DNA of 64,000 nt from Pyronema omphalodes. Lineage: Eukaryota > Ascomycota > Pezizomycetes > Pezizales > Pyronemataceae. The position numbers and the translations under genes are program-made. The notes under the pieces were generated by a model, which was given only the letters and a program-made list of their open reading frames with translations, had not been told where the DNA came from and made no database searches. The stretch spans positions 434,001-498,000 of the forward strand of contig JAJJXM010000007.1 in NCBI GenBank assembly GCA_024516155.1, in the 5' to 3' direction. Shown in pieces: positions 1 to 64,000 of the stretch (positions are counted from its first letter, which is position 1; the number at the start of each line of letters is the position of its first letter).

Positions 1-1
1 G

Positions 2-3000
2 AATGTCGGGCCAATTCTTTTGGACATCGAAGTCAATGGAAAATGGCACTCAGTCAGAGGCAAATCCGATTTAGAGGCAGTGCACTCGCTCCTATTGGTA
101 TGTCGCTATTGATCAGAGGGCTGCGTTCTGTACAAAAATTACTGACATTATGTATTTGTAGGCACCTGATGCTATTGTGATAATTATGTAGTGCACCTCC
201 AGTCAAAATTATTTCAATTGACTTGTCCCTGATGCATGGATTAGTTGTCGGCGGAATCTACCACCAGAGATACTCCGATATCTATACAACGATGTCGCTC
301 CTCAGTTGGCCACCTTCGGAATCTACCTTCCCGGAATGGCAAACTGTAGCTTCACAGAATCTGATTACTCGAATGGCTGTAAGACGGAGAAACTCAGATG
401 CAGCTGCTGTTCTTATCAACGATACGATTTTCAGGATTGTAAAAGCGGTGGGTGCCGCATTGGTTTTCTTTATCACGGAAATAACTCTCAAAGACAATAC
501 TAATATGTTGTCTGATATTCTAGGATGGGTATGCGAAGAGTTGCAGAATGTCTATTACGCTGAGACGCGCGAGAGAAACGCAAAAGAAATGATAGCCCCG
601 AAAGGAGATGCCCACAGTTCGAAAACACCACAGGAGCCCATTGAATTTACTCCGGGCACTATAACGTTTCGCCAACTATCCACAACGGAAAGACGTAGAA
701 AGGACGAACGCAACTTTGCCCTGACAGGACAAGAGTTTTTCTTCCTTTCAAATCAAGCTGACAAACGGAGGATTGTATTCACAAACAAACCACTGCCGTC
801 CGAACCTCGTTACAGCGACGAATTCCCTACACTTTCATTGATAAGGCTTTTGGGTATCAGACTCGTGTGCGAAGAATGGGACAAAATAATTCAGGCCTAT
901 AGCCTGCGGTTAAATGATGTGGTATGTTAGAATATCAACACATGGCTTTACCAGATCAATTTTGACATTTGGAATTCCATGATAGAGAAAGGAGGTCATT
1001 ATTAGGGATAAACCAGACCCCCGGAGTATCCTGTTGACACTAGACAAAGCGGCCGAAGCAGCATCTGAGCTTGAAAACATGCATAACCTTCAACTTCAGC
1101 TTTTAGAGTCCTTCAATGGTTTGTCCTGGTATAAAGGCCTTGCAGATAGATATACAAACATTTCGGACACAAAAAAGCGCATGGAAGAGTTTGGGAACAC
1201 CATTCAAGAGAGTATCTCAAAAAAGGTTGATAGTTTATTCCAGCGTGTAGGTTTTCCCTCTCGGTTTTGTTGAGCGCACTGATGTGCATGCTAATGCAAA
1301 AACAGGCATCCAATATCGTATCAATCGAGGAAGCGTACAAGTCAAGGGAACAAGGAGCAAGTATGAAGCGCCTTTCGTGGATAACCGTAAGATATTTCCA
1401 TCCATGATCTGAAAAAACGGTTGACTAACAGCTGCTAGTTCATATTCCTTCCGTTACTTTTTGTTGCTGTATGTCATTGATCGGATGTTTACAAATCTTC
1501 ATGATGGCCACGACAGCTGACAAAGAATCTAGAGCCTTTACGGTATGAATATCGACCTTCTTGCCAACAATCCGTCGTGGACCACCTGTTTCTACATCGG
1601 GGCGCCAGTGTTCCTAGCTGTCATGGCTACTGTTCTGATTCTCAAATGGCGGAAAGTACCTGACAAAAAAACCAAAATACGCAACATGGCTGTTGAATTG
1701 ATTCTCAAATACCGCAAACCATTTCACAACGGAAATAAAATCGGCGATGAAGAAAATCCGACAATAACAACCCCGTTGACATTGCCTGAGCTCTGGTTGC
1801 TGTTCGAAGCGGCTGAACAAGGGAACGCCGTAGTCATGCGAGCGATGATTGAAAGAAACATTTCTTTGAACGTGAGAAATGAAAATGATTGGAACCCACT
1901 TCAATTAGCAGCAAGGAATGGCCACGAAGAAGTTTTAGACCTTATATTAAAGAACGATACCCTGGAATCCAACCCTGAACTCGTTAACGCCCCCCCAGCG
2001 CTTCTCGATGGACGGACTGCATTACAAGCTGCAGCCGAAGGCGGGCATGAGGGTATTGTCAACCGCCTCTTGAATGCTGGTGCAGTCGTCAACGCTGATC
2101 CGTGCCGGGAAAATGGGAGGACTGCACTACAAGCTGCTGCTGGGAGTGGACATGGGGATATTGTCAACCGCCTCTTGGATGCTGGTGCAGTCGTCAACGC
2201 TGATCCGTGCCGGGAAAATGGGAGGACTGCACTACAAGCTGCTGCTGGGAGTGGACATGGGGATATTGTCAACCGCCTCTTAGATGCTTATGCAGATGTC
2301 AACGCTCATCCGTGCTGGGAAAACGGGAGGACTGCACTACAAGCTGCTTCTGGGAGTGGACATGGGGATATTGTCAACCGCCTCTTGGATGCTGGTGCAG
2401 ACGTCAACGCTGAGCCGAGTTACGAAAACGGGAGGACTGCACTACAAGCTGCTGCTGGGAGTGGGCATGGGGATATTGTCAACTGCCTCTTGGATGCTGG
2501 TGCAGACGTCAACGCTGAGCCGGGTGAGATGAACGGGAGGACTGCACTACAAGACGCTGCTGAGAATGGACATGGGGATATTGTCAACCGCCTCTTAGAT
2601 GCTCATGCAGATGTCAACGCTCATCCGTGCCGGGAAAACGGGAAGACTGCACTACAAGCTGCTGCTGGGAGTGGACATGGGGATATTGTCAACCGCCTCT
2701 TAGATGCTCATGCAGATGTCAACGCTCATCCGTGCCGAGAAAATGGGAGGACTGCACTACAAGCTGCTGCTGGGAGTGGGCATGGGGATATCATTAACCG
2801 CCTCTTGGATGCTGGTGCAGACGTCAACGCTGAGCCGAGTTACGAAAACGGGAGGACTGCACTACAAGCTGCTGCTGGGAGTGGGCATGGGGATATTGTC
2901 AACTGCCTCTTGGATGCTGGTGCAGACGTCAACGCTGAGCCGGGTGAGATGAACGGGAGGACTGCACTACAAGACGCTGCTGAGAATGGACATGGGGATA

Positions 3001-3287
3001 TTGTCAACCGCCTCTTAGATGCTCATGCAGATGTCAACGCTCATCCGTGCCGGGAAAACGGGAGGACTGCACTACAAGCTGCTGCTGGGAGTGGGCATGG
3101 GGATATTGTCAACCGCCTCTTGGATGCTGGTGCAGACGTCAACGCTGAGCCGAGTTACGAAAACGGGAGGACTGCACTACAAGCTGCTACTGAGAATGGA
3201 CATGAAGATATCGTCAACCGCCTCTTGCGTGCTCATTCGGATGCCAAAGCTAAGCCGTGTTGGCTCAACAGGAGGACCGCACTATAA
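2..3287 (+). CDS. CorA-like Mg2+ transporter domain fused to C-terminal ankyrin repeats (5' end outside window)
   Basis: I rebuilt this gene by joining short exons. After an exon ending near 97 and a poorly resolved first junction (acceptor perhaps at 161 or 267), introns fit at 922-994, 1247-1305, 1387-1438 and 1469-1532, and they keep one frame. The joined product has a helical stretch, then the CorA membrane signature: EEAYKSREQGASMKRLSWIT, FIFLPLLFVA, and the diagnostic GMN motif as SLYGMNI at about 1533-1553. A second membrane helix follows (WTTCFYIGAPVFLAVMATVL). CorA proteins are pentameric divalent-cation channels with two membrane helices and a GMN loop. Downstream, a short linker leads to one degenerate ankyrin repeat and then 13 near-identical 35-residue repeats. 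CorA-ankyrin fusions occur in filamentous ascomycetes, but ion selectivity here is unknown. The frame ends at a TAA inside a repeat, so the 3' end looks truncated. The CorA call is firm; the exact 5' exons are not. Confidence 0.82.
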
Positions 3288-3290
3288 GCT
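2010..3290 (+). repeat. 105 bp tandem array encoding 35-residue ankyrin repeats (about 13 units)
   Basis: The phrase GRTALQAAA recurs every 105 bp from about 2013 to 3273. Each unit encodes a standard 33-residue ankyrin repeat plus two residues. Units differ mainly in the loop (DPCREN, HPCREN, EPSYEN, EPGEMN). The block 2401-2640 is identical at the DNA level to 2821-3060, so a four-unit (420 bp) segment was duplicated recently. Identity between units is far higher than in old ankyrin domains, which suggests ongoing unequal exchange or gene conversion. Confidence 0.95.
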
Positions 3291-3586
3291 GCTGCCGGGA
3301 GTGATCATCTTGATTTATCAGTCGACTTTTGCAAGCGAGTGCGTCGCCACACAGCATTTCCGAAAAGATTAGAACTGATTGGGGGACCGCGTTAGATCTT
3401 GCCAAACATGGAGGGCACACGCAAGTTGTAGACGCGCTACGTGCGGTAGGTGCTAAATCAACTACTGTTGACTTCTGGGATGTCACCCGGTCGTGGTACT
3501 GTGTATATGCGTTTCGGGCCTTCATCATCAAATATGATTATTGGCTACCTTACAAGCGGCGAATTGCAGATGTTCTCAAATGGTAG
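3288..3586 (+). pseudogene. Decayed 3' end of the ankyrin array
   Basis: At 3285-3287 the Gln codon CAA found at this position in the other repeats is TAA. Ankyrin-like sequence continues past it in the same frame for about ten residues (AAAGSDHLDL) and then in another frame (TDWGTALDLAKHGGHTQVVDALRAVGAK, about 3376-3460). So at least one nonsense change and one frameshift separate the present stop from an older C-terminus that ended near 3584. An unrecognised intron could rescue it, but I see no good donor before the TAA. Confidence 0.6.
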
Positions 3587-3769
3587 GATATTGAATGAAT
3601 GGTTACTTATTCTATGACCCAGGACCTATGAGTGGAGAGAAGAGAGATTTATACGGTGTACTGATGGAAAGGTGGTTTGTCTGATATTGAATTTTGCATG
3701 TAATTTGGCCCAGTTTCCTATAATCACTACTGGGGAGTCGACTGTCAGATACTTCTAATCAGACAGCAT

Positions 3770-3784
3770 ATATAACGGTTAGGA
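3770..3784. repeat. Left target-site duplication of the LINE-like insertion
   Basis: The sequence ATATAACGGTTAGGA is repeated exactly at 4826-4840, directly after a poly(A) run. A 15 bp direct repeat at both edges of a poly(A)-tailed segment is what target-primed reverse transcription leaves. Confidence 0.85.
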
Positions 3785-4825
3785 AACACAAGCCCGAAAC
3801 CCAAAACATACGACGCTCCTCACAGAAAATCACTCGATGAGGCGTACACCACTGTTCCCAGAAAGGTCTCCACGGCGATCCTAGGCCTCCGAACCGGACA
3901 CGGATACTTCTTGGATTACCTGGCACACCCCCCCACCCCAACCTACCCCACCCGCGCCTGCCCCTGCCCCTTACACCCCCCCCCCCCCCAAACACCGAAA
4001 ACCTGCTGCTCTCCTGCCCGCTCTTCACCCCACACAGGATCCGGCTCCGAAAACTCCTGAAACTCCCACGCCACCGACATCTCAAGCTACACATGATCCT
4101 ACACACTAAACACGGAATCCGTGCCCTCGCCACCATGATCTCTGACTCGAAGTTGGCCACATCTGAATGGGCACACTCGGTACTCAGTAAGCACCCCGAG
4201 GAGGCTAACAGACCCAGCAGAATCACCTTGACGACGGGCTGGGGGACATTATTGGACCCCGCAGAGGAACACTAGCAAAAAGAAAAAAAAAAAAAAAAAA
4301 AAACATGTATGATAATGAAGATTGTATATAGATACGGAGAGGGGGAGAGAGGAGGCGAGAAAAGGGAGACGAGGAAAGGAGAGAGAAAGAGGAATGGAGG
4401 AAGGGAGGAAGGGAGGGAGAAGAGAAGAGGAGAGTGAGGAGGAGGCGGAGGGACGTAACGGGGACGAGTGAGTAGGGAGAGAAGAGAGGACGGAATGGCG
4501 CGGAGTGAGGTTGTTTGGGGAAGATTGAAGAAGTTAAAAAAAAAAAAAAAAGGGGGACGTACGCGGGGAAGGGAGGAGGAAACCAAACGCCGGGAAGGGC
4601 GATTTGGAGAGCGCACAGGGCTCAAGGACACAACGACGAGAAGGAACAGAAAAGGAGAAGGAGAAGGCAGGAAGGGGGCTACACCCTGACAACAGCATGA
4701 CCGCTCCGAGGCGTTCTCGGTGACCCTGGAAGTAACATTCCAGGGTTAACAATGTACATAGTTAGCATCCGCCATAACCGCAGGGTTAGATGCGTGTATG
4801 AAATAAAAAAAAAAAAAAAAAAAAA
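3785..4825 (+). mobile_element. 5'-truncated non-LTR (LINE-type) retrotransposon copy
   Basis: This roughly 1.04 kb segment lies between exact 15 bp direct repeats and ends in a poly(A) tract at about 4802-4825. An open frame from about 3991 to 4275 (stop TAG) contains LLLSCPLFTPHR followed by a basic helix and GIRALATMI. This resembles the cysteine/histidine C-terminal tail of LINE ORF2 proteins downstream of reverse transcriptase, so only the last part of the protein is present. The 3' UTR is long and purine-rich, with an internal A-rich run (4278-4303) and a perfect 8 bp stem (CCCTGGAA/TTCCAGGG) near 4722-4743. Family (for example Tad1-like) is inferred. The identical flanking repeats indicate a recent insertion; the 5' truncation makes it non-autonomous. 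Confidence 0.8.
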
Positions 4826-4840
4826 ATATAACGGTTAGGA
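4826..4840. repeat. Right target-site duplication of the LINE-like insertion
   Basis: Second exact copy of ATATAACGGTTAGGA, abutting the 3' poly(A) of the element. The pre-insertion site can be read as this sequence followed by TCAATCACAATG. Confidence 0.85.
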
Positions 4841-6726
4841 TCAATCACAATGACATGTTTAGCTGTGTATGGGTTTCGAGGGCAGTGCAGCAGCTGTGGA
4901 GATTTCTGGCATTCGAAAATAGGTTACGGACGGTTATTATTTGGACCAATGGATGAGAGGCCAAACGATGACTTAGACTGGTGACAATTGAAACCGGAGG
5001 AACTGGGACCTAAAAAGTAACTTGTCCAAGAACGCATCTGCTTCGGGGGAAGATGGAACGGGTAATGTTGGTTTTTATTCCTGTTTATTCAATGTCACGT
5101 TTTTGTTTGGATTCTGTATTGCTTTGAAAGGATATTCGTGCTGGATCATATGTATTGGGCGGTAACAGAGTGAACTTACACACAGGACCGAGGCTGGGGA
5201 ATTCGGAAATTTGGTTCTTGTGTTGATTGTTTCGGGCATGATTTCTTCATTCTTTTCCTTTTTCTCTTTTCGCACTCTGAATGCATTTTATTGGCTTACT
5301 CATCTCTTACCTTGAAGTATAAGAGCTTAGGGCGTACCCTTAGCGCTAAATCATGTTCACGTTGGATCACGGGACTTAGCGCTACCACAAATGCGAATTC
5401 ATATTTACTTGTCACTGTACAAATAAAACCCAAAGCCTTAGATCTGAGTTACGCTTAATACTTCTATCTCAGCCTCTATTTTTTCGCCACTTGATGCAAT
5501 CTGGATCAACTTCACAGTTATGCATGATATGCCGTAACATATCGCGAACAGAACGCTAGAAGAAATGCCTCGTGTGTAAGAAATTTATGGTTTATTCTAG
5601 AAAGGTCTTCGATAACCGTGAAAAGGTACTTTTATTCCAGCGCCCGGTATGTACAAAATCTAGTACCGGCCAACTGTATCATTAATAGCTAGTCTATCAT
5701 GGTTTCTCCACTATTCACATGGAAAAACTTGAGGTTGCTCAAGTACTGTCTTCACAGAGCGACCGCTGGAAAAGATAGATGCATACATCACTCGAACGAT
5801 GGCGGGATTCAACCGAGTGAAACGAGAAATATGTAGCAGATATTTCAAATAAATAGCCAATGTGCGATGCTATCTAGATTGTATTCTTTTTTTTCGTTTA
5901 TTGTTACCGCGGTGGCGGTGCTCCAGCGGCAAAAAATCCTGCTGTCCCGTCGACAAAGTTCTTTGCATTGAACATATATAGTCCTTCCACTTCTCCATCC
6001 ATCGCACTTTTATTAGAGCTCGCAGGTACTCCGTCATGCTTGTGCCCTTTAGTATTCGTGTATATACTCCTACCTTGTACTGTAACGTATCATTGTAGAT
6101 TTTTCTTATTCAATGGCACCTCTTAACCCCCTTTGCGGGGGAGGGGGGAGGGGGGAGGGTATTATAAGCAATATTGATGGAGCTGCTCTCGTTAGTTTTT
6201 CAAGCCTTTGATAATAATCCGTCCTTCTGTTCCTCTTGCACTCTGAAATATAAATACGTACTCCCTTGCACCGCATTTTTTATAACACATATCATTGTAG
6301 ATGGAGGAAATAACCTGAACTTGTGGCGCATCGCCTGGTGATGTATCAAAGACTGGACATGGCAATGACGTGTGGATAATAAACTTATAACTGCAGAAAC
6401 CGCGGCTTGCAAGTAATGTATTTATGTAGTGACATATCTGACTGTACATGAACACTCCATTACAATTCAGCCAAATAATATAGCTAACTAGCGGGGGTCC
6501 ATCTTTCCCCAATGAATCCTATAAATACGTGTTAACCCCCCCCCCCCCCCTTTTCTTTGCTTCCTCCACTTGTGATTGAAGTGCCTCGGCCCACCACGGT
6601 TCACCCCAACCTTCCGATCCGCGGCGCTCACTTTTCCTTAGATCATATCCAAGCAAAATACTCTTGGTTGTTTTAGCCCTCATAGCCGTAATCTTTTTAC
6701 AAAAATCCAGCCCCTAACGCCAACTC
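4841..6726. other. Intergenic stretch with possible coding relics
   Basis: No convincing gene. On the minus strand near 5900-6110 two frames stay open, one ending NAKNFVDGTAGFFAAGAPPPR. The plus-strand text at about 6046-6100 and 6236-6302 (both ending atcattgtagat) looks like a diverged tandem duplicate. A G-rich run lies at 6136-6157 and a 12-14 base C run at 6537-6550. These could be old exon fragments or chance. Confidence 0.3.
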
Positions 6727-7353
6727 TCAAGTAGTTTTCATCAAATCAAACAAATTGAATCCCTTCGACCCCAAATCCTCCGCCTTCTTTGCCGCCAACA
6801 TTTTAGACAACGATCCCGCATTTCCTTTCCGTTTCTTTTTAACACCTCCCTCTTTTACTTGTGATGTCTGCAACGGTTTCGCAGGGTTATTTCCTATTGC
6901 TGATACACTTGAGTTCGAACCCTGTGAAACTATCGGGGCTTTCTTCGTTATTGATACCCCCTTTCCCCCCTTAACTTTGCTGTCTTTCACCACCGGTATA
7001 ACTACGTCATCCTCTGTTACTTTTCCACAAGTAGGACATGTCCAGCATATCCACGTCCTTCCATTCCTACTTTTCTGCTTCTGCTTCTGTTTCTCTTTTT
7101 CCCCCTCAACTAATCCCTTACTCCTAACCTCATTTCCTTTCGCCTCTTTTCCCCCATACCTCAAAGTACCGCAAGCATAACAAGCCTTTTGCCCATTCAA
7201 TCCATCACCAAGAGTATTTAAAGATCCAGCAAGCGCAATATATCTCGAGAGCAGATGAGCAGAAATAGACGGAGATGTCTTGGAGAGAGTTTCGGCGGAT
7301 TTCAGAAGATGAGAGAGTTGAGCCTGGGAAGCGCTGGCAGTGGCGGTGGCCAT
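6727..7353 (-). CDS. Rpr2/Rpp21-family RNase P or RNase MRP protein subunit
   Basis: Single-exon gene of about 208 residues. I start it at the second Met (MATATAS, 7353) because the 15 residues before it look like untranslated leader. An N-terminal helical segment (LSHLLKSAETLSKTSPSISAHLLSRYIALA) precedes two zinc-type cysteine pairs, ACYACGTLRYGG and CWTCPTCGKV, split by a charged Lys/Gln/Glu insert. This layout is that of the Rpr2/Rpp21/Snm1 family, small zinc proteins that bind the RNA of RNase P (tRNA 5' processing) or RNase MRP (rRNA processing) in the nucleus. The C-terminus is basic and ends in an acidic-hydrophobic tail (GFNLFDLMKTT). I cannot tell whether it serves RNase P, MRP or both. 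Confidence 0.72.
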   Translation of the reverse strand: MATATASASQAQLSHLLKSAETLSKTSPSISAHLLSRYIALAGSLNTLGDGLNGQKACYACGTLRYGGKEAKGNEVRSKGLVEGEKEKQKQKQKSRNGRTWICWTCPTCGKVTEDDVVIPVVKDSKVKGGKGVSITKKAPIVSQGSNSSVSAIGNNPAKPLQTSQVKEGGVKKKRKGNAGSLSKMLAAKKAEDLGSKGFNLFDLMKTT

Positions 7354-7746
7354 CGTTGAGGCGTGGTAGGGGTTGAGGCTGGGTATGCGTAGGATCACGC
7401 GCTGGGAAAGAATGTAGTGGGGCGACGCGGGGTGCGGACGACGTGATTTTTCGCGAGGGACTAGCGACGCGCAGTGAGCGTTACGCGGGAATCGGTATGT
7501 AGCGATGTGGGCGCGCTAAGTGGAAGCGGTGCGTGGTTATCTGATGCAATATGTAAATTACCCGTGATCCTCTTTTGACATGTTGATATGTAGGTACTTG
7601 AGAAACATCATAGATGTGGATATTTATCAATGGTGAAAAGCAGATAGTCAATTAGGACTTAAAATATCAGGGTTGTATTTCAAATTTTGTAATACATATT
7701 GTCAAAGCAGTTATATATCACATTTTTTTATCGTTAGAACATGGTC

Positions 7747-7818
7747 AGCAACATGGCGCAGCGGAAGCGCGCCGGGCTCATAACCCGGAGGTCCCTCGAT
7801 CGAAACGAGGTGTTGCTA
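7747..7818 (+). tRNA. Initiator tRNA-Met (CAT), copy 1
   Basis: 72 nt cloverleaf with acceptor stem AGCAACA/TGTTGCT, so the first pair is A-T as in eukaryotic initiators. The anticodon stem-loop is CCGGG-CTCATAA-CCCGG (anticodon CAT), and the T-loop lies in GATCGAAAC, which lacks the elongator TTC. Its length and overall layout resemble yeast initiator tRNA. No intron. A T7 run (pol III terminator) follows at about 7825. An identical copy sits in opposite orientation 530 bp away. Confidence 0.95.
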
Positions 7819-8348
7819 GCAATATTTTTTTCCGTAACATTTTTTCATTTATCCCTCTTAATTCAAGGTCATCATCAGAGTTTATCAGACTTGTGTAACG
7901 AATCAAGAATTTTTTTACATTCACACACACCTGTAACACTAATGACCCACCTATGCCAGTTGTGGACTTTCTGCCATTCCACCCCCACTGATGTACCCGT
8001 TACCGACCCCCCACCGTCTCGTGATACACACGACGTATCACTCACTGATAGCCCCCAACTATGCTTTGGCTGCAGTTGTTTTTAAAGACGTCATAAAACA
8101 GGAGATCGAGACGTGGGGGAGGGTCATTAGATAGCTTAGATCACGAGAACGGGTTGCAGATAATTTTTTGTCCTGCATGGGTCTTTTAGGCCTCGTTCAG
8201 CGTATGATTTGATAAATGATAAATAAGATTAAATAAAAACCATATATGTGTTTGAAGACATGAAGCTGTTAAGAAAAGCAGTTGGCTGGTTGGTATTTTG
8301 TCATCAAGAAGAAAACTGATAAAAATGTTTCCATGAACAAAAAAATCA

Positions 8349-8420
8349 TAGCAACACCTCGTTTCGATCGAGGGACCTCCGGGTTATGAGCCCGGCGCGC
8401 TTCCGCTGCGCCATGTTGCT
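8349..8420 (-). tRNA. Initiator tRNA-Met (CAT), copy 2
   Basis: Identical 72 nt to copy 1, on the opposite strand. The two genes point toward each other, and each is followed by a T-run terminator in its own direction (here a run of A at about 8339-8345 on the plus strand). The flanks are not obviously similar, so only the tRNA body is shared. Confidence 0.95.
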
Positions 8421-9429
8421 TGGTAGATGGTAGTCTAGTACAATTGTGAAACACAAAACCAAAAATATAACTTTGGTTCATTCAGCGCGAGTATGGAGCA
8501 CGAGTGTCAGGATTGAACTGGGAGCATGCAAGGGCTGATACTGGAGAACCACAGTAACTGGAAAATGAATGAGATGTGTATGTATTCCATCGAAAAGGTT
8601 TCAGATACGTACCTGGGTCCTAGCCTACTACATACGGAGCTTCCAAAAATCTTAAAGTGCTAACCGGTCACCGAGGCGAAAGTTTCTCGCGTGGGAAGGG
8701 TCCAGTTGGGCCTATGAGTGATAAACCATGGAGCACAGAGCATGGATCATGCTCCCCAAAGCGGAGCAAACCGCAACCTGCAAACCGCCAATTCAACCCA
8801 ACGCCACCCTGTCGGCCAAAATCCCAAGCTCTAAAGGTTACCCTCCTTTTCAATCCACTATATAATCCCACCATTCTTCCCTCCGTTTTTGGTTCTTCAT
8901 ACTTACCTTGATGCGACTCCCTTGCTCATAAAGAAGGGAGCTCCGAAGAAACAGTTCGCATTGCACTTCGCGATCTTTGGGTCTTTGCGAAATGCCTTAG
9001 GGCGTTTCGGTGTCGTAATTTTTGATTTCTTTTCTTCTTACCTTTGTTGGTCTGGCTTTTCTTTACTTTGTCCTGGCTAAGGCGAGGATGTGATGAAAGG
9101 TTTCATGATGCGAAAGACGGTGGTGATGATGGCGATGATGGTGACGCGTAGCCGGGTGGATTTCGCGTCGTGTTTGCGTGCGTGATACACATGACGATCC
9201 TGTGATTGTTCCCTTGTCTTGTTCACTGTGATTGCCCAAATCAGACGCGTCTTCACTCTCTTGAGTCTTGACCAGTTTTCATTTGTCGCCTCCCTGTTGA
9301 TGCAAAGGAACGCGTTTACTATTTTTCCGTGATACATACGCGCCAATCCCAGACGAACATACAGTACAAGCATATTTTTATCTTCTAGATTATCTCCATA
9401 TCTTTCATGTTCTAATACCCTCCCATCCC
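8421..9429. other. Intergenic stretch, no supported gene
   Basis: Contains a TATATAA box at about 8860 (+). On the minus strand near 8930-9080 there is a basic open stretch (NKGKKKRNQKLRHRNALRHF) resembling a ribosomal-protein fragment, but it has no start, splice context or continuation, so I leave it unannotated. Confidence 0.3.
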
Positions 9430-10915
9430 TCAATCCAGCACCGGATGTCTCGTATCACTATTCCCCTTCCTATCCTCCAACACGTCCTCCACCGTCTTTT
9501 CCAGTGCTTCCAACGCCTCCTCCATAGTACAATTCTCCCTCTGGACATACGCAGCATGCATCAAAAATGGCAGTTTCCCTAGAGTCCTAGCTGATAGCCC
9601 TGCACACTTTGTCGCTATTCTCCACAGCTTCGTTTGAGGAGCATCTGGCAACGCGTGTAGATATAACGAAGCCTCAGTAGCACAAGGCAAAGCTTCTTCA
9701 GTGGGTGTGATAATACCAGCTTGGATCATGTCGTCTAGACAGTTACGAAGGATACTATAGGCGGCTGGAATACACGGTGTATCAATGAACTGCTTTATAT
9801 CGCAGCGGTCTAGGAAGGCACTGTCTGTATGTTGGATTAAGTTAGAGGTTGTGAAGACGATTACGTTTTCCTTTGCTTTGAGTTTATCGAGAGAGGTGAG
9901 GAGGACATTGACAACCTATTCTCGTTAGAGTCTGATATGTTACAATTGGGGATATATGACCCGAACCCTCATTGCATCCTTCGGCTCTGCGCCGCTTCCA
10001 TTGGCGTTTCTACTGACTGCAAGTGTTTCTATCTCATCTACCATTTTCATTGTCAGTATTCCGAGTCTATGACTACTGTCCCTAGCTCCTAGGTTTCTCT
10101 TTTCAGTTTCATCCCACTCACCTATCAATATGACCAAAAACAACTCCTGATCAGCAAGCTGCTTAACAAAGTGATCAAAAACCTGACCCAGTCTCTTTGC
10201 ACTTTCCGAGAAATACTTTGAAAAAAGACTATGAGAATTAATCTCAAACAACTGTATCCTCTGGTACTGTTTCGACAATCTAACCGCCACTTTATGGGCA
10301 AGCGACCTAGCCAAACTCGTTTTCCCAGTTCCAGGTGGTCCATGAAGCAATACCAATCGATTGAAACTCATAGTTCTCATCTCCTTTTCCCTTCCAGAGA
10401 ATCTTAAGGCCGTCATCATAAATGCTAATAGCCGTCCTTTGATGTTTCCTTCATATACTAACCCGTCCCATAACCCTGCTAGACTTTCGGCTGGTAGATC
10501 AACCGCCCGGAATACTGGTGTAGGTTTGTCTTCTCCTTCGAGCCGTAGAACTCCTGTCCCGGCTAATGTGTGAAGCTTGTAGATGTGCACTTCTATTTGA
10601 CAGTTGGAGACAGAGACGATATCTTCGGAGTCGTTGCCGACAAGGTCAGAGACGGTGAGTTTGGAGATGTGGGTTTCGAGGTAATCGTCATCTGTGAGTT
10701 GCTATTAGTGGGAGTGAACGAGGTAGATAAGATGGGGATAGGAGACCGAAGCTGTAGAATTCGTCATCCAAGGAGAGAGTTTCGAAGCTAGCTTGAATGT
10801 ACTGCAGGATTGCAGAGGTGAGGGTTTCATGACAATAGCGTGGGCAGTCCGGTAAGAGGAGAGCTTCGAGGTGAATTAAGGCACGAGGTTGGGAGAGTGT
10901 GCGGTGAGTGGTCAT
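9430..10915 (-). CDS. PCH2: Pch2/TRIP13-type AAA+ ATPase (HORMA-domain remodeller)
   Basis: Four exons: 10915-10747, 10691-10122, 10037-9967 and 9915-9430, totalling 1296 nt (431 residues; human TRIP13 has 432). Introns 10746-10692, 10121-10038 and 9966-9916 restore the family sequence. Seen: Walker A GPPGTGKTSL, INSHSLFSKYFSES, Walker B rebuilt across intron 2 as LVILIDEIETLA, the DAMRVVNVLLTSLD helix, sensor 1 FTTSN, DRCDIKQ, and the C-terminal LSARTLGKLPFLMHAAYVQ. Pch2 is a hexameric ATPase that remodels HORMA proteins in meiotic chromosome-axis checkpoint control and, with p31comet, Mad2. The start at 10915 has A at -3; an upstream in-frame ATG at 11047 is possible. Two donors (GTCTCC, GTTCGG) are weak, but the frame and family fit are convincing. 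Confidence 0.9.
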
Positions 10916-11284
10916 ATTTGCAAGCTGTCTTGACGATGTTTTGGCTTCGAAGATGCTTCCGGTGTGAGAATTTTGAGATGGAGGAACATGGAGCAGTGTA
11001 TGCACGTGGAACAGAAGCACGTTTGATATCAGTGATGTAGAACGCATCAACGCAGTATTGATTCAGAGAAAAAAAAAACCATTACTTTGCCAGCAACTAC
11101 AATAAGAGGATATTCCCATAACTCATCGTGCTACAAACAATAAAAATAAGTCAAAACCACACCGCAGTGGTAGCAGAGTAGCTTAAAACGCCATCAAACC
11201 AGCCAAAAAATCAAAACAGACATAGCACATCACCCGCTTCCACGGCCCCATTTTTTCTAATCCCATTCGACCCGAATAACACGC

Positions 11285-12302
11285 TTACATAAAGTCATCA
11301 CTGTTGAAAAATGTTAGCCTATGCTGTGGTTAAGACTAGGAAAAAGTAAAACTTACAAGTCGTCGTAGTTGTCGTAAGCCTGAGTCTCAGCCTTGTCGTC
11401 AGACTTTCCGGCAGCAGCAAGAGCAGCCTTCTTGGGGGCAGTCTTCTTCTTTCCTCCCTTCTGAGCCTCCTTCTCCTCCTTCTGCTTCTCGTTGGACAAA
11501 GTAGTCAACTTAGAAGCGACCAACTTAATCTGGTCCGAGGACATCTCCTTACAAAGACCACGGGCAAACTCCTGCATGAAAAGGTTGTAGTGGGGCTTCT
11601 TAGTGTGCTTGGTCAAAAGAGGGACCATGACCTCTCTAAGCTGGTCGAACTGGGACTTGGTAGTAGGGTTGAAGAAAGCGAAAGATCCGAGGTCGATAGA
11701 CTTAGTAGGGTCCTTAGGGTCGACGATAGCGATAGGCTTTCCACGGCCAGAAGTTCCAGCACCAGCACCAATTCCAACAGCACCGAACAAGTCCTCAGCG
11801 TGAGCAAGATCAGCCTCGACCTCACGTGCCTGCATACGAGCGCGACGCTCAGCGGGGGTCTCGTTAGCGAGCGCAGCAGCCTCAGCTTCCTCAGCAGCCT
11901 TCTTGGCCGCGTTTGCAGCTTTCTTCTCGGCGATACGCTCAGCGGTAGACTTCTTGTTGGCGAGGGCCTCAGCAGCGGCCTTCTCGGCAGCTGCAGCCTT
12001 CTTGGCCTCCTTCTCACGCTCAACCTCAGAGTCCTCCGCGGCATCCCATGAGTCAAGAACCTAACATCGGGTTAGTTCGGTGGTGGTGGTGGTGGCGGAT
12101 GGTTGAGTGGTTCAACTCACGTCGTCATCGGACTCCTCCTCGTCGTCCCACTTCTTCTTGGGCGCTAGGGTAGTAGGGCGGACCTCATCTTCGCTCTCCT
12201 CCTCGTCGTCTGCGACAACCACAGGTCAGTGTCGCGTTCTATCCGTGAACCATTGGAGGTAGAGAGCGGCTTCCACTTACCGAATTTCTTGGGGGGTGCC
12301 AT
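11285..12302 (-). CDS. HCR1: Translation initiation factor eIF3 subunit j (Hcr1)
   Basis: Exons 12302-12281, 12209-12121, 12060-11357 and 11300-11285 give 831 nt (276 residues). The N-terminus MAPPKKFDDEEESEDE and the acidic WDDEEESDDD / VLDSWDAAED blocks are the eIF3j acidic region that contacts the 40S subunit. A long Ala/Lys/Glu helix follows, then SIDLGSFAFFNPTTKSQFDQ and the conserved helical core. Read straight through, the frame stops at YDDL, but a GTAAGT donor overlaps that stop. Splicing 11356-11301 (CTAAC branch) adds a 16 nt exon ending DDFDDFM, the usual Hcr1 end. eIF3j helps 40S scanning, termination and recycling in the cytosol. It lies 370 bp upstream of PCH2 on the same strand. 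Confidence 0.92.
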
Positions 12303-14115
12303 AGTGAATGTGGGGGGGTATATGCAACTGGAAATGCCCAAAAGGAAAATGCAAGGAAGGTTGTACGGTCCGTTCACGGGGTGTGCCGAGTGCAGAAGAG
12401 AGAGATAAAAGTCGTGATGCTGATGGTGGGGTTAGAGGGGCATCGAAGGCGCTAAAACTAGTCGCATCACGTGAAGCGAAGAGCTTTGGCGTTGATGTGC
12501 AGGGGGGTGGAGGGGGGGGGGGGGGGGGGTGGGGGGGAAGGGGGGAAGGGGGAGAGGGTTACTCATCCCGAAGTTGGAGTCTGTATATTTTTCTTTCATG
12601 GGCTTTAATTATACCTGACTGGAACAAATCGAAACCCTCAAGTTGAATCATTCCAGCTTGCCAGTGTTGCCACAGTTCAGCTTATACCAAGTTCAAACCA
12701 TCCGAGTCACTTCCTGACTTTCTGAATCTCGCCTCCTTACTCCTTCCTGTAAATGGGTTCAATTCCGAGATTCTGAAAATCTCAACATACATAATTGTAA
12801 TTTCAGGGTATCCAATAAGATACCGTGTCGCTCCAAGCCAAAAGCCCAAAGCCCAAAGCCCCCGGTATCTGAAATTTCTACATAGTCTGTAATATCATGC
12901 TTCACCCGAAAATGAAGCCTTTGATATATATGGTGTTAGTACTGGACACGGTATATTATACTGGCTGTACCCAGGTATGTGGTATGTAGATGTATATACC
13001 ACCACCCCCTGTATGACTCTAAAAGTGACGTTCTGTATGGCGGTCTCAGACTCTCACACTCTCAGACTCTCAGACTCTCAGAGAATTGGTTGTTCCCGAA
13101 TCCTGACTTATGCATGATGGGACTATTGGCGTGGAAAGTGAACTTCACTTTGTTTTTTTCACTTCATACATTATCGTACGAGTATGTAGGCTGCTTCTAG
13201 AAAGTGATGAAAGTGATGAAAGGTATGAAAGTAATGAAAGTGATGAAAGTGATATTTTTTTTTGAATAATAATAGGGGGGAAATGCTACAGCAGCAAGCT
13301 TTTCGGATTCTACATATATAACTCGATAAAACAGAGAACAGTATTTCTATTATTATTTTTTTATTATTTTTTTTTCCCTTGTCTTTCTTGTCTTGTCCTT
13401 TTTTGGGGGGTGGTTGAGGTTCAGAACTTCAGAGTAATAAGTACCCTTGTATGTATCTATTTTATACAAAATATCAACAAAGGTCCAGAAGGACTAAAGT
13501 ATAATATATATCCCAAGTATCCCAAGTATCCCAAGTATCCCAAGTATCCCAAGTATCCCAAGTATCCCAAGTATCCCAAGTATCCCAAGTATCCCAAGTA
13601 TCCCAAGTATCCCAAGTATCCTATATATCCAAGATAAATGGTAATTTGTAATTTGTAAATTGTAAACTACTTTTTGCAGAATACAAATCGACGATTTGTT
13701 TACAATGTACATACCCATGGGCCATAACTTCTATTACCATCACTATCATTACCATTACCATTACTATTACCATTACTATTACTATTACCATCACCATTAC
13801 CAACATCAGTTCGCCTACATCAGTTCGCCTATATAGCACTACATATCCACCACCAGATTCCCAGGGCTAAACAAAAAAATAGCACTTACTTTCCACTTTC
13901 CACATGTCAAATAACTAATAATCAATAACCACTAACTAATACCAGATAACAGACGCCGGACAACAGACACCGACCAACAAAAATTCAATTTACTTTAATC
14001 TCAATTTCAAGAAAAGAAAAGATAATGTATATACTCGTACCTAAAGTCTAAAGATAGTGGCGCTAGACGAGTATACCAGAAGTTCACTTCACTTCTTTTC
14101 ACCTAGTTTTGTAGT
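12303..14115. other. Intergenic repeat-rich stretch
   Basis: Holds the eIF3j promoter side, a long G run (about 12508-12560), clustered CTCAGACT repeats (13048-13082), GAAAGTGAT repeats (13199-13256), a 9 bp minisatellite and CATTAC-type repeats (13736-13805). No gene seen. Confidence 0.6.
13509..13622 (+). repeat. 9 bp minisatellite (CCCAAGTAT)n, about 12 copies
   Basis: Perfect head-to-tail copies of CCCAAGTAT, ending in a variant CCTATATAT. Being a multiple of three it creates artificial open frames on both strands; there is no gene context. Confidence 0.95.
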
Positions 14116-14893
14116 CAGACCTCCCAACCGTATATCCAGTTTACCGGGTAAAATCATAAACCAGGTAAACTGAACCGACAATTCACGTTAGTTGGTACAG
14201 TTTTGGTGTCCCGAATACACAGCTGGTTCAGTTTTGAGGGGTCCATAGAACCGAATAACTGCAGTACACTGATTAAACGGACTCGATAACTATAAACCAG
14301 TTCAACCACATCGGGAACCAGTGCATGCACGAATAAATAATGCATTCAACTTCGTTTGAACCCACCGATGGCTATATATGCATACCAGTATCTCAACCCT
14401 CCTCATTTCACCAGCTTCCGATAACCAGATTTCCCAACTTTTACAAAATAGCGGTGAACATACTCTCGGTTCCCACGATGACTACCAAGTATAAGCTGCG
14501 ATTTTCCAAATGTAAGCAGATCATTATATCGCACCGTGATTCAATGCAGGCAGATACTCTAGAAGCCATTGAGGGGCTCAAGAGCTTCATTTTTAGGCGT
14601 CAGTTGTTATTTCTGGGGGACCCAATTAGAATAGAATTTTGTTATGTATGCACTGAATAATATTTATTTCCCCTTAATAAACCAGTTCCTCCGGACAAAC
14701 CAATTTTCGCAGTTCTAAACAGTTCACCTGGTTTGCCAAGCCTTGCATTCAGTTAACTGGTTTTCGCAGTTTAACCAGTTTATATTACTGACAGTAAACT
14801 GAACTGGGTCATCGTACAGTTCTCATATTCCAACAGTCCGTACAGTCCGTTTTGGCCGTCATTTTAAACTGGTTTGTACGACTGGGAGGTCTG
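14116..14893. mobile_element. Short non-autonomous DNA transposon with terminal inverted repeats
   Basis: The left end CAGACCTCCCAACCGTATA (from 14116) and the reverse complement of the right end CAGACCTCCCAGTCGTACA (ending 14893) match over about 28 bp with a few mismatches and one indel. Inside, the motif AACCAGTT/AACTGGTT recurs near both ends (about 14225, 14294, 14678, 14757, 14773, 14868), the kind of subterminal repeat seen in hAT elements. The interior (778 bp total) has no transposase; a 106-residue frame at 14340-14660 resembles nothing I know. No clear target-site duplication flanks it (tttgtagt versus tcaatatc), so the copy may be old or the class different. Confidence 0.6.
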
Positions 14894-16874
14894 TCAATAT
14901 CTCATCACATATATCATCATATCATCATATCACAATAACGATACGAAAAACTGCATCAATCAATCGATCAAAAATGCCGCCATTTCTTTTTAATCAGATT
15001 TACTTCATTCAATTCCTTAACTCTCTAGTCTCTAAAATTCAAACTTCAAGCTTTAAAGCTATAAACCGTAAACTATAAACTTCAACCTTAAAGCTATAAA
15101 CTCTCTAACCAATAACCAGTAACCAATAACCAGTAACCTCTAACCATCACAATCACAATTCCAAAACTCGGGGGTATCCTGTAGCAGTGTAGCGTATACT
15201 ATAACTCGATACATAATCTTGGGGTATACCTTTGTATGAGATGCCCGGGGGGGGGGGGGGTTGGATTTTTTTCGATTTCGATTTCGATTTTTAGAGTTGA
15301 TGGTAGGCAGGGTTGGGTTGTGTTGGGTTGCTGGTAGTGTTGGTAGGGCTGGCGTTGCTGGCGGGTGTTGGGTATGCACAGACAGATAGGTAAGTCTGTC
15401 TTTTTTATGGTCTTTGTTTGTGATCCTTGTTTGTCTCTTGGTTCTCCTCCGCTCTCATCCCGCCTTCTGCCATCCTTCTGCCATCTTTCTCCCCCCTCCC
15501 CCTCCCCCCATATCCCCCCATATCCCCGTATTCTATCCTCATCCCCTCTATCCTCTCCATCCCCTCTATCCCCCCCATATCCCCCCTCCAATATCCTCAT
15601 CATCATTCCATCAATTCCAAAAATCCATGACAACGAAACCCTCATCCCACATCCTCCGCTAACCCCACATCCTCCGCTAACCCCACCAATAACCCTGATC
15701 CCTTATACCCCACCAATTCCGTTTTCCAATCCCATCCCACATCCCACATTCTCGCCAATTCGCTTCCAATTCATCTCGCAATTCCGCTCATAATTCCGTT
15801 TCCAATCCCACAAAACATTATCATCAATCCTTATGCATTCAGTTTTTGTATTTGGTATTTTCCAATGCCTATTCCTATTCCCAGTGCAAGTCCAAGTCCC
15901 AGTCCATGCTATGCTATGATATGATATGTAATGCCATGTAATGCCATGTAGTGTAGAGTAGAGTAGTGTAGTGTAGTGTAGAGTAGAGCAGAGTAACGAA
16001 AAAAGTAACCCATTCCCATTCCCGTTTCCAGTTCCATTTCCAGTTCCGTTTCCATTTCCGTTCCTGTTCCATTGATGAAAAGCAACCCAATCCCGTTTCC
16101 AGTTCCAGTTTCGTTGCGCTCATGATCCTATCCCGTTTGTTTCCTATTCCTATTCATTCCTATTCCTATTCCAGTTCCGCTGCATTCCGTTCCGTTCCAT
16201 CCATGCGCTGCATAAAAAAAATCAAAACCACAAAACCCAAACGAAAAACAAAAAGACAAACAAAAACAAAAAACAAGAGAATGCCCCACCAAAAACTCCG
16301 TTAAAACGCAAAACAAAAAAACAAAAAACAAAAGCCAAACAAACAAGCAAGCAAACAAACAAAAACAACCAAGGAAACTTGCAAACACGCAAACAGAAAC
16401 CAAAAGCCAAACAAGCAAGCCAAAAGCCAAAACCGAAAAAAAACAAAGAGACAAAAAGACAAAAAGAAAAGAAAAGAAACAACAATCCCAGTTCCGTTAT
16501 GGGGGGTGTTTAGAGGTTGGTACCGAGGGCTATCCATGGTACTCTATAATGACCGTTGCTTGATGCTCGATTCCCAATACTTGATGAGTTTATGAGAAGG
16601 TGGAGGTATAAGGCAGAAGGTATGGTGAGGTGGGGGGTTTCCGGGGTTGGTTTCTGGTGTCTGGTGTTTCGGGTTGGTAGAGTTGTGGATGCCTTGCTTC
16701 GTGCTTCGTGCTTCGTGATTCGTACTTCGTGCCCATGTCCATGCCCGTGTCCTTAGATACCTATATCCCTAGATCCCTAGACTTTGTATTCTTAGGTCCT
16801 TTGGTCCTTTGGTCCTTGGTTTTGAAGCTCCGCAACCTTCCCACCTCGCCACCCCTTCACCCCTCCGTTGTTCG
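14894..16874. other. Intergenic low-complexity stretch
   Basis: Succession of simple repeats: AACCAATAACCAGT (15100-15145), a G run (15247-15260), CCCCATAT/CCTCTATCC tracts (15480-15600), GTGTAGA repeats (15945-15990), TTCCATTTCCAG (16010-16100) and AAACAAAAAGCCAAAC tracts (16240-16490). Long frames here are products of the repeats. No gene supported. Confidence 0.6.
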
Positions 16875-17230
16875 TTATACCATTAAGCCGGCAATCAGAA
16901 AACTTGCGCCTCCAATTAGTATGCTGACATAGGTTGGGCTTATCGCGTATTTCAGGGCGCTTTCCGAGTGGGTATGGACCGAGAACCGGAAAGATGGTGC
17001 TGAGGAGGCTATAAGTTATTGTTAGTATGCAAATACGTCAGACGGTGAGGGGAAGATGCAGGAGGGGATATGAAAGGTATGGTGATTTAAAAGGTATTCA
17101 AAGGGCAACCAGGGTACTCACTTTGGCGCTTTTCTAATGTTGAGTCGGTTGCAGTTGCGGCGACAAGAGAGAGTAGAAGGAAGAGAAGCCAGAGATTGGC
17201 GAAGGGTCGTAAGGTGGAGAGTTGTAACAT
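16875..17230 (-). CDS. Small secreted or membrane-anchored protein, unknown function
   Basis: Two exons, 17230-17122 and 17008-16875, with intron 17121-17009 (GTGAGT...TTATAG), total 243 nt (80 residues). The N-terminus (from MLQLSTLRPF) has a strong signal peptide core (LWLLFLLLSLVAATA) followed by LEKRQ, a Kex2-type cleavage context. The second exon encodes a short polar segment and a C-terminal hydrophobic stretch (VSILIGGASFLIAGLMV) that ends the protein, either a membrane helix or a GPI-attachment signal. Without the intron the frame ends after only nine more residues. No family recognised. It could be a small cell-surface protein; expression data would decide. Confidence 0.6.
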
Positions 17231-18863
17231 GTTGAAGGTGTTTAGGTTGTGTAAAGTGGAGTGTTTTTTTCGCAATGATTTTTCTCAAGGTATAGATGAT
17301 TCGTATGAGGTTGAGAAAGGTTGACGGGTTACTAAATGTTGTACTCGATACAATGGTCGATCGGGGTTTCAACTCTAAACTCGTCGGTTGGTGTTTGGTG
17401 CTTCGCGGGAGTCTGTTTCTTGAATTTCCTTAGCGGGTCCTTCGGTTCGGTTTTCTTTGATGATTTTCTTTTCGTGTCAAGTGATGTTTGTTTCGTTTGT
17501 TGGTTTGGTCTCGTTACCACAAATCAAGAAGCGGGGAGGGGAGTTGCTTGGGTTAAGTACTGTGTCGCAATTAAAAATACTCCCTCCCATGTAACCTGCC
17601 TGGCATGCATCGCTACTCCAGTCAAACCTACTGCTGGCTGCCTTTCATTCGTCATCACGCGCGGGTTTGGGGTAGGTGATCCGACATGTGGTCGGCTGTC
17701 TGCAGGGGTATCATAGATCCCATCCTTAAATTCTTTTAGTCCCATTTCTCCTCCCCCCCCCCCCGACCCTGGTCCCAGGCTGAAGTGCAACTCCCATTCG
17801 TGCACAGCATCACAGACAGCCGCTGACCTCATACACTTTGGAAACGTCAATTGGATATTTTGATGTGCAACCCCCAATTCCAAGATTTGTGAGTTAGCGA
17901 GCGAAAGTCTTGTCTGAAACCGTATGTACGAGTTGAGCGACTCCTGGAAGCGGGTGATGAGACGGCGAACGGGATCTTTTTGGGATCTGCTGGTTATGCT
18001 TGTTATGCTTGTTTTGTTGACATCCAGGTACACTGTATACTTTATTCGTATGTGGTGATGTACATACATAGCTCTTTTTTGCCATCTCAACACCTTGTGG
18101 ACAACGCATAATATTCTCAAGAAGCTACATACTGTATCTCTCATGTATGCAACTGAGATGCAAAATCTACCAAACAAACAGTTTCTCCAGAATCCAGAAC
18201 TTGCATTATTCCCCAATGACCTCTCCCCGTGGAGTTGGTTACACATCTAATCATCGACAAACAGTTGTTGTCGCATCATTAGCTAACTGCACGTCAATGA
18301 CCGCACACACTCCCCACAACCGATCCTCCATACAGTACCGGTTAACAGCGTAACGACTCTAGACTCAACCCACCCAGTCTCTTAGTTGTTGCCAATCATA
18401 GCATCTCAACCACCATGATTTTTTTGCAAAGACGGAAAGATGCGGGCCGAGGCCGCTACTCCGTATGTCGTCGAGTCGACGTCGACCAGTGGCAGGGCTA
18501 TGCATAAGCTCCGAATCGAGACGAGACCGCGAGAGCTTTGCAGAGCGAGCTGAAGAAAGCATAAGAGACAAGACACGGACGTATGTATGTATGATGTTGC
18601 TGCACCCCAGTTTTCGCCCTATGGATAACCAAAACCCACGATCGACTTTTTTGCTTGCATGATCACTTGCAGATGAGTTGTTTGTATGTATGTACTGTAT
18701 GTATGCAAAGATAACGCAATGAGGGGTAGTTTATGGTGAGGGATAATTTATGTTTTTTTTTTTTCCATCCCAAGAGGTTACGGTGCGGAGTAACAACTCG
18801 AATGGCGTCGGGACTCTGAGGTTGGCGAAGAATCAACAAGCATCAACAAGCTCAGCCACGGTC
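17231..18863. other. Intergenic stretch without supported gene
   Basis: A 240-codon minus-strand frame (17524-18246) exists, but it is low in family signal, starts in untranslated-looking sequence and contains a poly-Gly run encoded by a C12-14 homopolymer (17750-17764). GTATGTATGT-type repeats lie at about 18580-18710. Nothing else seen. Confidence 0.5.
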
Positions 18864-19431
18864 TTAGCTTAGTTCGGTTCTCAACTGCAAAAGCTTGGAG
18901 ATCGCCTTAATAAGATCTTGCCGAAGGCGGTCATTGGTAGGATACCTGATGAGGGAACCGATATCATCAAAAGAACCGTCGTTGATGATCGTGATCAACG
19001 GTCTCACTGAATGCAATCGAGGATCGAACTGGAGTTGTCCGAATGAAAAACGAATGACACCATGGTGAAGTAACCGCAGATTGTATACATCATGGTTTCG
19101 GACGAAAAGTGAGACAGGCCCGGCGCCGTATGACTTGCTCGAAAAGATCTTGCGATCAACTTCAAGAAGGCATGACACACCATGATTTCCGTCACGTTTT
19201 ACGATAAGACAAAAATCAAAAGAAATCAAAAAATATGTAGACCAGATCCTTGCAGTCGAGCTCATACTGTTTCCAGCGAGATCATCTACTGCACCCAAGA
19301 CCCATTCTTCCTCATAAGAGAATTGTTCTCCTTCACAGCGCGGCAACTAATGCAGGAAAAGGTGGAAAGACGAGAGTCATGGTTTCAGCATACGGTTTCC
19401 CGTCGCGAACTCGCTCATCTTGCCCGAACAT
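18864..19431 (-). CDS. Hypothetical protein, about 159 residues
   Basis: Model: exon 19431-19337 and exon 19248-18864 with intron 19336-19249 (GTGAAG...GCAAG), 480 nt. The N-terminus reads MFGQDERVRDGKPYAETMTL, and the C-terminal half contains SYGAGPVSLFVRNHDVYNLRLL and ends in an amphipathic helix (LRQDLIKAISKLLQLRTELS). Composition is protein-like and a TATATAA box lies about 70 bp upstream of the ATG. The start resembles degenerate fungal BTB-type proteins, but I cannot confirm a domain. The gene is divergently paired with ADE17 across about 700 bp. The splice junction is a guess. Confidence 0.45.
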
Positions 19432-19500
19432 TTTCCCGGCGGTGAAGTGAAAATTTGCGTTGTTCGTAAAGAAGAAAGAGGTTCGGAAGGGGGACGCGTC

Positions 19501-19507
19501 TTATATA
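19501..19507 (-). promoter_or_regulatory. Possible TATA box of the 18864-19431 gene
   Basis: TATATAA on the minus strand, 70 bp upstream of the proposed ATG at 19431. Confidence 0.35.
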
Positions 19508-20135
19508 CGTGTTATGCGGCTCGGCGAAAAAAAATCTCTTGGCAGGGAAATCTGCATGCCAAGAGGATGTACTCAGGGTCGCCGACAACTGTGGAGGGAG
19601 ATGCGACGGAGGAGCGGGATGCGATGAATGGGATGCGCGGGAAGTTCTTGTTTCGAGGGGTTGGAAGGAGAAAGAGAATTGTCTTTAGGGATACAGATGG
19701 TCGTCAAAGAATTGTTTACATTCGATATCAAGACTCCCTTCATTACACTCTCTTGACCCACTGGCATCCTACGGCCTCATCGCAAATCCCCATTACTCAG
19801 CCCCAAGCCAGTAGCCGCCGGAAGCGAGTGCCCCGCAGCATCTCAAATCTTTTTTTTTTGACCTTTTCTGGACCTTTTTTGGTTATTTTTTGACTCTTTT
19901 TGGCTCTTTTTTCTTTGCACGGTTAGTGGCGTTATCGCATTTCGGGTGGGTGGGCGGGCAGGGGGCACATGTCGATGAGGGGATCCCTCGAGTGATGCAA
20001 CTTTAGGAAGCTTTTTTTTCTTGGTCAAGTTTCTCGTTTGTTTGGGAACAGCCGAAGAAAACCCTTCTCTGATCCAGTCCATCTTCCTGCTCGTCTTTTG
20101 TCTTTCTCTTCCACAGCAAAAGCAACCAATTCAAG

Positions 20136-22316
20136 ATGCCTGGCAACTCATCTCAGAAGACGGGTTCGTACATTACACTTTCCCCACCGTGCACATCGTA
20201 TCGCGATTCCTGTCGCCGGGTGCCCCACCACACTACCCCGCAATCTTGAAAACACAGACATCTTCAACTCTGTTGTTCGCGGATATGGGCTAATATGTAT
20301 CGTCAATCATAGCGATCTTGTCCGTCTACAACAAGACTGGACTTCTCGATTTGGCGAAGGGATTGACTCAGAATGGAATCCGTCTTCTTGCTTCCGGCGG
20401 AACTGCTAAGTTGATTCGGGAAGCTGGAATGGAGGTCCAGTATGTTCACACGACTCTCTCTAAGGATTCACATCGCGAATCCGTACAGTACGGGTGTTGA
20501 CCTTGTGCAGCGATGTCTCCAGCATTACCCACGCCCCCGAGATGTTGGGAGGTCGCGTCAAGACCCTCCACCCTTCTGTCCACGCTGGTGCGCCTCCCGA
20601 TGATAACCCGTGCTCTAGCGATTGTACTGACTTGGATAAAGGTATCCTCGCCCGTGACCTCGAGTCCGACGAGAAGGACCTCGCTGAGCAGAACATCGAC
20701 AAGGTTGACTACGTCGTCTGCAACTTGTACCCCTTCAAGGACACCATCGCCAAGGTCAATGTCACCATCCCCGAGGCCGTCGAGGAGATCGACATTGGTG
20801 GAGTCACCCTCCTCCGTGCCGCTGCGAAGAACCACTCCCGCGTCACCATCCTTTCCGACCCTGAGGACTACCCCAACTTCCTTGAGGAGCTCAAGAAGGG
20901 AGAGGTCACCGAGGCTTCCCGCAAGCTCTACGCCTTGAAGGCCTTCGAGCACACTGCCGACTACGACAGCGCCATCTCCGAGTTCTTCCGCAAGAGATAC
21001 GCCGGAGAGGGTGTCCAGCAGCTCACCCTCCGTTACGGAGCCAACCCTCACCAGAAGCCCGCCCAGGCCTACGTTACCTCTGGAAACCTTCCCTTCAAGG
21101 TCCTTGCCGGATCCCCCGGATACATCAACCTTCTCGATGCCCTTAACTCCTGGGCTCTCGTCAAGGAGCTCAAGGAGGCCCTCAACCTCCCCGCCGCTGC
21201 TTCCTTCAAGCACGTTTCCCCTGCCGGAGCTTCCGTCGGTCTCCCTCTCTCTGATATCGAGAAGAAGCTCTGCTTCGTCGATGACATTGAGGGACTCGAC
21301 AACTCTCCTTTGGCCTGTGCCTACGCCCGTGCCCGTGGAGCTGACCGCATGTCCTCCTTCGGTGACTGGATCGCCCTCTCCGACGAGGTTGATGCCATCA
21401 CTGCTAAGATCATCTCCCGTGAGGTTTCTGACGGAGTTATCGCCCCTGCTTACTCCGCCGAGGCTCTTGAGATCTTGAAGAAGAAGAAGGGTGGAAAGTA
21501 CACTGTCCTCCAGATGGACCCCAACTACGAGGTAAACGAAATTGCGATGGAGATTAGTTTATATTCGCTAACAGAAATGTAGCCCGCTGCCACCGAGACC
21601 CGCCAGGTCTACGGAGTTTCCCTTTCTCAGGGACGCAACGACGTCAAGATCAACGCGAAGACCTTCTCCAAGGTTATCACCCCCGCCAACGCCGAGCTCC
21701 CCAAGCAGGCTATCATTGACTTGACCGTTGCCACTATCGCACTCAAGTACACCCAGTCCAACTCCGTTTGCTACGCCAAGAACGGACAGGTCGTCGGTCT
21801 CGGAGCTGGACAGCAGTCTCGCATTCACTGCACTCGTCTCGCTGGAGACAAGTGTGACAACTGGTGGTTGCGCCAGCACCCCAAGATCTTCCAGTTCAAG
21901 TGGAAGAAGGGTACCAAGCGCCCCGACAAGTCCAACGCCATCGACCTCTTCGTTTCCGGGCAGGTTCCCGACAAGGTTGAGGGTGGTATGGAGCGTGAGC
22001 TCTACGAGAGCGTCTTCGAGGAGGTTCCCGAGGAGCTCACCGCTGAGGAGAAGAAGGCCTGGAGAAAGCAGTTGACCGACGTTGTTGTCTCTTCCGACGC
22101 TTTCGTAAGTAACCCGGCTGAAGATGACGTGAAAGATGATGTGCTAACGTTCCACAACAGTTCCCCTTCGTCGACAACGTCTTCCGCGCTGCAGCTTCCG
22201 GTGTCAAGTACGCCGCTGCTCCCAGCGGATCCGTCAACGACCAGGCTGTGCATGACGCAGCTGAGAAGTGCGGAATTACCTTTGTTGAGCAGAGCACCCG
22301 TCTCTTCCACCACTAA
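20136..22316 (+). CDS. ADE17: Bifunctional AICAR transformylase / IMP cyclohydrolase (purine synthesis)
   Basis: Six exons: 20136-20163, 20313-20439, 20511-20587, 20642-21531, 21583-22104 and 22161-22316, totalling 1800 nt (599 residues; yeast enzymes about 592). Introns are 49-149 bp with proper phases. The IMP cyclohydrolase half shows [47 protein letters not shown] and [18 protein letters not shown]. The transformylase half shows [14 protein letters not shown], the catalytic Lys-His in [50 protein letters not shown] and the end STRLFHH. The enzyme does the last two steps to IMP, formylating AICAR with 10-formyl-THF and closing the ring. The GTTCGT donor of intron 1 is atypical, but it yields the expected TAILSVY junction. 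Confidence 0.97.
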
Positions 22317-23484
22317 AAGTTTTCAAAATTGGATACAAGAAGCTGGAGTATTTGAAGCCTTTGTATCGTCATCTGTTTGCTTTCGTAACGATTATCATAC
22401 CATAATGCATTGAGTTTGTGTGTTTTTGAGCCTTTGGGGTTAAACGGGCGCCGAAATTACAGCTTTGAAGAGTGATTTCCATTCCGACTGTTGCTCCGAA
22501 TGATTTCCCACGTTGCCCAAACTATTCCCACCAACGCCCCGCACTATCCAGCTCGTCCGTGAACTGGTACATAGAATAGGCTGCATAAATGAATCAACCT
22601 CTGTGCGCAATATAAGTCAGCCATCGCCGGTGCCACCTTGTAGGGAAATAAAGCAGGAGTGCGCGTTCATAGCGGAGTGAGGACGGTTTTAAACGGCGTC
22701 GATCTCATCATACGTTAGCCTTGCTATTTTTGGCGATGCCCATCGTGTTAGCAACAGCGTGCGCTTTTAAGCACTTTTGGGCTGCTGAGACGCGTGGAAG
22801 CGAAAAATGACAAGACGGCAGCAGCAACAACAGCAAAAATGCTGGCAAATCCGCCAAAACAAGACCCCGACGGATACCGCAAAATAAATGCATTTTTTTT
22901 GGCTTGATTTTTTCGAGATTGCGGAGAATTCGATGGGTGAAAGTTGTGTCGCTGGATAATATGGCCCATCGCAATCACACCCCGTCGACCTCCTCAGTTA
23001 GTGTTGATGATACCTGCTCAGACCGGAGCGACTTTAAAATGAAACAAGCAAGAAACCCCTAAAAACCAACCTTCGCCCCGGAAAGCCCCCTTCACGCTCG
23101 ACGCAACCTGCATATTTTTCTCTTTCGTGTATCAACAGTTTCGGACTCTCGCTCCTGTCACGTCTCTCGCTCTTTGTGTCTTCCCTTCAAATAATCGATC
23201 TTCTTTTTTCGTCTTTGCTGTACGTGCGGTTTAATTGGTGATCAGTGTGGCAATTGTTGTACGCTGAGCCTTCTCTTCGCTTCGAGGCCTTCAATTCTTC
23301 CTTACCTCACACTACGACCGACACACACACCCCCCCCGACCGACCTTCAACTACCAAACAACTCGCTTCGAGAACAAGGTCACCACCGACCCACGAACGA
23401 AAAGCGACGAGCCCATTTTCTACGACATCACCGACCGACAGCTTGACGCACTTTGAATAAGAATCTATACACCTTTAATTCGCA
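22317..23484. other. Intergenic stretch and syntaxin 5' region
   Basis: No gene supported. The last 400 bases (about 23085-23484) are pyrimidine-rich and CACCGACC-rich, typical of a fungal promoter or 5' UTR in front of the syntaxin ATG. Confidence 0.5.
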
Positions 23485-25130
23485 ATGAGTGTATGTCTCT
23501 TGTCTTTGTCTCTGTCTCCCCTTGACGCGTCGGAACTCTCAGGAGCACCAACAACAACCTAAGATTTACCTACAGACGACTAACACTACTGTGCGCCATA
23601 GGGTTACGGGTATGTCCAATCAATTCTCTGAGCCATTTGGAGGCAAGCGATAGTTGTAGTCACCTTCAGCATCTTCGATTCGGTCGTGTTGTGCTCTATC
23701 GTTCCCGATCCCTCGCTTCCGTGCTATTCCGGCAAGTACGTGGAGTTGGCAAGCGCTGACGACGATATCTCCACAATAGTAATAATCCCTATGGGTCGAA
23801 CCCATACGCCCAGCAAGACAACACCTACGGAAACCCGTACGGTGGCCAGCAACAAGGTATGCTACTTCCTTTTACCTTCCTTTTTTTTTTTTTTTTTCCT
23901 CCACCGAGAGCTATTCGCATCCGTGGAACCAACAAATTCTGTGGATGGGATAGAAGTTGATTTGCGTTTTTTTTACCAATTTTTCCGAGACTAAGTTGAA
24001 CCTTACTCGCCTCTTAATTCAGGAGCAAACAATTATGAAATGGGAAACATGAACCCCGGCGCTGATCAGGGCTACGCCGCCCCTCCTCCTGCCGCCGCCC
24101 CCGCCGGAAACGACCCCCAGGACTTCTACCAAGAGGTCGACGACATCCGTAGCGGAATCGATACTGCGAACGCCAACATTGCCCGTATTGAGCAGCTCCA
24201 CGGAAGATCGCTTAATGACATTGACGAGGCTGCCCAGCAGCAGACCCAGCGTCAGTTGGAGCAGGCTGTCGCCGAGACCTCCGCTTTGAACAAGGACCTC
24301 GTTATGAGAATCAGAGTTCTCAAGGGAAAGGCTGTGAACGACCCCAGCATGGCTCCCCAGATCAATGTTTTGGACAGAAACTGCAAGGAGATGCTCCGGA
24401 AATATCAGCTTGTGGAAAAGACCTTCGTCGACAGAACTAGAGATCAGATGGCCAGACAGTACAGAATTGTCAAGCCCGATGCCACTGATGAGGAGGTTCA
24501 GGCGGCTTGTGATGATGCTGCAGGAACTCAGATTTTCTCCCAGGCGGTATGTTTACAGAAAAATATGGCTCAGAATCATAGCTAATGACTCTCAGCTTCT
24601 TAACGGAAACCGTCGTGGTGAAGCCCGCTCTGCCCTCCGTGAGGTCCAGGCCCGTCACAATGAGATTCTTCGCATTGAGCGTACTATTATGGAGCTTGCC
24701 GAGCTCTTCGAGCAGATGGAACAAATGGTTATGGAGCAGAACGTCATGGTAGAGGCGATTGCCGAGCGCGCAGAAGCCGTCCACCGGGACGTAGTTAAGG
24801 CGGACGAAGAGCTAGGACAGGCCGTCGACAAGGCACGGTCCGCCCGTAGAAAGAAGTGGTGGTGTCTCCTCATCATTAGTGAGTTTACCCAAGTTTTTCT
24901 TAGCATCAGTTTTGCTTTTTATGATTTTTCTTTTCTTTTTCCCTTTTTCTTTTTGCACTGCATGAATCATGGGATCCCTTTTCCCTACAGCGTTATTACG
25001 CAGTACGGATAAAGTAACAGCTTTGGTGTCTTTTTAACCACCCCCCCACAAAGTTTTAATACTTTGTGCTATCGCTGCTATCGTCGCTGCTGTGGTCATC
25101 ACCCAGCAGCGAAAGAAGAATTCGCCCTAG
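23485..25130 (+). CDS. SSO1: Plasma-membrane t-SNARE syntaxin (Sso1/Psy1 type), isoform with proximal terminal exon A
   Basis: Exons 23485-23490 (6 nt), 23602-23609 (8 nt), 23780-23856, 24023-24546, 24596-24878 and terminal exon A 25054-25130 give 975 nt (324 residues). The two microexons and exon 3 encode a Gly/Asn/Pro/Tyr-rich head (MSGYGNNPYGSNPYAQQ). Exon 4 holds the Habc regulatory domain (DFYQEVDDIRSGIDTANANI onward). Exon 5 holds the SNARE motif from ALREVQARHNEILRIERTIM with the zero-layer Gln at about residue 253 (VMEQNV), then the basic juxtamembrane ARRKKWWC. The membrane anchor is split at codon 300 (phase 1); exon A completes it as ILILCAIAAIVAAVVI followed by a short basic tail. 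Syntaxins on the target membrane pair with SNAP-25 and synaptobrevin homologues in exocytosis. Two further frame-compatible anchor exons lie downstream. Confidence 0.93.
24991..25037 (+). other. Possible soluble alternative tail of the syntaxin
   Basis: An acceptor TTTTCCCTACAG at 24990 is preceded by a strong pyrimidine tract and is also phase-compatible with the exon 5 donor. It would add TLLRSTDKVTALVSF and stop, giving a syntaxin without a full membrane anchor. It may be a cryptic site only. Confidence 0.3.
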
Positions 25131-25379
25131 CCTATGGGAACGGACCACCGAACCAAATCGAACCTCTTGAGGATCTTCGTGGACGAGTCGAGCCGGCTGC
25201 GAAGCCAAGGGATCCTATATTTTTTTTAACCCTTTATCTATCCTTTGCCCTACCCCGGATTTTCGGTATCACCCTACCTATATATACTATAGACCGTCTT
25301 TGCGTTTCGCAAATATTGAGATGAAAAAAACAAATTCCTAACGGCTGTAATCCCTTTTATGGGATTGGGTCATCTGCAG

Positions 25380-25444
25380 TATTCATTATCGCCGCCATTA
25401 TCATCCTCGCTTTGGTACTCACCAAAGTCAACGGCTTGTGGTAG
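25380..25444 (+). other. Alternative terminal exon B of the syntaxin gene (second transmembrane anchor)
   Basis: After CATCTGCAG (25371-25379) and a CTAAC branch point (TTCCTAACGG, about 25336), the sequence continues the exon 5 frame at phase 1. It encodes FIIAAIIILALVLTKVNGLW after the shared Ile, then TAG. With the shared CLLII this makes a complete 19-20 residue membrane helix with a short tail different from exon A. The isoform would be 320 residues. A chance open stretch that is this hydrophobic, of this length and in phase is unlikely. Confidence 0.75.
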
Positions 25445-26012
25445 ACGGTTATTTCTTTGTGTAGCGGACCCTGTTTCACAGCAGAGTGCCTTATCAAGGA
25501 TATAACCCTCTACCCTAAAATCATTCCTTTTTTTTTTCTTGGCTCTCTCTCTCTCTCTCTCTATCTTCTTCTTTTTTTGAAGCTTCTTGTCTGTCTTATC
25601 ATAATTGTCTTTTTCCTTTTTTTTTTACATGCGGGGTCTTAATACCGGGGTTTTTTATGTCTTTTTTTTTCGTTTTTGCTTGTCTTATTAGACATATTTC
25701 TTTTTTGTCCAGTTTGGGGGATACTGTTTTTTTTTTTTTTTTTTTCTTTTCTTGTTTTCACATCATTCATTCATTCAATTTTTTTCTTGTTCGAATTCAC
25801 TACAAAAATCCCCTCTTACTTATTATGTGAGAGTTTTTTTCTTCTTCATTCTCATTTTCTCATATCTCATTTTCTCGTTTTCATCTCATCTCACCCCCGG
25901 GACCCTCCAAACCCTTCAACCCCCCATCCCACCACCGTGACTCCCAAAACCCATAAAAAGAAGAGAAACAGATATACTAAACATCCAACCCCGTGTTATC
26001 AAAATCTTATAG

Positions 26013-26218
26013 TCGCAATTATTGTCGTCATCGTCATCATCGTCGTTATCGTCGTTCTATTGAACCAGAGAAATAGTGCGGCCGCTGCTCCCCCGGCTAC
26101 TACTGTTACTGCTACCCCGACTCCTACTGTTGCCGCTGCTGCCGATGCCGCGGCTGCTACGCCTACGAAAGCACCCGAGCCTCAGGTTGCGAAGAGAGAG
26201 GCTTTGTGGTTGGTGTAA
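26013..26218 (+). other. Alternative terminal exon C of the syntaxin gene (third anchor with extended outer tail)
   Basis: An ATACTAAAC branch point (about 25974-25982) and acceptor ATCTTATAG (ending 26012) precede a phase-1 exon. It encodes AIIVVIVIIVVIVVLL after the shared Ile, then a 51-residue tail rich in Ala, Thr and Pro (TVTATPTPTVAAAADAAAA) ending KREALWLV and TAA. The isoform would be 367 residues. A tail of this length beyond the anchor is outside the cytosol and unusual for a syntaxin; its Thr/Ser/Pro content suits O-glycosylation. The required intron is 1134 bp, far longer than others here, as expected for a distal alternative exon. Confidence 0.65.
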
Positions 26219-28578
26219 GGTGTAAGGAGTGGGGATTGTAAGGAGTGGGGATTGTAAGGAGTGGGGATTGTAAGGAGTGGGGATTGTGAGGGGTGGGAGG
26301 GGTATTGTGAGGGGATTGTGAGGGGATTGTGAGGGGATTGTGAGGGGATGGGGGTGGGAAAGGGGGTGGGGCTGAGGATGGGCGTAATGGGAGGAGACTG
26401 TGGATATGTGGATATGTGGATATGTGCGAGTAATGGGAGCGTGGGAGTAATCAGGCTGCTGGAAGAGAGGGATGGGAGGAGGGATGGGTATAGGGATCTC
26501 GATACTTGGTACTTGTCACTTGGTACTTGGTACTTTTCATTTCAGTTTTCAATTCAGTTTTTAATTGGCAATTGGTAAATTTAATTCTCTGTTTCTCTGA
26601 GAACAACAGAAAACAAAACACAGAAGACAAAACACAGAAAACAAAACACAGAAAAACAGAAGACAAAACACAGAAACAGAAAATGGTGTGTTGTCGGCTT
26701 TATCTGCGAATTTGCGAATCCGCGAACCTGGAAATCGAATCAGAAGGAAGGAAAATAAATAAAACCAAACCGAAACCAAAGTCAAAGTCAATATGTCTAA
26801 GGTAGAGAGGGAGGAGGGAGGGGGAGGAGCGGGGGGGGGGGGGGGGGCATAATTCACAAAAATAAAAAAATAAAATGGAATCAATTCGAATAGTGTGATA
26901 GTGTGATAGTGTGATAGTGTAATATAATCTACATGTATGTATAAGGAAGAAGATGGGGAGGTAGCTGGCATGAAAGGGCGAAGGGGCAAGGGAAAAGCAG
27001 GAAAAGGGGATTCAAGGGTTATATTTTTTTTCTTTTTTTCTTCTCTTCGTCTTTTTTCTTGTTTCTCTTCTTGTTTTTTTTCTTTTTCTTCTTTTTCTCT
27101 TTTCTCTTTTTCTTCTTTTTTTCTCGCTTTTCTACTTTTTTCTTCTTTTTCTTCTTGTTTTTCTAATTTTTCTCGGCTTTCCCGTTTTTCTACTTCTTCT
27201 TTTTCTCTTTTTTTCTCGGTTTTTCTACTTTTTTTTCTTCTTCTTGTTTTTCTACTTCTTTTTTTTCGTCTCTTTTTCTACTTCTTGTTTTTCTACTTCT
27301 ACTTTTTCTCGTTTTATTATGTTCTATTCCATACCTTTTGCAGTAGTTTATATAAAGGATTCCCTTTTCAACCATTTTCTCGTTTCCTGCTTATTTATTA
27401 TTCCCATGCCTTTTTATTTTATTCCCATGCCGTTTTATTCCCATGCCGTTTTATATTCCCTTCCCATCCCATCCAATCCCCTCCCTTCCCATCCCATTCC
27501 CTCCCATTCCCTCCCATTCCATCCCATCCCATCCCTTCCCTTCCCTTCCCATCCCTCCCATCCTCCCCCCCCCTCTTCCCACCTCCCCCATTCCATTCCC
27601 CCCTTCTTTTCTTCAAGTTTATTCCTTCCTTCCCCAGTTCCTATCTTACATCCTTTACATCCGTTATATCCTTTTCGATTACTTCATTCCTCTATTTCCA
27701 TTTCCATTTCCATTTCTATTTCTATTATCAAGAATTCCAGTTATTATTTTTTTTTTTACAGTTTCGATGTATAATTCTCAGGGCCCTTAATTATTGATAT
27801 GTATTGGCTTTAAAAATTTTTGGTTAAATTTCGTGGAAGATACTTGAGATACTTGGGATACTTGAGATACTATGGTTCTATGGTTTTATATGTTTTGTTT
27901 TATTGTTTATAGGTTTTGTTATTTCATCTGTTTAAGCATACAAGTGAGAGGAAGAGTTAAAGGGAATTTATCATCGCGATCCAATATTTTCTGTGTGTGT
28001 GTGTGTGTGTGTTAATTTTGGGTATGATTGGAGTCGTGTGATTAGATATGATTGATAAGATAAATATGCTGGTTTTTGATGAGCTTTTTGATCAGAGCTT
28101 CAGTTTTGATATGATAATATGATGATATGATATGATACGACGATAGTCTGAACTTGAAAATAAAAAAATTCTCAACGCCCGCTGATAATGAAAAAAAAAA
28201 AGGATTTTACCCTGCATGATTGATACAAACCCAATTTGTTTCAAACAAATACAAACCTTTTTTATCTTTTTTTTTCTTTCAATTTGGTATTGTTTTTTTT
28301 TTCTTACCAGGTTTATCCCCACCGTCAAAAAAAAAGAGAAACTTCCCCTTCCTAAACCTAAAAATCTCTAATCCACCATTCCCCCCCCCCCCCCCCCCCG
28401 CCCCCCTTCCCCCCATCCTAACCTCACAGTGACAAGACAAAAGGGCCGTATATATAACGCGTAAAGTAAATGTCGTCATTAAAAGGCCATGTCGCCGCAT
28501 GGAGATTATGTTTTACATCCTTTCATCTATACCCCTCTTTCTTTCACCCAACCCACCATCACCAAACAACTCTACTCT
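26219..28578. other. Intergenic low-complexity stretch
   Basis: TAAGGAGTGGGGATTG repeats (26222-26287) and GTGAGGGGATT repeats (26283-26345), AAAACACAGAA repeats (26600-26690), a G run (26829-26847), about 300 bases of TTCTTTTTC pyrimidine tract (27020-27320), CCATCCCATCCC tracts (27455-27600), a TG repeat (27992-28012) and a C18 run (about 28381-28399). The long frames in it are products of composition. Confidence 0.6.
26222..26287 (+). repeat. 16 bp tandem repeat TAAGGAGTGGGGATTG, 4 copies
   Basis: Four exact head-to-tail units beginning just after the stop of syntaxin exon C, grading into GTGAGGGGATT units. Confidence 0.9.
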
Positions 28579-29345
28579 TTACCGACCCTGGAAACCCGGA
28601 GGAGGAGCACCAGGGAAACCTCTTCCAAACCCAGGTGGTGCCTGGAATCCTGGAGGTGGCGCACCAGGGAAACCAGTAGGAGGAGCCCCAAAACCTGGTG
28701 GACCCTGACCAAGACCAACATTTCTCATCGGGCCCTGAAGACCACCTGGGGCAGGGGGGGCCAATCCCATAATTGGCAAACCTCTTCCAGCAGGTCTAGC
28801 AATACCGGGGCCGGAGGTGACAGGGGTAGCACCAAGACGGGTGCTAGGATCAGCAGCAGGAGGTCCCTCGACCGACATAGAAATGATATGGTGACCACGG
28901 AGAATGATGAGACCGAGGGTACGCTTCTCCTCGACGATTGTGGAAGCTTGGTTTGCGGCGGCTTTCGCGGGCTTACGCTTAATACGACGGAATTCTTCGG
29001 TATCGGCGAGAACGACGTTCATGTGCTATATCGAGAACGCGTTAGCTTTTCTGAGGGAGCACGCGACGTGAATTTCATGAACACGTACCTTGTCAAAGGC
29101 CAACAAAGTTCCGGTGAGCTGACGACTATCAGATACGGTTACCCGCATCCTGTAGTTGATCTTTAAAGGTATATGTTAGTTTCATATGTTTCTTGACAAA
29201 AGTTGAGATAGCAGTTTTGCAGCTGCTGAAGGTGGAGTAGTTACGTAGTTAGCCTAGCAATTGTTAGCATCTGAACAGTCAACGTGATTGTTTAGAGGTA
29301 GAGAATTGAGGGGGTGCAAACCATTTTTCCTTGTTGTTTCGACAT
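28579..29345 (-). CDS. SMB1: Spliceosomal Sm core protein B (SmB/B')
   Basis: Exons 29345-29322, a 9 nt microexon 29253-29245 (Ala-Asn-Tyr), 29160-29089 and 29025-28579 give 552 nt (183 residues). The product begins MSKQQGKM-ANY-INYRMRVTVSDSRQLTGTLLAFDKHMNVVLAD (Sm1 motif), then TEEFRRI and the Sm2 motif LGLIILRGHHIISMSVEGPP. A Pro/Gly tail repeats GFPGAPPPGF units. The microexon supplies exactly the three residues the family has between KM and INYR. SmB is one of seven proteins in the Sm ring on U1, U2, U4 and U5 snRNAs. Introns are 68, 84 and 63 bp; the first donor (GTTTGC) is non-consensus. Confidence 0.93.
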
Positions 29346-29613
29346 CTTGACGGTTGTTGGAGCTTTGCTGCTGGTGATGCGATCCTCGTGATGGTGAGGT
29401 GAAGAAGGTGGATAGGTGGTCGGCTGGCGTTCCTTGGCGGTCAGGTGATGCGGCTCGGTAGAGTGAGCGCATGTGATGTGTAACACGGAGGTGGGGGTAT
29501 GCGGGACAACACGGTGAGAATGACATGGTGTGCGGTGTTGGAGTTATGGTTGCTTCAAAAATGTTCATTGCTTGTAGCTTTTCTCCTCTGAAAATGGTAA
29601 AAAGAAAAATAAC

Positions 29614-29685
29614 TAGCAACACCTCGTTTCGATCGAGGGACCTCCGGGTTATGAGCCCGGCGCGCTTCCGCTGCGCCATGTTGCT
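29614..29685 (-). tRNA. Initiator tRNA-Met (CAT), copy 3
   Basis: Identical 72 nt to the other three copies: A-T first pair, CAT anticodon, GATCGAAAC T-arm. It lies about 270 bp upstream of the SmB start on the same strand. Confidence 0.95.
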
Positions 29686-30213
29686 TGGTTGGTGTACAGT
29701 AGTGGTAATTAAAAACTATAATAAAATATATATCTTGGTCAGGCAAACAATCACCACAGTTTAGAGGTTTTGCAACCAGCAGTGTATTTTGGTGTTTTTA
29801 GTTCGACAGGTGAGGTTATACTTACTATATGATAGGTCAGATAAGTTCTGTATTCCGTACTCCTCATAGGGGTTTATAGTTGCTAATCATATTGATCTTT
29901 TCTTGGTTTTCATCGTTATTTCGTATTTCCAGACTATCAAGTGCAACAGTATGGGGGTGTATACCACACTTTACAACTTCTTTACACCATTCCATAATCC
30001 GTCCTTATCATATCCCAGACAACCAGATAACCAAATCCATAACCGTAAGTTCTTCCCCATGTATATAACACCTTATACTCCCTGCATTTCATCGCAAGTC
30101 ATAACTTATCAAGAACTGGGTATCTATAATAAAGTACCCAAAATTCCTAACCGATATCTTAGCACATATCCACAGTATCAATTGTTAGCTGGGTAGTTAT
30201 ATTTCCACAAGCA

Positions 30214-30256
<43 letters not shown>

Positions 30257-31051
30257 CATCAACAAGAATAAAAAAACACAACCCTAATTAATCTTCTATA
30301 TATTCCAAGTCCATCTCCCGGGCCCTAGTCCCTAAGCTTGAAGTGAAGTTGAAGTTTCAATTAAAGGTAGTTACCAATGACCTACGCTCGTCGCTGTCTC
30401 TACTATCCAGTTCAAAAGCATTAGAACAGTTAATATATACATGTAACATACCCAAGTACATACCTTTTTTCTCTGGTAATTCTACAGTAATCCTCTTTCA
30501 AGGTATTTCCTATTCTTTCCCCAAGATATTTCTCAAGAATGTCCAAAAACCTCGCTAAAACCTCTCCATAGTTCCGTAGGAATATTGCTGCAATGATTGC
30601 CGATATATATATATATGTATTCCGAAAACTTTCAATATCTAGCCTCAAATAAAAACCACAAACACGAACACCAGCACCAGCACCGACACAGCACCGACAC
30701 ACCAATATACCAGAATCTCCATTCAGTAACCTTCAATAACAAGAAAAAAAGCAAAACAAAGTTGAGTCTTTAGACGGGTCATATGCATCACTTGAATAAT
30801 GAAACAGTTGAACAATTAGTATCTATGCTCTTCTCTTGTTTCTTGTTTCTTCTTTCTTTGCTGCTTTGTGATCTCTATTGTTTCTTTATCCCCGCTCCTT
30901 GTCCCTGTCTTACAGTTCATGCCCCCCCCCCCCCCCCCCCCCTTCCCTTATGCTTCCCTTTTCATGCCCCTTCGTCATGCTTCATTTCATCATCTTTCAA
31001 CTCCCCCCTCCCCTCCCTTCCCCTGATTACCTTCCCCCCCTTCACGTCCCC
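29686..31051. other. Intergenic stretch, no supported gene
   Basis: Contains a poly(A) run of about 40 bases (30217-30254) without recognisable flanking direct repeats, an (AT)n tract at about 30602-30616 and a C18-19 run (30924-30942). Nothing coding seen. Confidence 0.5.
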
Positions 31052-34000
31052 TTAAGCAATACTCTTAACAGCCTCATTAACCTCCAGCTGACGATCCTCA
31101 GGCGCAGTACGAAGGGCTTTACCAATCTCCAAAACATGATCGACGATAATAGCATCCATACCCTGTTCTACCTGAAGTTTAACATTATGTTTATCGTTAT
31201 TGAGGGTACCGTAGGTAACGCAGACGAGTCCTGATTCCTTGACGACGCTGTGAAGAAGGTTAGTTTTGGTCGTTGTAGTGTATCACCCGTCTACTCATCC
31301 ACCCCCCACCCAACCAGAGATAGAGAATACATACCGAATCAATCTGGGACAAAGAACCAACGGCTCAGCATCAGAAACAATACCCAACAAATTCCACCTA
31401 TTAGCAAACCTAACTGCCTCCTGCAGACTAGTAGTCCTAATATCACCCAGGGCTCTAGTTCCTCCCTCTGTCAAAAACAGAATCGGGATACTGGGTTGTT
31501 TGAAGGATAGCATAAGACAAACATCTGGGTTAAAGGAGCTGAAAATAATATTCCTTTCTCTAGCGTGATCATAGACCACCTTTAGAATATGATCTACCCA
31601 GGCATTCATCTCAATGACAATCGCGTCCATATCTTCTTCTTCAGATTCCTGAAGCGTGGGATATTTCAACTCGATATTGAAACCGATATCCTGAGGAAGT
31701 TCTTTAAAGGTTTGTTCCAGAGTAGCAAAAGGAGATTGAATGGAATGACCACGACTGTTTCCTTTGAAACCGTTTTTCTTGAAGGCCCGAGAAAAGCGGA
31801 CACGTTCGCTGTTGTCACCGTTACGGAATTCAGGCTCGTTCAAACTCATAGATCTGGCACGTCGCAAAGTTGGTGCCGCTTTGGAATCACCGGAGGCTTC
31901 GTTGTGCGGGCTACCAGTGGTGCGGTCTGGAGATGCAGCACGGGAGTTTTGGGCGGGGTTCATGGACATGAATTGTTCTAATGTCATGGTGTGGACTGGA
32001 GCGTCGATTCCGGTTTCTCCGACTAAGAAGTCGTGGTAGATTACGGGGACGTAGTCTTTGGTTAATTGGACATCAAATTCGACATAGGCGGCTCCGAGTT
32101 TGGCTGCGGTGATGAAGGAGAGAAGTGTGTTTTCTCCGAGTTGAAGAGACTTGCGGGCGGGGAAGTTCTTTCCTAATCCACGGTGACCGATAACTCGCGG
32201 GGTTGTTAGGGATTTCCAGTAGGTGTGTTCCTTGGAGATTTCAATGTTGGGATGCTCGAAAGGCGTAATGATGGTGAATTCGAAGTTGACCGAACCGATA
32301 ACTTCAAGGGTACTCATGGCCATGATTGGAACTTGAATTCCTCCCTGTAACGAAGCTTTGTTTTTTCCAACCTCTGGACGGACGGCTCCCAAAAGTGCTA
32401 CCGCTCTGCCAATAATCCTGTCCTTGGTTCCGGCATAGGTGGGAACGATATCGAACATGATCTTCACCTTGTTGATATCGCGGGTTTCAAAAAGAATGGG
32501 GTCGTCAGAAGTGACATTCTCGTGAACAGGCAAATCAACGATAGTAGGTTCACCAGAAGCTCCATTAGCAGATACAATCAATGACAAAGCGGTGTCTAAT
32601 TGCGTGGTATGGGCTTCAGATACAGGAATCTGATCGAGCTTGACGGCTTGTACGTTTTTTCTAACGTCCATGCTTCCGAGGGTGATAAGAACCATGGTTT
32701 GACCACTCTTAAGGTATCTGTGACCAAAACTCTTGACTGACTGCGGCACTGGGGATGGTGTAGAACCGATAGGGCCGAGAGAACCATTCAAGGCGGAGGA
32801 GGGAATGTTTTTGTCGGAGCCGGGGGAGGAAGAGAGCTTGGGCGAAGAGGAGGCCGTGACGCTCAGCTTATCGGGATTCTGAGTACGCTTCTTGATGAGC
32901 ATCTTTGCCAAATCAAGGTGTCCACGAAGAGCAGCGTGCTCAGCGGCGGTCCAACCGGAGGAGTCTGTCTTGTCAATATCGGCATCTCCAACCTCGATGA
33001 GGGCCTCGGCTGCCTCCTGCTTTCCTTCGACGGCGGCAACGAATAGAGGGGTCCATCCGTAGGTCTTCTCGGCGAGCTCAACATTCGGTTTCTGACCTCC
33101 GTTGCCGGACAGGAGAGCTTGGATACATTTTGTGTGTCCCAATCTAGCCGCATGATGCAGAGCAGTTTCTCCGTTCTCGTCCTGGTAGTTAACATCGACA
33201 CCTGCCTCAACAAGTAGCTCGACAATAGTAACGCAATTCCTTCTGGCAGCCAAAAGCAGTACAGCCGAAGATTTAGAAACGTGCTTTCTAGCCTCCATAA
33301 CCTTATCAGTCGGGCCATCACCGTCTTCGTTATCCAAACTTTCTGCCTGGAGGAGCAGACGAGTTGTTTTCGGGTGCTCGCCGATCACTGCCAGATGCAA
33401 AGGAGCATATCCATCTGCATCTTGCCAGTCAGCACTATCGATTCCGTCGGTAACGTTGAACTGGTTCCATTCGCGCATGTATTTAATCAAGAGTTTAACG
33501 AGGACCACGAAACCGTATTGGGCGGCGTAATGCAGGGGTAGACGTCCGTAGGAATCACGGGCTGCCAAGGCACCACGCTGCTCGGGGGAGAGGTGCGACA
33601 AGATGTATTCCAACATCTGAACCGCCTCATCATCTGGGAGTAATCTGAGAGTACCATCGCATTCCACCGTGTTTGCCGAAGGAGGTGGTGCCGAAATAGG
33701 CGCTTCTGCAGGGGTGATAAAAAGCCGAGGGCTGACACTCAGAGACGCAGGAGGGATGGTTTCCGTGAAAGAGTCGTTCTGTGGTGACATCATCAAACCC
33801 TTGGCTCTGCCGATCGAGATCACCATACGATGGATGATATTCCTTCCATTGATGTCGTCTTCCTCATCCAAGGTAGCAAGTTTTCCCAGTAGTAATTGGA
33901 CACATTTACGGGATCTGTTGGTGATGCATCTTTGTAATAAGGTGAGTAGGAGCTTGGGGGTGACGTTGCCAATTTCGACGCTCGTGAGGAATTCGGAAAG

Positions 34001-34933
34001 ATTTTGGGAGTTGTCCTCGCGTACACATCTATCAATAGTTTCAACACCTTCAGAGGTCATACCGGCTGCTGCTCCCGACGATACTCGTTTGTATGGTGGC
34101 CGAGTTCCTTGGTCTGCGGTACGGGCGGATTCAGGGTCTAAGCCTCCCTCTGTGCCGCCAACCTTGGAAAGCCATAAGTTGACCACTTGCATCATTGCCA
34201 TGATTTCAGTTGCTGAGGCAAACGCTAGTGGAGTAACCTTCGTTTCCAAGTACCGCCTCTGGACATTAATTTCCAGCTTCTTGTCAAGTCTAGACTTTCA
34301 TTAGTACCTGCTACATCTTAATGTCTCTTGGGGTTTACTTTTTTAGGATCTTGATGAATCCTCTTCTGTTGAGCTCTCCGTACCACTGAAGCTTTCGTAG
34401 CATGCTGCGAAGCTCTAGGAGAGCCCCCATAATCTCGTTCATCTCATCTCTGTCTAGTCCGTGGCCATTATCGGTCTTGCCGTTATCACTGTTGTAGTCT
34501 TCGTCTTTTACGCTTCCGGTGGGAGTATTGTTATCCGAGGATGGAGTGAGGTCGAAATGGTCCTCATATCTGCTTCGTAGTAACTTTAGTCGTCGATTCG
34601 CGTCAGATAGACGCTTGTTGAAGAAGGTGTCGACTGTTTCGATATTGCGGTCAAGGGCGAACAAGAAAGCTACATTTAATAATCAGCTTGAATCCCGCAA
34701 AGGTAAGAGCTCTGGCATCTCTTACGAGCAAGGTCTGGTGACTCTCCAGCTTTCTTCTGTTTCTCTGCCTCTTTGATCTCCTTCTTCAATCCTTTGTAGT
34801 TGATATAGCTGGTGGACCATTCTGGCACCTGCCTGCTCGTTATACTGTCTACAATGTTAGAGAGAAGCTCTGGCTCATGGCCCATTGGTAAGTAGAAGAT
34901 CTAGGAGAGGACACACGTTTTGCCGAATTTCAT
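31052..34933 (-). CDS. GDE1: SPX-ankyrin-GDPD glycerophosphocholine phosphodiesterase
   Basis: Five exons: 34933-34917, 34832-34726, 34669-34339, 34289-31335 and 31247-31052, totalling 3606 nt (1201 residues; yeast Gde1 1223). The SPX domain begins MKFGKTQVPEWSTSYINYKG and closes with FIKILKKLDKK, the inositol-pyrophosphate-sensing helix bundle. Ankyrin repeats span about residues 400-620 (GRLPLHYAAQYG, NGETALHHAARLGH, GWTAAEHAALRGH). A glycerophosphodiester phosphodiesterase domain starts near residue 850 with the catalytic GHRGLGKN and VEFDVQLTKDYVPVIYHD. The last exon supplies ESGLVCVTYG and the TIM-barrel end. The enzyme releases choline and glycerol-3-phosphate from glycerophosphocholine and ties phospholipid turnover to phosphate status. 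Intron 31334-31248 removes an early stop. Confidence 0.95.
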
Positions 34934-37900
34934 GTTTGCTTTGGTGTGTTATAAAAACACGGTAACGAATGTGTAACAGAGAGGTGTAAACACGGTCTTG
35001 AAAACGCAGAACTCTGGAAATACCGGCGGGGTATTCCCGTCCTTTAAAGCTCTATGATCAAGCTAGAATATACAACGGAGGTGTCGAGCTGAGCTTGGCC
35101 CTTAGTGGAATGTTCAGTTCGGGTGGCGGTATTTGTGTGTCGCCTATTAATGACCTCGTCACTGCCGGTCGTTGCTGATAATGTCGATGGGGGGTCGTGC
35201 GATGTACAGAAGCTGTCAGGGTCCAGCTCTTTTGCTAGGAGTCTAGTGGGCCAACCAGAACCCTTTATGCTAGCAACGTGCGCCGGATATGATGTTGGAG
35301 CTGATGAGCATCAACGCATCAATCAAGGGAAGTAAACGGATATGCGAGAAGACACACACGGTAATGGATCATCCGTTCGGCGGGGGGACATGTGGGGGAT
35401 GAGGGCGAGAGATTGGCTTTAATAGCGATTGGAGAAGGTGGGTTGGTTCTGGAGAGGGGGACCACAACTCTTGAGAAATGGAGGGGCGCCCGCACATACA
35501 TGGCCGCCGCATGAAGTTGCAGTCGCTACTGGGTTGGTGCACGGACACAAACGAGGCATGCAAAGAAGAAAAGGCTGCAAGGGTGTGTGTGCATCTCGAG
35601 TAACGTGGACGGCGGTTGTCGCCCGGGGGCCTGGGGGTGGTGGTGAGGGGAGTGCAACATGCACCCGGAACCAGCTACCTTGAAGATGTGCCAAAGTACG
35701 CACTCGAGTACAAACCACGGAATTTCTATTACTTTTCTTCCCCGACAACATCGAGAATATCGGGCATCGCAGTATCGACAGCGTGTCAAATGCAACTGCA
35801 ACCGCGACTGCAAATCCATTCCATAACTTTGAATGAGTTGTCCACTGTTAAGTACGTACTCTATACATGAACGGTGCTGTTATCAGATTTCCGCCGGCAC
35901 ATAGAGTACTGCATAAAGCAACACAATAACTTTAACTCCCGTTAACAAAATATTCGGGAATGATATATCCAAATCAGACCGGTCCAGATAGGAAACCAGT
36001 CACGCGAGCATTACAGTAGGAGATTTTACTCCGAGGAGCCCAGGAGAGTAAACCGACTCGAGGTACCTGAAACTCGGGCTTCCCCAGGCTCACTCCACCG
36101 TCCCGCTCTTTTATCCTTCCTATCAAACATTTCTTTTTTCATTCCTTAAAGCTTGATGATGAATCTTACATCGATCCTTGAAGAAGCTTCACAGCCTCTA
36201 CACACACTTTTTCTTATTCGAAGCTCTATGGATGTATTTGCCGATATCTCACATGAAGCTAGAAGGTATAATTCTAGAGCTTAGGAGCTAGCTAAGCAAG
36301 CAGATGACAACGAACCGTCTGTACTTGTCCATTGCTAACCTTCAAGCTTCTAGAGGGATATCAGCCCAGATCTGGCCAGATTGGGCTGCAGGGTCACGTC
36401 CTCAATATTGAAGTCATCCCTTGTCCGCAATTTATCACGAATACCCGTTGACGGAGCCTGTCTCCCGAGATCTCTTAACACGGATAAGTGCAGAGGACTG
36501 AGGCCCTAAGGCCTGGTCTTATTTACCTAGGGCGATTGAAATACATGTAATGCATAACCGGAGACGTTGAGACAGTATTGGCTTTGTTTTATGACGATTT
36601 TTCGCCGTTGATTGCTTGGTTAGCCTTTACGTATACCTATCTTCTCAAGGTGTTTCGTTTTATTTTGTTTATTCTAAGTTAACCAATGGTTGCAGAGTGC
36701 GGTCTGATGAAAAAGCACTTCTTTCACATGGAAATGGATGGTTTTGGGAATCGTATAAAAATCTTGATATATACCGAACGGGATATGTATTTAGACGCCG
36801 TAAAAGCCATATCCCTGCGCATGCAGTTGTTTCCATGAAGTTGTTTCAGTACATAGGGCTAGAATTAATAGGGCAACGAATGCTTGTTGGTACAACTATC
36901 CAGTTCCCCGGGATTCAAACATTGCTGTGAACTTGCAATACATACAATAAATGAAGTCTGCTTCGACGATCAATGCCACAACATCACATCTATACATCCC
37001 GCTCCCCATATGGTTTTCATCACAAGGTCAAAGGTACTGCACCTACCGCACCCGACGACTCCGCTATCCGTATGCACGTTTCCATGGTTGGGTGGATAAG
37101 CGAAGTGCAAGACTTGGACTGACTGTATCATGATTGGAGATTGAAGTGAGGGAAACTGAACCCTATTCAAGAATCAAGGAATCCTCGTACGTCAAGAAGC
37201 TTTTTGCTTTTTGTTTAGCGAGGTGACAGGAAATTGAATGATTGGTTCTTAGGGGAGGGGTTCCATAGTGAACTTCGAGGAATTTCATCGAACTCTTTGC
37301 TGTATGGATCTACACCCTCCCGTCGTGAATGAGCTGAATCGAGCATGGAGGGGTATGAAGAAAAGGGAGAGGATAACGTCATTGAAATCACCGGCAAATC
37401 GAATGTATCAAAATAGATGTAATTGCATGTTCCCGACCAGATTGACGGTGCGGATAGTTGCATTGATGTGGCTTGGAAATGTGTTATGCGTCGAGTCTTG
37501 TTTTTGTACTTCGCTCTTCATGCGAAAATGTCCCATTGATGATCTTTGATAGTATTTGGATGGCAAGTGGAAGCAACCACTGTGTAATGCTTGAGCTCCT
37601 CTCTCTCGGGTTCCCATGGCTTCTTGATCGACTTTTGTTTTCCAATTTCTCTCCCAAAATATTCTGGTGTATTTATTTACCGGGCCGAGACCGAAGACAT
37701 TTCCAATTAAACAATGGTTTCACCGGCAGCCGGTTTCTTCTCCGGGGGTGTGTCCGGGTCATTTTGCGGCTCTGCAGTCAATGGTGACATGAAGTCTTGG
37801 CCCCGGCAATTGGTAGTACGCTATCATGCTACACGGAAACTCTTCCCCGAAAAGTTTGAAAATCTTACGGCGGAACAACGAATTCACGATCACTCATTCT

Positions 37901-37984
37901 TCAACACACACACCCCACATCTCCTCGACAAACCGATCACGGCTTGTGGGGATATTGTGACATGGAGGTTGGCGTCGCACGGAA
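34934..37984. other. Intergenic stretch with no firm gene
   Basis: About 3 kb between divergent GDE1 and the PPR-type gene. Open frames at 35105-35335, 35616-35870, 36616-36930 and 37714-38286 lack family signal; the last overlaps the PPR-type frame. Could hold regulatory DNA, a long 5' UTR or gene relics. Confidence 0.4.
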
Positions 37985-40495
37985 ATGCAGACCTTTCTCA
38001 CTCGGTCATCCCGTACCGTTGGCCCCACATGTTCCCGTACGAATGTGCTTCTTTGCAAATCAACACCCCCACCAACGACATCTACTCCGGTGATATGTAC
38101 CGCGACGGTGGAGCATGGCTACACCGCCGGTCACCAACTCCCGCAACATCCTCAACATCATCAGCATCCTCAGAGCCCCCAGGGTTCTCAAGGCTCCCAA
38201 GTCCTCTTCCGGAGGTTCGGCGACTTCTACAAACGTTTCTATTCTACGATGACGAAAGCTGTGGGGAGGGATCATCAACACCTTAATCGTGTCCGGAATG
38301 ATGGGACAACATCGAGGGCTATACCGAGGACCGCCGGAGGTGCTATGATGTACCACAATGGACCTCCGGATGGGTATATGGAGGGGGCAAATCCTAATCA
38401 GGAAGAGATGTGGGATATGGAGCAGGTGGAAGGGTGGGATATTGAGAGCGGGGAAACAAAAGCGGGGTTCATGGAGGGAGAAATCCAAGAAGCACCAGAA
38501 GAGCTTTTGAAAGGAGAGGAAGAAGCAATGGAAGCGTTGGATAAAGAAGCAGCGGGAGGAAAACCACCTCGGGAAACCCCAGTACCATACTTCAGATATC
38601 AACCGGGACGACGAGATGCGGAATCAGCAGGAACCATAGAAGCACGGCAGAAAACCTCACATCCAAATACCATCGAACAATCGGTCCAGCGGCTTGCAAC
38701 ATATATCCATAACCATGATGAACTAATGAAAGCTCTCGAGCGGGAGATTACACGAAGGAAAAGGTTACGGGCAATTTCTGAAACTGAGGAGGAGAAGGAT
38801 ATGCATGCTCAGGAGATTACCGCCTTGGAACGTGTCTACGTTCGTATCACTCAACGTCTATATGACCCAGCTCTCACCGCCCTCGTTTTCGCACAAATCG
38901 AAGCATCGCAAGCTCGTGCCCCTCCCACGGAACCACAAATGCGTCCCCGCCCTTACCTACCGCCTTACCCCCACTACATTAACTTCGACGTACCGACAGA
39001 CCTTAACAAAGCGCTTCTCGACGTCTTTCAGCCCCGGGAACCAGAACCTACGGTCTACAAAAAGCTCCTCTACAACCTTCTAACTACACAAACCTCTCCA
39101 GATATTACCTCGTTCAATATCATTCTCCACGGTTTCACCATCTACCGCCAAAACTCCCTTGCGCATATGGTTCTTCAATGTATGGTGGAAGCCGACCTTA
39201 TCCTCGACGACTACTCCGCCGCAATTCTAATCAACCTGACCACTAAGTCAAACGATCATGTTTCTTATCACCGAGTAGTAAACATTCTCCAGCACCAAGT
39301 CAAAACTGCCAACGGGCGTCGAAGGATGATATTCCCGAAAAAAGGCTACCCCGAAATTCCTGCCGGTCCTATGGTGATAAGTAAATTCGTTTGGGAATCG
39401 ATCATCAACGGATCCGCTCGATTCGGTCATATCAAAGCGGCGAATATGTATCTCAGGCGAATGACAAAAGCTCACCCAACAGAGCCAATGTCCATGGTTT
39501 TAACAACTAGTTTGCTAAAGCTTTGTACGGAAAAACGGAATTGGAATGAGGGAAAAAAGTTATGGCGAAGAGTTTGGGTGGCAGATAAATATGCAGTTAA
39601 AGAAGGAAAACCCTCGAGTCTGGATATAAGATTCTATCGAGCTGTCTACTTCCTCTGTAAAGCTTGCAATAAGTTTAACTATATAAAGTTGATATTAAAG
39701 CAGGCAGAAACTATGGGCTGGGATGAGAACAGGATTGAAAGTCCTCCGGAAAAGACAAAGGGAATGTTGGCTACGAGTGAGGTCAAGATCCCGAGACTTG
39801 CTGTGATGACGAAGATTTGGAGTCGTTATACAAGAGCGTTGATAAGGAGGACGAACAATCATAATTCTCAAAGACTGCAAGGAATGAGACCTGATAAGTT
39901 ATTGAAGGCTATGGAGAAAATATTTGAGGATACGAGGTTATGGAGGAAGGAGACGAGTAGGCTGTTGGAGATACAGGATGAACGCTGGGAGAAGTGGAAT
40001 GAGGATTATATGAAGGATCAATTGCTACCACAGTTGGTACGGAGGATTGTCAAAGACCAAAGACTAGAGGCGGAGAAGCAGCGTAGCAAGAACGCGGAGG
40101 CAGGGGTTGCGGGTGGAAGTGCTAAGGTGGAGGAGAAGCCTACGAAGTCTGCAAAGCCCCTGGAGGATATGAAGGAAGCAAAAGAAGCACGAGAACTCCA
40201 GCGTTCACAGATATGGCAAACGATAATATCGCAGCGACTACCGATAGCACGAGACGGAGCATTAATAGCACAACATGATATTGATGCAACATCTCCAACG
40301 AATCCTGAAGATATTGTACCAACTTCTGCTACTGGAATTCCTTCTTGGAAACCGGATTTGGCGGCTTTTACTAGAGGTGTTGAAACTCAGAATTTCCAGT
40401 ATAAGGAAAATGGGAATAGGAGTGGTAGTGGAAATTCTAAGTGGAGCCAGAGGAGAAATGATATTATATACCAGACGTCATATAAGGAGTTTTAG
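37985..40495 (+). CDS. Probable mitochondrial pentatricopeptide-repeat-type protein
   Basis: Single exon of 836 residues. The N-terminal 100 residues are rich in Arg, Ser and Thr without many acids and contain FRRFGDFYKRFYST, a classical mitochondrial presequence cleavage context. A Glu-rich linker follows. The middle holds PPR-like helical pairs, for example SPDITSFNIILHGFTIYRQN with SLAHMVLQCMVEADLILDDY, and later KFVWESIINGSARFGHIKAA. The C-terminus is a charged helix. Such fungal proteins bind organellar transcripts or the mitoribosome; no specific homologue is recognised. Translation may start at a later Met, as the first residues overlap another open frame (37714-38286). Confidence 0.62.
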   Translation: MQTFLTRSSRTVGPTCSRTNVLLCKSTPPPTTSTPVICTATVEHGYTAGHQLPQHPQHHQHPQSPQGSQGSQVLFRRFGDFYKRFYSTMTKAVGRDHQHLNRVRNDGTTSRAIPRTAGGAMMYHNGPPDGYMEGANPNQEEMWDMEQVEGWDIESGETKAGFMEGEIQEAPEELLKGEEEAMEALDKEAAGGKPPRETPVPYFRYQPGRRDAESAGTIEARQKTSHPNTIEQSVQRLATYIHNHDELMKALEREITRRKRLRAISETEEEKDMHAQEITALERVYVRITQRLYDPALTALVFAQIEASQARAPPTEPQMRPRPYLPPYPHYINFDVPTDLNKALLDVFQPREPEPTVYKKLLYNLLTTQTSPDITSFNIILHGFTIYRQNSLAHMVLQCMVEADLILDDYSAAILINLTTKSNDHVSYHRVVNILQHQVKTANGRRRMIFPKKGYPEIPAGPMVISKFVWESIINGSARFGHIKAANMYLRRMTKAHPTEPMSMVLTTSLLKLCTEKRNWNEGKKLWRRVWVADKYAVKEGKPSSLDIRFYRAVYFLCKACNKFNYIKLILKQAETMGWDENRIESPPEKTKGMLATSEVKIPRLAVMTKIWSRYTRALIRRTNNHNSQRLQGMRPDKLLKAMEKIFEDTRLWRKETSRLLEIQDERWEKWNEDYMKDQLLPQLVRRIVKDQRLEAEKQRSKNAEAGVAGGSAKVEEKPTKSAKPLEDMKEAKEARELQRSQIWQTIISQRLPIARDGALIAQHDIDATSPTNPEDIVPTSATGIPSWKPDLAAFTRGVETQNFQYKENGNRSGSGNSKWSQRRNDIIYQTSYKEF

Positions 40496-41815
40496 AAGGT
40501 TGATATGGATATGGATGTGGGAGTTTGGAATTTGGAGTGGATATGGATATGGGAGTTGGGGCTAGATGTGGGATTGGGATTGGGGTATCGATTGTATTAT
40601 AACAAAAGGGTAGAATTATGTAAACCTGTACAACATACCTTTGTAGTTATTTACTTGTTTACTTGTTTACTGGGTTTCTTTTCTTTTCTTTTCTGTCCTT
40701 GTATCATAGTCATGATGGATATGGGTTATTTTTTTTTTTCTTGATTGTAGATTTCTTTCTGTTTTTTTTGTTTTTGTTTGTTGCTTGTTATAGCTGCTGT
40801 TTTGTAGACTCTAGAGATTATGGTGGTTTTTTTTTTCACGGATTTCGGAGTATGCGTTTTTTTCTTGTTTTTTTTTTGTTTTACTTGGAGTTTTGGATTT
40901 TTCTTTTTCTTTTCCTTTTCTTTTTCTTTTTTTTTGTTTAAAAGGCTAGAAATATAAAAGCCGGTGAAGGTACTTTTTTTTTGGGAGGGGAAGGAGGTGT
41001 TTTGCATTGGAATATTCTGTTTCTTTCTTGATTTTCGTGTTGGATATCTTATATCCTTGTGATTATATCCGTGTGCTTATGAGTTCCGAGTCCTGAATCC
41101 TGAGTCCTGTAGAAAGAAGACAGGCCTTTGAGAAATTATACATACATACACATAGGCATATCCAGTTTTGGGGGATCTAGCTGATTTTGGTTATTTTCTT
41201 CTTCGTTATTTTCTTCTTCGTTTATTTTCTCCTTCGTTATTTCTATATCCCTCCAACCCTCCATCCCTCCATCCCTCCATCCATCCATCCATCCATCTTA
41301 CAGTCCTAGTCATCGCCATAATCGTTACTTAGATACTTAGATACCTACCCTTGTACTTACCCGCTTCGACGTATTTAGTATTTACTGCTTGTATCACTTG
41401 TGTCACTTGTGAACTCACTACCATCTCAAAACTAGTAAGTAATATCATCCACTTCCATCTTTTTTCCACGCCTATTGTCTGTATTTTCTTCATTGAGAAA
41501 AATCATTTGGGGTTCGATTGGGGGTTCGTTTTTACTCATACTATTCGATGGCTGGAGCTATTCAGTGATGCTCATGTTGCTTGCTGGTAGTTTCACGGTA
41601 GATACTGATGATTTGTAGATGTTGGGTTATATTGCGACGGATGTTAACCCCCCGACCCCCCCCCCCCCCCTCTTAAGCGTTGAGGATTATTTCGCGGTAT
41701 TATATTCACATACTCCATCCCAGGATGCATCAATGCATCAACTTCTCTGGATAACGGACGGTAATCAAGTAATTTTTGTATTGATATAAATGCTATTAAA
41801 GAACCGTTAGCATCA
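40496..41815. other. Intergenic stretch 3' of the PPR-type gene
   Basis: GGATATGGATATGG-type repeats right after the stop (40500-40560), T-rich tracts (40735-40960), TCCATCCC repeats (41258-41298) and a C18 run (41651-41670). No gene. Confidence 0.5.
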
Positions 41816-41887
41816 GCTCCGGTGGCTTAGGGGTAAAGCGCGACACTAGTAATGTCGAGATCCGCGGTTCAACTCCGCGTCGGAGCT
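41816..41887 (+). tRNA. tRNA-Thr (AGT)
   Basis: 72 nt cloverleaf: acceptor GCTCCGG pairs with TCGGAGC (last pair G-T), anticodon stem CGACA/TGTCG with loop CTAGTAA (anticodon AGT, reads ACU/ACC after inosine editing), T-arm CGCGG-TTCAACT-CCGCG. No intron. A TTTTATTTTTTT pol III terminator follows immediately. Confidence 0.95.
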
Positions 41888-43384
41888 TTTATTTTTTTGT
41901 TGGGGGGGGGGGTTTGCTTGTGTGTGTGGTTTGATTTTTTAATTTTGGGAGAGAGGAATTATATGGGGGTGAGGGTGTCGTAGGGGCAGTGGATTTGTGG
42001 TGGGTTTGGGGAAGGAAATTCTGCTGCGGAGATGATGGAGATGGTGGAGAAATTTATGGTTTGAAATTTGAATACCTCAGGAAGAGGATTTAATAATCTA
42101 CGAGGCTGATGCGTAAGAAATATAGAATGGTTGAATTTGTGTTATGTTATGGCTACATTAAATAAGTGCGTGTTTTTGGGATTTTTTTTGGCGGGCACTG
42201 GAATACCGAGGGGTTTATTACGATTGATACAATGCAAGTGCGCCTGGTATTGTTACGGAAAAATGTCATGATACTCTGGTAAGGTTCTATGTATGTATGT
42301 AGCAGCACGATAGCTTCTGTGTCACATGACGTCAGCGCTTGGGGAATTATTGGTGGTGGTTTAGAAGAAAATGACGGCTATTGTGGAGGACCTAGAATTC
42401 AAGAGCGTTGTGACTGGCTGTGTGTGTTTATTGATATTGGGGCTGATGCTTTGCCCTAAATGTTCGGCTTGAACTTCGCCAGCTTCACGGGCTTCGGGGT
42501 TCGAGTGATGTAACGGCCAGAAAATATTGAAGGGTAACGGGCATATCTGGTCACTCGTGGCGGCGGGTATCGTCTCTAAGGGATTTCCTGCGCGCTTCGA
42601 GAATTGACTGATCGGGTAGTTGCTGGGTAAGTATGGTGCATACAACGCCTTGCAGGTTTATGGATGCAGGTGAGTAATTCCCTTGGCCACATATGTGCAG
42701 TCAAGTGAAATATGTGTAGTAATGTATCGGGTCGGAGCATAAGGGCATGTTGATTGAATCTTAACCGCGGTTGAAGTGTGCCGCCGAAGGTATGATGATG
42801 TATTGAATGTTTTCCACGAACCGACGAAAGTTCGCCGAATTCACCGAGTGACTACTGTCTCCACTAGCGAGTGATTTCATGGGATAAATACTGCATTTCT
42901 TCCCTCCCCACTAACACCATTCAATCGATCCTTCTGTTTTCGTGCTATATAAACATTTGACCCTGCACTGCAGAGCAGTCTCAATCGCTCCTCATAAGCT
43001 AGTATATCTATTGACCCTGAACTCTTTGAGCTCAGCGTATATAAACACCTCAAGTCTCTCTTTCTCACAACATATCGCACACCGGTAAGATACTTCCACC
43101 CTCGTCAAAAGAAGTGCAACCCGAAAGTGAGTGCACCATACCTCACTGCACGCTCCCGCCTAAATTGAGCCAACCCTAACCGCGCACCAACTTTAGACCA
43201 GTCAGCCGCCAAGCCAAATTAGCTTAGCATCGAGGCGAGATTAGGGGACAATTGGTCACGCCCACCCAAGCCCCCCATAAAGCCCTCGTCTTCACCAGCT
43301 ATCACGACGACTCGCACCAGACACCACCTCTCACTCCATCAGAGCTCGCTCCACCATACTATCTCACCCGCCGTTGAAAGCATC
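41888..43384. other. Intergenic stretch
   Basis: Nothing coding supported. The last 300 bases carry TATAAA-like and CCACC-rich sequence plausible as promoter and 5' UTR of the gene at 43385. Confidence 0.4.
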
Positions 43385-44465
43385 ATGGCCGACGAGATTA
43401 AAACCGAAGCACCAGCGACCTTGAACGCAGCACCTATGGTCCCCTCTATGGAGGGTGTCGCGGCTCCCTCCACAGGTGCTGATGCCACGGTCGCCCACAC
43501 ACAACACTCAGATCAAATCCTCCTCGATCCCATCATTGCGGCCGAACCGCCTACCAACGTTATCATCGAAAATCACTCGACCGAAGCAGATGGAGTCGAT
43601 GCTTTGGATGTTTTGCAGGCCCACATCGAAAAGGCGGAACGGGACGCCGAGAAGGAGACGGCTGAAGATGGTGATGTCGACATGGAGGATATTCATGAGT
43701 ATTCGGATGACGGATCTGAATACCAACCGGAACAAGACTCTCCCCAGCCTCAGAACAAGACTCCAAAGCAGCCAAAGCAACCTGCTGCTGGAGCTGCCGC
43801 ACAGAGCGCGCCTAAAACCCCAAAGACCCCCAAAACTCCTGCTGGTCTCCGTGGTGTCCGCGCCGGAAGAATCGACAAGTCAGACTCGCCCGCTGGCCCC
43901 TCCAATCTTAGATGTCCTGTGAAGGGATGCGGGCAGACTTTCACTGGACGTAACCCCAGACAGTCGTTGTGGCATCATCTTAAATACTACGCGACCAGAG
44001 GTCTTCCCGATCGCGCCGAGTTTGAGAAGCTCCATGGTGAGGCACATGCCCAGATGAAGCGTGAAGCAGGTACGTTCTATTACTTTTTCTTATTTCTTCT
44101 TACTGGGTGTGTCGTCCCATATAAAAGACAGAATGATGTTCGTGTGCTAATATGATGTTATCTATAGAACCTAAGGGTACCCCCGTCGAGCGTAACCGTA
44201 TCTCATCATCCGACTACCGCAAGAAGAACCCTGAGAAGGCAAAGACTTCTGCCCGTCTCTCCAACTTCCGTGCTCGTGCCCGCAAGAAGGGCTTGACCTC
44301 TGACGCTGAGGTCGAAGAAGCTGTCTTGAGATGGGAGCGCGAATGGCAAGACAAGCAAGCGAAGGAGGCCAGCGAGGTAATTATCTTCAGTCCTCAATTG
44401 TGTTACAGCTTCATTAACCATCATTATAGTACTTCTCCGGAATTCTACTCTCCGCCTTCGAGTAA
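43385..44465 (+). CDS. Nuclear protein with a C2H2-like zinc finger
   Basis: Exons 43385-44069, 44168-44376 and 44430-44465 total 930 nt (309 residues). The first 150 residues are acidic and disordered with a KTPKTPKTP-type basic stretch. Then comes a single finger-like segment RCPVKGCGQTFTGRN...SLWHHLKYY (Cys-X4-Cys with two adjacent His), followed by a basic segment (NRISSSDYRKKNPEKAKTSA, FRARARKKG) that could contact DNA. Introns are 98 and 53 bp; the last exon encodes YFSGILLSAFE. The His spacing is not canonical C2H2, so zinc binding is inferred. Likely a fungal transcription or chromatin factor of unknown target. Confidence 0.68.
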
Positions 44466-45682
44466 ACTCACTCGGCATTTCAACGGTTGGTTTTCTTCTT
44501 TTGGGTTTATGCTGGTCATTAGGAAATTGGTTTTCTTTTGAACTGGTTTCTTGATACCATGGTGTTTCGGGTTTCATATTCTTTTATTGTTTTTCTTTTT
44601 TCTTTGATTTTTCCTCATGTAAGAATGGCTCCAATGAGTGCTGACACATCCACTTACCCACCTTATGTATGTTACTGTGTCAATCATTGAAGAGTTAGGT
44701 TCAGTGATCTTTAATAATGGTACAAGGATCATAACATGATGGTTAAGTTAGCCGAAGTTGTTGAAGTATCTTCAGAATGAAAAGTTTAGTTCATCTACAA
44801 GCTCCGTCTTGTTTCTCGCATGATATCAATGCGGGGTTTGACTCCCGTCTCTGTTCTCCAGGCATCGCTTAGCCGCCCTCGCCCGCCTGGAACTCAACTC
44901 GACTGCCGCAGAACCTGGGGAATAACTTGGAAAAAACACCACAAAAAAAAATGCACTGCAGCGGTGAGGAGCCATGAGACATCACCCCCTCTTCCCAGCC
45001 CCTCTTGTGTAACCCACTCTTTCATTCTGTGCTCAAACGCCCGATAGCTTATCGCGGCCAAAGTAATTGAACGTAATTGAACGTGAACGATGTACATACA
45101 AGAAGTGATAGTTAGTGAATCATGACGTGGGAGGGCGTTATTCATCTTCCATTTCTCTAGATTTGACGTAATTGAAGGTGTCACGGATAGATAGATTACT
45201 GCACAGTCAATACTCAAAAGGTACAGTACCCGGTGCTCGAGTTGCTAGACGTGCTTCAGTATATGACTTTTGCCGTGGGGTCACACCATATCCATCTACA
45301 TAACATATCACGCCACGAATGCAAATCCTGATTTAAAAAAACAATCGAATTTATCCAGGTCCCCGCATCTTACCAAACCACAGATGATATCTCGATGGTA
45401 TCACCATATCTCGATGGGATGACGAGGGTATGTATGTAAGTAGACCCAAGATAAGGTCTATGGCTATCATAGGGCTGCCGTAGCTTGCTGCTTCACAGAC
45501 AGCTCCGTTGCTGTTGCATCGTTACTAGCTCCATCCCATCCCGCTAGTTATGGACCTATTCCCTGTCGAACTCCCCCAGTCCTGTCCAGACCTGTCCTGT
45601 CCTGTCGCGTCTTCCAAAATTCCACGCGAGTTCCTTGCTGCCACCAACTACCGACTCTCATTGAGCATCACCACGCGCAACT
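44466..45682. other. Intergenic stretch
   Basis: No supported gene. Contains a CCTGTCC repeat (45575-45605) just upstream of the next gene and ordinary AT-rich sequence elsewhere. Confidence 0.4.
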
Positions 45683-48600
45683 ATGAGGGAAATCGCAGAC
45701 TCGGAAAGTGAAGGAGGCTTCAGTTCTTCGCCGCCACCGGAATCTCCTGTAAAGCCGCCGGAAAATGGGTTTATACTTCCTGCGATACCGGATCCTACTC
45801 CGATTGATGAAGCTAGAAAACGGGATGAACAGTTACCATCGGAACTGGAGGGGGTGGTAGAGATACCCACACAGAAGGATACTCAATTGAGTGAAGCTCA
45901 TGGGGATTTAATGGAAGCGGGAAAGAGCGATTTTCAGAATGATGGGAAGGTACCAGATAGTGGAGGTAAGTTTTTTTTTGGAGGGATCTTCCATTTTTTT
46001 TCATCGTGAATTCTTGCAACTCTTTGGAAATTAATCAATTGGGAATAAAGTATGCTGACAGAAGCAGAGGAAATTCAACAGGCCATTGCCGTCGCTCATG
46101 CCGCACTCATTGCTCCGAGTTCCTGCGATACTGTTCCCGTAGCTACATGCCCGCTTGGTAGCAACCCTTTAGCTACTCAGATCCAGAGCCATGCTTTTTC
46201 ACATCCTGTGAATCCTACCGGCGAGACGACCTCCTCGGCGGATTACCTTGCGCATATCTGGGAGTCTCGGGCGGTGTCCGCTGTCAGTGGTGAAGTGGGG
46301 GGAGGGGATGTCAACAAAAAGGACTGTGTTGATTCCGGTGACTTGTTTGTATCAATCGATGCAGCAGTGGTGGAGCAGCTCCCGGTACCGAGTGTTGAAC
46401 TACCCCCCAGTGCGGTGAAAAAAGGCGAGTATGAAGTGTTCAGTGAAGATGCTGCCCCTCCATCACCTTCGTTACCTCCACAGCCTCGGCGTCCTCAAAT
46501 AGACGAAGAAAAATCTACAGATTTGACACACAGGAAGGATATGGAGATTTATGAATTGCCAGATAGCGACGATATTCCGCCGCCTGCTAAAAGGTCACGG
46601 ACTACAAAACCGGTTGAATCCAACGACGCTGCCGTTACCCTCGATAATCAGGACAAGCCTAAGGACGCTGCCCACTATCCGGACCCTGCACTACCACAGC
46701 CTTCTACAGATCAGAAAGACATCTTCGATATTGGCAGTAGTTCCCCACCACGTGTCAAAAAACGTAGCGTATCTTCAGCAATCTTAGAAGCCGCCCGTAA
46801 GAAGCGTCGAGCCCTTACCAATCTTGCACGCCCAACAGACACCGAAGATCTCACCGACGAAGCATTCAGCGAGAAGCCCGAACGACAAACACCGCAGAGA
46901 ACAAAGACAGAAATTCCCGAAACTGCAGAAGCAAAACGAAAAAAGAGAAAGTCTTTAAATGACTTAACCATCCCTCCTGCAGATCACAGTTCTGACAGTG
47001 ACTTTGTTGGTGGACCAACTCCGGCAAGGAAGAAGTCTAAGAAAGTAGAGATTCACCAAGAATCACCCGCCGACATGGCAGAGGACAACACATCCACTAA
47101 ATCCACTCGTATTAATACTGGCGAAGCTGGACTCGTACCCCCACTACCTAAGCCGAAGAGGAAGAGAGACTTGACAAAAGAACTTACCGACTTTCTTCCG
47201 CTTCCGGATGCTAAAGATGCAACCACAGGAAGGGCGGCCAAGGAGCGTTCACGCACCGAAGTGGATCCCTATAGCATTGAGGAGGCTGACTTTCTTGCTC
47301 AGTTCCGAATTGCTAGTGAGTGGAGAGCAGCAAAAGGGAAGAAGCCTAGTACTACTCAACAACCTCTACCACTGGAAGTATTCAGTGATGGAGAGCTTGG
47401 ATCGAAGGGAAACAAGGAGAAGAAGAGGAAGGAGCAGGTAAAGAAGGCCAGAGGAATGATGTCATTGGAAGACATGCTGGAACCTACACCTGCGGAGCTA
47501 CAGCTACAGCAGGAGAACGCAGGCACAATATCGAGGCCGCACTCAGCACTCCCATCGAGACAAAATAGCGGGTATAATTCACCGGCAGACTACCATACTC
47601 CTCCACTAGGTGCCGTTGCACCTGTAGCACCGATGATGTCTTTTGCTCCTCCACCTCCGCCTCCGGAAATGTCGGCAGAAGCCCAGCAAATGCAACCAGT
47701 ACAGGATAGCTACTTTCCAATAGCGGAACAGCTTCCATCCGGAGCTGAATCCCTCCCATCCGCAGAATCGGTTGTGCCCCCACCTGAGGATTCCTCGGTA
47801 CCAGAGCCTGTCCCTTCCGAAGCTCAGGCGATACCAGCACCACCACACCAAGACGCCCAACCCCCGCTACCGCCGCCAAAGCAGCCGGCACCGCCTGAAT
47901 CTCCATCGAGACTGGCAAAGAGATCCTACACCAAAGCCCGCTTTGTTGCCGACTCGGACGATGAAATGGACAGTCCATTATCAGACGTTCCTGCTTCCAC
48001 CGAGATGGCAAAGAAGCCGGTGAAAGAGAAGATTGTGAAAGAAAAGAAGACACCAGCTAGGAAGAAGACAGCATTACCTAAGGATCCTGAAGACGATGCT
48101 TCTGCTGTTGATACCACACCGGGAAGCGCAGGAAAGAGGAAACGTGGAGATCCGGAGGGACTGGATGCGGTGGATGAGCTTAACTCTGTGGATGCACCGG
48201 TGGTCCAGCCAAAGAAGAGGAGCCCGAGTAAGAAGAAGGTTAATGAGGAGGTGGTAGTTGATGATGCCGCGGCTCCTACTAGTGTGATGGAGGCGGTGGA
48301 GGTACCGATAGTGGAGGCACCCAAGAAAAAGGGACGGACAAGTACGAAGAGTAGGAAGGCTCAGGAAGCTTTAAGGGCTCAGGAGGCTCAAGAGGCTGCG
48401 GATCTAGCTGCAGCTATAGAGGCGAGTTTGGCTGAGTCTGCTGGGGCTGCGGCTAATGTGGCCCAGAAAGATGAGCCTTCTGGAGATGTCGAAGCTGCCC
48501 CAGTGTCTGTTGAGTCTGTTGAAGTGATGGAAGCAGTGGAGGTTGAAGCACCCAAGAAAAAGGGCCGCACCAATACTCGCACCCGCACCAAGAAGGGAGC

Positions 48601-49039
48601 ACAGGCTGCCGAGACTGAGGCCATCGTTGATGTTCCAACCGTCGATCCTGTCTCAGAGGAAGTTTCGGTACCTGAAGCAGTAACGCCAGCGCCCAAAAAG
48701 CGTTCCAACACAGGCCGTGGCCGTAAGAAGAAAGAACCCACCCCACCACCCGAGCCTGAACCCGAGCCAGAAGCAATCAAAGAATCCACCCCCGAGCCGG
48801 AAAAATCAACAACCGAGAAATCATTCTCCACTGCGCGGGAATCTACAGTTAGTAAGAAAGATGAAGCAGATGAAGAACCCAGGACACCAGCCCCAGACTC
48901 GCCATCGAAGAAGAAGGCATCGAAACCAACGCATTCGCCGATTAAGAGAAGTGCAAAGGTGCCGTTTAGAGTGGGACTTAGTAAAAGAGCTAGGATTGAA
49001 CCGTTGTTGACGATTAGACGGCCGACCAAACCGGCGTGA
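45683..49039 (+). CDS. Large disordered nuclear protein with a UIM-like motif and AT-hook-like basic clusters
   Basis: Two exons, 45683-45965 and 46062-49039, with intron 45966-46061 ending at GCTGACAG; 3261 nt (1086 residues). Mostly Pro/Ser/Glu/Lys-rich disorder with many basic clusters suited to nuclear import (KKRSVSSAILEAARKKRRAL, PKRKRD). The segment DLAAAIEASLAE fits a ubiquitin-interacting motif. Repeated PKKKGRT motifs and KKRSNTGRGRKKKEP are AT-hook-like. The C-terminus is conserved-looking: KVPFRVGLSKRARIEPLLTI. I do not recognise an orthologue. A role in chromatin or the DNA-damage response would fit the motifs but is inference. Confidence 0.75.
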
Positions 49040-50410
49040 GGAAACGAAAAGGGGATGAAGCAGTGATGAAGCGGTGATTGGAAAGTGATGACAAAATGAT
49101 GATGAATGAAAATGAGCATGGCAATGAGGCGTTTTATATTTACGATTTACTTTTTTTTGTTTAGGATTTTTTTTACTTGGGATTTGGGATTTGGGATTTG
49201 GGATTTGAGATTGCTAGTTGGTGGAGTTTGGGATCATCTATTTATTTTTATTGGACAAAATGGCGTTTTCGTAGGGTTTGATGGTGGGAGGGAGGGAGGG
49301 TGGGAGGGAGGGAGGGAGGGAGGGAGGGTTTATGGGGAGGAGATTTTATTGTTAGCCAATTTCGTAATACAGAGATTTTTACTCATCTTGAAGGAAAAAA
49401 CAATGAAGATCCTAAAACCGATTGGCTAGGTGTTGCTGGCGGAGGAAGAGAAGATTTTATGACTTATCCTGATTTTTGAACTTTGTCCGTAGCTGCGCAG
49501 CGCCCAGTACTGGAACAATGCTATGATAAGTCCAAGAACATCAAAGTATCCCCATCGTCGATATAGTTGATACACTGGACTTGAAGCATTAGAATAGTAA
49601 AAGCAGGACCTAGTTCCTCCCTGGTTAATATGGCAATAACAATACATAACAAATATTTTCAAGTTGATGATTTTTCATTCCTCTTATTCCTTTGATTCCT
49701 TTGATTCCTTTGATTCCTCTCCTAACTTCCGACCCCCGAGTTATCATCGTTTCACTATATCTTTTTTAGTTTTCTAAGTCCTTTGCTTTCTTTGTAAGCT
49801 GTTAGTAATCTCGTCTATAATCTCTGATCTCTAGGTTCTGGGTTCTGGGTACTGGGTTCTGGAATGTTTTTTTTTTTGCTCTAAGTGATTCAATTTCATG
49901 CTTTGTTTCTGTTTATTGTTTATTGTTTTCTTCTGTTTCAGAAGATATAAGAAGATATAAGAAGATATAAGAAGATATAAGAAGATATAAGAAGATATAA
50001 GAAGATATAAGAAGATATAAGAAGATATAAGAAGATATAAGAAGATATAAGAAGATATAAGAAGATATAAGAAGATATAAGAAGATATAAGAAGATATAA
50101 GAAGATATAAGAAGATATAAGAAGATATAAGAAGATATAAGAAGATATAAGAAATTAATATTTAGTATTTAGTATTTATCCAGTATTTGTTCAGTATTTA
50201 ATATTTACTGTCTAGTATTTAATATATACTACTAACTCCATCCCCATCCCCATCCCCATCCCCATCCCCATCCCCATCTATACCCAATCCAATCCAATCC
50301 AATCCAATCCAGTCCAATCCAGTCCAATGCAGTCCAGTAACAAGTCTCGAAACGTTGGGGGGGTTTTATTTTTTTTCTTTCTTTTTTTCCTATGCGTATA
50401 TAATGTATAA
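49040..50410. other. Intergenic stretch dominated by a minisatellite
   Basis: GGGATTTGGGATTT repeats (49183-49210), GGGAGGGAGG tract (49287-49328), the 10 bp array listed separately, then CATCCC (50239-50280) and CCAAT (50286-50330) repeats downstream of ESS1. No gene. Confidence 0.6.
49941..50150 (+). repeat. 10 bp minisatellite GAAGATATAA, 21 perfect copies
   Basis: The unit repeats without a single change for 210 bp, then decays to GAAATTAATA. Perfect identity implies very recent expansion or strong homogenisation. Confidence 0.97.
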
Positions 50411-52023
50411 TTATTCTAATCTATATTTACCCCATATTTCGTTAACATATATCCCCATATAACCCCCAAAATCCCCCCCAAAATCCCCCACTACCCTCCC
50501 CTCCCCCCCCCCCCTCCCCAAAAAAAACCCAGCACCAGCAGCAAAAAATCAAGAAACACACCTTTCAATTAAATGCAATCCAGATACAGTTTCAACAGGT
50601 TCCGACATCTCCCCTGGTTCCAACGAAAACGCAGCGTCTTCGAATTCTCGTTGCATTTCGTTACGGCCGAACCATCCTCTATTGGGGTGGTTAGTTGATG
50701 GGGGTTTAATGTTTTTTGGAGGGGGAGGGAGGGGGGGGGGGGCAGGGAGGGGCAGAGTATCTTATGGGAATATACGAAGTGAAAAAAAAAACAGAGCAAA
50801 AAAAAAAAACCAGGAAGACCTACAAATCCCCCCTCCTTCTAGCAGAGGAGCAATCACTTTCAGTAACCGCCAAATCGCCCAAACTCATTTCACCAGCTCG
50901 AATGCGTTGTTCGAACTGTAAGATCAAATGATTCGCTTCGGACCGAGAACGTGTAATCTCCGCCTACGGAAATCAGCTTTAGTTTCTTTTTTATAGTTCC
51001 TGCATAGTTGCTTTGTATGTGTGTGGTTCCGTTTCCCTAAACCCTTTTTTTATTTTTCTTTGTATGTAGTTCCTTTTCTTTTTCTGTTTTGGTATAGTGG
51101 GATTCTTGGATTCCACCGTGCACTGGAGGGCTTCTAGATCCTTTTTTCTTCTTTTCTTTTCTTTTTCTTTGCTTTTTGAACTATTGGAGATTGGGAATTG
51201 GAGATTGGGAATTGGGAACTGGGGAGTTGCGCCTAGCTTCTAGTTGTGCCCACGGGATTATATGTTCAGGTCCCCTAGAGGAGAGCTTGCGCTTTTGAAG
51301 GGTTGGGATAAGCTTCCACTGTCTTGAACAGTCTTTGGCAGTCTTTGACAGCCTTTGACAGCTTTTGACAGTCTTTTGATAACCTTCAGCAGCCTTCAGA
51401 AGCTTTCAGCGACCTTCAGCAGCTTTCAGCAAGCTCCCCTCGGTTCCCATCGCACATCACCGCTTGTACCTGAGCTACACCTGTCCGTGCGCTCACCCTC
51501 CCACCCCTCTCCTACCACCCAGCACCCAGCACGCACCACGCAGCACGCAGCACCCACAGTCCGCCGCCATCAAGGCAAACAAGTTACGTTTACTCACCTC
51601 CTTCCAACTACTCGCTCTCCTTGACATTCTATGTTTAACCAGTAAATGAGCACACCTTATCCTTCCCTCCCGTCTAAGTTCATCCCCATTTTCATCCGTC
51701 GGTAATGGTCCCGGTAGCGAATAATTCGCAGCCATAAAATGCTTCAGGATCTCGTGATCGCTTTCTCGTGGTGGCTCCCATTGTGACGTGTTGGTGCGCG
51801 GATAATAGTAGTAGGGGAGTACCTTGGACGTGCTGTATTTTACTACCCAACCTGTGGGTAGACCGGTTGTAGGGTTTAAGGATGGGGAGGAGGTTGAGGT
51901 GGAAGACTATTCGACGGAGAAAACGATAGAGAGCTTTACTTCAGCTTGGATGTTTGTCTCGAGATGTGTGAAGAAGGGGAAAGGAGAAGGAGAAGGGGTT
52001 GCTGGAGCTTATAGGCGTACCAT
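50411..52023 (-). CDS. ESS1: Parvulin-type peptidyl-prolyl isomerase with WW domain (Ess1/Pin1)
   Basis: Exons 51906-51598, 50963-50824, 50678-50562 and a 10 nt last exon 50420-50411, with a proposed first exon that is only the ATG (52023-52021); 579 nt, 192 residues. The WW domain reads GLPTGWVVKYSTSKVLPYYY and TSQWEPP. The isomerase domain reads IRCAHLLVKHRMSRRASSWK, then EITRSRSEANHL, TESDCSSARRRGDLGWFGRNE and the end SGLHLIERLE. The active-site Cys (SDCSS) and both histidine motifs (AHLLVKH, GLHLI) are present. Ess1 isomerises pSer/pThr-Pro bonds, notably in the RNA polymerase II CTD. The intron at 51597-50964 is 634 bp, unusual here, yet the joined sequence matches Pin1 with no gap. The start exon is the least certain part. 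Confidence 0.9.
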
Positions 52024-53278
52024 GATGTGATGATGACTATGACTATGACTATGACTATGACTATGATGATGATGATGTGATGTGATGTGCGTTTGTTTTT
52101 TTTTTGGGTCCTTTCTTGCACTTGGAACCTTTTTTTTCCGTGAATGTGAATTGATCTTTAAAATGGATTCTTCGTTAGATTCCCGTCTTAGTGAGTTTGT
52201 TCGGGTGCTGCTGGACTGGTCTGGGGAAGCGGGGCGGCTAGACTGGATGCTGGTGTTTGGGGGGGGATGTCGGCGTGAACTGGTATCGGCGTGGACTGGT
52301 GTCGGGATGGTGCTGACTGGATTGACTTGTATCGGGATTCTGCTGACAGCAGCCTTTCTGTCGGGTGGGCTGGTGTCGAGTGAGCTGCTGTTCGGATGAT
52401 ACAGTTACATACTGACTTTCCTGGCTGGCTGGCTGGCTGGCTGTCCACCACAAAAGACACATGACATAGATACTGGTAGATAGAGAGGTCCTAAATTCAT
52501 ATTTATTACGATATAAAATTAAAATATTTTCATAATTGAATTGATTTCTCATTCACTGATCACGCTCTTCTCTCACTCTCCCTGTCCATCATCGTGATAT
52601 ACCCGTGATCTTGCACATATCCCTACTTAGTTTATTCTAGCATCGCCTTTTCTTGTGTCATCCCTCCTCCTAGCTTAGAGTAGCATTGTCATCCCACTGC
52701 CCTCCCCCCCCCCCCCCCACTCTCCCCCCCCAAGCAGCCAAACCGTTCAGTTACCAACATAAGCAGGCAACGGGTAACGGTCAAGGTCCACACTCATCTG
52801 TTTCCCCCTTCCCCTCTTCAAAGCCTCCCCCACCACGCTCCAAAAGTCGCTCAAGTCGCTGAACGTCGCTGAAAGTCGCCACGAAAGCACCACTCGCCAA
52901 CCTACCGTCAGAACAAGCCATCGCATCGAGCCGAGCATCGAATAAGCGAGCATCCGCAACCCCAAACCTGCAACTTACCCACATACATACCAAGCCGAAG
53001 AAGCACAGAAAGGCAGCATCGCATGTCTTGAGCAACTACTACTACACCATCTACCCACCAGAAACCCAACCTACCGATATATTTGATTTGCGAAACAGTT
53101 GAAACAACATTTAGAATCTATACATCCGACATCCTCAGTTAGATAACAGAGAGGAAATCAGTTCTATTTCACCAACCATCTCGGTCGCGACAGTTAAATC
53201 ACAAAGCTACAAGCTACCATCGTACTGAACAACGAAAACACAAGATAGAGTAAAGATACAACATATACGCCAACGGCA
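52024..53278. other. Intergenic stretch between divergent ESS1 and the ArfGAP gene
   Basis: GACTAT repeats (52034-52065), GGCTGGCTGG (52423-52442) and a C13 run (52706-52718). A 78-residue frame at 52163-52399 with one hydrophobic stretch is not supported by any family. The last 250 bases look like a promoter and leader. Confidence 0.4.
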
Positions 53279-56200
53279 ATGGGAAACGTTTCGGGGAGGT
53301 TGGATGATGGCGCTTTCATGTACCTGCGCGATCAGTGGAGGCGTATGCACCCCAGATTCCGCTGCTTACTGCTTTTGCTCCGTGTCGCTGCCGGAGATCC
53401 GGTTTGCGGAGCTTTACAGAGATCTTGTTAGGAAACTTGCTGACGAATACTAGTGTCAATTGCCGCGATCACCGTCACGAATTCAAATGGAAGGACACTA
53501 ATGAAGATTTCGCCAAATGCATTTCCGTGTACTAAGATGTCGGCGAGGAAGGAACTGGGGGAGGAGGGGATGATTGAGTTTGTGCAGGTGCGTGTGTGGA
53601 TCTCATCTTACACCTTGCTGGATTTTGTCCGAAATTGTCAAGCTCGCTAGCTGCTGGTTACCGAGAGCGGAGTGGAAAGGTTGGGAAAGTTGAAAAGCTG
53701 ACAGAAATAGGACCCCGATCCAAATTCAGGCATACAGTTTTTATTGAAGCTTCCCGCCGAAGACGAGCTACATCTTACCTTTACCTTCATAATGCGACGG
53801 AAAGAAGATCCCGCAACAGGAGCTCCGGCCGCCCCTACTACTATTAATGGTCTTACCTTCATCACCGCTTCAAACTCGAGAGAAATTGAAAACTTGGTCA
53901 CTAGAGAATTCCACGCAGATCCCAATCTCCATAAAAACCCCAATGTTAACCTCGTCGGGGATGGGAACTATACTACGGATGTGTCGAGCGCGGTGCAATT
54001 TGAGTATACATGGAGGTGGCGGCCACCCGCTGAAGACCGGTTAGGGGTGGGGTGGAGGAATACTTGCAGTGTAGGTTTTGGCGGAAACTTGCGGAATAGG
54101 AAAAAAAAGGCTGATCTATTTTTGCAGTTTGTGGAATATGACCAGAGAGCGCATAAACTTATGCCGTTGGCGCAGTTTTCATTTTGGGTTCCACGTAAGG
54201 AGTCTTCGGGAATGTTACAAGGGAATAGGAAGCTGACATAGCTAATAGGTCCCTCACGGATGTGGCCTCCATCACCAGGAATAGGTCCGGGAGATCTTCT
54301 CTCAAGCCCTCCGCCGAAACTACGAGTCAGCCCAAGTAGGAATAATGACGGCGATCAAACCGACGGCGAGCTACCTTCTCCGACTACATTGGAATTTGAC
54401 GGCCCGGGATTGGAATACACAATGACAAACGTACCGGCGGTAAAGGTTGATAACTGCCCGAGACCTGCGGAGAGTGCTATTGGAGACGATGGCCCATTAT
54501 TCAGAGCAACGATAAAGAGCTTGGAACAGAAAACAAGCAACTTACGGACAAAGATGAAGAAAGTTCTCAAACGTGCAGAACAGGCCAGACAGGCTCAGAT
54601 TGTTTGCAATGACGCTTTTTCGGCGTTTATGGAGAGTTTGAGGGACGCTTCTACATCTGGACACGCTCCGGGAATTCAGCCTGCGCTCGACCACTATTTT
54701 GAACGGACTTATCGTGAGATTTTGACATTTGAGAAGAATAACGAACTTAATTTGCAGAAACTTATCATCGACCCTCTTACCAAGCTGTATCATATGGATC
54801 TCAAACAAGCGGAATCAAAGAAACGGGATTTCGAAGAAGAGAGTCGGGATTATTACAACTATGTCAGCCGGTATCTCGGAATCAGGAACGACCCCAGCAA
54901 AGAAAAGAAGAAGATTGAATCCGAAACGAAATATCAAACCAAACGCAAAAATTTTGAACTAAAACGTTTCGATTACTCAACCTTTATGCAGGATCTTCAC
55001 GGCGGTAGAAAAGAACAAGAAGTATTGGCACAGCTCACAAAGTATGCCGATGCACAGGCTCGCGGTTTCCTAAACACCGCTAAGAAGGTCCAGGAACTGT
55101 TGCCGGAATTGGAAGCACTGGATTACGAGGTTAAAGAAACTGCTAAGGAGTTCCAGTTGCAGAGAACGGAACGCGAAGAGCGAAGACGTCTATTGGAGAA
55201 GAATAATCAGCAATATGTCGAACCGGAATCAGTGCCATCTTTTATCCCACCAACTACGCCAAATGCCTCAGCACCAACTAGTAGCGATATCCTAGGTTTC
55301 AATCATAATACCGGCTTTGAGAGATTGGGAATGGGAACTAGCAGTGTCCGTGCCGTTTCCTCCGGAAGCGAGGGAGTTCCAGAGGGTCTTATGTCACCAG
55401 TCCAAGCTGGAAAATCCGGCTCTGGATCTCTCAAATACCGTGGCTATGGCGAAAACACAGTCGACAAAGAGACCGAGCGGCGTAAGGAGGGATTATTATG
55501 GGCACTCAGCAGGCCAGGATCTCACGTCGATCCAAAGGGTCTCAATAAACAAGCTTGGCATAAATACTGGGTTGTTTTAGCTGGTGGACAACTTTGCGAA
55601 TACACCAACTGGAAACAAAAACTCGGTCTTCATAATGATCCTATTAACCTCAAAATGGCTTCAGTAAGAGAAGCACGTAATTCCGAACGCAGATTCTGTT
55701 TCGAGGTTGTTACTCCTCAGTATAAGAGAGTTTACCAGGCTACATCAGAGGAGGATATGAATAACTGGATTTCCTCCATCAACAACGCTGTCAAGAGTAC
55801 CATCGAGAGTGGTGGATCCATAAAGAACTTTGATGTTACGCCTATTAGTAATGAAACTGAAGTCAGCGCTCTGAAAAATATCCCTTCGGCTTTGACGGGA
55901 AAGAGTAGCCACAGGGATCATCATGCTTCTTCCTCAGCACCGGTTGGAAACAGCCAGGCGGGCGTATACAGACGTACGACTGTTGGTGCAAGACCGGGAC
56001 CGCAGAGAAGGAATAGCTCGAATTTTAACGATGATCCTGAGAAATTACTGCAGATGGTTAGGGATTCGGATCCAAGCAATAGCAGTTGTGCGGATTGTGG
56101 AAGCCAGGTCAAGACGGAGTGGGTTTCTATTAATCTGGGTATCGTATTGTGTATTGGTATGTTTCTCCGGGGTTCATGGCCTATCACTCATTTAACTTTA

Positions 56201-57416
56201 CCTCGCCGAATGACCCGAATGATTACTGACTGCAGTAGAATGTTCCGGCCTCCACCGTTCTCTTGGTACTCACATCTCCAAAGTCCGCTCCCTCACCCTA
56301 GATGTAACTAGCTTCACTCCCGACCTTGTCGACCTCCTCACATCAATCGGAAACGCCAAGTCCAACAGCGTCTGGGAATCCCGCCTCGACCCCTCCACTC
56401 GGCCCAACGCGCAATCCAGCCGTGAAAGCCGTCTAAAGTTTATCACGGCAAAATACGTCAACCGCTCCTTCGTTGCACCCCTTAGCCCAACTTTATCAGT
56501 CCACGCCACAGCAGATGAACTTCTCCTCGATGCTGCTAGAAAAAACAACCTACAGAGCGCTGTTTACGCCCTAGCATTACAAGCGAACCCGAATTGTGTT
56601 GATCCAGTTAATGGGACCCATGTTGCAGTGTTAGCACTAGCAGCAGCAGATCCCCCCAGGAGTATTCCAGCGGCACCTGCAGTTCCAACAACCCCAGCTG
56701 TAGTCGTTGTCCAACAGCCTCATCCCATATCCCCCGGCAGTCCAGGTTCCCCTCGGAGCCCATTAAGTGATCCCATCGCCATTATTCCCAATTCCTCCTC
56801 CGCTGGACACCATTCCACCTCCTCCATATCCGGCTCCACAATCTCCGAGGACACATTAGCACCACCCGGAAGCTTACCCAATAGTTCCTTCATGACCTCC
56901 AGCTCCAGTAATACCAATACATCTGGCACCACACCAGCAGCACAAACAACCTTTGCACTAGCGGAATTGATTGTTCAAAACGGTGGTGAACTCCCAATGG
57001 GTCAAATTAGTATCCCTCTGTCAATGGCAGCCAGAAATTACGTCGCCCATAAAGTCTCCAAGCGTCTACAGCAACAATCACCAGCCCCTAGTCGCGGTGC
57101 ATCAACCCACGAGAGCTCACGACGCTTAGAAGCCGGATTCATGGCGAACAGCATTGGAGGATTCGGCAGTGGCAGTGGTATTACCAGTGGTCTTAGTAGC
57201 AACAACAGTAACAACATTACATCCGGATTAACAGGAGCAGGGGGTATATCACCAGCAGGAGGAAATGGGATTCCAGTAGCAGCAACACAACCGGGAACAA
57301 TTATAACAGAAGGATTTGGAAATTCTATAACTTCTAATACTTCCTCGGGAAAAGATAAGAGTAAACGTATCTCGTCCGGTGCTAGACTTCATAGATCCCC
57401 AATCCTTGAAAGGTGA
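53279..57416 (+). CDS. csx2: BAR-PH-ArfGAP protein (fungal Csx2/centaurin type)
   Basis: Six exons: 53279-53342, 53454-53587, 53711-54070, 54128-54194, 54249-56156 and 56239-57416, totalling 3711 nt (1236 residues). The fungal N-terminal module starts MGNVSGRLDDGAFMYLRDQW and runs through ITVTNSNGRTLMKISPNAFP and FVEYDQRAHKLMPLAQFSFW. A BAR domain lies at about residues 290-530 (RATIKSLEQKTSNLRTKMKK), a PH domain at about 620-735 (KEGLLWALSRPG, RRFCFEVVTPQYKRVYQATS) and ArfGAP from about 825 (SCADCGSQVKTEW, then LCIECSGLHRSLGTHISKVR across the last intron), with all four zinc Cys and the catalytic Arg. Such proteins turn off Arf GTPases on curved membranes in traffic and polarity. The stop is a TGA; downstream sequence may continue the protein. 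Confidence 0.92.
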
Positions 57417-58299
57417 TGGAGAGCCGTGGCTGCGGTGGGGGCGGTGAATGCATTTAGAAATTCTACGAATACGCGGAATATCGGGAATGTAAAGGGCACT
57501 GTGGCCACGATGATCGATGGGGATAAAGGTATTGGGAACAGTGCCGGTTTTAATAGGAAGGGGATGGAAGGTGGTGGTAGCGGTGGGGGAGGTGGGGGTG
57601 GGGGAGGTGGTGGTGGAGGTGGGGGAGGAGAAGGTGGTGATGGTGGTGGTGGTGGTGGTGGTGGAGGTGGAAGTGGTGGAAGTGGTGGAAGTGGTGGAAG
57701 TGGTGGAAGTGGTGGAAGTGGTGGAAGTGGTGGAAGTGGAAGTAGGGGAGGTGGAGGAGGTGGGGGTTTTGGTGGCGGTGGTGATGGAGGTTTCGGTAAT
57801 GTTGACAAAATCGACAAAACCAACAAAACCGACAAAAAACGCAAAAACAGCAAAGACTGGAGCGGGAGCGGGGGGTGGTAGTAGTGGTGGTATTGGTGGT
57901 GGTAATCCTCTCCATCTCAATACACTTCGACGAAAAGAAGGAAGTCGAGACTTGGGTCGTGATACTACTTCGAAAATTCTGGGAATCGGAATAGATTTAT
58001 CGAGAAGAGAAAATAAAAATAAATATAAAAATAAAAATGAGAAAGAGAAGGATTCGGATGGGATTTTTAGGGATACTGATAGGTTGGATAGGTTGGATAG
58101 GTTGGATAAACAGGATAAATTGGAGAGGTTGCAGGTAAAGGGAATTATACATACCAGAGGAAAAAGTGGCGATTGGATCGGTGGTGGTGGTGCTTATCCT
58201 GGTAATGAGAGGTTGGGTATTTGGGATGCTATGAAGGAGGCTAGGGAGGCTAGGGAGAAGAAGGAGAAGAAGGAGAGGAGGAGGAGTTTTATGGGGTAG
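57417..58299 (+). other. Possible C-terminal extension of the ArfGAP: Gly-rich tract and charged tail
   Basis: The frame stays open after the TGA at 57414-57416 until 57881, coding a normal-looking stretch and then GGSGGSGG repeats from GGTGGAAGT units (about 57570-57770). A 45 bp in-frame intron (57413-57457, GTGATG...TTTAG) would remove the TGA. Near 57880 the frame breaks in a G run, and another frame continues with charged sequence (EGSRDLGRDTTSKILGIGID, then LDRLDRLDK) to 58299. This may be a real lineage-specific tail, a decayed one, or 3' UTR. Confidence 0.35.
57660..57740 (+). repeat. GGTGGAAGT tandem repeat (encodes Gly-Gly-Ser)
   Basis: Repeated 9 bp units inside a longer GGT/GGA-rich tract at about 57570-57780. 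Confidence 0.85.
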
Positions 58300-58945
58300 T
58301 GGTTGGGTGGGGTGGGTAGTGGTTGGGTGGTGGGATGGCGGGGTGGCGGGGTGGTGGTTGAGTGGGGGTGGGGTTGGGGGATGGGGGGATTTAATAATGG
58401 GAACGGGGAGATAAAGTAATGTCTTTTATGCTTCATGACCTTTGATTTTTTTTTTTTCTTTGCGTTATTTTTTTTTTAGTATTTTGTAGTCTTTTCTTTA
58501 GTATTTTGTAGTCTTTTCTTCTTCTTGATTCTTTGTTACTATTTTGTTGTGTGTTTTGTTTTTTTCGATTTTTTTTCTCTGTGTTAATTTTTTGGGGCTA
58601 AAGAGGCGATGGCGGGTATTTTGTGAATTTAATTTTCTTTTTATATAAGATATATATATTATATATTATATTCTCTTTTTTTTTTCTCTTGGTGGGGTTT
58701 ATTTTTTTTTAAAATGTTTTAAAGTTGCTTTTTGAATGTGTAATCCTTTTTTTTTTCTTGTTTTTGTATTCTGTTGATTTTTATTTTTATTTGAGTTACT
58801 AATTTTTTGTTTTCTGTTTTCTGGTGATTTTTGTTTTGTTTTCTGGTGACTATTTTATTTTATTTTATTTATGGTTTCTTGTGTTTACTTTGGGTTTTTG
58901 TATATTTGATGTTTTTATATTTTGTATATTTATATATATATACAG

Positions 58946-59212
58946 ATTTGAGATTTTGAGATTTTGAGATTTTGAGATTTTGAGATTTTGAGATTTTGAG
59001 ATTTTGAGATTTTGAGATTTTGAGATTTTGAGATTTTGAGATTTTGAGATTTTGAGATTTTGAGATTTTGAGATTTTGAGATTTTGAGATTTTGAGATTT
59101 TGAGATTTTGAGATTTGAGATTTTGAGATTTTGAGATTTTGAGATTTTGAGATTTTGAGATTTTGAGATTTTGAGATTTTGAGATTTTGAGATTTTGAGA
59201 TTTTGAGATTTG
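58946..59212 (+). repeat. 10 bp minisatellite AGATTTTGAG, about 26 copies
   Basis: Near-perfect head-to-tail array; a 9 bp variant unit (AGATTTGAG) occurs at about 59113 and at both edges. Immediately preceded by (TA)n and followed within 70 bp by another array. Confidence 0.95.
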
Positions 59213-59272
59213 ATATTTGAGACTTGATATATTTATAATGGTGCTTCTTTATTTTTTCCTCCTTTCCTCTTT

Positions 59273-59438
59273 TCCTCTTTTCCTCTTTCCGTTCCTTTCC
59301 TTTCCTTTCCTTTCCTTCCTTTCCTTCCTTTCCTTTCCTTTCCTTTCCTTTCCTTTCCTTTCCTTTCCTTCCTTTCCTTTCCTTTCCTTTCCTTCCTTTC
59401 CTTTCCTTTCCTTTCCTTTCCTTCTCTTTCCTTTCCTT
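59273..59438 (+). repeat. TTTCC pentanucleotide tract
   Basis: Long run of TTTCC and TTCC units, pyrimidine on this strand. Confidence 0.95.
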
Positions 59439-59490
59439 CACAAAGGAATCAGGAATCAGGAAAGAATTTAAAAAATCGGGGATACTCATT

Positions 59491-59545
59491 GGCTGGGTGT
59501 AGTTGCTGGGTGTAGTTGCTGGGTGTAGTTGCTGGGTGTAGTTGC
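59491..59545 (+). repeat. 13 bp tandem repeat GCTGGGTGTAGTT, 4 copies
   Basis: Four exact units of GCTGGGTGTAGTT. Confidence 0.9.
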
Positions 59546-62035
59546 TTATAATAAGATGAGTATCATATGGCTATGGTGAATACTGAAACTGTAACTTGGG
59601 TAAGTTACTGTCGGTTACTGTTAGTTACTGTTAGTTACTGTCGGTTACTGTTAGTTACTGCCATTGGCTAATATCATAGTGTAATTAAGAAGAATATTTT
59701 GTGGTAGAGGTTGGAGAGGATTGATTGATTGATTGTTTTTTTTTTTTTTTTTTTTGGAATGGGTGTTGAGATGAAGATGAGAATGAGGATTAAGATTAAG
59801 ATTAAGATGGGGAAATGGATATGTGATTTATAGTATCGGTTATGGCGGGGGGGGGGGGGGGGAGGGGGGGTTTATGGGTGTTGGGTGTTGCTGTAATGGA
59901 TTGTAGAGACATCATGGAGTGGGGGATATTGGAGTGGGGGATATTGAAGGGGGTATAGATATGTACTGCTGGTGTTTGCTTGCTACTGGCTTTTGATTTT
60001 GACTACTGGGTTTCACTACTGGCTTTTGCTTTTGACTACTGGGTTTAACTTTTGACTACTGGGTTTAACTACTGGCTTTCACTTTTGACTACTGGGTTTA
60101 ACTTCTGATTACTGGCCTTTACTACTGGCTTTAACTACTGGCTTTGATTACTGGCTTTCACCACTGGCTTTCACCACTGGCTTTCACTACTGGCTTTCAC
60201 TACTGGCTTTTACCACTCGCTTCCACTTCCGGTCACAGACTCGTCGGTACTTCACCAACACCCAGCCGAATCCATCAACCAGATCCATCAACCAGCTCCA
60301 TCCACCATCTCTACACGACTCCAAGTAGCGAGTAGCAACCCCCTCAACCCAGCAAACCAGCAGCAGGAATAAACCAGTTATAAGTAAAAAAACAAGCCCC
60401 GAACATCATCAAGTAGGTATCTATTCCGATACATCTTACAGCTAATCCTTATCGTCCAATATCCAGTCCAATACCTCTTACGCAATCAAAGATTCAAAAT
60501 ATCACCCTTTTTTTGGTTATAATGGTGAAACTTAGCAGGTTGCATATGTATAGTAAAGAAGGCAACTATAATTTTGTATAACAGTAAGAAAAGTAGCTAG
60601 TGTCGGGCTTTTTGTGGTTATTTTTGGAAGAGGTGGTGGTGAGAGTGAGAGTGATAGTGATAGTGATAGTGATGGCAATGGATATTATACCTCATTTATG
60701 CCTTTTCAAAATTCAGAACTTGCAGCAGATTCGCATCCGGGATTTCGATGCAAGGATTTGGATACTGTAATACTGGCAGCTAGAATACAGGGCTGTGGTA
60801 TGGGACCTAGGTGGATTATATCAAAGATGCTGCAACATCAAGACTTCGGGGTCCCCTTTGGAAGTTTGGAAGTTTGGAAGTTTAGCTGTACATAACAGCT
60901 AGTCCCAGCCAGCATTAGCCAGCATTAGCCACCACTACCATTTCCTCCACAAAACAATCAAAACAACCTCAAATCCATAGATTATATTCTTGGCGTTAAT
61001 TATTCACTGCCCTAAATCCATAATCCATCTTCTCCCGTCGATTTTGAATCCGTGTAATATATCATCTTCTAAGCATGCAGCTTGTCTTGATATATGTATA
61101 ACTTCCACAGTTACTGTAATTTCCAATTACACCCCTTACGATGAGTATATAAAACACCATATTTGTCATGGAATCATATCAACTATATCAACTATACTCC
61201 GGAAACACTGATGCTCTGATGCTTTGCTACAGACTCAGGACTGTAGTCTGGCGTATATACCGCGCCGAGTTGAAATACGCTTGCACATCGATCAGTATGT
61301 GCTAAATCCACTACAGGAGTTTATTGTAAGGCTTGTGGTTAGTTATTTTTTATGTATGTGGCATTATATCCTCGCCTATGTATGTATGTAGCTTGACCTA
61401 TGTAGCTTCGCCTATGTAGCTTGGCCTATGTAACTTCGCCTATCGCCTATACCCCCCGAACTATGAATACGAAGCCGAGAGTTACGTTACACACCAAGCG
61501 GCAATCATGGCGTAAAGATTTTCCCTGGATTTATTTAGATTTACTTAGATCTCCAGGGATTATTCCCGGCATTCGTCCAGGGTTTTACGAGATGTTGTGG
61601 CGGCGCATAAAGTTTGTGAAACATCGCCACTATGTAGGTAGGTATCTTGAAACTTATTACCGAGTCGCTGTATAAGGTGTAGCTATTAAAAAAAAAAAAG
61701 GGCTGCTATAGAATTGTTGGTACATATGCTGAATCAATGGAGGCTGAATACGAGGTTTTAATGAGTTGATGAAATGATGATATTGTTTTTTTTTTTTTTT
61801 TTTTTCTTGGACTTGCGTGCTATGGTGGCTAAAAACATATTTATGGAAGCTGGAGAAAGAGATATAAAAGAAGAAAGTTCCATCACTGGTGCACTGAATA
61901 CTAATCACCATTAAGCTCAACGCAGAATCCCAAACGTTATCTACACAACAGGAAATCAAAATCTCACTTCTATATCCTATATCCTATATCCCCTATAATC
62001 AATAATCAATAACCAACAATAACATCACACCCACA

Positions 62036-62500
62036 ATGCAGCTCTCCACTCTTCTCAGCACTACCATCCTTCTAATCGCAGTATCCGCCGCTCCACTCGA
62101 ACCCCGACAATCAGGATACCTCCCCTCCGGTCCTGAACTACGCTACTGTGCCAATCCCCTCAATACCTTCGCCTGCTACAAAGCACGCGGGCATGCAAAC
62201 GAAGCCTCTAAAGCCGCAGCTGCTAACTTCCCCGCTAACTCACTTCATAATGGAAAGGGTGATGCATTTCGTCATTGCTATTGGAATGCACGAATGGCGA
62301 TTGATATTGGGGTTAAAAAGGCAAAGGAAATTGCTACAAGACATGAAGATGGAAGTACTGGGCCGCAGAGGGAGAAGAATATGGATTTGGCGAATAATGA
62401 AACGGGTAGAGGTATTGGGGTGAGGACTAAGACTTATGGGAAGGCTTTGAATGAGTGTAGAAATAAGGCTAGGAATGGTGGCTTGGTGGTTATTGGATAG
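62036..62500 (+). CDS. Secreted protein with DUF6973-like domain
   Basis: Single exon, 154 residues. A clear signal peptide (MQLSTLLSTTILLIAVSAAP) is followed by LEPRQ, a dibasic-like processing context, so the protein is probably secreted. The mature part has the pattern KGDAFRHCYWNARMA, then ARHEDGS and EKNMDLANNETGRGIG. This AFRH-YWN / HE / MDL-NN signature matches my memory of the DUF6973 family, found in bacteria and scattered in fungi, with conserved His, Glu and Asn that could form a catalytic or metal site. Two Cys (YCAN and FACY) lie close together near the N-terminus. ATG context is good (cccacaATG). Function unknown; patchy distribution would suit horizontal transfer, which I cannot test here. 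Confidence 0.7.
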   Translation: MQLSTLLSTTILLIAVSAAPLEPRQSGYLPSGPELRYCANPLNTFACYKARGHANEASKAAAANFPANSLHNGKGDAFRHCYWNARMAIDIGVKKAKEIATRHEDGSTGPQREKNMDLANNETGRGIGVRTKTYGKALNECRNKARNGGLVVIG

Positions 62501-62640
62501 ACTGGTTCGGTGGAAGAAATGTAGAATGTTTTGCTTGGAATGATATCATTTTGAAAAAAGTTCTACTGGTGTTGGAAGGTAAAATGCACCTTTGTTGTCG
62601 GAAAGTATCTGGGAAAAAAATTGTAAAATTTTAAAAATAA

Positions 62641-62712
62641 TAGCAACACCTCGTTTCGATCGAGGGACCTCCGGGTTATGAGCCCGGCGCGCTTCCGCTG
62701 CGCCATGTTGCT
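62641..62712 (-). tRNA. Initiator tRNA-Met (CAT), copy 4
   Basis: Identical 72 nt to copies 1-3 with the same initiator features. It lies 140 bp past the secreted-protein gene, on the opposite strand. Confidence 0.95.
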
Positions 62713-63422
62713 TTGATATTGTGTTAGTAAATGTTTGTAAATATAATGTAATACTATATACGCCGTCGCTAAAGCTTCTAGAATGTTTCAAGATTCTCAG
62801 TGGCTTGTCGTTGGTTGGGATTCATGGCCTAGATTTTGTTTCTGTTCGCCCTTAAAAGACACGTGCAGAGGGTTAGGGCAATTATTTACACGTGATACGG
62901 GCTTTGATTCGGGCTTTTTACCTTAGCGCGCTACCAAACGTGTTCACCAGAGCACTGAACTCTTGTGAACCTTGAATCAAGTGCCCGTGGCCGTCTATCA
63001 TCGATAGATTTCTTCCAGATTTTGACACATTTCTTACGTGTAAATTATGTACCGATAGATTAGATAAAATCTCTTATTCTGTGCAGATTCATGAAGCTTC
63101 GTAACAGCAACTTTGCTACCAAGCTTATGTCCGGGTAAACTGTCCACAGTTCAGGACACCTCATGCACGCACCGTTGGATTAGGTAGATCGAACCCCCTC
63201 CATTCTGTGCCAAATTATCAGCTTAACGACAACTTTCTTTTCTCGAATCCCCCGTATTTACTGGCCGCCGTAATACGGTCGCTTTCTTTAATTTCCAGCT
63301 ATACTCCAAACCCCACCGCTGGCCGACAAATCAAGCTCCATATCCCCTAAAACCGACCATTGACAGCCTCCACAGAGCAACGCCCATAGTTCCGTTTCCG
63401 CAGACCACTACAATCATCAGGG
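62713..63422. other. Intergenic stretch, SEC21 promoter side
   Basis: No gene seen between tRNA copy 4 and the gamma-COP ATG. Confidence 0.4.
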
Positions 63423-64000
63423 ATGAGCTATTCAAAGAAAGACGAAGATGCTGAGCAGGCGCTCTTCCGGGTTGACCGGACATCCGTGTTTCAAGAAGGT
63501 GTGCTTTCAAAGCCCCACTGCTCATCTCAACCATAGCTAACTGTGAGCCAGCCCGCGTCTTCAATTCATCGCCGATATCCCCCCGGAAATGCCGTATCCT
63601 CCTGACGAAGATTGTTTACCTCCTGCACACCGGCGAGAGCTTCCCGAAAGCTGAAGCGACCGAGCTCTTCTTCGGAATTACGAAACTGTTCCAGCACAGA
63701 GATGCGAGCTTGCGGCAAATGGTCTACTTGGTTATTAAAGAATTGGCAGACACTGCCGAGGACGTTATTATGGTTACAAGTAGTGTAATGAAGGATGTTT
63801 CAGGTGCGGGAGGAAGAGCAGGTGCGGAGCAGGATATCTACAGAGCGAATGCTATCAGAGCATTATGTCGGATTATCGATGTGAGTCGAGCAATGCTGTA
63901 CTACTTGATTGGAGACATCCGGCAAAGCTATCACAACCCCACCACCAGCCACAATGCTATCGCACGCGCGATAAGCTTAAGCTGTTTCTACAAATCAGTT
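63423..64000 (+). CDS. SEC21: Coatomer gamma subunit (gamma-COP), 5' part
   Basis: Exon 63423-63498, intron 63499-63551 (CTAAC branch, CCAG acceptor) and exon 63552-63880; an intron then starts at 63881 (GTGAGT) and no later exon is resolved before the window ends. The product begins MSYSKKDEDAEQALFRVDRT, then SPRKCRILLTKIVYLLHTGE, ATELFFGITKLFQHRDASLR, QMVYLVIKELADTAEDVIMV and RANAIRALCRIID. These are the N-terminal alpha-solenoid repeats of gamma-COP. The protein is part of the COPI coat for Golgi-to-ER retrieval and binds Arf1-GTP, so it acts in the same Arf cycle as the ArfGAP at 53-57 kb. Confidence 0.95.

Follow-up and report, generated by a model that had tools for sequence, protein, structure and literature searches.

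A plasma-membrane syntaxin gene with three candidate last exons

The 64,000-nucleotide stretch of the Pyronema omphalodes genome analysed here (the window; assembly size 60.8 Mb, 232 contigs) carries a syntaxin gene on its forward strand, and all parts of the gene given below are on that strand. Five exons, spanning 23485–24878, give one open frame after splicing. Exon 1 (23485–23490, donor GTATGT) would encode only Met-Ser, with boundaries drawn from the reading frame and the N-termini of relatives. The splice model continues with exon 2 (23602–23609), exon 3 (23780–23856), exon 4 (24023–24546), which encodes the Habc domain (Pfam Syntaxin, 29.8 bits, cut-off 26.7), and exon 5 (24596–24878), which encodes the SNARE motif (Pfam SNARE, 33.8 bits, cut-off 26.8) and the start of the membrane anchor, CLLII. 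In a search against solved structures the best relatives were five yeast SSO chains (E 1e-34 to 2e-28), with SSO2 (1e-34) and SSO1 (5e-32) the closest and all five ahead of syntaxin1 (6e-12) and syntaxin-1A (3e-10). By Pfam and by this comparison, the product of exons 1–5 plus an anchor is a Qa-SNARE of the plasma-membrane Sso/syntaxin 1 type, and its family suggests that it resides in the plasma membrane.

The top public protein is a t-SNARE of Pyronema domesticum, 90% identical over 86% of the query and 98% identical across 247 columns of the body, whose public model runs into the intron without splicing to an anchor. Five public models of the same syntaxin (P0001, P0014, P0016, P0017 and P0019; from Pyronema domesticum, Sphaerosporella, Tuber magnatum, Ascodesmis and Geopyxis) have C-termini that appear to be misread, through either a read-through intron or a frame-shifted anchor exon. 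The assembly also holds a second, diverged syntaxin on contig 146 (46% identity over query residues 3–160), whose anchor lies within one exon and ends NQGASNSAPKRKREVAWGDM. A long array in which the 9-bp unit tataaatcc is repeated in tandem (L010:5080-5750) lies about 300 bp behind this paralogue.

Exon 5 stops at a GTGAGT donor (24879–24884) one base into an Ile codon, and three downstream acceptors each finish that codon, open the rest of an anchor and lead to a stop of their own. Exon A (25054–25130; acceptor ACAAAG/TTT, the slash marking the junction) completes ATT and ends in the basic tail TQQRKKNSP and TAG; exon B (25380–25444; CTGCAG/TAT) completes ATA and ends in TKVNGLW and TAG; exon C (26013–26218; TTATAG/TCG) completes ATC and ends in a 51-residue Ala/Thr/Pro-rich tail and TAA. 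The predicted A, B and C isoforms have 324, 320 and 367 amino acids, each with a single C-terminal transmembrane anchor of 19–22 hydrophobic residues counted from the shared Cys (21, 19 and 22, respectively). All three exons are intact and in phase, and their long hydrophobic runs are unbroken. The initial annotation, made from the sequence alone, had described this arrangement, and it was borne out: the donor base by base, the three in-phase acceptors and their stops in every coordinate and peptide, and the hydrophobic runs (16, 14 and 17 exon-encoded residues) together with the tails (TQQRKKNSP; LTKVNGLW; the 51-residue tail). Its claim of a branch-like motif before each exon holds for B (CTAAC at 25338) and C (TACTAAAC at 25975) but hardly for A, where the only candidates are GTAAC at 25014 or TTAAC near 25034; exon A thus combines an AAG acceptor with a poor branch motif. 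From A to the next exon there are 249 nt and from B 568 nt, distances compatible with the 3' UTR lengths reported for Pyronema confluens (mean 281 nt, median 200 nt; PMC3778014), and we counted this in favour of separate terminal exons.

A 16-bp tandem repeat, GTAAGGAGTGGGGATT, begins directly past the stop of exon C (four copies, 26220–26290), and every copy holds a donor-like GTAAGG. We also considered, and rejected, the idea that exon C is a piece of a neighbouring plus-strand gene: in a scan for ORFs of at least 130 aa between 26218 and an Sm-like minus-strand ORF (28579–29025), the plus-strand frames, up to 289 aa long, look T-rich and of low complexity. Elsewhere among fungal syntaxins, the external tails of P0031, P0040 and P0080 are long, contain KR[SA] and finish in an HLP[QH]-like sequence, a loose resemblance to the KREALW of exon C.

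Tail classes in relatives and the odds of chance

Tails were taken from 120 listed proteins of the 659 found by homology search, and most of those we classified fall into three classes. The W class (eight rows: P0002, P0004, P0005, P0006, P0008, P0009, P0013, P0020) mostly reads ...TK[VI]N[GH][VLM]W and includes truffle, morel and Wilcoxina among its named members. The LVN class (six rows: P0003, P0007, P0010, P0011, P0012, P0018; Rhizina among those named) reads ...L[VI]N[KQR]K, in some cases with a Ser/Thr/Pro tail. The ITQ class (nine rows: P0021–P0024, P0026, P0027, P0035, P0041, P0042) reads ...[IV]TQV[VI][NQ]K; its named members include Kalaharituber, and P0041, from Chaenotheca, groups with P0042. 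P0015, P0025, P0029 and P0030 stand outside the three classes, and P0175 (ITQ, from a second search) was used in trees only. In two further proteins from MAGs, P0028 and P0046 (Icmadophila and Caeruleum), the syntaxin anchor continues directly into a PF04117 (Mpv17/PMP22) protein; this is either a gene fusion or a model artefact. The classes were drawn by eye once the exons of the window were known, which weakens any test built on them, and they were regrouped once: the first labels, A/B/C, lumped the two basic classes as 'A', and splitting these into ITQ and LVN shifted P0003, P0007 and P0012 from the exon A side to the exon C side.

Profiles of the classes were searched with HMMER, using composition correction, against 11,712 candidate exon peptides drawn from a 400-kb genomic null and from 24879–26400. 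With the W profile exon B led (E 1.2e-7, the runner-up at 1.6), and the LVN profile placed exon C first (7.7e-5), followed by A (0.14), B (0.76) and the best null peptide (1.7). The ITQ profile also put its own exon, A, first, with a weak E of 0.18 (next 5.7). Exon A had ranked 8 on the first mixed profile, and a profile of the 17 pooled basic tails placed exon C first (0.0021) and exon A at rank 76. Uncorrected scores were dominated by simple-repeat peptides; B was still first and C first or second on LVN profiles, and with the ITQ profile A fell to rank 11, behind repeat peptides, with C at rank 6. The pattern [AVIL]{3,}TQ.{1,4}K[KQ], written after exon A had been seen, picks out exon A alone among the 11,712 peptides. 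When the anchor of the diverged paralogue served as query, exon C came first with correction (E 0.01) and third without it.

At the protein level, then, tails of all three kinds occur in relatives, and every class has a different exon of the proposed three-way cassette as its top hit, with a weak score for A. That three classes pick three different exons appears to us the stronger part of the profile test, and on these comparisons B and C seem better supported than A. The initial annotation had treated A as the main exon and B and C as doubtful; the order is now reversed, with B recorded for truffle, morel and Wilcoxina, C matching well and A the weakest of the three. The conservation of B and C that it had asked about is suggested by the protein-level profile matches (1.2e-7 and 7.7e-5, respectively), whereas the exon C frame searched directly against public proteins returned 1344 candidates, none at E <= 1e-3.

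Could some of these exons be nothing more than hydrophobic frames thrown up by T-rich DNA, with only one or two of them real? The local sequence does generate such frames, as shown by two Phe-rich ones of similar hydropathy in phase 0 of the same stretch (24894 and 25583, from poly-T; phase 2 has none) and by others in phase 1 slightly under our threshold (24904, 24910 and 25834, at about 2.6); moreover, A is weak in homology and C low in complexity. We counted frames with an AG, phase 1, a stop within 110 residues and, over 16 residues near the start, a mean hydropathy >=2.8. Sampling 20 pieces of 10 kb from this genome and reading both strands (400 kb) gave 26 such frames, or 0.087 per 1340 nt, against the three at the locus (3.39, 2.89 and 4.16). 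Among 500 dinucleotide shuffles of 24879–26300 the mean was 0.01 and none reached three. None of exons A, B and C is rich in Phe. Together with the placing of three different exons first by three classes, the genome null and the local shuffles make a chance origin in T-rich DNA unlikely, and we give a mixture of real and accidental exons very little weight.

Conserved elements in the last intron

Several read-through ORFs of other fungi read GIPFP past the donor or, in a different frame, MGFLYP. Both fit one 17-nt element, ATGGGATCCCTTTTCCC, which lies upstream of exon A in the window (E1, 24969–24985); the conservation is thus at the level of DNA and not of protein. E1 fits five of 12 read-through ORFs: P0160, P0137, P0152 and P0163 with 0–1 mismatches (0/500 residue shuffles as good) and P0190 with two (4/500). 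Given that P0152 is closely related to P0163, and that P0160 is Pyronema-like, these represent about four independent lineages, the window included. In the other seven of the 12 ORFs the fit was not significant (shuffles as good, of 500: P0145 494, P0154 445, P0001 497, P0014 452, P0017 457, P0019 334 and P0195 136), although P0001 stops before the expected site and P0154 may do so, and P0014, P0017 and P0019 are annotated models that are perhaps spliced; the copy in P0195, good by eye, was discarded on its shuffle count. The 15-base core of E1 has one exact copy in the assembly and four more with one mismatch. E1 occurs in ORFs near a B-type product (P0152/P0163, near P0008) and near an LVN-type product (P0190, near P0007). 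P0152 and P0163 also read ARK after the shared anchor start, which makes a GT donor at the usual place impossible; the donor may be GC. GC donors are often linked with alternative splicing.

Behind exon A lies a 12-bp complement of E1, AAGGGATCCTAT (E2, 25207–25218). The predicted E1:E2 helix has 12 bp with one G-U (-19.3 kcal/mol); a helix as good arose in three of 1000 dinucleotide-shuffled copies of the A-to-B gap and in four of 1000 of 25054–26012. A third element, the hairpin AATCCCTTTTATGGGATT (E3, 25349–25366; -13.0 kcal/mol when 45 nt are folded), lies between the branch motif and the acceptor of exon B, and because ATCCCTTTT is common to E3 and E1, E2 could pair with E3 too (7 bp). 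In a 601-nt fold the hairpin of E3 itself dominates, with E1:E2 a minor pairing (summed pair probability 0.23) and E2:E3 at 0.02. The core of E1 is palindromic, so E2 could just as well be another copy of a site bound by a protein. In P0137 the sequence past the anchor exon allows an E2-like GGGATCCT, but this is not significant (13, 60 or 117 of 500 shuffles, according to the length taken).

The initial annotation's reading of the last intron had missed E1 and its possible partner E2, and its list of acceptors, sound as far as it went, had overlooked a good fourth one: CCCTACAG (24983–24990, AG at 24989–24990). An exon from 24991 would end ...CLLIITLLRSTDKVTALVSF, without an anchor. It is conceivable, and to us a sizeable minority possibility, that E1 is kept as an acceptor and not as a pairing element, the adjoining CCCTACAG either yielding a soluble, anchorless syntaxin or acting as a decoy that weakens exon A. 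Read from their sequences, the residues past E1 in P0137, P0152, P0160, P0163 and P0190 permit an AG at the matching place, and the window's own product would be the anchorless one ending ...CLLIITLLRSTDKVTALVSF. They permit it without forcing it, however, and the conserved GGGATCC lies upstream of what an acceptor needs.

Exon choice and comparison with known syntaxins

To place the window among its relatives we used a body tree of 24 rows with tails removed and the earlier A/B/C labels. There the window belongs to a starred eight-row clade (95/93) that also contains three W members (P0002, P0006, P0008) and four LVN members (P0003, P0007, P0011, P0018), a mixture that we count in favour of the cassette, and the tail labels need four changes on this tree where the minimum possible is two. 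The record of each listed relative has one tail only, and none of them has two. On the one hand, a single anchor per record is also compatible with lineage-specific replacement, in which each lineage uses a single anchor (here most likely B) while A and C are hardly or no longer spliced; the low number of label changes and the divergence of exon A from its class also fit such turnover. On the other hand, the protein database was clustered at 90% identity, at which isoforms would be merged, so that the argument from one tail per relative loses force; all three exons here retain their phase, acceptors and long hydrophobic runs; and E1 is retained in B-type and LVN-type lineages alike. We consider turnover, the main rival to co-use of the exons, improbable, though a good deal less so than chance frames. 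Many of the listed relatives are unbroken frames on contigs of 1.2–3 kb, which are presumably transcripts.

Two exons within a single lineage are best supported by morel-like sequences. Morchella sextelata P0009, a gene model, has a B-type (W) tail, and the genomic read-through ORF P0137 matches P0009 at 86 of 89 exon-5 residues (78 of 89 for the Tuber-like P0005). Past E1, P0137 continues into a hydrophobic exon, one base out of frame, with a forced stop. Worked out from its residues, its last codons permit only [TM][QPLR][TM][QPLR][KR][KR], so that this exon cannot be W and is compatible with either ITQ or LVN. The two sequences belong to different genomes. Scans of viral and genome contig collections with a nine-sequence alignment found no DNA of related loci.

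We favour, with reasonable confidence, alternative last exons with B as the default and A and C as options. In the last intron, three acceptors would compete for one donor. Behind each lies a terminal exon that would complete the anchor and supply an external tail and a stop, with space left for a 3' UTR. Splicing, probably coupled to the choice of poly(A) site, would give every mRNA a single anchor. By default this is probably B (TKVNGLW), the anchor that several relatives have, and A, with its short basic tail, and C, with its long Ala/Thr/Pro tail, would be alternatives of kinds that relatives also use. The gene, its exons and phases, the matches to tail classes and the conservation of E1 come directly from the sequence comparisons; co-use of the exons in one species, the RNA switch and the function are what we infer from them. 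Such isoforms would have the fusion machinery in common but not the length of the anchor or the external tail, so that differences in sorting, lateral placement or fusion behaviour are most likely. A candidate switch is pairing of E1 with E2, which would loop out A and favour B.

A fuller version of this scheme, which we regard as unlikely in its entirety, would make the locus an old three-anchor cassette of the Pezizomycete plasma-membrane syntaxin with a complete E1/E2/E3 switch. The site behind A would pair either with E1, looping out A so that B is made, or with E3, masking the acceptor of B so that A is made; the protein would be held in the membrane by the truffle-type anchor, by the short basic one or by the long Ala/Thr/Pro one, and the acceptor beside E1 would give an anchorless fourth form. 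Competing RNA structures of the Dscam type are a related kind of exon choice.

If alternative anchors are indeed used, the same anchor-swapping solution arose or persisted outside animals, and hyphae would offer a simple system for asking what the anchor and external tail of a SNARE do. It would also account for the failure of several public models of this gene at the C-terminus, with the conserved intronic element as a direct handle for testing regulation. In the open literature, and among the matches listed, we found no fungal syntaxin with alternative anchors. RNA-seq and a single case of light-dependent splicing, that of frq, are described in the P. confluens genome paper, whose main text uses neither syntaxin nor SNARE as a term (PMC3778014). 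Several plasma-membrane syntaxins in one fungus are on record, Yarrowia having three SSO genes (PMC2241642). As described there, these are separate genes, and we set them aside as a splicing precedent: yeast Sso1/Sso2 and the Yarrowia SSO proteins belong to the same family, whereas here the variants would be terminal exons of one gene.

For the putative pairing, short intronic complements around an exon promote its skipping, as described for a 13-nt pair in C. elegans zip-2 (PMC8330042). That pair has been demonstrated, whereas the 12-bp E1:E2 helix is predicted, with conservation for the E1 side.

The nearest parallels are in animals, where the alternative C-terminal syntaxin forms mentioned by the initial annotation are described for unc-64 and mammalian syntaxin 2 (PMC4946901). 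The splice forms of syntaxin 2 differ in their membrane anchor, and two forms are given there, against three candidate terminal exons here. In C. elegans unc-64, the alternative last exons 8a and 8b switch the anchor between neuronal and other tissues, and their choice is governed by intronic binding sites and the CELF protein UNC-75 (PMC4946901). The locus described here resembles unc-64 in that one syntaxin gene has same-phase terminal exons, here predicted from the sequence, each with an anchor and a stop. As described, the two unc-64 anchors are both 25 residues long and differ in their last 14, whereas the fungal gene has three candidate anchors of different lengths and with different tails.
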